Source: Clostridia bacterium
GTDB taxonomy: Bacteria; Bacillota; Clostridia; Christensenellales; CAG-138
Reading direction: 5' to 3'
Assembly (NCBI GenBank): GCA_030527165.1
Contig: JAUNBH010000009.1
Coordinates: 1-36,994, forward strand
DNA: 36,994 nt
A program made the position numbers and the translations under genes. The notes below the pieces were generated by a model that did not search any database, was not told where the DNA came from, and saw nothing but the letters and a program-made list of their open reading frames with translations. Below, piece by piece: positions 1 to 36,994 of the stretch; the first letter of the stretch is position 1; each line of letters opens with the position of its first letter.

Positions 1-37
1 CCAACGACTTCCTTCGTGCCTATACTGTCCAACATGT

Positions 38-109
38 TTGACAAACCTACAGTTTGCGTTTGTATATTGCTATCGCGCGCTTGCATACGGTGAAACTGCA
101 TGTTATAAT
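38..109 (+). promoter_or_regulatory. rpsT promoter
   Basis: The best sigma-A promoter is TTGCAT (81-86), a 17-base spacer and TATAAT (104-109), with a TG one base upstream of the -10 element (extended -10). A second possible -35, TTGACA at 38-43, lies 19 bases from TATATT (63-68) and would be a weaker upstream promoter. Transcription would start near 116, giving a leader of about 40 bases. Confidence 0.75.
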
Positions 110-158
110 TCTGTGTTTGAGCGCGAGCTCCGCTAAACTATAAAAGGAGGTGAACCGT

Positions 159-419
159 TTGGCTCACTACAAGTCCGCTATAAAGAGGATAGGCATCACT
201 ACCAAGAAGAATCTGCGCAACCGCATGATTACGTCGAGCGTCAAAACTGCAATAAAGAGGTTCGACAGCGCTCTCGCTTCTGGTGACGATGAGGCCATTT
301 CCACCTCTTACAAGACCGCTGTCAGTTTAGTCGATAAGGCTGCCAGCAAGGGTGTGCTCCACAAGAACGCCGCCAACCGCAAGAAGGCTCAAATGGCAAT
401 AAAGCTCCAGGCGAAGTAA
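159..419 (+). CDS. rpsT: 30S ribosomal protein S20
   Basis: Small-subunit protein S20 (86 aa), which binds 16S rRNA early in 30S assembly. The N-terminus M-A-H-Y-K-S-A-I-K-R-I matches the family, and the rest is a Lys/Ala-rich helical protein of normal length. The start is TTG at 159: it sits 8 bases after a perfect AAAGGAGG, and translation from here gives the family N-terminus. The in-frame GTG at 150 overlaps the Shine-Dalgarno sequence and would add M-N-R, so I reject it. A TTG start on a ribosomal protein gene may limit its translation, but that is inference. The gene is alone on the + strand, opposite lgt. Confidence 0.97.
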   Translation: MAHYKSAIKRIGITTKKNLRNRMITSSVKTAIKRFDSALASGDDEAISTSYKTAVSLVDKAASKGVLHKNAANRKKAQMAIKLQAK

Positions 420-546
420 GCATTATGACCTGAGCTAAAGACCTGCAACCGCGTGCTGCGCGGATTCCGCCGGTCTGATCGGGCCGCATCTGTACTGAAA
501 CCGGCATTGCGCCTCCGTTTCTGCAAGTGCGGCTCTTTCTTGCGCT

Positions 547-573
547 AAAAAAGACGTCCCCCGTTTGGGACGC
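547..573 (-). terminator. Rho-independent terminator of the permease-lgt operon
   Basis: On the minus strand, a 7-bp stem (GCGTCCC / GGGACGT, one G-T pair) with a 6-base loop is followed by C and six T residues. It lies 127 bases beyond the lgt stop and is the best intrinsic terminator in the left part of the window. Confidence 0.75.
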
Positions 574-608
574 CATTCCATACGACGGATACAGGCAACC
601 GCTTAGCC

Positions 609-631
609 CCGCGCCGCTTTAAGCGGCGCGG
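609..631. terminator. Perfect GC-rich inverted repeat between rpsT and lgt
   Basis: Eleven-base arms CCGCGCCGCTT / AAGCGGCGCGG are separated by one base. There is no T-tract on either side. It lies between the convergent rpsT (+) and lgt (-) genes, so it may help end transcription or protect mRNA ends in both directions. The rest of 420-699 shows no credible gene. Confidence 0.45.
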
Positions 632-699
632 AGCGCCAAGTATCGCTCCAAGCAGTAACGCAGCTGCGCACTGCTCCCAGCTAAACGCCCTCATGCTCA

Positions 700-1572
700 T
701 CACGCAGAGCCGCTATCGCCCTCCGAGGGTTCATCAGGCTGCTCGTCCGCAGCATCTGACAGGTGTGCTGTGGATTGCGCGGCACACTCAGCCGTGCTAT
801 CGCAAACCGGCGTGATACGGCGGGAGCTATTCCCGTGAAATGCGTATACTATCAGAGCTATCCCGATGGGCAACAGGAACAGGCTTATGAATTGCGACGT
901 GCTGAGCGCGCCCACGCTCCCCCGCTCGTCCGCCCTGTAAAACTCGATGAAGAAACGCCATACAGCGTATGCCACAAGATATACGCCCGCGGTCAAACCG
1001 CGCCTCTTGACCTTTTTAAGCATGACTATCAGCGCCACCGTCAGCAGTATCAGGAATGCCGCCTCCATCAGCTGAGTTGGCACCAGCTTGACACCTGCGG
1101 GCGCGTCTGAGCCTGCGGGGAACACTACGCAGAAATCGCCGTCCGTTTCGCAACCGTAACAGCAACCGGCGAAGAAACAGCCTACCCTGCCCATCGCCTG
1201 ACCTATCGCCACAGGTGCCGCAGCGAGATCGGCAAAACCGAGTACATCGAGCTTTAGCTTTTTCGTCACCAGCATGCCCGTAAGTATGCCGCCTATCAGT
1301 CCGCCGTAGAATACGAAGCCGCTGAAAATCGCGTAGCGCAGCAGTTCCGGATTCTGAATGTAGCTGTCTAACTCGACGAGCAGATAGAGCAGCTTTGCGC
1401 CGAGAAAGCCGCCTATGACGCACAGCATTCCGGCGTACAGTGTGGTTTCGCGCTTCATATCCCTGTACTTGCTCGTCAACGATACTATGACGATCGCAAG
1501 CGCGAGCCCCACGGCGCAGCACACGCCGTACATCGGTATGTTCATTTGCCCGATTTCGATATAAGGAAGCAT
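700..1572 (-). CDS. lgt: Prolipoprotein diacylglyceryl transferase
   Basis: Membrane enzyme that moves diacylglycerol from phosphatidylglycerol to the lipobox cysteine of prolipoproteins, the first step of lipoprotein maturation. The 290-residue protein has several hydrophobic segments, F-Y-G-G-L-I-G-G, the signature-loop variant G-R-V-G-C-F-F-A-G-C-C-Y-G, and the C-terminal R-F-F-I-E-F-Y-R-A-D-E-R-G block typical of Lgt. The Cys-rich signature in place of the proteobacterial G-R-I-G-N-F form is, from memory, common in Firmicutes. An acidic, Ser/Ala-rich cytoplasmic tail of about 35 residues follows the last membrane segment. ATG follows GGAGGGG closely. It is 24 bases downstream of the permease gene and probably cotranscribed. 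The LRR lipoprotein at 7762-8436 is a likely substrate. Confidence 0.95.
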   Translation of the reverse strand: MLPYIEIGQMNIPMYGVCCAVGLALAIVIVSLTSKYRDMKRETTLYAGMLCVIGGFLGAKLLYLLVELDSYIQNPELLRYAIFSGFVFYGGLIGGILTGMLVTKKLKLDVLGFADLAAAPVAIGQAMGRVGCFFAGCCYGCETDGDFCVVFPAGSDAPAGVKLVPTQLMEAAFLILLTVALIVMLKKVKRRGLTAGVYLVAYAVWRFFIEFYRADERGSVGALSTSQFISLFLLPIGIALIVYAFHGNSSRRITPVCDSTAECAAQSTAHLSDAADEQPDEPSEGDSGSA

Positions 1573-1596
1573 ATTACCCCTCCCCCGTCATCCTTC

Positions 1597-2472
1597 TCAT
1601 AGGAGCATGGCGACTGCGTCCGCAGCAATGCCGACTACCGCAGATACGACGACGAGAATCACCAGCACCAGTATGCTGTTCTTTACGCTCTTGTTCTCCT
1701 GAAACAACACCAGTATGCCCACGCCCGCAGCGGCGCAGAGCCCCGCCAACAGCGAACCGAAGCTGAGCATTCCGTCTATGTACGCCTCGGCGATTATGAC
1801 CGACGCCGCACAGTTGGGTATCAGACCCACGAGGGTTGCAAGGAGCGGCTGCACAAATGTGCCCTTCATCATGAACTCGCTCAGGACGTCCTCGCCTATC
1901 CACGCGACTATCGAGGACAGTATCAATGACGCGACAAAAATGTAGGCGAACACCTTGAGCGAGTGCAGTATGACCGTTTTGACCATGGCGCCGATAGAGT
2001 TGCAGGAGCAGCCGCAGTGCTCGTGACACTTGTCGGTATGCGCCTGCTGTATGGCCGCGCCGTCAGCTGCTTGGCTCCTGAACACGGCGTCGCAGAGATA
2101 GCCGAAGGCTATGCCCACCGCGACTTTTATAAGCGCCATTATGAGCACTTCGCCCAATAACTCCCTATGATAGATGAGCAGTATTATGGCCTCATCAGAT
2201 GTGGACAAGAACACCGCCAGCAGCGTGCCCATGGTTATCAGCCGCTTTGCGTACAACCCCGACGCAAGCACGGAAAAGCCGCATTGCGGCACTACGCCCA
2301 AGAGCGCTCCTGCTACGGGAGCGCACTTTGACGCCCGAGTCAGCAACGCCAACGCTTTATTGCCGGCACGATGTTCAAAAAACTCGATAAGGAAAAACAT
2401 CACCAACAAAAATGGCAGCATCTTTGCGGCATCTATCAGCGATTCGAGCAGTATGTCGAGAAACAGTTCCAA
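1597..2472 (-). CDS. ArsP_2-family 10-TM permease (putative metal/arsenic exporter)
   Basis: A 291-residue polytopic protein resembling the family annotated as putative manganese transporter or arsenic efflux protein (ArsP_2/DUF2899). Two halves carry related motifs, G-V-V-P-Q-C-G-F-S (about 59-67) and G-L-I-P-N-C-A-A-S in the second half, suggesting a pseudo-symmetric duplicated permease with a conserved P-x-C in each half. Between the halves lies a hydrophilic loop rich in His and Cys (H145, C149, H150, H152, C153, C155, C157), a plausible metal-binding site. The start is TTG at 2472, with GGAGGGG just upstream. First gene of a two-gene unit with lgt. The substrate cannot be decided from sequence: Mn, As and organic cations are all possible. 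Confidence 0.75.
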   Translation of the reverse strand: MELFLDILLESLIDAAKMLPFLLVMFFLIEFFEHRAGNKALALLTRASKCAPVAGALLGVVPQCGFSVLASGLYAKRLITMGTLLAVFLSTSDEAIILLIYHRELLGEVLIMALIKVAVGIAFGYLCDAVFRSQAADGAAIQQAHTDKCHEHCGCSCNSIGAMVKTVILHSLKVFAYIFVASLILSSIVAWIGEDVLSEFMMKGTFVQPLLATLVGLIPNCAASVIIAEAYIDGMLSFGSLLAGLCAAAGVGILVLFQENKSVKNSILVLVILVVVSAVVGIAADAVAMLL

Positions 2473-2503
2473 ATAGCCCCTCCAAGCGCTTAATCACTAC
2501 ATG

Positions 2504-2531
2504 ATAATACCACGCCGGAGGGATTTTGCAA
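2504..2531 (-). promoter_or_regulatory. Promoter of the permease-lgt operon
   Basis: On the minus strand TTGCAA (2526-2531) is 16 bases from TATTAT (2504-2509), leaving about 25 bases of leader before the TTG start at 2472. Confidence 0.6.
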
Positions 2532-2584
2532 GCAAAAAACACATGCGGCAGCAGGCTCAAGCGAACGACCCGCTTCATTGAATC

Positions 2585-2606
2585 GGGGAACCCTTGAGGG
2601 TTCCCC
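2585..2606 (-). terminator. Perfect 9-bp hairpin after the N/Q-rich peptide gene
   Basis: GGGGAACCC, a 4-base loop and GGGTTCCCC lie 13 bases past the stop of the small gene at 2620-2736. No T-tract follows, so it may be a terminator or a 3'-end stabiliser. Confidence 0.55.
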
Positions 2607-2619
2607 GTGCCATTTGAGC

Positions 2620-2736
2620 TTAGAAGTCCTGCTGATTCTGGCTGTTCTGACCGTTCTGCTTATTGCGCCTATTGTTCTCATTGCGCTGGTTGCTCTGATT
2701 GCGGTTGTTAGCCTGATCGTTGTTCTGATAACTCAT
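2620..2736 (-). CDS. 38-residue Asn/Gln-rich small protein, possibly spore-associated
   Basis: This short gene encodes M-S-Y-Q-N-N-D-Q-A-N-N, continues as repeated N/Q/R/K residues and ends in Q-Q-D-F. About 60 percent of residues are Asn or Gln, with scattered Arg, Lys and Ser and no hydrophobic segment. AAAGGAG lies about 8 bases before the ATG, and a perfect hairpin follows the stop, so it looks like a complete monocistronic gene. The composition recalls gamma-type small acid-soluble spore proteins and other N/Q-rich clostridial peptides, but I do not recognise a family. A CATACTA element about 30 bases upstream fits a forespore sigma-F/G -10 box. The opposite strand also has an open frame, but that is a complement artefact without a ribosome site. 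Confidence 0.65.
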   Translation of the reverse strand: MSYQNNDQANNRNQSNQRNENNRRNKQNGQNSQNQQDF

Positions 2737-2766
2737 AACGCGAACTCCTTTCCTTTGGTTTGAACT

Positions 2767-2797
2767 TAGTATGCGTTGTCCACGTCACGTTCAATAC
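2767..2797 (-). promoter_or_regulatory. Possible sigma-F/G-type promoter of the small peptide gene
   Basis: On the minus strand CATACTA (2767-2773) fits the forespore -10 consensus CATnnTA. GTATT (2793-2797) is an imperfect GNATR-like -35 at a slightly long 19-base spacing. No good sigma-A promoter is visible in the 54-base gap before the gene. Tentative. Confidence 0.3.
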
Positions 2798-4620
2798 ACC
2801 TCAAACTGCGAATAATACAACTCCCTATAAATGCCATTTTTTGCCATCAATTCCTCGTGCGTGCCGCTCTCGGCTATGCTTCCGTCCTCCATGACAAGTA
2901 TGAGATCCGCATGGCGGATAGTAGATAGCCTGTGCGCTATCACAAAGCACGTCCTCCCCTGCATCAGCCGGCGCATCGCCGCCTGTATCTGCTGCTCCGT
3001 CTGCGTGTCGACGTTAGACGTCGCCTCGTCCAAAATGAGCATCTTCGAGTCGAGCAGCATGGCTCGTGCAATGGTCAACAGCTGCTTCTGACCTTTGGAT
3101 ATGGCCGCGCCGTTGTCACTGATGACCGTGTCGTATCCATTCGGCAGTCTCATAATGAAACTGTGTATCCGCGCCGCCTTTGCCGCGGCGATCACCTCCT
3201 CACGCGTGGCGCCGTCCTTTGAGTACGCTATGTTGTCGTGTATCGTACCGTTAAACAGCCATGTGTCCTGCAGCACCATAGTATACGCCTTGCGCACGCT
3301 CGACCGCGTGAGTCCGTATATGTCGTTTGAATCCAGCTCTATGCTGCCATGCTCTATGTCGTAGAAGCGCATCAGTAAGTTTATTATCGTAGTCTTGCCC
3401 GCCCCGGTCTGGCCCACTATGGCGATCAGATTTCCCCTGTCCGCGTGCAGGTTGAGTCCTTTGATAACTGTGCGCTCCGGAACATAGCCAAAGTCCACGT
3501 CCTTCATGTCGACGTCCCCGTATATATCCGTCAATACCTTTGCGTCGGCGGCATCCGGTTTTTCAGGCAGCTCGTCTATGAGGCGGAATACCCTCTCTGC
3601 CGCGGCAAACGCAGATTGAAGCTCGCCAAATATGTTTGCAGTCTCGTTTATCGGGCCGGAAAACTTTCTCGAATACAATACGAACGACGATATGTCGCCC
3701 AGACCGATGCGCCCGCTTAGGTACAGTATGGCTCCAAAAGTGCTTACCAACGCCAGTGAAATGTTGTTTATGAAGTTGACTGACGGGCCCATAATAGAGC
3801 CGTGGTACTCCGACTCGGTATACGCCTCCACGGCCTCGTCATTTTTGTCATCAAACCTGCTCAGTATTACATCCTCGCGCCCGTACGCGCGGGTCGTCCT
3901 TTGCCCGGCTATCATCTCCTCGGCAAAGCCGTTCATTTCGCCCAATTTGGCGGACCTGCGCCTGAAGAGCGGCCGCACTTTCTTCGTTATGTAGCGCGTA
4001 AACAGTATGGACGCCGGTACGGTAACGCCAAACACGCATACCAGAATCGGAGCTATGCGAAGCATCATCACCAGCGAGCCCACGACCGTTATGACGCTCC
4101 TGCACATTTGCAGCAGGTCATTCGATATGGAGGCGTTTACCGTGTCAATGTCGTAGGATATTACGCTGATTATGTCGCCCGTCTGGCGGGTGTCAAAGAA
4201 GCTGACCGGCAACTGCACCAGCCTGTCGAAAACGTCCCTGCGCATGCGGAATGTAACTTTCCGCGTGAGCTCTATCATCACCACGGACAGTATGTACGAG
4301 AGCACAAAGGACGCGGCGTAGCACCCCAGCATCAGCGCGACGCAGCTTAGAATCGTTTCGAAGTCCGCGCTGTGCGGCAAATCGCCTATCGCGTCTATCG
4401 CCATTCCGGACAGCCTCGGCCCCCACAGCTGCAGCAGATTGCTTGCTATCGTGAGTACTATCGCCACCGCTACAAGCAGCTTGTACCTGTTCAAATAGCC
4501 CCACAGCCTGCGCAGTATGTACTTTTTGTCGGGCTTGGCGCCTCCAAAGGAACGCCTGTCGCCCGTCGCTTCAAAACCCTGTGTTAGTCTACCGCCCATG
4601 CCTCCGGGTTGGTTACGCAT
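2791..4620 (-). CDS. ABC exporter half-transporter, catalytic-site subunit
   Basis: Fused TMD-NBD exporter subunit (609 aa from ATG 4620). A Gly-rich N-terminal tail precedes a six-helix membrane domain. The C-terminal ATPase has Walker A G-Q-T-G-A-G-K-T-T, Walker B M-L-I-L-D-E with the catalytic Glu, and the H-loop I-A-H-R-L-S-T. Its signature is altered to I-S-K-G-Q-K-Q instead of L-S-G-G-Q. Paired with the upstream gene, this suggests a heterodimeric exporter of the BmrCD/LmrCD/TM287-288 type, in which this subunit supplies the Walker half of the working ATP site. I chose ATG 4620, 8 bases after GGAGG; the GTG at 4629 overlaps that site. It overlaps the upstream gene by 8 bases. The substrate is unknown; drugs, lipids or peptides are all possible. 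Confidence 0.92.
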   Translation of the reverse strand: MRNQPGGMGGRLTQGFEATGDRRSFGGAKPDKKYILRRLWGYLNRYKLLVAVAIVLTIASNLLQLWGPRLSGMAIDAIGDLPHSADFETILSCVALMLGCYAASFVLSYILSVVMIELTRKVTFRMRRDVFDRLVQLPVSFFDTRQTGDIISVISYDIDTVNASISNDLLQMCRSVITVVGSLVMMLRIAPILVCVFGVTVPASILFTRYITKKVRPLFRRRSAKLGEMNGFAEEMIAGQRTTRAYGREDVILSRFDDKNDEAVEAYTESEYHGSIMGPSVNFINNISLALVSTFGAILYLSGRIGLGDISSFVLYSRKFSGPINETANIFGELQSAFAAAERVFRLIDELPEKPDAADAKVLTDIYGDVDMKDVDFGYVPERTVIKGLNLHADRGNLIAIVGQTGAGKTTIINLLMRFYDIEHGSIELDSNDIYGLTRSSVRKAYTMVLQDTWLFNGTIHDNIAYSKDGATREEVIAAAKAARIHSFIMRLPNGYDTVISDNGAAISKGQKQLLTIARAMLLDSKMLILDEATSNVDTQTEQQIQAAMRRLMQGRTCFVIAHRLSTIRHADLILVMEDGSIAESGTHEELMAKNGIYRELYYSQFEVY

Positions 4621-6334
4621 CGCGCTCACCTCCCATTTGCGTATGGGCTATGCGCCTGTACGCATCACATGAGACGACCAGTTCGTCATGCGTGCCGGCG
4701 CCGATTGGCCTCCCGTCGTCCAAAACGAGTATCTCATTCGCGTTCTTAATCGAACTGACGCGCTGCGCCACTATCACTGTCGTCATGTTTGGATAGTTGG
4801 TGTGCAGCGCCCTTCTAAGCGCCGCGTCCGTCTTGTAATCCAGGGCGCTGGATGAGTCGTCCAACAGCAGCAGGTCCGGCTCGGCGGCTATTGCCCGCGC
4901 AATAAGCATGCGCTGCCGCTGCCCGCCGCTGATGCTCGAGCCCCTCTGCGCCACCACAAAGTCCAGGCCCTCCTGCCGCTGGCTGATAAACTCCTCCGCC
5001 TGAGCTGTGCGAACGGCCTTCCACAGCTGTGCCTCACTCAATCCCCTGCCGTAATCTATGTTGTCGCGGAGAGTTCCGGCCATTATGAAATCGTTTTGCA
5101 TTGCCACGCCTATGCGCGAGGTCAGGTCGCGGCGCGTCAGTGTCCTGACGTCCCTTCCGTCGATGAAAACAGCGCCCTGTCTCGGGTCGTAAAAGCGCAG
5201 TATCAGGTTTATCACGGTGCTCTTGCCGCTTCCGGTTGCGCCGATTATGCCCAGCGTCTCACCCGGGCGAAGCGCAAAGCTCACACCGGTCAAGTTGTCC
5301 TCTACGCCGTTGTAGGAGAACGACACATTTCTAAACTCCAGCCGATAGCGCTTATCGCCCGCACAATCCGTCTCCGCGAGCACAGGCATGTCCTCCTCTG
5401 CGCGTAACACCTCATCTATCCTGTTCGCAGAGGCTATCGCCCTGGAGCACACTATGAAAATACGAGTGATGCCGAGCATGGCATTGAGTATTATCGTGAA
5501 ATACGACAGGAAGGCTATAATAGTGCCGCGCTCCGTCAAGGCGGAATCCGCCCTGTACGCCCCGACAAGCACTATGAGCGCCAAGCCCACATTGAGTATG
5601 AGCGTAGTCGACGGATTCGTTATCGCCATGAGTATTCCGGCTTTTCTCTCGTTGTCGGATAGCTCCTCGTTGACGCTCGAAAAACGCTCGCGCTCGCGCT
5701 CCGATTTAGACAAGGCCTTGATTATGCGCACTCCGGTCACATTCTCCTGCACGGTCATGACGAGTTTGTCGAGCGCCTTTTGACATTTTGTGTATACGGG
5801 TATGCTGAACTTTGTAACGAAAAACACAACGCACGCTATCAGCGGCAGCATGCCCACGAGTACCATTGTAAGCACCGGGTCGAGGCTGAGCGTGAACACC
5901 ATGCCGCCTATCAGCAGAATAGGTCCGCGTACGCCTATGCGCTGTACACGCGTAAGCATCTGATTGACATTGTAGGTATCGCTCGTCAAACGCGACACCA
6001 GCGACGATGCGGTAAAGCGATCCAGCTGCGGGCTCGACAGGTAGCCGATTCGCGAAAAGAGGTCATGCCGCAGCTTGCGTGTGACCTTTCCGGAACTGCG
6101 CGTCGCCATCCGATTTGCCATTATATTGGTCACAACCGAAAAAACGGCGCACAGGGCCATTACGCCTCCCCACACCAATATACGGTTTACATCGCCTGTA
6201 GGTATGACATCGTCGATTATTATCTCGAGCACATACGGGATCATCAGATCCATCATCGTGGCGAAGAACTTGACAACCAGTCCCAACGCCATCTCGCCCC
6301 TGTGCGGGCGTATGTATGACATGAGCATGTCCAA
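4613..6334 (-). CDS. ABC exporter half-transporter, degenerate-site subunit
   Basis: Fused TMD-NBD exporter subunit (up to 573 aa). The membrane domain occupies about residues 10-300, and the NBD has Walker A at 365-372 (G-A-T-G-S-G-K-S), Q-loop Q413 and the canonical signature S-G-G-Q-R-Q-R at 469-475. Walker B reads L-L-L-L-D-D, with Asp493 in place of the catalytic Glu, and the H-loop His is replaced by Gln (V-A-Q-R-V). It therefore contributes a good signature but a poor catalytic half, complementary to its partner at 2791-4620. The start is uncertain: TTG 6334, or in-frame ATGs at 6328 and 6322, since no strong ribosome site is visible. First gene of a two-gene operon from the promoter at 6462-6490. 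Confidence 0.92.
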   Translation of the reverse strand: MDMLMSYIRPHRGEMALGLVVKFFATMMDLMIPYVLEIIIDDVIPTGDVNRILVWGGVMALCAVFSVVTNIMANRMATRSSGKVTRKLRHDLFSRIGYLSSPQLDRFTASSLVSRLTSDTYNVNQMLTRVQRIGVRGPILLIGGMVFTLSLDPVLTMVLVGMLPLIACVVFFVTKFSIPVYTKCQKALDKLVMTVQENVTGVRIIKALSKSERERERFSSVNEELSDNERKAGILMAITNPSTTLILNVGLALIVLVGAYRADSALTERGTIIAFLSYFTIILNAMLGITRIFIVCSRAIASANRIDEVLRAEEDMPVLAETDCAGDKRYRLEFRNVSFSYNGVEDNLTGVSFALRPGETLGIIGATGSGKSTVINLILRFYDPRQGAVFIDGRDVRTLTRRDLTSRIGVAMQNDFIMAGTLRDNIDYGRGLSEAQLWKAVRTAQAEEFISQRQEGLDFVVAQRGSSISGGQRQRMLIARAIAAEPDLLLLDDSSSALDYKTDAALRRALHTNYPNMTTVIVAQRVSSIKNANEILVLDDGRPIGAGTHDELVVSCDAYRRIAHTQMGGERDA

Positions 6335-6461
6335 AACCGGGCACCATTACCGCTTTCATCAATATTCGCAGTAATATCACGCCGTTAAGACGCGTGCGCG
6401 CGCACTCACTTCCTTCTGTCTCATATGTTGTTTCGTTATATGTGCGCTTTACTACGCCGCA

Positions 6462-6490
6462 ATTATACCACAATGCTTCTGTTTTTGCCA
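6462..6490 (-). promoter_or_regulatory. Promoter of the ABC exporter operon
   Basis: On the minus strand TGGCAA (6485-6490), a 17-base spacer and TATAAT (6462-6467), with a TG one base upstream of the -10 element. It gives a leader of about 120 bases, which carries the palindrome GTGCGCGCGCAC (6394-6405). Confidence 0.7.
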
Positions 6491-6491
6491 T

Positions 6492-6531
6492 AAAAAATGA
6501 GCGCCTTGGGCACGTCTACCCGCCGGCGCTC
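6492..6531 (-). terminator. Rho-independent terminator of the LCP gene
   Basis: Minus-strand arms GAGCGCC (6525-6531) and GGCGCTC (6499-6505) form a 7-bp stem followed by A and six T residues. It starts 15 bases past the LCP stop and separates it from the ABC operon promoter. Confidence 0.8.
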
Positions 6532-6545
6532 ACCCTCGTCCGAGG

Positions 6546-7616
6546 TCAATCTCCGTACAGCCACTCCATCAGGAGGCGCGAATTGGCCTCCAAATCTGGG
6601 AGGAACACGAACCTGCCGTTGACATTAGCCGCCGTATAGGTTCCCTCGTACGGGACTGTGTACGTCGGTATGTCGGACAGTCCCATGCTTATAACGCTGC
6701 TCGCCAGGTCTATGATCTCATAATTGAGCATGTCCGTCCTTATGTATGGCAGCACGCTGTTTAATACGTTTACAATAGTCGTGAGGTTGGAATTGACAAA
6801 GCGATTGTACAGCGCCATTATGACGCGCCGTTGTCTTGCGGTGCGCTGCCAGTCTCCACCGGGCAGGCTGCGTATTCGCGTGTATACCAGCGCGGCCGCG
6901 CCGTTTAGGTTGACGCTGCCCGCCTCTATTTCATACTCATCTCCCATGGCCGCCCGTATTATCTCCGCTTCCGCCTCGGTTATGTTTACCCGCACTCCGC
7001 CGACTGCGTCGACGCACGCTTCAAACCCGCTGAAGTCCACTTCAAAAGTCCCGTCGATGTGTACGCCGAAGTTGCTCTCGATGGTTTCGCAGAGATACGC
7101 CGCGCCGCCAAATGCAAACGCTGCATTGAGCCTGTTGTCCGGTCTGCCTTCAAGCTGCACATATGTGTCGCGCATGAGCGATACCATGGTTATACGCCCG
7201 TCCGTCTTGTTGAGGCTGACAAGTATCATCACATCCGAGCGCGCCCTGCTCTCTCCAGGCCTGCGATCCTGCCCTATGAGCAGTATGTTCGTGACGTCTT
7301 TTCCGCTGGTATCAATCGTGTCGCTCACCGGCGTAGGCGTGGCGTCCGATTCACCCGGCGTGGGCGTCGCCCACACGGAATCCGGATCGACTACCGGCAA
7401 ATCCTGTAGGTCGTCCGGCGATTCAGTGTCGTCCGGAAGCGTATAATCAGGTGGCAATGGAGTCTCATTCGGGTCGAAACGTTCAATCCGGTTGAGCGTC
7501 ACCTCCACAAGTATTACGGCCGCCAGCGCAAGTGAGAGCAGCACCGCCGCGATAACAACGAGCTTTAGCCTCCAGCCGCTCAGCTTGCCCTTTTGTTCTC
7601 TTTTTGTATCTGACAT
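6546..7616 (-). CDS. LytR-CpsA-Psr (LCP) family protein
   Basis: LCP enzymes transfer undecaprenyl-linked glycopolymers such as teichoic acids or capsule onto peptidoglycan at the outer face of the membrane. The 356-residue protein has a basic cytoplasmic start, one membrane helix (about 17-40), a Pro/Thr/Asp-rich linker (about 48-105) and the LCP domain with N-I-L-L-I-G-Q-D-R-R, S-D-V-M-I-L-V-S-L, S-L-M-R-D-T-Y-V and R-L-N-A-A-F-A-F-G-G. These carry the conserved Asp/Arg residues that bind the pyrophosphate and metal. ATG 7616 follows GAGGAGG with a short spacer. It lies downstream of the RND and LRR lipoprotein genes but after a hairpin, so cotranscription is uncertain. A terminator follows. 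Confidence 0.92.
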   Translation of the reverse strand: MSDTKREQKGKLSGWRLKLVVIAAVLLSLALAAVILVEVTLNRIERFDPNETPLPPDYTLPDDTESPDDLQDLPVVDPDSVWATPTPGESDATPTPVSDTIDTSGKDVTNILLIGQDRRPGESRARSDVMILVSLNKTDGRITMVSLMRDTYVQLEGRPDNRLNAAFAFGGAAYLCETIESNFGVHIDGTFEVDFSGFEACVDAVGGVRVNITEAEAEIIRAAMGDEYEIEAGSVNLNGAAALVYTRIRSLPGGDWQRTARQRRVIMALYNRFVNSNLTTIVNVLNSVLPYIRTDMLNYEIIDLASSVISMGLSDIPTYTVPYEGTYTAANVNGRFVFLPDLEANSRLLMEWLYGD

Positions 7617-7728
7617 TGAAGCCTCCTCACCCGAGCTGGTTCATTGGTACCAGAGGTCGACTGCCCATGTGCAGCGCATTGCGCAGACAGACGGTTTACG
7701 CGCCCCGCATCGACCCACGATAGCAAGA

Positions 7729-7752
7729 AGCGGCGGAGTCCCGTCCGCCGCT
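7729..7752 (-). terminator. GC-rich hairpin after the LRR lipoprotein gene
   Basis: A 9-bp perfect stem AGCGGCGGA / TCCGCCGCT with a 6-base loop lies 10 bases past the stop. Only a short, interrupted T-rich stretch follows on the minus strand, so termination may be partial, with read-through into the LCP gene. Confidence 0.55.
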
Positions 7753-7761
7753 CAAAGCTCA

Positions 7762-8436
7762 TCAGTCGGCACTGAATCTAATGCCGTTCTCAGCGGCGTA
7801 AGTCTCTGCATAGCTGCCGCTTGAGCCGAATATAGTCAACGAGGAGCTGCAGTTCTCAAAAGCCGCCTCGCCTATCTCTGTCACGGACTCCCCAATTGTC
7901 ACCGTCGTCAACGCCAGGCAGCCGCTGAATGCCCTCGCGCCTATCGCGGTCTCATTGTGTGCGATAGATATTCCGCCGAGTTTTATGCAGTCCGCAAACG
8001 CTTCGTCGCCTATAGTCAGCAGGTTCTCGCCCAGCTTTACGCTCGACATCATAGCGCAGCCTGCAAACGCGCGCTCGCATATATCCGTTATCTGCTCCCC
8101 TATCTCCACAAACGTGACATCAGTGCCCGCAAACGCCTCGGCGCCTATGTGCGTTATCGGCAGAAACTCGAGATAGTCTGGTATGAGCACGAACGTCTGG
8201 CTCCCGATGTACTTGATTATCTCTATGTGATCCTCGTACAGCAAGTACTCGAAGTCGTCCGTCCGCCTCACGGGCACGGGGGTTGGCGTGGGTTCCAATG
8301 TAGGTGTTGGAGTGGGAGTTTCCTCAGGCGTAGGCTCCAACGTAGCGGTGGGCTCGGTGGGGCCGAGGATATCGCAGCCTACCGCAAGTACGAGCAGCGC
8401 TGCGAGCAACGCGGCAACTCTCAGTTTTACCTTCAT
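7762..8436 (-). CDS. BspA-type leucine-rich-repeat lipoprotein
   Basis: Predicted surface lipoprotein of 224 residues. It has a signal peptide with lipobox A-V-G-C (Cys21), a Pro/Thr/Glu-rich spacer (about 27-56) and then LRR_5/BspA-like repeats of about 23 residues with the motif I-G-x-x-A-F-x-x-C/T-x-x-L (A-E-A-F-A-G, E-R-A-F-A-G-C, D-E-A-F-A-D-C, A-R-A-F-S-G-C, E-A-A-F-E-N-C). Such repeats usually mediate protein or matrix binding. ATG follows GGGAGGATG, only 13 bases after the RND gene stop, so the two are almost certainly cotranscribed. The spacer would lift the LRR domain off the membrane. A role as accessory to the pump is inference from position only. Confidence 0.85.
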   Translation of the reverse strand: MKVKLRVAALLAALLVLAVGCDILGPTEPTATLEPTPEETPTPTPTLEPTPTPVPVRRTDDFEYLLYEDHIEIIKYIGSQTFVLIPDYLEFLPITHIGAEAFAGTDVTFVEIGEQITDICERAFAGCAMMSSVKLGENLLTIGDEAFADCIKLGGISIAHNETAIGARAFSGCLALTTVTIGESVTEIGEAAFENCSSSLTIFGSSGSYAETYAAENGIRFSAD

Positions 8437-8449
8437 GTTACATCCTCCC

Positions 8450-11400
8450 TCAGTTTGCGGAATCGGGCTCCCCTATGTCGACCTTTTTGGGATTGCGCTT
8501 GCAGAGCACGTCGTACAGCAGCGGTACAACTATCAATGTCAAAAGCGTGGCGTAACCCAAGCCGCCGATTATCGTCGCCGCAATGGGCTGTAGTATGTCC
8601 GCTCCGGTTCCAACGCCAAACAGCAACGTCAGAAGACCCAACACCGTCGTTATTGTGGTCATCAGTATAGGCCTCAATCTGCTCTTGCCGGCCTCTATCA
8701 AAGCTTCCTTGCGTTCCATGCCGTCCTGCCGAAGCTTGTTCGTAAAATCTATGAACACTATGCCGTTGTTGACCACGACGCCAACCAACACCAGAAGCCC
8801 TATGAGGGCAATGACGCTTAGATTGAAGCCCAGTATGTACAGCATCAGTATCGCACCCGTGAATGCAAGCGGAACCGTCAGCATCACAATCAACGGCGAC
8901 AAGAACGACTGGAACTGTGCCACCATTATAGCATATATCAGCACGATTGCAAGTAGAATCATAAGTGTCAGATCCTCTAACATGTCCGATATCAGTTTGT
9001 TCTCGCCCATTTCTACGATGCTGTAACCCTCGGGCATGTCGTAGCCCGCGAGGAGCGCGTCAATCTCCCTGCCGATCCTGCCAACATTGTGGTCGATGTC
9101 GACTTCGGCGGTTATCTGACACAGGCGCACATAATCGCTGCGCGATATGCTGTTGTAGCCCTGTTCTACCGTCAACTCCGCTATATCGCCCAACAGCACC
9201 GTTTCATCGCCGCCGGCGGACGTGAGCTCCATATCCATTATGTCGCTGTACGACGCGCTCAGCGCCTCGTCCTTCGCTACGATTACCGGATATGCCGTGC
9301 CCTCGATGGTAATATCCGATGCGGACGCCTCCGTGCTCAACTCGCTCGATACCTGCGCGTATACCTGTGCGACGGTGAGCCCGTACTCCATGGCGGCGTT
9401 CTTATCCACGGTTATGCGCACTTCGTCAGACGCTTCGCCGAGCGTGCTGTCAACATTGTAGACGCCGTCTACATCCGATATGAGCGCGGCTATATCACTG
9501 CCTATGCGGGCGAGTTCATCGAGATCGTCGCCCTGCACATACAAATCTATTCCCGAGCCCAGATAGCTCGTAAGGCTGGTCAACACGTTGCTCGCAGACA
9601 CGGTCAGCGGCAAATCAGCGGCGGCGTCCACTATCTCCTGCGACACGGTCATACTCGTCTTATCCCTGTCCTCTTTGAGCACCACATACATGCTGAACCC
9701 GCTTGAGCCGCTCATCGACAGGCTAGAACCGCTGCCCTCCATCGCGCCTACGGTCTCAATCGCCTCGTTTTCCAGCAATCTGTCCATGAGCGTCGTCACC
9801 GCTTCCCTGCCGGCCTCCTGCGTCGTATCCTCGGACGTCTCTATGCTGACCATTATCTCGCTGAAGTCTGAATCCGGTATGAACTCCGTCCCCATAGACA
9901 GCACGAGTCCCACGGCTATGGCGAGCAACACGGACGCCGCAGTAAGCGGTAACCACTTACGCCCAAGACACCACGCAAGCGCTTTGGCATACCACCCGCT
10001 TACCTTATCGTGCAGCTTGCTCTTGTGCTGTTCCTTGTTCTTGAGCAACGTGGACGACAGCGCGGGTACGAGCGTAAGCGCCACAAGCAAGCTCGCTGTC
10101 AGAGAATACGCTATCGTAAGCCCCATGTCCGCGAATAGCTCCCTCGTCAGCCCCTGCGTAAACGCTATCGGCAGGAACACGCATACCGTGGTGAGGGTTG
10201 AGGCGATTATCGGTCCGGATATCTGCTTTGCGCCCGCCACCGCCGCCGCGGCGGCGCTCATGCCCTTCTGGCGCAGACGGTATATGTTTTCTATGGTGAC
10301 TATGCTGTTGTCGACTAACATGCCCACTCCGAGCGCCAACCCCGCCAGCGAAAGTATGTTGAGGTTGACATCAGTGAAGTACATGAGCACCACGGTCAGC
10401 ATGAGACTTATGGGTATGCTCACGCCAACTATTAGCGTGGAGCGCGCGCTCCTCAAGAACAACATCAGCACGATTACCGCCAGAACGGCGCCATAGAGCA
10501 GATTGCTTATTACCGTGCCAATGACGATGTCGATGTAAACGCCTTGATCCATCAGCATGACGACCTCACCGTCTTCCTGCTGAGCATTGATATCCTCTAT
10601 CGTCTCGCGCAGCTCCCTCGATACTGCCGTCGTCGAGTAGTTGCTCTGTTTCTGCACTATCATCAACAGCCCGTTTGCCGAGTTGAGCTTCGCGTAGACC
10701 TCGCCCTCGTTGTTTGATATCTGTATGTCGGCTATGTCTTCAAGCGTTATTGCGCCAATATCCGCCTCCTCAACGCGCAGAAGCTCCAGGGACTTCACCT
10801 CGTCCAATGACGAGAACGGCTCGCCCACCTTGACCGCCATGCGCGCGTCTTCGTTGAGCACGTAACCTGCCGGAAGCGAGAAATTATCCGCGGTCAGCAG
10901 TTGGCTCAGCATATCCGCGGTTACCGCTCCACCAACGTTCGCCTGCGCCAGCGCCTCGTCACGCGCTCTCTCAAACGCCTCTCGCGCGGCAGCGAGTTCC
11001 GCTTCCGCCGCCTCGAGCGCAGCCGTTGTCTCCTCAACCGTGTTCTCGAGCTGCGACATTCCGGAGTTTAGCGCCGCTTCCTGCCTGGCTATCTCCTCCA
11101 GCGCGGCGTTTAGCTCCGCACGGCTTTGCTCGATGGTGTCCAAGCCGCTCTCGCACTGCGCTATGCCCTCGTTGACCTGCGCCAACAGCGCATTTAGTTC
11201 ATCCACTGTGGGGTTCCCGAGTTCCTCGAGCGCCGCGACGAGCGCGTCGCGCTGCTCTACAAGGCGAGCGAGCGCCTCGACCAGTATCGTGCGCTGCGAC
11301 TGCTGCTGTTCCAGCTCGGCGCGGACGCGGGCTATTTCCTCATCGACCTCCGCTATCTCCCGCTCGAGCCGCGCGCGTTCCTCATCGTACTCCGCGCCCT

Positions 11401-12412
11401 CCGGAAGCGCCTCAAGCGCCGCAACCAGCTCCGCGCGCCGCTGCTGCAGCGCCTCGAGCTCCGCGGTGACAGCGGCTATATCCTCGTCTATGCTAACTAT
11501 GGCGCCTTCGGCGAGCACTATCGCCGCGTTTAGCTCGTCCAAGCTCTCCGCGCCCAGAATCAGCGTCACAAGCTGCGCCCTGCGCTCCGTCAGTTCCGCG
11601 AGCGTCTGCTCTGTCTCCAACTGCGCCAACTGAAGCTGCGCCAGTCCGGCGTTTACCTCCTGGCGCGCGGCGCGGAGCGCTATCTGCGCAGCCCTGATCT
11701 CCGCTTCGGCGTCTGCGGACTGGTTATTCAGTTCATCCCAACCGGAATCTATTTCCGCCTGCGCGGCGTCGAGCTCGTCCTCGACCTTCGCCAATTCCTC
11801 GTTTACTACCTCGAGTATCCTGTGGTTTAGGTCGTCTATCTTGTCGGATGACAGCGTTATGTTGATGTACTCCTCCGTCGCGCCCATGGAGCTGACGCTC
11901 GCAACGCCGTCTACGCGCTCTATGGGCCTGAGTACGTTCTCCTCGACATACCGCGTCAATTCCGCTCCGTGCAGCCCGCCTGCCGACACGCTTATACACG
12001 CCACCGGCAGCATGTCTGGGTTTATCTTCATGTAGACGGGCGTTCCCACGGCGTCCTCAAGCTGCCCCGTCACCATGTCAATGCGGCTGCTTAGCTCAAT
12101 TATGGCGCTGTCCATGTTCGCATCCTGCGCGTATTGCAGTATTATAACGCTCACGTTCTCAGCCGATGTGCTGCGCACGCTCTCTATTCCGCTGAGCGTG
12201 GATATGGCGCTCTCAAGCGGCGTGGTCAGAGCGGTCTCAACCTTTTCGGGGCTCGCGCCCGCATATGTCGTGTACACCACCACGTACGGAAAGTCCATGC
12301 TCGGCAGCAAATCGGTAGTCAGATTCGTGAATGCGATTACGCCAAGTACAATGACGAGAAAAACCGCGATTATCACGGTCAGCGGCTTTTTGACGCTAAA
12401 TGAAGACAGCAC
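8450..12412 (-). CDS. RND-superfamily (HAE1/SwrC-like) transporter with coiled-coil insert
   Basis: A 1320-residue RND permease, with family-typical membrane and porter segments in two repeats: N-terminal helix (about 10-30), then R-S-A-R-S-T-L-I-V-G-V-S-I-P-I-S-L and G-V-G-M-L-V-D-N-S-I-V-T-I-E-N, and in the second repeat V-V-V-N-N-G-I-V-F-I-D-F. The TM4 Asp pair of AcrB is Asp-Asn here and the TM10 Lys is Asn, as I recall for Firmicutes SwrC relatives. Residues about 196-492 are an Ala/Glu/Leu-rich coiled coil inserted where AcrB has its TolC-docking subdomain. Ordinary homologues are about 1050 aa. The start is GTG 12412 after GGGAG. No membrane-fusion or outer-membrane partner is nearby. 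It could export lipids, surfactants or drugs. Confidence 0.9.
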   Translation of the reverse strand: MLSSFSVKKPLTVIIAVFLVIVLGVIAFTNLTTDLLPSMDFPYVVVYTTYAGASPEKVETALTTPLESAISTLSGIESVRSTSAENVSVIILQYAQDANMDSAIIELSSRIDMVTGQLEDAVGTPVYMKINPDMLPVACISVSAGGLHGAELTRYVEENVLRPIERVDGVASVSSMGATEEYINITLSSDKIDDLNHRILEVVNEELAKVEDELDAAQAEIDSGWDELNNQSADAEAEIRAAQIALRAARQEVNAGLAQLQLAQLETEQTLAELTERRAQLVTLILGAESLDELNAAIVLAEGAIVSIDEDIAAVTAELEALQQRRAELVAALEALPEGAEYDEERARLEREIAEVDEEIARVRAELEQQQSQRTILVEALARLVEQRDALVAALEELGNPTVDELNALLAQVNEGIAQCESGLDTIEQSRAELNAALEEIARQEAALNSGMSQLENTVEETTAALEAAEAELAAAREAFERARDEALAQANVGGAVTADMLSQLLTADNFSLPAGYVLNEDARMAVKVGEPFSSLDEVKSLELLRVEEADIGAITLEDIADIQISNNEGEVYAKLNSANGLLMIVQKQSNYSTTAVSRELRETIEDINAQQEDGEVVMLMDQGVYIDIVIGTVISNLLYGAVLAVIVLMLFLRSARSTLIVGVSIPISLMLTVVLMYFTDVNLNILSLAGLALGVGMLVDNSIVTIENIYRLRQKGMSAAAAAVAGAKQISGPIIASTLTTVCVFLPIAFTQGLTRELFADMGLTIAYSLTASLLVALTLVPALSSTLLKNKEQHKSKLHDKVSGWYAKALAWCLGRKWLPLTAASVLLAIAVGLVLSMGTEFIPDSDFSEIMVSIETSEDTTQEAGREAVTTLMDRLLENEAIETVGAMEGSGSSLSMSGSSGFSMYVVLKEDRDKTSMTVSQEIVDAAADLPLTVSASNVLTSLTSYLGSGIDLYVQGDDLDELARIGSDIAALISDVDGVYNVDSTLGEASDEVRITVDKNAAMEYGLTVAQVYAQVSSELSTEASASDITIEGTAYPVIVAKDEALSASYSDIMDMELTSAGGDETVLLGDIAELTVEQGYNSISRSDYVRLCQITAEVDIDHNVGRIGREIDALLAGYDMPEGYSIVEMGENKLISDMLEDLTLMILLAIVLIYAIMVAQFQSFLSPLIVMLTVPLAFTGAILMLYILGFNLSVIALIGLLVLVGVVVNNGIVFIDFTNKLRQDGMERKEALIEAGKSRLRPILMTTITTVLGLLTLLFGVGTGADILQPIAATIIGGLGYATLLTLIVVPLLYDVLCKRNPKKVDIGEPDSAN

Positions 12413-12442
12413 AATTACAAGCTCCCACGTTTTATTCGTACG

Positions 12443-12471
12443 ATTATATCACAGCAACAATACAGTTGGCC
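12443..12471 (-). promoter_or_regulatory. Promoter of the RND-LRR lipoprotein operon
   Basis: An extended -10 element, TG-A-TATAAT (TATAAT at 12443-12448), lies about 30 bases before the GTG start on the minus strand. The -35 region (12466-12471) is a poor match, which is usual with extended -10 promoters. Confidence 0.55.
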
Positions 12472-12542
12472 TCCATTACTTGCAGTCGTTCTTTACCAAA
12501 CTGTGAACTTATTTCAAACTAAAGCGGCTGTCGTTCCCGCGC

Positions 12543-13277
12543 TCAGCAGTAGTAGCTTATCCTGCCCCTGAATATGCGCTTCAGCATCTCCGAGAGCGCA
12601 CTGTCGCACTCGCCTGTGAGGTCGTATACCACCACATGCTCCGGCGCCAGGCACACTATGAGATTCATTATCCCGTCATCGCCGCACGCCTCGCAATCTA
12701 TGCGCGTATCCTTGTCGTCCGTAATCGTGCAGGATCTGTCCGCGTGTATTATGACGCGCAACTCGCCGGTATGCGGTATGTACGGCAGCATGCCGCAGTT
12801 GAAGAAACCCACGAAATCCATATACTCGTCCTTCAGCACATGCCTCCTAAACGCCGCATCCACCGCGAGCGCCCAGCACGCGGGCAAGTCCTGCAGCCTG
12901 AAGCGCAGGAACCCGTCTATGTTAAACCTGTCGTTTTCGCTGAAAAAATCGTGCAGCTGATTCGTCACCATAGCGTCCAGGGAGTACGAGCGCACGCCGT
13001 TAATCGCGTCGGGCAGCAGACTGCGCTTTTCCTCAGAAGTCAGCGGCAGGAGACTTATCAGCGAGGCTATCTCGCAGTATGCTATGTCGCGCAGCACGAG
13101 CTGTGACAGCGCGGTTATCCACTTGTCGCCACCGTTCTCGTCCACTTCAAATGTGAGTTCAGGGCCGCCGGAATCCGCGCGCACGACGTATTCCGCGCCC
13201 ACAGCCGCCAACCTCCGCTGAAGTATTGAACTTATGTCGATGTCATAGCCATCATATGCTATCGTTATTGTCCTCAC
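12543..13277 (-). CDS. ytxC: Putative sporulation protein YtxC
   Basis: A YtxC-family protein of 244 residues, a family linked to sporulation but of unknown biochemical role. The recognisable core is N-I-D-G-F-L-R-F-R-L-Q-D-L, followed by D-E-Y-M-D-F-V-G-F-F. The N-terminal part lacks other known motifs. Its position beside thrS, here divergent, matches Bacillus, where ytxC is also next to thrS. I chose GTG 13277 because GGAGG lies 6 bases upstream; the ATG at 13292 overlaps that site and would add five residues. Only a weak hairpin follows before the RND promoter. Confidence 0.8.
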   Translation of the reverse strand: MRTITIAYDGYDIDISSILQRRLAAVGAEYVVRADSGGPELTFEVDENGGDKWITALSQLVLRDIAYCEIASLISLLPLTSEEKRSLLPDAINGVRSYSLDAMVTNQLHDFFSENDRFNIDGFLRFRLQDLPACWALAVDAAFRRHVLKDEYMDFVGFFNCGMLPYIPHTGELRVIIHADRSCTITDDKDTRIDCEACGDDGIMNLIVCLAPEHVVVYDLTGECDSALSEMLKRIFRGRISYYC

Positions 13278-13399
13278 GCGCACCCTCCGCATTGATACCG
13301 TTCTATTGCTTCTGTATTGATATGCGCACCGCGCCCGGTCTGTGTTTTAATATGCGCAGGGCGGCGGCCGATTTTTCATCCAAGTGTTTTGTTTGTCTG

Positions 13400-13428
13400 T
13401 TGACTTTGCGCCGCAAAGGGCATATAAT
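13400..13428 (+). promoter_or_regulatory. thrS promoter
   Basis: TTGACT (13400-13405), a 17-base spacer and TATAAT (13423-13428), close to sigma-A consensus. Transcription would start near 13434-13436, exactly at the base of T-box stem I. Confidence 0.88.
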
Positions 13429-13433
13429 ACCCT

Positions 13434-13656
13434 CGGACTATCGGAAGACGACCACAGCTTCGCCCCGCCCCAGCCATTTCAGAGAGACGCGCCGCCGGCT
13501 GCAAGCGCGTTATGGACGGCGGATGCCATCACCACTGTGCGATTCCGACGCGCGGAGCGCGTTACAGCTTCGAATACGAGTGGGTTTATCCAATTAGGGT
13601 GGAACCGCGGGTGTACTCCCGTCCCTAGCTTTTAGCTTGCGGACGGTTTTTATTTT
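13434..13656 (+). ncRNA. T-box leader (tRNA-Thr sensing riboswitch) of thrS
   Basis: The thrS leader binds uncharged tRNA-Thr and switches from terminator to antiterminator. Stem I base: CGGA (13434-13437) pairs with TCCG (13544-13547), and ATCG (13440-13443) with CGAT (13540-13543). The inner helix pairs CACAG (13453-13457) with CTGTG (13535-13539). Directly 5' of the latter is the specifier ACC (Thr, 13531-13533) followed by the usual purine A. AGAGAG (13481-13486) is the conserved stem I motif. The T-box AGGGTGGAACCGCGGG is at 13596-13611. The terminator is CCGTCC (13619-13624) / GGACGG (13641-13646) followed by a T-rich run to 13656. Pairings were drawn by eye. Confidence 0.95.
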
Positions 13657-13669
13657 ATGGAGGTACGTT

Positions 13670-15610
13670 ATGAACATCACTTTCCCCGATGGCTCCGTGC
13701 GTCAGTATGACGACGGCGTCAACGCGCTGGCAATCGCCGAGAGCATAAGCCCTCGGCTGAGAAAAGCTACTCTCGCAGCGGAGCTGGACGGACAGCTCGT
13801 CGACGCACGCACTCCGATTTGCGGCGACCACTCGCTTCGCCTGCTGACGTTTGCGGACGACGGCGGCCGCTTTGCCTACCGCCATACGGCATCACACATA
13901 CTCGCCCAGGCGGTCAAGCGCCTGTTTCCCGATGCAAAGCTCGCAATAGGGCCTGCTATTGAGAACGGTTTTTATTATGACTTTGACACGGACGCGGGTT
14001 TCACACCGGAAGATTTAGTCAAAATTGAGGGCGAAATGCTAAAGCTGACGCAGGAGAACCTCCCTTTGGAGCGCTTTGAATTGCCGCGCCACGAGGCGAT
14101 AGAGTTCATGCGCTCTCTCGGCGAGCCGTACAAGGTCGAGCTTATAGAGGATCTGCCCGTCGACTCAGTAATCAGATTTTACAGGCAGGGTGATTTCGTC
14201 GACCTGTGCGCCGGACCGCATCTCGAGAGCACGGGCAAGGTCAAGAACTTCAAGCTCATGAGCGTCGCCGGGGCGTACTGGCGCGGCAGTGAGAAGAATA
14301 AGATGCTAAAGCGCATATACGGCACCGCCTTTGAAAAGAGAGCTGACCTCGATGCGTACATCACGCAGCTGGAGGAGGCGAAGAAGCGCGACCACAACAA
14401 GCTCGGTCGCGAACTGGAGCTGTTCACCACTGTGGACATAATCGGACAAGGACTGCCCATACTGTTGCCGAAGGGCGCGCGTGTCATTCAGCTGCTGCAG
14501 CGCTTTGTAGAGGACGAGGAGCAGCGCAGGGGCTATATGCTCACTAAGACGCCATTCATGGCAAAGCGTGACCTCTACAAAATCTCCGGGCACTGGGATC
14601 ATTACCGCGAAGGCATGTTCATCATGGGCGACGCCGAAGACGAAGACGCCGAAGTGTTTGCATTGCGCCCCATGACATGCCCGTTCCAGTTCATGGCGTA
14701 TCTCAACCGCGCCCGCTCATACAGGGATCTGCCCATGCGCTTCAATGAGACGTCCTCACTGTTTCGCAATGAATCCTCCGGTGAGATGCACGGCCTGATA
14801 AGGCTGCGGCAGTTTACAATATCGGAGGGGCATCTCGCCTGCCGTCCTGACCAGGTCGAGGAGGAATTCCGCGGCTGCCTGGATTTGGCGAAGTTCTTCC
14901 TCACCGCCATAGGCCTCGAAAACGACGTGACATACAGGTTCTCCAAGTGGGACGAGAACGACACGGACAAGTATATCGGCGGCAAGGAGAGTTGGGAGGC
15001 CACCCAGTCCATGATGCGCGACATACTCCACGACTTGGACGTACCCTTCACCGAAGCCGACGGCGAAGCGGCGTTCTACGGCCCCAAGCTGGATATACAG
15101 TCCAAGAACGTCCACGGCAAAGAGGATACGCTGATAACCATACAGATAGACTTTCAGCTCGCGGAGCGCTTCGGCATGACGTATGTCGACACCGACGGCG
15201 AGAAGAAATACCCATACGTCATACACCGCACCTCTATGGGCTGCTATGAGCGCACGCTGGCGCTGCTTATAGAGAAATACGCCGGCGCGCTGCCCACCTG
15301 GATAGCGCCCGTACAGGTCAAGGTGCTCGCTATGACAGACCGCACACACGCCGCCGCAGAGGAAGTGCGCGCGCGATTGGAGGCGCTCGGCCTGCGCGTG
15401 GAATGCGACCTGCGCAACGAAAAAATCGGCTTCAAAATACGCGAAGCGCAGATGCAGAAGATACCGTATATGCTCGTCATAGGCGACAAGGAAGTGGAGA
15501 ACAGTGTGGTGGCGGTTCGCTCTCGAAAGGGCGGCGACCTCGGCACAATGGCGCTCGAGGAGTTCCAGGCAAAGCTCCTCGCCGAAGTGAGCACTCGGGC
15601 GCACGACTGA
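13670..15610 (+). CDS. thrS: Threonine--tRNA ligase
   Basis: Class II synthetase that charges tRNA-Thr (646 aa). In order: a TGS domain (about 1-62), an editing domain with H-T-A-S-H and D-L-C-A-G-P-H-L that removes mischarged Ser, the catalytic core and an anticodon-binding domain (about 545-640). Zinc ligands are likely the Cys in M-T-C-P-F-Q-F, the His in S-E-G-H-L-A-C and the His in Y-V-I-H-R-T-S-M-G-C-Y-E-R. M-T-C-P-F-Q-F replaces the common M-N-C-P-G-H, marking a distinct subfamily. The start is ATG 13670 after GGAGG; the in-frame TTG at 13637 lies inside the T-box terminator and is rejected. Expression is controlled by the upstream T-box. Confidence 0.97.
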   Translation: MNITFPDGSVRQYDDGVNALAIAESISPRLRKATLAAELDGQLVDARTPICGDHSLRLLTFADDGGRFAYRHTASHILAQAVKRLFPDAKLAIGPAIENGFYYDFDTDAGFTPEDLVKIEGEMLKLTQENLPLERFELPRHEAIEFMRSLGEPYKVELIEDLPVDSVIRFYRQGDFVDLCAGPHLESTGKVKNFKLMSVAGAYWRGSEKNKMLKRIYGTAFEKRADLDAYITQLEEAKKRDHNKLGRELELFTTVDIIGQGLPILLPKGARVIQLLQRFVEDEEQRRGYMLTKTPFMAKRDLYKISGHWDHYREGMFIMGDAEDEDAEVFALRPMTCPFQFMAYLNRARSYRDLPMRFNETSSLFRNESSGEMHGLIRLRQFTISEGHLACRPDQVEEEFRGCLDLAKFFLTAIGLENDVTYRFSKWDENDTDKYIGGKESWEATQSMMRDILHDLDVPFTEADGEAAFYGPKLDIQSKNVHGKEDTLITIQIDFQLAERFGMTYVDTDGEKKYPYVIHRTSMGCYERTLALLIEKYAGALPTWIAPVQVKVLAMTDRTHAAAEEVRARLEALGLRVECDLRNEKIGFKIREAQMQKIPYMLVIGDKEVENSVVAVRSRKGGDLGTMALEEFQAKLLAEVSTRAHD

Positions 15611-15684
15611 CGGCCTCACGGCATTCACGGGCGTCACGCCTCAGATGGCGCCCGCGAGCACATTGAAATATATAAAAATCGCGC

Positions 15685-15712
15685 TTGACATGCGTCGCAG
15701 GGCTGTTATAAT
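15685..15712 (+). promoter_or_regulatory. Promoter of the PerR/Fur regulator gene
   Basis: Consensus TTGACA (15685-15690), a 16-base spacer and TATAAT (15707-15712), with a TG one base upstream of the -10 element. It is one of the strongest predicted promoters in the window and needs repression to be held down, which fits the operator directly downstream. Confidence 0.88.
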
Positions 15713-15716
15713 CAAC

Positions 15717-15739
15717 TTGAGATTGATTCTCATTCTCAA
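15717..15739 (+). promoter_or_regulatory. Fur/PerR-type operator
   Basis: A 23-base imperfect inverted repeat with outer arms TTGAGA and TCTCAA. Its core, TGAGATTGATTCTCA (15718-15732), has the 7-1-7 layout of Fur-family boxes, and a 19-base register matches the classical Fur box at about 14 positions. It covers the likely transcription start and ends against the ribosome site of the regulator gene, so autorepression is the natural reading. Confidence 0.75.
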
Positions 15740-15748
15740 GGAGGCGGA

Positions 15749-16126
15749 ATGTATTCCACGAAGCAGCGCAGTCTGATACTCTCTACGCTCTCGACGCACG
15801 GCTATCACCCTACGGCGGATGAACTGCGCGCCGAGATAGTCCGGCAGGGCCACGAGATATCGACCGCTACTGTCTATCGCAATCTGCGGCAGCTGTGCGA
15901 CAGCGGCAGCATAATGCGGATACAGATACCAGACGCTTCCGACAGGTATGATGCGGTCAATGACGGTCATTATCACCTCATCTGCGAGCGCTGCGGAAGC
16001 GTTTCGGATGTGCCTCGGGAGGCGATGCCGGACTTCGCGGTTTGCGTCCGTGAGAAGTGCGGCTGTGAGGTGAACAGCGCCAGCGTGCTGCTGTACGGCG
16101 TGTGCGCGCAGTGTAAACGGCCATAG
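15749..16126 (+). CDS. Fur-family metalloregulator, PerR-like
   Basis: DNA-binding repressor of 125 residues. A winged helix contains H-P-T-A-D-E-L and T-A-T-V-Y-R-N-L, and the dimerisation/metal domain contains D-R-Y-D-A, G-H-Y-H-L-I-C-E-R-C-G and a C-terminal C-A-Q-C. The two C-x-x-C pairs form the structural zinc site. By eye, all five regulatory ligands of Bacillus PerR (H37, D85, H91, H93, D104) have counterparts here: the His of H-P-T-A-D, the Asp of R-Y-D, both His of H-Y-H and the Asp of S-V-S-D-V. That supports PerR over Fur or Zur. The following rubrerythrin gene supports a peroxide-stress role. ATG 15749 follows AAGGAGG. The operator, however, looks more Fur-like. Confidence 0.88.
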   Translation: MYSTKQRSLILSTLSTHGYHPTADELRAEIVRQGHEISTATVYRNLRQLCDSGSIMRIQIPDASDRYDAVNDGHYHLICERCGSVSDVPREAMPDFAVCVREKCGCEVNSASVLLYGVCAQCKRP

Positions 16127-16197
16127 TGACAGTGGTATGCCACGGGCCGTTCGGGCAACAATCAACATGAAAAATTAAAATCGAAGGGAGAACAAAC

Positions 16198-16737
16198 ATG
16201 GAACTCAAAGGAACAAAGACCGAACAGAATCTGCGGGACGCTTTTGCAGGCGAATCCCAGGCGAGAAACAAGTACACCTTCTACGCTTCAACCGCAAAAA
16301 AAGAGGGCTATGAGCAAATAGCCAGCATTTTCGAGGAGACCGCCAGCAATGAGCGCGAGCACGCCAAGCTGTGGTTTAAGCTTCTCCACGGCGGCAAGAT
16401 CCCCGATACGCTGACAAATCTCGCTGATGCAGCTGCGGGTGAGAACTACGAGTGGACCGATATGTACGCCACCTTCGCCGAGGAAGCGCGTCAGGAGGGC
16501 TTCACCAATATCGCGTATCTCTTCGAGGCTGTAGGAAAAGTCGAGAAGGAGCACGAGGAGCGCTACAATAAGCTTATCGCCAACATCGAAGCCGGCAAGG
16601 TATTCCACTCCGAGCAGAATGAAGTGTGGGTCTGCCGCAACTGCGGCCACATCCACGTCGGAACGGACGCCCCGAAGGTTTGCCCGGTATGCGCGCATCC
16701 CCAGGCGTACTTTGAAATAAAGTCTAACAACTATTGA
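16198..16737 (+). CDS. rbr: Rubrerythrin
   Basis: Cytosolic di-iron peroxidase of anaerobes that reduces hydrogen peroxide with electrons from rubredoxin or NADH routes. The ferritin-like four-helix domain has the iron ligands in [19 protein letters not shown] and K-E-H-E-E-R. A C-terminal rubredoxin domain has C-R-N-C-G and C-P-V-C-A-H-P. The 179-residue length is normal. ATG follows GGGAG. It is 71 bases after the PerR-like gene with no terminator or clear promoter between, so it is probably in the same peroxide-responsive unit. Confidence 0.96.
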
Positions 16738-16786
16738 GCTTAGCGCCCCCATTCGTTTAGAGGGGCATGGGACTCTAACGCAGAAC

Positions 16787-16814
16787 GAACGGCGGGGCGC
16801 TTGCCTCGCCGTTC
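16787..16814. terminator. Bidirectional hairpin between rubrerythrin and the ABC ATPase gene
   Basis: GAACGGCGGGGC and GCCTCGCCGTTC form a 12-bp stem with one G-T pair and a 4-base loop, between convergent genes. Neither strand has a T-tract. A second, weaker hairpin lies at about 16745-16769. Confidence 0.55.
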
Positions 16815-16845
16815 GCCGTGAGCTCGGCGCACGCGCACGTCGTAC

Positions 16846-18051
16846 TCAACCGCGCAGCAGACTCTCGCCGGTTTCGCGGTCAAACAAGTGCACTACATTT
16901 CCTCCGAATGCGAAGTTTGCCGTCTGGCCGTAACCGAACCCGTTCATGTAGTCCCCCTGCAGATCCATGGTTGGCACTATGACGACTATGTCCTTGCCGT
17001 TTGAGCTTATGTGCAGGTGAACTGAGCTGCCCATCATCTCCGACACGTCCACGACGGCGCGTATGTGCGCTTCAGCCGTATTGGAGCAGAGCATTATGTG
17101 TTCCGGGCGTATCCCCATGGTGACTCTTTGCGGCTGCACATTCGCGCGGCGCAGCGCACTCTGCTTCTCCTCGGACAGAAACACCCTGGCGCCGTTTAAA
17201 AGCACGAAATAGCGCTCATCCACCTTATCGAGCTCCGCATCGAACATATTCATCTGCGGCGAACCGATAAACCCGGCTACAAATATATTCGCCGGCGAGT
17301 CGAACACCTCCTGCGGCGTGCCTATCTGCTGTATCAAACCATCCTTCATTATGACTATCCTGTCGCCCAGGGTCATCGCCTCAGTCTGGTCATGTGTGAC
17401 GTATATGAAAGTCGTATCTATGCGCTGGCGCAGCTTGATTATCTCTGCGCGCATCTGATTCCTCAGCTTGGCGTCGAGATTGGACAGCGGCTCGTCCATC
17501 AAAAACACCTGCGGCTCCCGCACTATCGCCCTGCCTATCGCCACGCGCTGACGCTGTCCGCCCGACAACGCCTTGGGTTTCCTGTTCAAGTATTCCGTAA
17601 TCCCGAGTATCTCAGCCGCCTCGCGCACTTTGCCGTCTATGACGGGCTTGGGCGTCTTTCGCAGTTTGAGCGCAAAAGCCATGTTGTCATACACGGTCAT
17701 GTGCGGATACAGCGCATAGCTTTGGAAAACCATTGCTATGTCCCTGTCCTTCGGCGGCATGTCGTTTACAAGCTTCCCGCCTATGCGCAACTCGCCATCG
17801 GTTATCTCCTCCAAGCCCGCTATCATGCGCAGAGTGGTCGATTTGCCGCACCCGGACGGCCCTACCAGCACCACAAACTCCTTGTCGGCTATTTCAATGC
17901 TGAAATCATGTACCGCAACGACGCCCTCGTGCGTCACAAGCAGCTTTGTTTCAGCCTCGTCGCGCAGCGCTTTCGCACCGCGTTTGCCGCGTCGCGTCTC
18001 TCCGCTGAACGGATAGACCTTCTTTACGTGTTCCAATGTCACATTCGCCAT
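16846..18051 (-). CDS. Sugar ABC transporter ATP-binding protein (MsmX/UgpC type)
   Basis: ATPase that drives carbohydrate importers of the CUT1 class (401 aa). It has Walker A G-P-S-G-C-G-K-S-T, signature L-S-G-G-Q-R-Q-R, Walker B V-F-L-M-D-E-P and the H-loop T-H-D-Q, followed by a C-terminal OB-like regulatory domain with G-I-R-P-E-H. Near the N-terminus is an extra basic stretch of about 28 residues (about 14-41) before V-V-A-V-H-D-F, which I recall from other clostridial homologues. No permease or binding-protein genes are adjacent, so it probably serves several importers encoded elsewhere, as MsmX does in Bacillus. ATG 18051 has only a poor ribosome site. Its leader holds a perfect inverted repeat (18091-18112). 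Confidence 0.92.
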   Translation of the reverse strand: MANVTLEHVKKVYPFSGETRRGKRGAKALRDEAETKLLVTHEGVVAVHDFSIEIADKEFVVLVGPSGCGKSTTLRMIAGLEEITDGELRIGGKLVNDMPPKDRDIAMVFQSYALYPHMTVYDNMAFALKLRKTPKPVIDGKVREAAEILGITEYLNRKPKALSGGQRQRVAIGRAIVREPQVFLMDEPLSNLDAKLRNQMRAEIIKLRQRIDTTFIYVTHDQTEAMTLGDRIVIMKDGLIQQIGTPQEVFDSPANIFVAGFIGSPQMNMFDAELDKVDERYFVLLNGARVFLSEEKQSALRRANVQPQRVTMGIRPEHIMLCSNTAEAHIRAVVDVSEMMGSSVHLHISSNGKDIVVIVPTMDLQGDYMNGFGYGQTANFAFGGNVVHLFDRETGESLLRG

Positions 18052-18090
18052 GCAACTTGCTCTGGCACGTTCGGATTACCGACGCGCCTC

Positions 18091-18112
18091 GTCACGCGCT
18101 ATCGCGCGTGAC
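18091..18112. repeat. Perfect 9-bp inverted repeat in the ATPase gene leader
   Basis: GTCACGCGC, TATC, GCGCGTGAC lies about 40 bases upstream of the ATG at 18051. It could be an operator or an mRNA hairpin limiting translation, which would matter because the gene has a weak ribosome site. Confidence 0.6.
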
Positions 18113-18368
18113 ATTGCGGCAAGCCTCCACATCGCCGCACCGCGAGCAAAACGGCAGTGTTCCCGCCTCCTTCATTCAGCGCGCTGCGGTCATTGCGTGG
18201 AGTGCCGCAGGCGCTTCCGTAATCCCGGTATCCCCCGGCTTAACCGGTCCGACTACTCAGCTACGATGAGATTATGCCCCGTGCGCCCGACCGCGAACAG
18301 CGTACCCGCTATTTCGCGCCAATTTCCCATATCGCGCATTATTTCGCTCGTTTGCGGGCGCGTATCAA

Positions 18369-18401
18369 GACCCCCGCCCGGCGTTACGCCTCGCGGGGGT
18401 C
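18369..18401 (-). terminator. Terminator-like hairpin after polC
   Basis: GACCCCCGC and GCGGGGGTC form a 9-bp perfect outer stem, with an inner GGCG/CGCC helix stacked on it. It lies 37 bases beyond the polC stop and is the first strong hairpin at the end of the 14-gene run. Only TTGAT follows instead of a T-tract. Confidence 0.65.
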
Positions 18402-18437
18402 AAATACATTTCCGGCAGTTTGCGTCCGACGCGGCGT

Positions 18438-21400
18438 TTAGAGCAAACCGTCCTCGAACAAGCTGACCTGGTTGGACGCCCTGAGCGCGGAGAGCGCGCC
18501 CAGCGCATCCAACTTGTCCACGACTGCGCTGTTCGCCTTAGTCCTCTGCACAAAATCCTCCCGCGAGCGGTATTCCCCGCCCTGCGCGCCCCTCGCCAGG
18601 TCAAGCGCAGCGGATTCACCTACACCGCTGACCGAGACGAACGGCGGCCTGAGCGCACCGTCTTCTATGGTGAATCTGAGCGCGTCCGACTTGTATATGT
18701 CAATGGGAAGCACCTTTATGCCGCGCTGCATCATCTCGTACACCGCTTCGAGCAGCGTCAGCTTCTCCTCGTCCTTTGCCCCGCCCGCCGCTTCGCGCGA
18801 CCGCGGCTGCTTGAGCAGTCTTATCCTCGTCGCCAATGCGTCCGCCGGCGCCTCAATATCGCTTATGTCCAGCGCAGTCGCCCTCACGCTTAGATACATG
18901 GCGTAAAACTCCAACGGGTAATACAGCTTGTAGTACGCCACTCGATACGTCATCATGACATATGCTGCGGCGTGTGCCCTCGGGAACAGATAGTTTATCT
19001 TGTCCGCAGAGTTTATGTACCACTCCGGTACGCCCAACGACTCCATGAATTCCCTCATCTCGGCGGAAACATGCTTGCCCTTGCGGATTGCCTCCATGGT
19101 CGAGAAAGCCATGGAGGCATCGCCTCCGAGCGATATGAGGTAGTTCATTATGTCGTCGCGCAGGCATATGACTTCCGACAGGGTGGCGGTGCCGTCCAAT
19201 ATCAGATCCCGTGCGTTGCCACGCCACAGATTCTCGCCGTGGGAGAGCCCTGATATGCGCACAAGCTCCTCCATCGTGGTCGGGCGGGTATCCTCCAGTA
19301 TGCCGCGGACAAACACCGTACCAAACTCCGGCAGAGCGAGGCTGCCCACTTCGCAGCCTATTTCCCGCAGCGATATGCCCATTTCATCGCACGTGGAAAA
19401 CAGCGACATGGTGCGCTTGTCGTCCAATGGCACTGTCTTTGGGTCTACGCCAGTCAGGTCGTGCAGCATTCTCAGCGCCGTAGGATCGTCGTGACCGAGT
19501 ATGTCGAGCTTCACTAACTTATCGTCCATAGCGTGAAAGTCAAAGTGCGTGGTGACGACGTCGACCCCCTGCTTGTCAGCCGGATAATTGACAGGCGTAA
19601 AGTCGTATATCTCGTACCCCTCCGGCACGATCACTATGCCGCCCGGATGCTGCCCGGTAGTGCGTTTGACGCCAGTGCAGCCCATAGCCAGCCGCGTCAT
19701 CTCCGCCGTAGGCAGCTTTATCCCCTTATCCTCACAGTAGTGACGCACAAACTCGAGCGCGGTCTTATCCTGCACCGTGGATATGGTGCCCGCCTTATAT
19801 GCGTGGCCCTTTCCCGCCATCTCCTCTGCAAACCCGTGCGCCACCGCCTGATAATCGCCCGAGAAGTTCAAGTCTATATCGGGCGTCTTGTCGCCCTTAA
19901 AGCCCAAAAACACCTCAAATGGTATGTCGTAGCCAAGCCGTTTGAGCTCCGCGCCGCACACGGGGCAATTCCGCACCTCGAGGTCTATACCGCAGCGCGA
20001 CAGCCTGTCCGCGAAGTCAAAGTCAGAATACTTGCACGACGCGCACACATAGTGCGGCGGCAGCGGATTTACCTCAGTTATACCGACCATCGTCGCCACA
20101 AAGGACGAGCCAACAGACCCGCGCGAGCCCACGAGGTAGCCTTCGGACAGTGATTTGCCGGTCAACCGCTGCGCCATGATGTACAGCGAGGCGTAACCGT
20201 TGTTTATGATGGAGTTAAGCTCTTTTTCTAAGCGCTTGCTCACAATATCTGGCAGCTCATCGCCGTAAAGCGCGCGAGAAGCGCTGTACGCGGATTCGCG
20301 CAACTCCTCGTCGGCGCCGTCTATCACCGGCACATACGTCCGGCGCTCGTTGAGATACGGCGATAGCGACTCGCACATGTCGGCTATGGCGTTCGTGTTG
20401 GCGACCACCACTTCATATGCCTTCTCCTTGCCCAGGTAGGCGAACTCGTTCAGCATATCGTCCGTCGTTCTGAAGTACAGCGGCGGCTGTATATCCGCAT
20501 CGGAATATCCTTTGGCGTGCATGAGTATTGTCCTGAATACCGAATCCTCCGGTTCCAGAAAATGAACGTCTCCCGTCGCTACAACCGGCTTTCCAAGCCT
20601 GTCGCCCAGCTCGACTATGCGTTCGTTAAGCCTCCGCAACCCGTCAATATCGCTCACGCGGCCCTCGCGGCGCAGAAAATCGTTATTGCCAACGGGCTGT
20701 ATCTCCAAGTAGTCGTAAAAGCCCGCTATGCGCTCCAAATCCGCATCGCTCGCACCGTCGAGCACAGCGCGGAAGAGTTCTCCCGCCTCACAGGCAGAGC
20801 CCACTATCAGCCCGTACCTGAGCGTCATCAGCATGGTGCGCGGTATGCGCGGCACGCCCTTGAAGTGCTCCATATGCGAGAACGAGAGCAGCTTATAGAG
20901 GTTCTTGAGCCCCGCTCTGTTGCGCGCAAGTATTATGATGTGGCGGGCGTTGTATCCCCTGCCCTTCTCGTGACCGGCGGTGAAGCCGATGTTCATCGGG
21001 AGTTCCGCCGCTCCGCGCGCGGCAAGCCGCTCCGTCATGTCCCACAGCATGCTTGCGAGGAACTCCAACCGCTCTGCAGCGCTCACAGGCACGGCACGTC
21101 CAAACGCAGCCGCAAGGTTGCCCAATGAAAACTCCAGTATCTCCGTATGCTCATATCGGAGCATTGCCTCTAAATTCACAAACTTGCTTAACTGCGGTAT
21201 CGAACACGCCTCATGCAGCGCCTCGAGCGCCTTCCTGTCGAATGTCGCTACGGCGTCGACGCCGCGCACGATCTCTGCGATGTGTTGTGCGGCATTGCGC
21301 TTATCGGGCGAGAAGTCCATGAGGTGGCGCACTACGGGGTAGTAATCCTCCTCCCGCATACTGACTCCGACGGCGGGAATGCGCCAGATGAACGGCTCAC

Positions 21401-22649
21401 ACGCCAACTCGCCGTTGCGCACGCGCGCTGAAGCTATTACCAGTTCGGCGCGCTCGCCTCGCTGCATGAAAACGTCTATCAGCGCGAGCGTACCGCAGGC
21501 GGACACGCCCCAACCATCCTCTATGAGATAGCCCTCAACGCCGAGTATCGCCTTGACGCCCGCCTTCTGCGCCGCAGCATATGCGGAGGGGAAGCCATGC
21601 GCCACGCCGTGATCCGTTATGGCGACCGCCTTGTGTCCCCATCTCGCCGCCGTCGCGACGGCGTCATTCGCCTTGTCGCTCGCCTCTAAAAGCGCGTCCA
21701 TAGACGAGAACTTGGTGTGCAGATGGAGCTCTACGCGCTTCTGAGGCGCGCTGTCCATTCTATACTCCTCGTCCGCAGTCTCGATATCCGCAACTTGCAG
21801 GCTCATCTCGCCCAAGAACGCATCGTACATGTACCTGCCGCGTATGAGCAGCCTGTCGCCTTTCTCTTTGAGCTTCGGCAGGCGCTTGAGCACGTCGTTG
21901 CCCTTCTTATCATCGCTCAGAAACAGCTTGCAGCATGTGGCAAACGAGCCGTCCGACAGTATGAACTGCAGCAGCGACCTGCCCTTGTTGAGCGGCCTGG
22001 TGGTGTAATCTATTATCCTGCCCGACACCGTCACGCGCTCCGACGCATCTGAGAGCTCTCGCAGTTTTATGGGCCGCCCCTTTATCGGGCGTCCGAATAC
22101 CTGCCGCTCCGTCGGTTGACCCTTTGAAACGCCCGGCACATAACCGTCCCCGGTATCATACTTTGGCGCCGGCAACTGCAGTTCTGCGCTCGGGTATGTC
22201 ACCACGCCGTCGAGTATGCCGTACTTGCGCAGCAGCTCCGCATTTATGCGCCGCTCCGCATTGACCATACTCATAAGCTCCATCGCCTCCATTGGATAGT
22301 AGATGACCAGCCTGCCGCCTTCCACTTCCACGCGGGAGTACTTCAGGACATGCGCTATCGTGGGTATGCTCGCCGAAAGATCCGCCAGCACTATGCCCGC
22401 GGCCCGTTCGTCCGCCTTAAGCTGGCCCGCGGCGTCCTCATACTTAAATACAACCGTACATTTCATACCGCGGGGCGAGACGCTAAGAACCGAGCGGACG
22501 ATGGTCTCCCTCGCTCGCTCGATTTCAGATGCAGGCAGTATGCGCCTGCTCATTATTGTGACGCTCAAGGTGCGCGCGCGCTTGAGCAACGCCACGCTCA
22601 TGACCTCGTACGAATCGCTAAGGCTCCTCACCAACTCCTGCAGATGCAT
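18438..22649 (-). CDS. polC: DNA polymerase III alpha subunit PolC, exonuclease domain apparently degenerate
   Basis: Replicative polymerase of low-GC Gram-positives (1403 aa; Bacillus PolC is about 1437). In order: N-terminal domain, OB fold (about 205-290), PHP part 1 with E-L-H-L-H-T (307-312) and I-T-D-H-G (344-348), a 150-residue insert where the DnaQ-type exonuclease sits (about 384-540), PHP part 2, a zinc motif (C-A-S-C / C-P-V-C), the palm with P-D-I-D-L-N-F-S-G, fingers and a C-terminal thumb/HhH region. In the insert, ExoI D-V-E-T reads D-V-F-M (392-395), ExoII keeps only Asp471 without H-N, and the ExoIII His and Asp are missing (A-V-P-V-S-A-A-E, 519-526). Polymerase motifs look intact. 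I chose ATG 22649 after GGAGGAG; it overlaps ispG by 32 bases. Last gene of the run. Confidence 0.95.
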   Translation of the reverse strand: MHLQELVRSLSDSYEVMSVALLKRARTLSVTIMSRRILPASEIERARETIVRSVLSVSPRGMKCTVVFKYEDAAGQLKADERAAGIVLADLSASIPTIAHVLKYSRVEVEGGRLVIYYPMEAMELMSMVNAERRINAELLRKYGILDGVVTYPSAELQLPAPKYDTGDGYVPGVSKGQPTERQVFGRPIKGRPIKLRELSDASERVTVSGRIIDYTTRPLNKGRSLLQFILSDGSFATCCKLFLSDDKKGNDVLKRLPKLKEKGDRLLIRGRYMYDAFLGEMSLQVADIETADEEYRMDSAPQKRVELHLHTKFSSMDALLEASDKANDAVATAARWGHKAVAITDHGVAHGFPSAYAAAQKAGVKAILGVEGYLIEDGWGVSACGTLALIDVFMQRGERAELVIASARVRNGELACEPFIWRIPAVGVSMREEDYYPVVRHLMDFSPDKRNAAQHIAEIVRGVDAVATFDRKALEALHEACSIPQLSKFVNLEAMLRYEHTEILEFSLGNLAAAFGRAVPVSAAERLEFLASMLWDMTERLAARGAAELPMNIGFTAGHEKGRGYNARHIIILARNRAGLKNLYKLLSFSHMEHFKGVPRIPRTMLMTLRYGLIVGSACEAGELFRAVLDGASDADLERIAGFYDYLEIQPVGNNDFLRREGRVSDIDGLRRLNERIVELGDRLGKPVVATGDVHFLEPEDSVFRTILMHAKGYSDADIQPPLYFRTTDDMLNEFAYLGKEKAYEVVVANTNAIADMCESLSPYLNERRTYVPVIDGADEELRESAYSASRALYGDELPDIVSKRLEKELNSIINNGYASLYIMAQRLTGKSLSEGYLVGSRGSVGSSFVATMVGITEVNPLPPHYVCASCKYSDFDFADRLSRCGIDLEVRNCPVCGAELKRLGYDIPFEVFLGFKGDKTPDIDLNFSGDYQAVAHGFAEEMAGKGHAYKAGTISTVQDKTALEFVRHYCEDKGIKLPTAEMTRLAMGCTGVKRTTGQHPGGIVIVPEGYEIYDFTPVNYPADKQGVDVVTTHFDFHAMDDKLVKLDILGHDDPTALRMLHDLTGVDPKTVPLDDKRTMSLFSTCDEMGISLREIGCEVGSLALPEFGTVFVRGILEDTRPTTMEELVRISGLSHGENLWRGNARDLILDGTATLSEVICLRDDIMNYLISLGGDASMAFSTMEAIRKGKHVSAEMREFMESLGVPEWYINSADKINYLFPRAHAAAYVMMTYRVAYYKLYYPLEFYAMYLSVRATALDISDIEAPADALATRIRLLKQPRSREAAGGAKDEEKLTLLEAVYEMMQRGIKVLPIDIYKSDALRFTIEDGALRPPFVSVSGVGESAALDLARGAQGGEYRSREDFVQRTKANSAVVDKLDALGALSALRASNQVSLFEDGLL

Positions 22650-23703
22650 TATCGCTCCTCCCCGCCGCCATCGCTTTGGCGGTCTCAACCAATACGGCGA
22701 CAGCTTCGTCCTTGCCGCCGGAAAAACACTTCTCGCCGCCTGCAAATACCACCGCGCCGCCCGGCGCAAAAGCTATGCCTACATCCGCCTCGCGCGCCTC
22801 CCCGGGCCCATTGACCACGCAGCCCATTACCGCCACCTTCAAGGGCTTTGCGCACCGCCTCAACTCGTGCGCTATAACCTGCGCGAGCCCTTCGACGTCG
22901 CCTGCAGTCCTGCCGCACGTCGGACAGCTAATGACTTCCACACCTGCGCGCTTAACGCCCACTGCCGCCAGTATGCTCTGCGCCGCCAGGACTTCCCGCA
23001 CGGGGTCGCCTGTCATGGACACGCGCACGGTGTCGCCGATGGAGTCGAGCAGCAGCGCGCCTATGCCTATCGCGCCCTTTACGAGCGCATCTTCGCCAAA
23101 GCCCGCCTCCGTTACGCCAATGTGAAACGGATAATCGCATTTTGTGCGCAACAGCCTGTACGCCTCCACGGTGGTGCGCACGGACGACGACTTCATAGAG
23201 ACGACTATGTCCCGGAAATCGTGCCTCTCCAACAGCGCGATATGACGCATGGAGCTCTCTACCATGGCCTCAGCGGTAGCTTTTCCGTGCTTTTGAAGCA
23301 ATTCCCGTTCCAGTGAGCCGCCGTTTACGCCTATGCGAATTGGCACTGAATGCCGCTTTGCAACTTCCGACAGCAGCCGGACGTTTTCATCCGAGCCTAT
23401 GTTGCCGGGATTGATGCGCACCTTGTTCGCGCCGCGCTCTATCGCGCCGACTGCAAGCCTGTAATCGAAATGAACATCCGCAACCAACGGTATGCGTATG
23501 CGCTTCACTATGCCGCCTATGGCCTCCACGCACTCCGAATCGTACACGGATACGCGCACAATGTCGCATCCGGCGTCCTCAAGCGCGCGTATCTGCGCCA
23601 CCGTGGCGTCCACGTCGCGCGTGTCGGTATTAGTCATCGACTGTATCGTTACGCGCGCGCCGCCGCCTATCGGCGTGCCGCCCACTATGACCTGACGAGT
23701 CAT
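22618..23703 (-). CDS. ispG: 4-hydroxy-3-methylbut-2-en-1-yl diphosphate synthase
   Basis: Iron-sulfur enzyme of the MEP isoprenoid pathway, converting MEcPP to HMBPP (361 aa from ATG 23703). The TIM-barrel part starts T-R-Q-V-I-V-G-G and contains Q-S-M-T-N-T and R-I-N-P-G-N-I-G. The C-terminal domain holds the 4Fe-4S ligands in S-C-P-T-C-G-R and M-G-C-V-V-N-G-P-G-E-A. I prefer ATG 23703, about 7 bases after a GGGG site, over GTG 23709, which overlaps the rseP stop. It follows rseP directly and overlaps polC. Together with dxr and uppS it puts three isoprenoid steps in one operon. Confidence 0.96.
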   Translation of the reverse strand: MTRQVIVGGTPIGGGARVTIQSMTNTDTRDVDATVAQIRALEDAGCDIVRVSVYDSECVEAIGGIVKRIRIPLVADVHFDYRLAVGAIERGANKVRINPGNIGSDENVRLLSEVAKRHSVPIRIGVNGGSLERELLQKHGKATAEAMVESSMRHIALLERHDFRDIVVSMKSSSVRTTVEAYRLLRTKCDYPFHIGVTEAGFGEDALVKGAIGIGALLLDSIGDTVRVSMTGDPVREVLAAQSILAAVGVKRAGVEVISCPTCGRTAGDVEGLAQVIAHELRRCAKPLKVAVMGCVVNGPGEAREADVGIAFAPGGAVVFAGGEKCFSGGKDEAVAVLVETAKAMAAGRSDNASAGVGEEP

Positions 23704-23708
23704 TCTCA

Positions 23709-24746
23709 CTACCCCGCAAGTATGCGCGAAATGTCGTTAAACGTCAGCAACAGCATCAGCCCTATGAGCAGTACGAATCCCGCGAAGTGCACTATCGCCT
23801 CGACTTTTCGCGAGATCGGACGCCGTATTATCGCCTCTATCACCATGAATACGAACCGTCCGCCGTCAAGCGCGGGTAGCGGCAGCAGGTTTATAAAGCC
23901 CAAGTTTACGCTCATTATGACCGCTATCATGAGTACGACTTCAAAACCGGCCCGTACCGCCTGGCCAATAATCTGTATCGTTCCGACCGGCCCCGCAACG
24001 TCATCGCCGTCCACGTCGCCCGTAAACAAACTGCCCAGGAAGCCGAACATCTGCTTAACAAGGTCAGCCGTGTACGACACGGAACGCGAGCATGCCGCAA
24101 AGAATCCCAACTGCTCCCGCTGCGGGCTTATCGTTATGCCGAGGAGATTTCGCCCCTCCTCCGCGTCGAATATGTTCTCAACCCACGTCGTTATCTCCAC
24201 TCCGCCGCGGCTGAGCACTACAATCGCGCGAGTCGTATTCGCTTCCAGTATCGCCGGCGTGATGGCATCGTAATTGTCAACTGCGTACCCGTCGACGCTG
24301 AGTATTACGTCCCCCGCCTCTATTCCCGCAAGCTCCGCGGGCGAATCCTCCGATACGGACTGCACCACGGGCGGGACATCGTATTGATAATCGCCTCCGA
24401 ACGCCAACAGCGTTATCGCCGCTATCACAAGCGCCAGCACGAAGTTCATCAGAGGCCCGGCGAGCACCACTATCATGCGCTTCCAAACGGGCTGCGCGTT
24501 GAAACTGCCCTCCGACTCCTCCTCGTCCTCACCGTCAAACTGACACATGCCGCCTATGGGAAACGCCCTCAGCGCGTAAATCGTGCCTTTGCGCTCGAAC
24601 TTGAATATGCGCGGCCCCATTCCCACGGCAAACTCGACTATCCTGAATCCGAGCAGGCGGCCAGCCCAGTAATGCCCCAGCTCGTGTATTACCACCAGTA
24701 TGCTGAGTACTACCAGTGCCGCCAATATAGAGAGAACAGTATCCAA
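23709..24746 (-). CDS. rseP: Site-2 protease RseP/RasP (M50 zinc metalloprotease)
   Basis: Intramembrane protease that cuts anti-sigma factors, signal-peptide remnants and division proteins within the membrane (345 aa). It has H-E-L-G-H at 21-25 in the first helix, a PDZ domain (about 120-195) with S-P-A-E-L-A-G-I-E-A-G-D-V-I-L, and the second zinc-ligand motif L-P-A-L-D-G-G-R near residue 295. An acidic stretch (E-D-E-E-E-S-E) follows the first membrane segment. The start is TTG 24746, 8 bases after a GGAGG lying in the last codons of dxr. It stands between dxr and ispG, the usual Firmicutes order. Confidence 0.95.
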   Translation of the reverse strand: MDTVLSILAALVVLSILVVIHELGHYWAGRLLGFRIVEFAVGMGPRIFKFERKGTIYALRAFPIGGMCQFDGEDEEESEGSFNAQPVWKRMIVVLAGPLMNFVLALVIAAITLLAFGGDYQYDVPPVVQSVSEDSPAELAGIEAGDVILSVDGYAVDNYDAITPAILEANTTRAIVVLSRGGVEITTWVENIFDAEEGRNLLGITISPQREQLGFFAACSRSVSYTADLVKQMFGFLGSLFTGDVDGDDVAGPVGTIQIIGQAVRAGFEVVLMIAVIMSVNLGFINLLPLPALDGGRFVFMVIEAIIRRPISRKVEAIVHFAGFVLLIGLMLLLTFNDISRILAG

Positions 24747-24751
24747 ATCAG

Positions 24752-25927
24752 CTACCTCCGTCCTGCGCTTATGCGCTCCGCCGCCGCAAAAGCCGCCGCA
24801 CGCGCCGCGCAGTCAATCTCAATTATTCCGTCAATATCCTCTGCGCAGCCGCGCACGCGCCCGTGCTCGAGCACCGCGCCGACTACGTCCGCTATGTCAA
24901 TAAACGCCAGCCGCCCAGCGAGGAACCACTCCACAGCCACCTCGTTTGCAGCATTGTACGCTATGGGCGCGCCCGCGCCCTCGCGCAGTGCGCCACGCGC
25001 CAGTTCCAATGCCCTGTACCGGCGTCCCGTGGGCCGTGAAAACGTGAGTTCGCCTGCCTTGGCGAGATCCAGTCGCTCGACTACGGCGCTCATACGCCTT
25101 GGGTACATTATACCATACTGTATAGCCAAACGCATATCCGGTACAGACAGCTGTGCCAGAATGCACCCATCTTGGTACTCGACCATGGAATGCACTATGG
25201 ATTGTGGGTGAAGCAAGACGTCTATCTTCTCCCCGGGCACGTCAAAGAGGTATGAAGCCTCCATCAGCTCTAAGCCCTTGTTGAACATGCTCGCGCTGTC
25301 CACCGTCACCTTTTTGCCCATGCGCCAGTTCGGATGCCTCAGCGCCTCCGCCGGAGTAACATGCCGGAGCCGTTCATCGTCGTAATCCCTCAGCGCCCCG
25401 CCCGAGGCGGTGAGTATCAGTCTGCTCAGACCCTCGCGCCCGCTCGCCTGAAGGCACTGGAATATCGCAGACTGCTCGCTGTCAACCGGCACTATCCGCC
25501 CCAATCCCTCGGATGTGCGCCGCTTCACGAGCTCGCCGCCGCATACTATGCTCTCCTTATTCGCCAGGGCTACGGTCTTATCCGCATCCAACGCCGCCAA
25601 CAGCGGCTTGAGCCCATCGAAGCCGCTGATGCCGTTTACCACTACATCGGCCTCTCTCAAAGACGCCAATGCGCTCCCCGCGTCGCGCGATACAACCAGT
25701 TCGCAGCCGGGCGGGACTTCTATATCGCCGACGCATTCCGGACGCGTGACCCCGACGTACTTGGGTGCGAATTCGCGTATCTGGGCATTGAGCTGCGCAG
25801 CCCGCGCCCCGGTCGCACATATGGCAAAGCACCCGACGCCTTCGGTCCTCCTTATGCAGTCGAGCGCCTGCGTTCCTATCGAGCCGGTGCTCCCCAGCAC
25901 CGTTACGCGCTTTAAGGTTTCACTCAT
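24752..25927 (-). CDS. dxr: 1-deoxy-D-xylulose 5-phosphate reductoisomerase
   Basis: NADPH-dependent enzyme converting DXP to MEP, the first committed step of the MEP pathway (391 aa). It has the Rossmann motif G-S-T-G-S-I-G near the start, metal-site V-D-S-E-Q-S-A-I-F, the substrate block H-P-N-W-R-M-G-K-K-V-T-V-D-S-A-S-M and L-L-H-P-Q-S-I-V-H-S. The flexible-loop motif reads S-G-G-A-L-R-D where S-G-G-P-F-R is usual, a small deviation near the fosmidomycin site. The start is ATG 25927, overlapping the cdsA stop as ATGA. A longer in-frame extension upstream runs through cdsA and is not real. Confidence 0.96.
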   Translation of the reverse strand: MSETLKRVTVLGSTGSIGTQALDCIRRTEGVGCFAICATGARAAQLNAQIREFAPKYVGVTRPECVGDIEVPPGCELVVSRDAGSALASLREADVVVNGISGFDGLKPLLAALDADKTVALANKESIVCGGELVKRRTSEGLGRIVPVDSEQSAIFQCLQASGREGLSRLILTASGGALRDYDDERLRHVTPAEALRHPNWRMGKKVTVDSASMFNKGLELMEASYLFDVPGEKIDVLLHPQSIVHSMVEYQDGCILAQLSVPDMRLAIQYGIMYPRRMSAVVERLDLAKAGELTFSRPTGRRYRALELARGALREGAGAPIAYNAANEVAVEWFLAGRLAFIDIADVVGAVLEHGRVRGCAEDIDGIIEIDCAARAAAFAAAERISAGRR

Positions 25928-26769
25928 GGCAGCACATCCAAATATGCCGCAAGCTTCTCGTTTACCGCAAAGAAGAACAGGAATACTATGGGCGCGCATA
26001 CTATTATGCTGTCCACCCTGTCGAGCATTCCGCCGTGCCCGGGCAGTATCGTGCCGAAATCCTTGATGCTGCACGCACGCTTTATCGACGATGCGAACAA
26101 GTCGCCAAACTGCCCCACCGCAGCGCACAGCAGTCCCAGCAGCATAAGTGGGATCAAGCCTATCCTGGCTTCTTCGTACACAATCCATATCATCTGCGCG
26201 TAATACGTCAGCACGCCGGCGAGCACGCCGCCCACCAGACCACCCACGCTGCCCTCGACCGTCTTCTTTGGACTGAGCCGCGGACACAGCTTGCGCTTGC
26301 CCACAGCCACACCCACGAAGTACGCAAACGTATCAGACAGGCACGGCGCCGCAAACAACATGAGCAACGCCACCCTGTTTACATCAGATATCATGAGCGT
26401 ATGCGTAAGCGCCACGAACAAAAACAGCATCACGGGGTACATCAGCATCGCCAGACTCACGAACGACTGCCGGATCTCCCTGTCCTTATTCCACACACAT
26501 TCCATCAATATGAACAGCACGCAAAGCACCGTCAGTATCAGCAGCCAGTACACGCCGCCGTACAGCGTAGCCGGATAGTACAGCAGCGCGTAAACGTACA
26601 CCGGCGCAGCGAAGGACTTGTAACCGCTCCTGTGCAGCACAGTCGACAGCTCGTACACGCACATGAACGTGACGAGCGAGAACAGCAGACACTGCACCCA
26701 GTCGCCAAACCACAGCACCAGTACGACCAATGCCGCCAGCCCCAGGCCAACTAATATCCTGACCAGCAT
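25924..26769 (-). CDS. cdsA: Phosphatidate cytidylyltransferase
   Basis: Integral membrane enzyme making CDP-diacylglycerol from phosphatidate and CTP, the branch point to phosphatidylglycerol and cardiolipin (281 aa). It has about eight hydrophobic segments, the motif S-D-T-F-A-Y-F-V-G and the CDS signature S-x-x-K-R-A-C-S-I-K-D-F-G-T-I-L-P-G-H-G-G with the metal-binding L-D-R-V-D-S after it. ATG 26769 follows AAGGAGGAAG. It is 9 bases after uppS and overlaps dxr by four bases. Confidence 0.96.
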   Translation of the reverse strand: MLVRILVGLGLAALVVLVLWFGDWVQCLLFSLVTFMCVYELSTVLHRSGYKSFAAPVYVYALLYYPATLYGGVYWLLILTVLCVLFILMECVWNKDREIRQSFVSLAMLMYPVMLFLFVALTHTLMISDVNRVALLMLFAAPCLSDTFAYFVGVAVGKRKLCPRLSPKKTVEGSVGGLVGGVLAGVLTYYAQMIWIVYEEARIGLIPLMLLGLLCAAVGQFGDLFASSIKRACSIKDFGTILPGHGGMLDRVDSIIVCAPIVFLFFFAVNEKLAAYLDVLP

Positions 26770-26778
26770 TCTTCCTCC

Positions 26779-27510
26779 TTAAAGCCCCCCGTAACGCCTA
26801 TTGCGCCTCTGGTATTCGGCTATGCACTTCGCGTACTCCTCCTCACCGAAGTCGGGGAAATAAGTATCGGTGAATATCAACTCGGCGTACGCCGCCTGAT
26901 AGAGGAGAAAATTTGACAGCCGCTGCTCCCCGGCAGTCCTTATGACCAAGTCCAGCTCCGGCAGCCCCGCCGTATACAGCCGGCCGGCTAACAAATCGTC
27001 ATCTATATCCCCGGGACAGAGCGCGCCGCCCTCGACGTCCGCCGCAATGGAGCGCATCGCCCGCACGAGCTCCGCCCTGGAACCATAGTTTATAGCAAGG
27101 TTGAGCATCAGTCCACTGTTTTTGTCAGTTTTTGTCTCCGCAAGCGCCAACGCTTCCCTCGAGCGCTCCGGCAAAGGCAAGACGTCGCCTATTACGCGTA
27201 TTCTGACGCCGTTTGCGTGAAGCTCGTCAATCTCGCGCGCAAAGTACTCCACCAGCAGCTCAAAGAGCGCCGAGACCTCCGACTGCGGCCGCTTCCAGTT
27301 TTCCGTTGAAAAGGCGTAGAGCGTCAGCGCCGCGACGCCAAACTGAGACGAGCTCTCTATCAGCGCCCTGAGCGCCTCCATGCCCGCGCGGTGCCCCGCC
27401 GCGCGCGGCAGCCCTCTGCGCTTTGCCCAGCGACCGTTGCCGTCCATGATTATTGCCACATGGCACGGCATGTCCGCGCTTAGCCCGTATTTCTCCCGTA
27501 GACCGCTCAT
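26779..27510 (-). CDS. uppS: Isoprenyl transferase (undecaprenyl diphosphate synthase)
   Basis: Cis-prenyltransferase that builds the C55 lipid carrier for peptidoglycan and wall polymers (243 aa). It has the catalytic Asp in I-I-M-D-G-N-G-R-W-A, then G-H-R-A-G, Y-A-F-S-T-E-N-W-K-R-P, N-Y-G-S-R-A-E-L and R-T-A-G-E-Q-R-L-S-N-F-L-L-Y-Q. The last block usually reads R-T-S-G-E and L-L-W-Q, so two mild substitutions are present. It is 4 bases after hemZ. Its product feeds the LCP pathway whose ligase is at 6546-7616. Confidence 0.96.
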   Translation of the reverse strand: MSGLREKYGLSADMPCHVAIIMDGNGRWAKRRGLPRAAGHRAGMEALRALIESSSQFGVAALTLYAFSTENWKRPQSEVSALFELLVEYFAREIDELHANGVRIRVIGDVLPLPERSREALALAETKTDKNSGLMLNLAINYGSRAELVRAMRSIAADVEGGALCPGDIDDDLLAGRLYTAGLPELDLVIRTAGEQRLSNFLLYQAAYAELIFTDTYFPDFGEEEYAKCIAEYQRRNRRYGGL

Positions 27511-27514
27511 ATGT

Positions 27515-28984
27515 TCAACCCCCGAACAGCGCGCGCTTCACATCGTAGACGCGCTCCACTTTCTGTATGTACGTCGCTATATCCTTGGGGTTTGCCACCC
27601 GCTCGATTCTGCGTTCCGCGTCGTACACTACCTTGGTCATTGCTCCGGCGCCATGCGCCATTATGCTCGTGGTGTCCTCCATCATATCGACATTGTACAC
27701 GCACTCCGCGCCCTCGCGCGCATAGCCCACGTTCTCCAAATTGCCGCGCATGTACTTTTGCCTGTACATGTAGTATGGCCTCATTTTGAGGCTTTGTGCG
27801 GCGCTGTACCCCGCCATTACCATCTCCTCCGCTACATCCGCATCCGGCAAGTCGTATTCGCACAGCTGCGCCTTGAGCGCGGACGAGCGCTTTATGGCAA
27901 GTGTGTGCACCGTCAGATTCTCCGGAGCAAGCGCGACTATGCGCTCCATAGTCCGGGCCACATCCTCTGCCGTTTCATTGGGCAGTCCGACTATTACGTC
28001 CATATTGACAGTACTGAAGCCCTTCGCACGGGCAAGCGCCACCGCGTCCTCCACGGCCTCGACCGAATGCCTCCTGCCCACGAGTTCCAGCGTGTGTGCG
28101 TTCATGGTCTGCGGATTCACGGAAATGCGGCTCACGCCTTGCGCGCGCATGACGTCGAGCTTCTCGGCGTCTATGGTGTCCGGCCGTCCCGCCTCGACGG
28201 TAAACTCCACTCCCGAAGCGCCGTATGCCGCCAGCGCGCGAGAGAGCAATGCATCGAGCTCCGCCGCAGTAAGCACGGTGGGCGTTCCCCCGCCAACGTA
28301 CATGCAGCGCACGCGCCTGCCGGTCTGCGCGACGAGCTTCGCCCCGAGCTCTATATCGTGAAAGAGTGCGTTTAAGTACGCCTCCATATCCGTCGATGCG
28401 GTGCGTATCGACGACGCGAACGAGCAGTAGAGACAGCGGGTCTTGCAAAATGGTATGCCTATGTACACGTCCACGTCACGGGCGGTCTGCGCAGCCAGTA
28501 TGGGTCGCTGCACATCCGCTATCTCGCGCACAAGGCGCAGTTTTGACGCTTCTACATCAAATTCTGAGCGCAGCAGCTCAATAGCCGCCTCGCTGCCTAC
28601 GTCGCGCTCCAGTTCGCGGAACAGCCGCGTCGGCCTGATGCCCGTAAGAGAGCCCCAGGGCACGCAGACCTCGGGAAACCGCTTGCGCATCAACCTGAAT
28701 ACGGCGACCTTCATGCAGCGCTTTGCGTGGCGCTTTCGCAAGAGCGCGCTGCCCTCGACGGCTGGCGCACTGTGGACGTACTCGTCCAATACGTCGCAGC
28801 CTCGCAAGTACTCCGCGCGCGCAATCCACGCTCCGCCGCGCTCTTCAAACAGCACTCGAACCTCGTCCTGTGCATATTCCGACCGCGGCGCATCGGCAAA
28901 CACCTCGGCTGCCGGCAAAAACAGCCGGATTTCCTCCGCCAGGTCGTTAGCGAACCCGGGTTCGTTGGTAGTTAGCCTAATCAT
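27515..28984 (-). CDS. hemZ: HemZ-family radical SAM protein (coproporphyrinogen dehydrogenase-like)
   Basis: Radical SAM protein of the HemZ branch of the HemN/HemW family (489 aa). A clostridial-type N-terminal region (about 1-165) contains W-G-S-L-T-G-I-R-P-T-R. The radical SAM barrel follows with C180-x-x-x-C184-x-x-C187 (C-K-T-R-C-L-Y-C), G-G-G-T-P-T and V-G-L-P-N-E-T. The C-terminal part has Y-Y-M-Y-R-Q-K-Y-M-R-G-N-L-E-N-V-G-Y, typical of HemZ. The annotated reaction is oxygen-independent oxidation of coproporphyrinogen III, but many relatives are heme chaperones or uncharacterised, and no other heme gene is in this window. It overlaps the MBL hydrolase gene by 8 bases. Confidence 0.88.
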   Translation of the reverse strand: MIRLTTNEPGFANDLAEEIRLFLPAAEVFADAPRSEYAQDEVRVLFEERGGAWIARAEYLRGCDVLDEYVHSAPAVEGSALLRKRHAKRCMKVAVFRLMRKRFPEVCVPWGSLTGIRPTRLFRELERDVGSEAAIELLRSEFDVEASKLRLVREIADVQRPILAAQTARDVDVYIGIPFCKTRCLYCSFASSIRTASTDMEAYLNALFHDIELGAKLVAQTGRRVRCMYVGGGTPTVLTAAELDALLSRALAAYGASGVEFTVEAGRPDTIDAEKLDVMRAQGVSRISVNPQTMNAHTLELVGRRHSVEAVEDAVALARAKGFSTVNMDVIVGLPNETAEDVARTMERIVALAPENLTVHTLAIKRSSALKAQLCEYDLPDADVAEEMVMAGYSAAQSLKMRPYYMYRQKYMRGNLENVGYAREGAECVYNVDMMEDTTSIMAHGAGAMTKVVYDAERRIERVANPKDIATYIQKVERVYDVKRALFGG

Positions 28985-29615
28985 AGTTCCTCGTATAGGG
29001 GTTGTGTTTGCGCTCGAACTCCAGTGTGGTCTCGCGCATATGCCCGGGATAAACGGCGTAGTCGCCGCTTAGCGCGTACAGCTTGTACAGCACCGATGAA
29101 AGCAGGTCGCCGTCCGACCCGCGCGCCAAATCAGTTCTGCCGACGCTCAGCCGAAACAGCGTATCGCCCGACAGCAGCGCGCGCGCTTCCTCTACTACGA
29201 AGCACACGCTGCCCGGAGTGTGACCGGGCGTAGCCAAAACATCAAAGCGAATCGAAGCCATCTCAACGCTGTCGCCGTCCTCAAACAGCTCGTCGGCGTG
29301 ACACGGGGATATGCGCAAGCCCACCGCAGACGCCTCCGACATATCGTCGTCGTGCAGACATGCCGCGTCGGCAGCGTGTATGCAGACCTTAGCGCCGTAT
29401 TCGTCCTTCAGCTTCGCTACTCCGAGTATGTGATCAAAGTGACCGTGAGTCAGCAGTACACCCGCGGGCTCTAACGGGTTGGCCTCCAGAAAACGGCACA
29501 CGCGCCTCGTTTCACCGGGGTCGACTATCACGCAGTCGTCCCTGCCCTCCCTGTACAGCACATAGGTGTTTACCGCGAGCGGCCCCGTCGGTATCCTCTC
29601 GATTTTTATCATCAA
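28977..29615 (-). CDS. MBL-fold metallohydrolase (glyoxalase II-like, YqgX type)
   Basis: A metallo-beta-lactamase-fold hydrolase of 212 residues with the zinc motif L-T-H-G-H-F-D-H, then [17 protein letters not shown] and V-Y-P-G-H. The order N-T-Y-V-L ... V-D-P-G at the N-terminus matches hydroxyacylglutathione-hydrolase-like proteins that often follow rel-dtd in Clostridia. The natural thioester substrate is not known. It starts as ATGA overlapping the dtd stop and ends inside hemZ, so it is translationally coupled on both sides. Confidence 0.9.
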
Positions 29616-30058
29616 AATGTCCTCTTGCTGTCCAAAAGTATAGTTACCGGCCCGTCGTTGACGAGCGCGACGTCCATCTCCGCGGCAAACCTGCCCGCGC
29701 GCACCGGCACCACCGCGCCGAGCCGCGCCATGACGTACTCGTAAAGCGGTATTGCAGTTTCAGGCCGCGCCGCCGCTATAAAGCTCGGACGCCTGCCCTT
29801 TCTCGCGTCGCCGTGCAGCGTGAATTGCGATACGAGCAGCACTTCCCCGCCGGCATCCTCCACCGAGAGGTTCATCTTCCCATGCTCGTCCTCAAATATG
29901 CGCAGCCCGCACACTTTGTCCGCTATGTAATCTCCGTCCCGCTCATCATCGCCGTCTCCAACGCTCAAGAGTACGAGCAGCCCGCGCCCGATGCTGCTCA
30001 CCATCTCACCGTCTATTGTCACCGACGCGGTCTTTACGCGCTGAATCACCGCCCTCAT
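29612..30058 (-). CDS. dtd: D-aminoacyl-tRNA deacylase
   Basis: Removes D-amino acids, and glycine misplaced on tRNA-Ala, from tRNA (148 aa). It starts M-R-A-V-I-Q-R-V and contains S-Q-F-T-L-H-G-D and [11 protein letters not shown], the two family motifs that build the active site in the dimer. The G-P Gly-cisPro pair is present. ATG 30058 follows GGAGGTAG, 10 bases after the rel stop, the usual clostridial gene order. Confidence 0.97.
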
Positions 30059-30068
30059 GCTACCTCCG

Positions 30069-32228
30069 TCAATTCGTACGTATTACGCTCTCGACGCTCG
30101 TTATGCGCCGCAGCAGCTTTAATATGTGATCCAGATGAGATGCGTCGGACACGTCAAACGTCGAATACAGCGCAACCTTGCCCTCGGCGTCAAATCCGGC
30201 TGAAACCGCTTTTATGCTGATGTTGAGGTTTAGCAGCGTCTGATACACGTCTACGAGCAGACCCGCCCGCTCCGTCGCCTTGACGAGCACAGTCACGGGG
30301 TAGTGCGCCTTGCCGGTACCTGCCCACTCCACAGCCACTATGCGCTCGTCCTCCTTGAGAAGGTTCGCGGCGTTCGGGCAGCTCACACGGTGAACGGATA
30401 CGCCCCTGCCCCTTGTTATGTAACCCATTATCTCGTCGCCCGGAACAGGGTTGCAGCACTGCGCAAAGCGCACCGCCATGTTTGAGCTGCCGAATACGCG
30501 CACGCCCTGCCGCACTGTACACGCCGGCCCGTTTCCGTCGGCGGCCGCGCTCTCCTCCCGCTCCAGCCTGTACTGCTCCTTCTTGAACAGGCCTATCAGC
30601 TTGTTGAGAATCTGATTTGTCGTTATGCTGCCATACCCTATGGCGGCGTATATGTCGTCCGTGCTCGCCATATTGTGCTGCTTCAGCACCGTTTCGACGC
30701 TCTCCGGCGTCAAAAGTTCGGCGAGCGCATAGCCCTGGCGCGATGAAGCGTCCTGGAGCATCTCCCTGCCGCGCTGTACATTCTCCTCCCGGTTCGCCTT
30801 CTTGAACCAGTTGCGAATCTTGCCTTTGGCCTGCTGGGTCTTTACAAACCGCAGCCAATCCCTGTTTGGCGACGCCTGCGGCGATGTGATTATCTCCACC
30901 ACATCGTGATTCGCCAGTTTGTAATCGAGCTTGACTATCGCCCCGTTGACCTTTGCGTGCTGCGTATGGTTGCCTACGTTCGTGTGAATGCGATACGCGA
31001 AGTCCACCGGCGTTGATCCGGCGGGCAAGTCGATTATCTCGCCCTTTGGCGTCAGCACGAACACGAAGTCCGCAAAGAAGTCCCTGCGCACGTTCTCCAC
31101 GAACTCCTTCGTGTTGTCCGCCAGGTTCTCGTACTCGAGCGCCGCCCTCAGCCACGCCAGCTTGTTGTCCATGTCGTCCTGAGCGGCGGTGTTCCTGCCC
31201 TCCTTGTACTTCCAGTGCGCAGCTATGCCGTACTCCGCGTTTCGGTGCATCTCCCACGTTCTTATCTGCACCTCGAATGGCATGCCAGATTCGCTGAAAA
31301 GCGTCGTATGCAGCGACCTGTACATGTTGGTCTTGGGCATCCCGATGTAGTCCTTAAACCGCCCCGGCATCGGCGGCCACATGGCGTGAATCTGCCCCAG
31401 CGCCGCGTAGCAGTCCTTGATAGTGTCCACTATGACGCGAATCGCTATGAGGTCGTATATCTTGTCAATGTTGTTTCCCTGTGCGGCGAGCTTTCTGTAT
31501 ATGCTGTACAAGTGCTTTCGCCTGCCGCTTACCTCCGCCTTGAGCCCTATGGCGTCGAGCTGCTCCTGTATGGCGCGCATGGACGTCTCCAACACGACCA
31601 GGCGCTCGCGCTGCTTCGGCTCGATTACGTCCTTGAGGTGCTGGTACTCCTCCGGGTAGAGGAACGAGAACGCTATGTCCTCCAACTCGACCTTTACCGC
31701 TCCCATGCCGAAGCGCTGTGCCAATGGCGCGTAGACCTCCAACGTTTCCTTCGCCTTGCGCATGCGCTTATCCGGATCGCAGTACTCCAGCGTGCGCATG
31801 TTGTGCAGCCTGTCCGCAAGCTTGATTATGACCACGCGCACATCCCTGGCTATCGCCATGAACATCTTGCGCATGTTCTCCGCCTGCCTGTCCTCTTTGC
31901 TGGATATGCTGTAATTCCCGCTCTGCGTCAGCTTCGTAACGCCGTCGACCATTTCGGCGATGTCAGTCGTGAACTCGCTCCTCAGCGCTTCAAGCGCTAC
32001 CCCGCAGTCCTCTATCGTGTCATGCAGGAGCCCGGCGATGATCGTAGATGCGTCCATGCCCATGTTGTAGAGCAGTATGCCCACCGCTTCGGGATGCACA
32101 TAATACGGTTCGCCCGATTCGCGCAGCTGCCCCTCGTGCGCCTGCTTCGCAAACGCTATCGCCTTGTCGAGCATATCCAGTTCTCCCTGCGCAAACGTGC
32201 TCTCACACAGCGCTCTCAACTTGTCCAC
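30069..32228 (-). CDS. relA: Bifunctional (p)ppGpp synthetase/hydrolase Rel
   Basis: Master enzyme of the stringent response (719 aa). In order: an HD hydrolase domain with Y-V-H-P and G-L-L-H-D-T-I-E-D (67-75) and R-L-H-N-M-R; a synthetase domain with [10 protein letters not shown] and E-V-Q-I-R-T; TGS with [12 protein letters not shown]; a Cys-containing zinc-finger region with C-C-N-P-V-P-G-D; and a C-terminal ACT domain. Both catalytic domains look intact, so it should make and degrade (p)ppGpp. The start is GTG 32228 after GGGGAGG; longer in-frame starts upstream lack a ribosome site. The 87-base gap to apt is one of the largest in the run and holds a small hairpin. Confidence 0.95.
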
Positions 32229-32272
32229 GGTCACACCTCCCCTCGCATCATTCCTTCTCGTTCTATGACAAA

Positions 32273-32299
32273 GTACGGACATTTGCTAAACGCCCGTAC
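32273..32299 (-). other. Small hairpin between apt and rel
   Basis: GTACGG and CCGTAC (6 bp) with a 15-base loop, followed by CTTTGT on the minus strand. It may attenuate or process the long transcript ahead of rel, but it is too weak to call a terminator. Confidence 0.3.
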
Positions 32300-32315
32300 C
32301 GCCGTTTTGCCACTA

Positions 32316-32828
32316 TCAATACTTGATTATGCCCTCGACGTCATAGCCCTCGAGCAACGCCTTCCCGTTGAGGTCGCACAGCTCGATGGCAAACCGCATC
32401 GCAACCACCTCGCCCCCGGCGCACTCTATGAGCTTCGCAGTTGCCAGAGCAGTTCCGCCCGTCGCGAGCAAGTCGTCGACTATCGCGACGCGCTGACCCG
32501 GCTTTATGGCATCCTTATGTATCTCAAGCGAGTCGTTGCCGTACTCCAAACCGTACTCCGTCCTGTACGTCTCGCAGGGGAGCTTGCCCGGCTTGCGCGC
32601 TACCACAAACCCGGCGTGAAGGGCATACGCCAGCGCCGACCCTATGACAAACCCGCGCGCCTCCGGCCCGACAACTATGTCGACGTCATAATTCTCCAGG
32701 CTCTTTACCAACTCCGTTATGAGGGCCTCGTACGCCTCGGCGTCTTTCAAAAGCGTAGTGATGTCCCGAAACAGTATCCCCTCCTTCGGAAAATCCGGTA
32801 TGTTCCTTATCTTGTCCCTCAAATCCAT
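32316..32828 (-). CDS. apt: Adenine phosphoribosyltransferase
   Basis: Purine salvage enzyme converting adenine and PRPP to AMP (170 aa). It starts M-D-L-R-D-K-I-R-N-I-P-D-F-P, then has F-R-D-I-T-T, V-G-P-E-A-R-G-F and the PRPP loop V-A-I-V-D-D-L-L-A-T-G-G-T-A. ATG 32828 follows GGAGGAGAAG and overlaps the recJ end by 10 bases. The recJ-apt-rel order is conserved in many Firmicutes and couples AMP salvage to nucleotide signalling. Confidence 0.97.
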   Translation of the reverse strand: MDLRDKIRNIPDFPKEGILFRDITTLLKDAEAYEALITELVKSLENYDVDIVVGPEARGFVIGSALAYALHAGFVVARKPGKLPCETYRTEYGLEYGNDSLEIHKDAIKPGQRVAIVDDLLATGGTALATAKLIECAGGEVVAMRFAIELCDLNGKALLEGYDVEGIIKY

Positions 32829-35290
32829 TCTTCTCCTCCCAATCCTGACGCCAAGGCGTCAACATAGCGTTTGTTCATATCCGGCAGCGAGGTCGCCGCA
32901 ACATACAGCGCGCTCTCGTTCAAATCTCTCTTGTCCGCGTTCGGCACGAGCTGAAGCCTGCACTCCGGCATGCGCTCTATAAACCCAAGCTCCGTGAACA
33001 CGTTTATCGCAAACCCGCACGCGCTTTCGCCGACGCCGGTCGCCTCGCGCATCTTGCGCCTGACGTCCTCCCATTTGCACGGCCCGCCGCTCATTGCGCC
33101 CCTGGCCGCATTGTACAGCTTGCCCATGCTCTCCCGGTTGCAGGAGAACATGCCCGCCATATCCATACCGCCGCCCTTGGCGGCAAACAGCATGGCGTTG
33201 GGCGCCATCTCGCCTATCGACTTGAGCATGCCCAAGCTGACGGCCGTGTCATATACCAGCACGCTCCTGTACGGTGACAGGTCCGCGCTGCACATCACCG
33301 GCGCGAACAGAGCGGTGTTGTACGCTATGGCGGTGCGGTGGCGCGATTTGACTCTCACATCGACCCGCTTCCACAGCCCGTTGTCCTGTATTATGTTTAG
33401 CAGCCGTCTCGCGCCGTCCGCCGTGAAGCACAGTATCAGAGAGCCCGCAATGTCGGCATTGAGCAGTTCCAGCGCACACTCGTCCGCATCCACCACTTCA
33501 TAGTCGATATCTGCGTCAAAGCCATTATACAACAGGTTCCTGTAAAATGCATCAGTAAACAATCCGGCCCTGCTGTCGATATATGCGTCCAAATCGGCTA
33601 TCGGTTCAGCGGCAATCGCCTTCAGCCGCAGCTGCACCGTCGTTTGACCGCGCCACTCGTTTACGCTCGGAGTCCCTATTATGCGGCACCTGTCCATGGC
33701 GAGCACAGTCTGCAGACCATAACCCATGCCGTATCCCACGCATTCGCAGCTCTTGTCCTCCTGCTGTGCAAAGAACTTGAGATGCGTCCCGTCATTGCCT
33801 ATGCGCTTGGCGTATCGCGCCTTGGCGTTCTTGAGACATACCGTGGGCGTGGGATTTCCCTCTCCAAATGGAGCGAGCCGCTCGATCTCCTTGCAGAAGT
33901 CAATCGTCAACTCATCAATGCCTACGTCGAGCTCGTACTTGTTTCTCGGCACGAACACACTGTCCGGCACGGTTTCGGCGATATACGCGTTGAGCGCCCG
34001 CCGCAGCCCCTCAAAATCCTCGACCTTGAGGTTGGCGCCCGCCGCCCGCGCGTGACCGCCGTACCTCGTCAAAAACGCGCGATTGGCGTGCAACGCGGCA
34101 AATATGTCCACACCTTCGATGGATCGCGCAGACCCCGTCAAAGTGTCTCCCTGCCTCGCGAACACCATGGTCGGCCTGTAAAAGCGCTCCGATAGTCTCG
34201 ACGCGGCAATGCCTACGACACCGGTATTCCACTCCTCCGAGAAGAGCATGATCACCCGCTCGCCGGTCAAATCCCTGCCCTCGAGCAGCTTGACGGCACT
34301 ATCGTATATCTTCTGTTCTTCTTCCTTGCGCAGATTGTTGAGCTCCGTGAGCTGACGCGCTATCTCGGAAGCCTCCTCGATGCTCCTGGACAGCAGAAGC
34401 CTCATTCCCGGCCTCGCGTCGCGCATTCTGCCCGCCGCGTTGAGCCTCGGTATCACTCCAAACGAGAGATCCCGCGAGTCAAACGGCGCGTCGGCGCATA
34501 GCTTTGACTCCCTGCCCAGCGCGAGCAGCCCGGGGAAACACGTCCCCGCGTTCATGGCGCTGATACACTCCGCGGCGAGGACTCTGTTCTCCCCCACGAG
34601 CGGCACTATATCAGCGATGGTCGCGAGCCCCGCAAGCGGCACAAACGGCAGCATCTTCTCATAGCCGCCGTGCGCATGAACGAGCTTCAGCGCGACGCCC
34701 GCGCCGCAGAGCGCGTCGTTCGGGTATGTGTTGTCAGGTCTCGTATGAGCTATGACCGCCGCGCACTCGGGCAGCTCGCCCTGACAGCGGTGGTGATCCG
34801 TCACTATTACGTCCATGCCGAGTTCGCGGCACATGCGCACCTCGTCTGCTGCCGCTATGCCGTTATCTACTGTAATGATCAAGTTTATGCCGTATTCGTA
34901 GAGCAGCTGTACCGCCTCCGCGCTCATGCCGTAGCCGTGCTCATGGCGCGACGGAATGTGATACGCCACCCTCGCGCCGCAGTCCTTCAGGTACCGCCCC
35001 AGAATTGCGGTCGCGCATATGCCGTCGGCGTCGTAATCACCGAAAATGCAAATCTTCTCGTCACGCTCCAGCGCAAGGTTTATGCGCGCCACGGCCTTAT
35101 CCATATCGCGAAACAGCATCGGGTCGTGCAGAGTTGAAAGGCTTGGGTTAAAGAACTCCTTTATGGCCGCTTCATCTCGCGCGCCGCGCACATACAACAG
35201 CCGCGTCATCCACGGTGAAAGCCCCTCTATCTGAGGCAGCTTGGATTCGTCAATATTCAAATACGCTTCGTCTTGTTCCAGTATCCTCAT
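32819..35290 (-). CDS. recJ: Single-stranded-DNA-specific exonuclease RecJ
   Basis: 5'-3' single-strand exonuclease for recombination and mismatch repair (823 aa). The DHH domain has F-G-D-Y-D-A-D-G (83-90), V-T-D-H-H and P-N-D-A-L-C-G-A-G-V-A, and the DHHA1 domain has R-Y-G-G-H-A-R-A-A-G. An OB fold follows, then a long C-terminal region with a second, divergent globular part as in Bacillus RecJ (about 786 aa). The start is ATG 35290, overlapping the scfB stop as ATGA; a longer frame upstream runs antisense-like through scfB and is not real. Confidence 0.95.
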   Translation of the reverse strand: MRILEQDEAYLNIDESKLPQIEGLSPWMTRLLYVRGARDEAAIKEFFNPSLSTLHDPMLFRDMDKAVARINLALERDEKICIFGDYDADGICATAILGRYLKDCGARVAYHIPSRHEHGYGMSAEAVQLLYEYGINLIITVDNGIAAADEVRMCRELGMDVIVTDHHRCQGELPECAAVIAHTRPDNTYPNDALCGAGVALKLVHAHGGYEKMLPFVPLAGLATIADIVPLVGENRVLAAECISAMNAGTCFPGLLALGRESKLCADAPFDSRDLSFGVIPRLNAAGRMRDARPGMRLLLSRSIEEASEIARQLTELNNLRKEEEQKIYDSAVKLLEGRDLTGERVIMLFSEEWNTGVVGIAASRLSERFYRPTMVFARQGDTLTGSARSIEGVDIFAALHANRAFLTRYGGHARAAGANLKVEDFEGLRRALNAYIAETVPDSVFVPRNKYELDVGIDELTIDFCKEIERLAPFGEGNPTPTVCLKNAKARYAKRIGNDGTHLKFFAQQEDKSCECVGYGMGYGLQTVLAMDRCRIIGTPSVNEWRGQTTVQLRLKAIAAEPIADLDAYIDSRAGLFTDAFYRNLLYNGFDADIDYEVVDADECALELLNADIAGSLILCFTADGARRLLNIIQDNGLWKRVDVRVKSRHRTAIAYNTALFAPVMCSADLSPYRSVLVYDTAVSLGMLKSIGEMAPNAMLFAAKGGGMDMAGMFSCNRESMGKLYNAARGAMSGGPCKWEDVRRKMREATGVGESACGFAINVFTELGFIERMPECRLQLVPNADKRDLNESALYVAATSLPDMNKRYVDALASGLGGEEWI

Positions 35291-36621
35291 TGCGCTCCGC
35301 TCTCCCGTACATGGATGCCGATGGCAAGCTCCGCGCGCTTCCGCTCGAAGGCGCAGGTCATCTCGTAGGGCCTGTCTATCGCCCCGTTGTATTTGTAGGC
35401 GTTTGCCGCGCACCCGCCCGCACAAAAGTACTTTGCCCAGCAGCCCGCGCACATGGGCTTGGTCAATATATTGCACCGCGCGAACTGCTCGCGCTTCGCC
35501 TCGTCAAGCACTCCGTCTCGCACATTGCCCAGCCTGTACTCCGTTTCTCCCACGAATTGATGGCACGGGTATATATCGCCGTCAGGAGTTATCGCAGCGT
35601 ACTCCACTCCCGCCCCGCAGCCCTTTACGCGCTTTTTGAGACAGGGGCCGCCGTCAAAGTCGACCATGAAGTGAAAGAAATTGAACCACTTGCTGCCCGC
35701 TCTGCTCTCCAACAGAAATTCCGCAAGCGCCTCGTATTCTTGAAGGACGCGCCCGACGTGCTCCTCCAGCAGCGCATAGGGGCTGTCCTCCCCCAGCACC
35801 ACAGGCTCCAGCGATATCTGCGTGAAACCCATGTCCCGAAGCGCCCTAACGTCCTCCGTGAAGTCCAAATTGTTGCGCGTGAAAGTGCCGCGCACATAGT
35901 ACTCCTTGTCACCGCGAGAGGCTATCATCTTCTTCGCCTTTTCTGCGATTATGTCAAACGAGCCCCTGCCGTTGACAGTCGGCCTGAGCGCGTCGTGTAC
36001 CTCGCGCCTGCCGTCGAGGCTTATGACTACATTCGCCATCTCCGCGTTTATGAATTCGATCATCTCGTCGTCGAGCGCGACGGCGTTCGTCGTTATGGTA
36101 AAATCTATCTGCTTATCGTGAATGCGCTCCAGCTCCCTGCCGTACGCCACTATGTCCTTAACCACGTCGAAGTTCATCAGCGGTTCCCCGCCGAAGAGGT
36201 CTACCTCCAGGCGCCTCCTGCCCCCGGAATGCGCTATGAGGAAATCCAGCGCATTCCTGCCCGTCGCGCTGTCCATGAGCATCCGCTCGCCGTGAAAATC
36301 GCCTGCAGAGGCGAAACAATACTTACATCTGAGATTGCAGTCGTGCGCGACGTGCAGGCACAGCGACTTGATTATACCGCCGTCAGCGCTCCATCCGGGC
36401 AGCTCCGACTCCGGCGCGTCCCACTCGCCCGCGCGCCTGAGCTCCTCAAGCTCGCGCAGTATCTCATCGACGTCGCGCGCGTCGTGCCCCAGGGCGTACG
36501 GATCGCCGCTGCGCTCCAGCGCGCAGACTACGTCATAGGCAACGGCGTCCAACTCGTGCACGGCCCCGCTCTCTACGTCAAGCGCTATATATCTGTCTCC
36601 AAACTTGAATGAATGTATCAA
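35287..36621 (-). CDS. scfB: SCIFF radical SAM maturase (thioether-forming, SPASM)
   Basis: Radical SAM peptide maturase (444 aa) that installs a Cys-to-Thr thioether in the SCIFF precursor; characterised relatives are CteB and Tte1186. An N-terminal peptide-recognition domain (about 1-80) starts I-H-S-F-K-F. The radical SAM site is C95-N-L-R-C99-K-Y-C102, then D-L-F-G-G-E-P-L. The C-terminal SPASM region has C-G-A-G, Y-P-C-H-Q-F and C-A-G-C-W-A-K-Y-F-C-A-G-G-C for auxiliary 4Fe-4S clusters. I prefer TTG 36621 over TTG 36627, because it gives the family start M-I-H and better spacing from GGGGG. The precursor gene lies 88 bases upstream. Confidence 0.95.
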   Translation of the reverse strand: MIHSFKFGDRYIALDVESGAVHELDAVAYDVVCALERSGDPYALGHDARDVDEILRELEELRRAGEWDAPESELPGWSADGGIIKSLCLHVAHDCNLRCKYCFASAGDFHGERMLMDSATGRNALDFLIAHSGGRRRLEVDLFGGEPLMNFDVVKDIVAYGRELERIHDKQIDFTITTNAVALDDEMIEFINAEMANVVISLDGRREVHDALRPTVNGRGSFDIIAEKAKKMIASRGDKEYYVRGTFTRNNLDFTEDVRALRDMGFTQISLEPVVLGEDSPYALLEEHVGRVLQEYEALAEFLLESRAGSKWFNFFHFMVDFDGGPCLKKRVKGCGAGVEYAAITPDGDIYPCHQFVGETEYRLGNVRDGVLDEAKREQFARCNILTKPMCAGCWAKYFCAGGCAANAYKYNGAIDRPYEMTCAFERKRAELAIGIHVRESGAQ

Positions 36622-36654
36622 ACTCAACGCCCCCTGTCACCCGCAAACAACTCA

Positions 36655-36685
36655 AGGGCGCAAAAGCAGCCGATGCAATGCGCCC
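36655..36685 (-). other. Hairpin between scfA and scfB
   Basis: A GC stem of about 6 bp (GGGCGC / GCGCCC) with a long loop. It could lower scfB expression relative to the peptide gene by attenuation or processing, as is common between precursor and enzyme genes. Weak evidence. Confidence 0.3.
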
Positions 36686-36709
36686 CTGAAGCGTTGTTCG
36701 CCAAGCGGA

Positions 36710-36853
36710 TTACTTATTCTCCCTGCGGCACTTCTGGTTTGCCACCGTGCATGACGTCTTGCATGCGGACTGACAGGAAGCCTGGCACTCGCCACAGCCC
36801 GTGTTTCCACCCGTCTTTACGCAGGCGGACTGAACTGTTTTTATGTGCTTCAT
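36710..36853 (-). CDS. scfA: SCIFF ribosomal peptide precursor
   Basis: A 47-residue precursor of the six-cysteines-in-forty-five (SCIFF) family. The leader starts M-K-H-I-K-T-V-Q, and the core is G-C-G-E-C-Q-A-S-C-Q-S-A-C-K-T-S-C-T followed by V-A-N-Q-K-C. The six family cysteines are C20, C23, C27, C31, C35 and C42. C31 to T36 within C-K-T-S-C-T is the pair expected to receive the thioether, by analogy with characterised peptides. Unusual: a seventh cysteine at position 11 in the leader, and a basic tail R-R-E-N-K. ATG follows GGAGG with good spacing. First gene of the run, with its own strong promoter. The peptide's function is unknown in all species. Confidence 0.95.
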   Translation of the reverse strand: MKHIKTVQSACVKTGGNTGCGECQASCQSACKTSCTVANQKCRRENK

Positions 36854-36882
36854 GCTGGTTACCTCCACCTTTAGTCTTTATT

Positions 36883-36911
36883 ATTATACATTATCACCCA
36901 CGCCAGCACAA
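36883..36911 (-). promoter_or_regulatory. Promoter of scfA and the 14-gene run
   Basis: On the minus strand TTGTGC (36906-36911), a 17-base spacer and a perfect TATAAT (36883-36888), giving a leader of about 25 bases before the scfA ATG. It is the clearest promoter upstream of the whole run. Confidence 0.8.
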
Positions 36912-36994
36912 GCGGTTTTTCCGTCCCGCACGCAATGTGGTTGTAGGATTACAATACATATTGGACAAAGGAAGGGGGCAAGAAGAAAAAGGAT

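Follow-up and report, generated by a model that had tools for sequence, protein, structure and literature searches.

A degenerate, probably inactive DnaQ-type exonuclease domain retained in the replicative polymerase PolC of a clade of Christensenellales-type bacteria

The canonical PolC polymerases of B. subtilis, E. faecium (9QPC) and S. aureus are the closest described relatives of the enzyme studied here, which shares with them the domain order, the polymerase aspartates, the PHP ligands, and the fold and position of the exonuclease. However, the clade to which it belongs lacks the DEDDh active site, and its exonuclease slot diverges faster. PolCs without the Exo insertion, 6% of the total and found in Clostridia and Negativicutes, were reported in 2013 (PMC3919608); these are likewise devoid of DnaQ activity, paired with DnaE1 and in possession of the PHP domain, whereas in our clade the domain is still present and predicted to be folded. 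Exonuclease-null PolCs have been engineered in E. faecium, where the D431A+E433A enzyme polymerises (PMC12592400), and in S. aureus (PMC3656037). Since such an enzyme polymerises, a PolC can work beside a dead exonuclease domain, but in the clade the state is natural, seemingly ancient, and extends to all motifs. Mycobacterium tuberculosis DnaE1 proofreads by its PHP domain, an activity that has been measured (PMC5636811), and it resembles our PolC in having nine intact PHP ligands and no active fused DnaQ; it belongs, however, to the DnaE family and has no inserted exonuclease, and in our clade a PHP activity would be assigned by analogy. Dead proofreading domains are also retained in Pol I types with inactive 3'-5' exonuclease domains, PolA2/APEX and PolB2 (PMC12926913), but these are accessory or repair polymerases, while PolC is the chromosomal replicase, and the same 2026 survey states that in Pol III alpha subunits it is PHP, not DnaQ, that becomes inactivated (PMC12926913), the reverse of what the clade shows. 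Our literature search for a dead PolC exonuclease, whose coverage left out most subscription papers, returned none, and a replicative PolC with a retained dead DnaQ domain appears to be undescribed in the literature searched.

The window, that is, the whole stretch of DNA analysed, comprises 36,994 nucleotides and contains the following features of the PolC gene, all on the minus strand.
18438-22649, minus: PolC, identified by NCBIfam match and the C-terminal clamp-type motif QVSLF
19503-19880, minus: polymerase catalytic aspartates (19878-19880, 19872-19874, 19503-19505), intact by alignment
20562-20942, minus: second half of PHP with ligands H, C, D, H (20940-20942, 20790-20792, 20568-20570, 20562-20564), all kept by alignment
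20943-21527, minus: degenerate DnaQ-type exonuclease domain of 195 aa inside PHP, DEDDh site absent, by alignment, profiles and predicted fold
21057-21089, minus: ExoIII, P-V-S-A-A-E-R-L-E-F-L, without His or Asp, by alignment
21228-21245, minus: ExoII, T-F-D-R-K-A in place of A-H-N-x-x-F-D, by alignment
21465-21476, minus: ExoI, D-V-F-M in place of D-x-E-T, by alignment
21534-21725, minus: first half of PHP with ligands H, H, D, H, E (21723-21725, 21717-21719, 21696-21698, 21609-21611, 21534-21536), all kept by alignment

The frame is continuous over 18438-22769 and open up to a TTG at 22769; the ATG at 22647-22649 is the likely start, giving a product of 1403 aa, and residue numbers used below refer to the 1444-codon stop-to-stop frame. 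The protein passes the NCBIfam models PRK00448 (1342 bits, cut-off 873) and TIGR01405 (1254.5 bits, cut-off 1043.45), and its gene is flanked by ispG (22618-23709) on one side and by an ABC-transporter ATPase gene on the other. This PolC is the main replicative polymerase of an uncultured bacterium of the same order as Christensenella, whose PolC (L114) adjoins in the tree L075, a sequence from the order of the window genome. Elsewhere in the window, a large AcrB/RND-type efflux protein of 1320 aa is encoded at 8450-12412 (minus strand) in this Clostridia-type genome, close to two ABC exporters (2791-6334).

The exonuclease slot is bounded by the PHP ligands E413 and H611. An initial annotation of the locus had placed a proofreading domain without catalytic residues at 21030-21500, which covers most of the slot, and the alignment bears this out for all three motifs: ExoI retains the Asp and has lost the Glu, ExoII has no H-N and an Asp placed by the alignment on or close to the position of the canonical one, and the His and Asp of ExoIII are absent. 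The polymerase and zinc motifs, described there as intact, are so, with three aspartates and nine PHP ligands in place. As for the loss of proofreading that it had proposed, DnaQ-type (DEDDh) activity has, judging from these motifs, almost certainly disappeared from this PolC. Pfam RNase_T gave no match to this PolC at a threshold as loose as E 0.1, while it matched the slots of 26 out of 40 relatives at E <=1 (best 8.5e-12), and therefore the slot is regarded as homologous but degenerate.

A profile built from 40 dead slots only (we call a PolC, slot or genus dead when the catalytic set is missing and live when it is intact) retrieved the exonucleases of T. maritima PolC (2p1j, E 6.7e-17) and of E. 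faecium PolC (E 3.6e-16). AlphaFold (AF2), with dead sequences as its only input, predicted for the slot an RNase H-like DnaQ fold (pLDDT 88, pTM 0.83) lacking the DEDDh set. The top structural match of this model was the exonuclease of E. faecium PolC (Z 14.1, with an rmsd of 4.7 over 170 aligned residues), and E. coli epsilon was matched with Z 10-11. A structure prediction had been suggested at the outset, and its outcome agrees with the retained proofreading fold that was claimed then. When PHP and slot were modelled together, 363 residues were matched to E. faecium PolC with Z 23.5 and an overall rmsd of 14.4, which means that the two domains do not lie relative to each other as they do in that structure; the AF2 model is also weak at the first PHP ligands (pLDDT <50 within residues 3-18). 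Descent, as judged by the profiles, and predicted fold thus both identify the slot as an exonuclease domain. An alignment error as the cause of the missing residues is ruled out, since two alignments agree with each other, with the matches of the dead-only profile to solved structures and with the predicted fold.

In order to see how far the loss extends, as the initial annotation had recommended, 183 PolCs were aligned, the sample of the window's family comprising 103 genomes from 26 genera. The dead or live state divides cleanly by genus. The catalytic set is missing in 41/41 PolCs of 13 genera (g1, 4, 7, 8, 9, 12, 14, 16, 21, 22, 23, 25 and 26) and intact in all 45 PolCs of the family's live genera (g2, 3, 6, 10, 13, 15, 18 and 19); the loss is common to the former, and the sister genera retain the set. 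Across the rest of the class, all five residues are retained in each of the 88 readable sampled insertions, an 89th being masked at ExoIII, a contrast beyond what chance would give; as this sample consists mostly of longer frames, it gauges the dead share of existing insertions and not the frequency of a missing insertion. In trees from which the slot columns had been left out, the dead genera formed one clade, with SH-aLRT 97 in the first tree, and with bootstrap 84 and SH-aLRT 82 (present in 90% of the bootstrap trees) when polymerase columns only were used; a third tree also placed 41/41 dead PolCs together. The branch joining the dead genera is short and its support only moderate in one tree. 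On the evidence of these sequences, loss of the exonuclease is ancestral to a 13-genus clade of this Christensenellales-type family.

Outside this clade, apparently independent changes led to a degenerate exonuclease in L071 (G047, from another family) and in L131 (Bacillota bacterium AS09scLD_55), and the insertion is absent altogether from L069 (G042, sister of the window's family in the tree), which is of the insertion-less kind. In L020 (G005, g5), apparently also a separate event, the exonuclease departs from the intact state by a single D-to-Y substitution in ExoI, which removes the leading catalytic Asp and is either a recent loss or an artefact of sequencing. Two further observations concern other PolCs. 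In the palm of L180, the only PolC found in genome G112, the third polymerase catalytic Asp is Gly (LVKLGILGHDD), possibly a sequencing error, and genome G251 carries two PolC genes (L321 and L322, on contigs C21 and C30), both with a live exonuclease.

The dead slot evolves quickly and in a constrained manner. At 80-90% polymerase identity its median identity is 49%, versus 71% for live slots, and one pair is 98% identical in the polymerase and 62% in the slot. For most pair distances slot divergence is 2-5 times that of the polymerase in the dead clade, versus 1.3-2.3 times in live relatives. Values of dN/dS for the slot are about 0.14-0.56 in close dead pairs, similar to those of the N-terminal domain, and up to 0.17 in live pairs, those of the polymerase being mostly <0.13. 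Slot length is stable, no broken frame occurs among the 41 dead PolCs, and only 15 slot columns are conserved at >=80%, versus 100 in live PolCs. The dead slot is therefore under purifying but relaxed selection: with dN/dS <1, stable length, open frames and few conserved columns, selection acts on the fold and no longer on the active site. As dN/dS is <1 in every close pair, positive selection on the slot was ruled out.

The motif of the nine PHP ligands in the window PolC is HHDHEHCDH, in agreement with HHDHEH[C/H]DH, and all nine are present in 51/51 dead PolCs with a complete PHP. Since almost every clostridial PolC retains these ligands, whatever the state of its exonuclease, they are weak evidence for a takeover of proofreading by PHP. 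When PolCs of matched polymerase identity are compared, the first half of PHP is slightly less conserved in the dead than in the live clade. A changed motif, HHDHEHCNH, was found in 22 PolCs, all from Bacilli and all with a live exonuclease, which together with the 51 intact dead cases fits the idea that DnaQ can be lost only where PHP is intact. These sequences give a direction and not a proof, because the independent losses number only about five and PHP is retained by almost every clostridial PolC. The opposite state, a live exonuclease with a PHP motif broken as aligned (HHADDKGDR), was seen in L350 (G206). Among DnaE1 sequences from dead-clade genomes, 13/14 have all the PHP motif pieces searched. 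DnaE was not found in the window's own genome (G000), but since this assembly is 94.6% complete and the congener G001 carries DnaE, an assembly gap is likelier than loss.

Taken as a whole, the explanation that we consider probable is a single ancestral inactivation, with the dead folded shell kept for structure and proofreading left to PHP. A single event in an ancestor shared by at least 13 genera would have inactivated the inserted DnaQ-type 3'-5' exonuclease, and a folded, catalytically dead pseudo-exonuclease would have been kept since. Its insertion into the PHP domain, together with a presumed structural or spacing role, may account for the persistence of the shell, while active-site residues drift; the 2013 survey offers a counterpoint, as about 6% of PolCs do without any insertion (PMC3919608). 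Proofreading would now fall to the PHP metal site in cis, by analogy with mycobacterial DnaE1, and to mismatch repair. For this PHP step, in which PHP is the remaining candidate proofreader, we see about even chances. That the clade is a large natural lineage whose PolC is proofread solely by PHP, the first such PolC, with the DnaQ domain as a dead scaffold, is put forward more tentatively, at somewhat less than even chances. As a natural experiment, the clade bears on the question of whether a PolC can be proofread by PHP, and it may inform on the non-catalytic need of a replicase for its exonuclease domain and on mutation rates following an ancient loss of DnaQ proofreading.

It is less likely, although it is the strongest of the alternatives, that nothing replaced the lost activity and that PolC works without proofreading, the lineage bearing additional replication errors that are caught by mismatch repair. 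In its favour, the DEDDh site has been lost with no dedicated substitute found, MutS is encoded by the own genome and by most relatives (no loss of MutS was seen), and B. subtilis with a proofreading-deficient polC allele is viable (PMC11890065). However, strong B. subtilis mutators are counter-selected (PMC11890065), the PHP ligands are intact in all dead PolCs with a complete PHP, and the polymerase part shows no mutator sign, its root-to-tip distance being 0.51 in dead and 0.57 in live PolCs, though rates of protein evolution are a poor guide to the mutation rate.

A still less probable explanation is that a stand-alone DEDDh exonuclease replaced the PolC domain in trans. The search for a stand-alone DnaQ in the own genome yielded a single RNase_T-family protein, L001, a DEDDh enzyme also present in the congener; its nearest relative is KapD, and KapD/ERI1-like enzymes are RNase-like by family. 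Other dead genomes contain DnaQ-like proteins too, but they are varied, and their types (DVETPN-type and the classical DxETTG type) also occur in live-PolC genera; among the sampled genomes no stand-alone DnaQ was common to dead genera and missing from live ones. Moreover, no RNase_T protein was found in the dead genome G016, which is 94% complete. A rescue by a dedicated stand-alone DnaQ, along the lines envisaged initially, is thus not supported.

Returning to the preferred single inactivation with a retained shell, a further alternative would make the slot a different functional module, for instance one for binding or a nuclease whose active site has arisen anew. The preserved length and fold and the very fast sequence change (as in the 98%/62% pair) would suit it. 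Nevertheless, we hold it to be very improbable, as no conserved polar residues mark a site, no diversifying selection appears with dN/dS <1, and no substitute active site was found in the dead slots, where the sole Asp, Glu or His conserved at >=80% is a linker Asp. An artefact of assembly or sequencing, or a second copy in decay, has practically no chance of explaining the clade, even if its sequences include metagenome assemblies, since 41 PolCs of 13 genera share the state with one PolC per genome (no second live PolC was found in dead genomes at E 1e-150) and frames open throughout; it stands for the single D-to-Y case in L020.

A free-standing PolC-type exonuclease, composed of the N-terminal region and the exonuclease as in L053, was not found at E 1e-15 in the dead genomes G000, G001, G009, G016 and G021; among the other family matches listed, only the exonuclease part was covered. 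In the same order, families f3, f6, f8, f9, f10, f13, f14, f16, f18, f19, f20, f24 and f26 gave no PolC-level match in highly complete genomes, and about half of the order's sampled families seem to replicate without PolC. Same-order genomes without PolC encode a protein of 510-540 aa (L044, L046, L047, L053, L059, L060 and L061) that consists of the PolC N-terminal region, the OB fold and an intact DEDDh exonuclease, without PHP and polymerase, and that matches the PolC N-terminal profile with E 1e-12 to 2e-29; frames of this size were matched in many families of the order. Judging from its domain make-up, this protein is apparently the head of PolC retained as a free proofreader in DnaE-only bacteria, the mirror image of the dead PolC.
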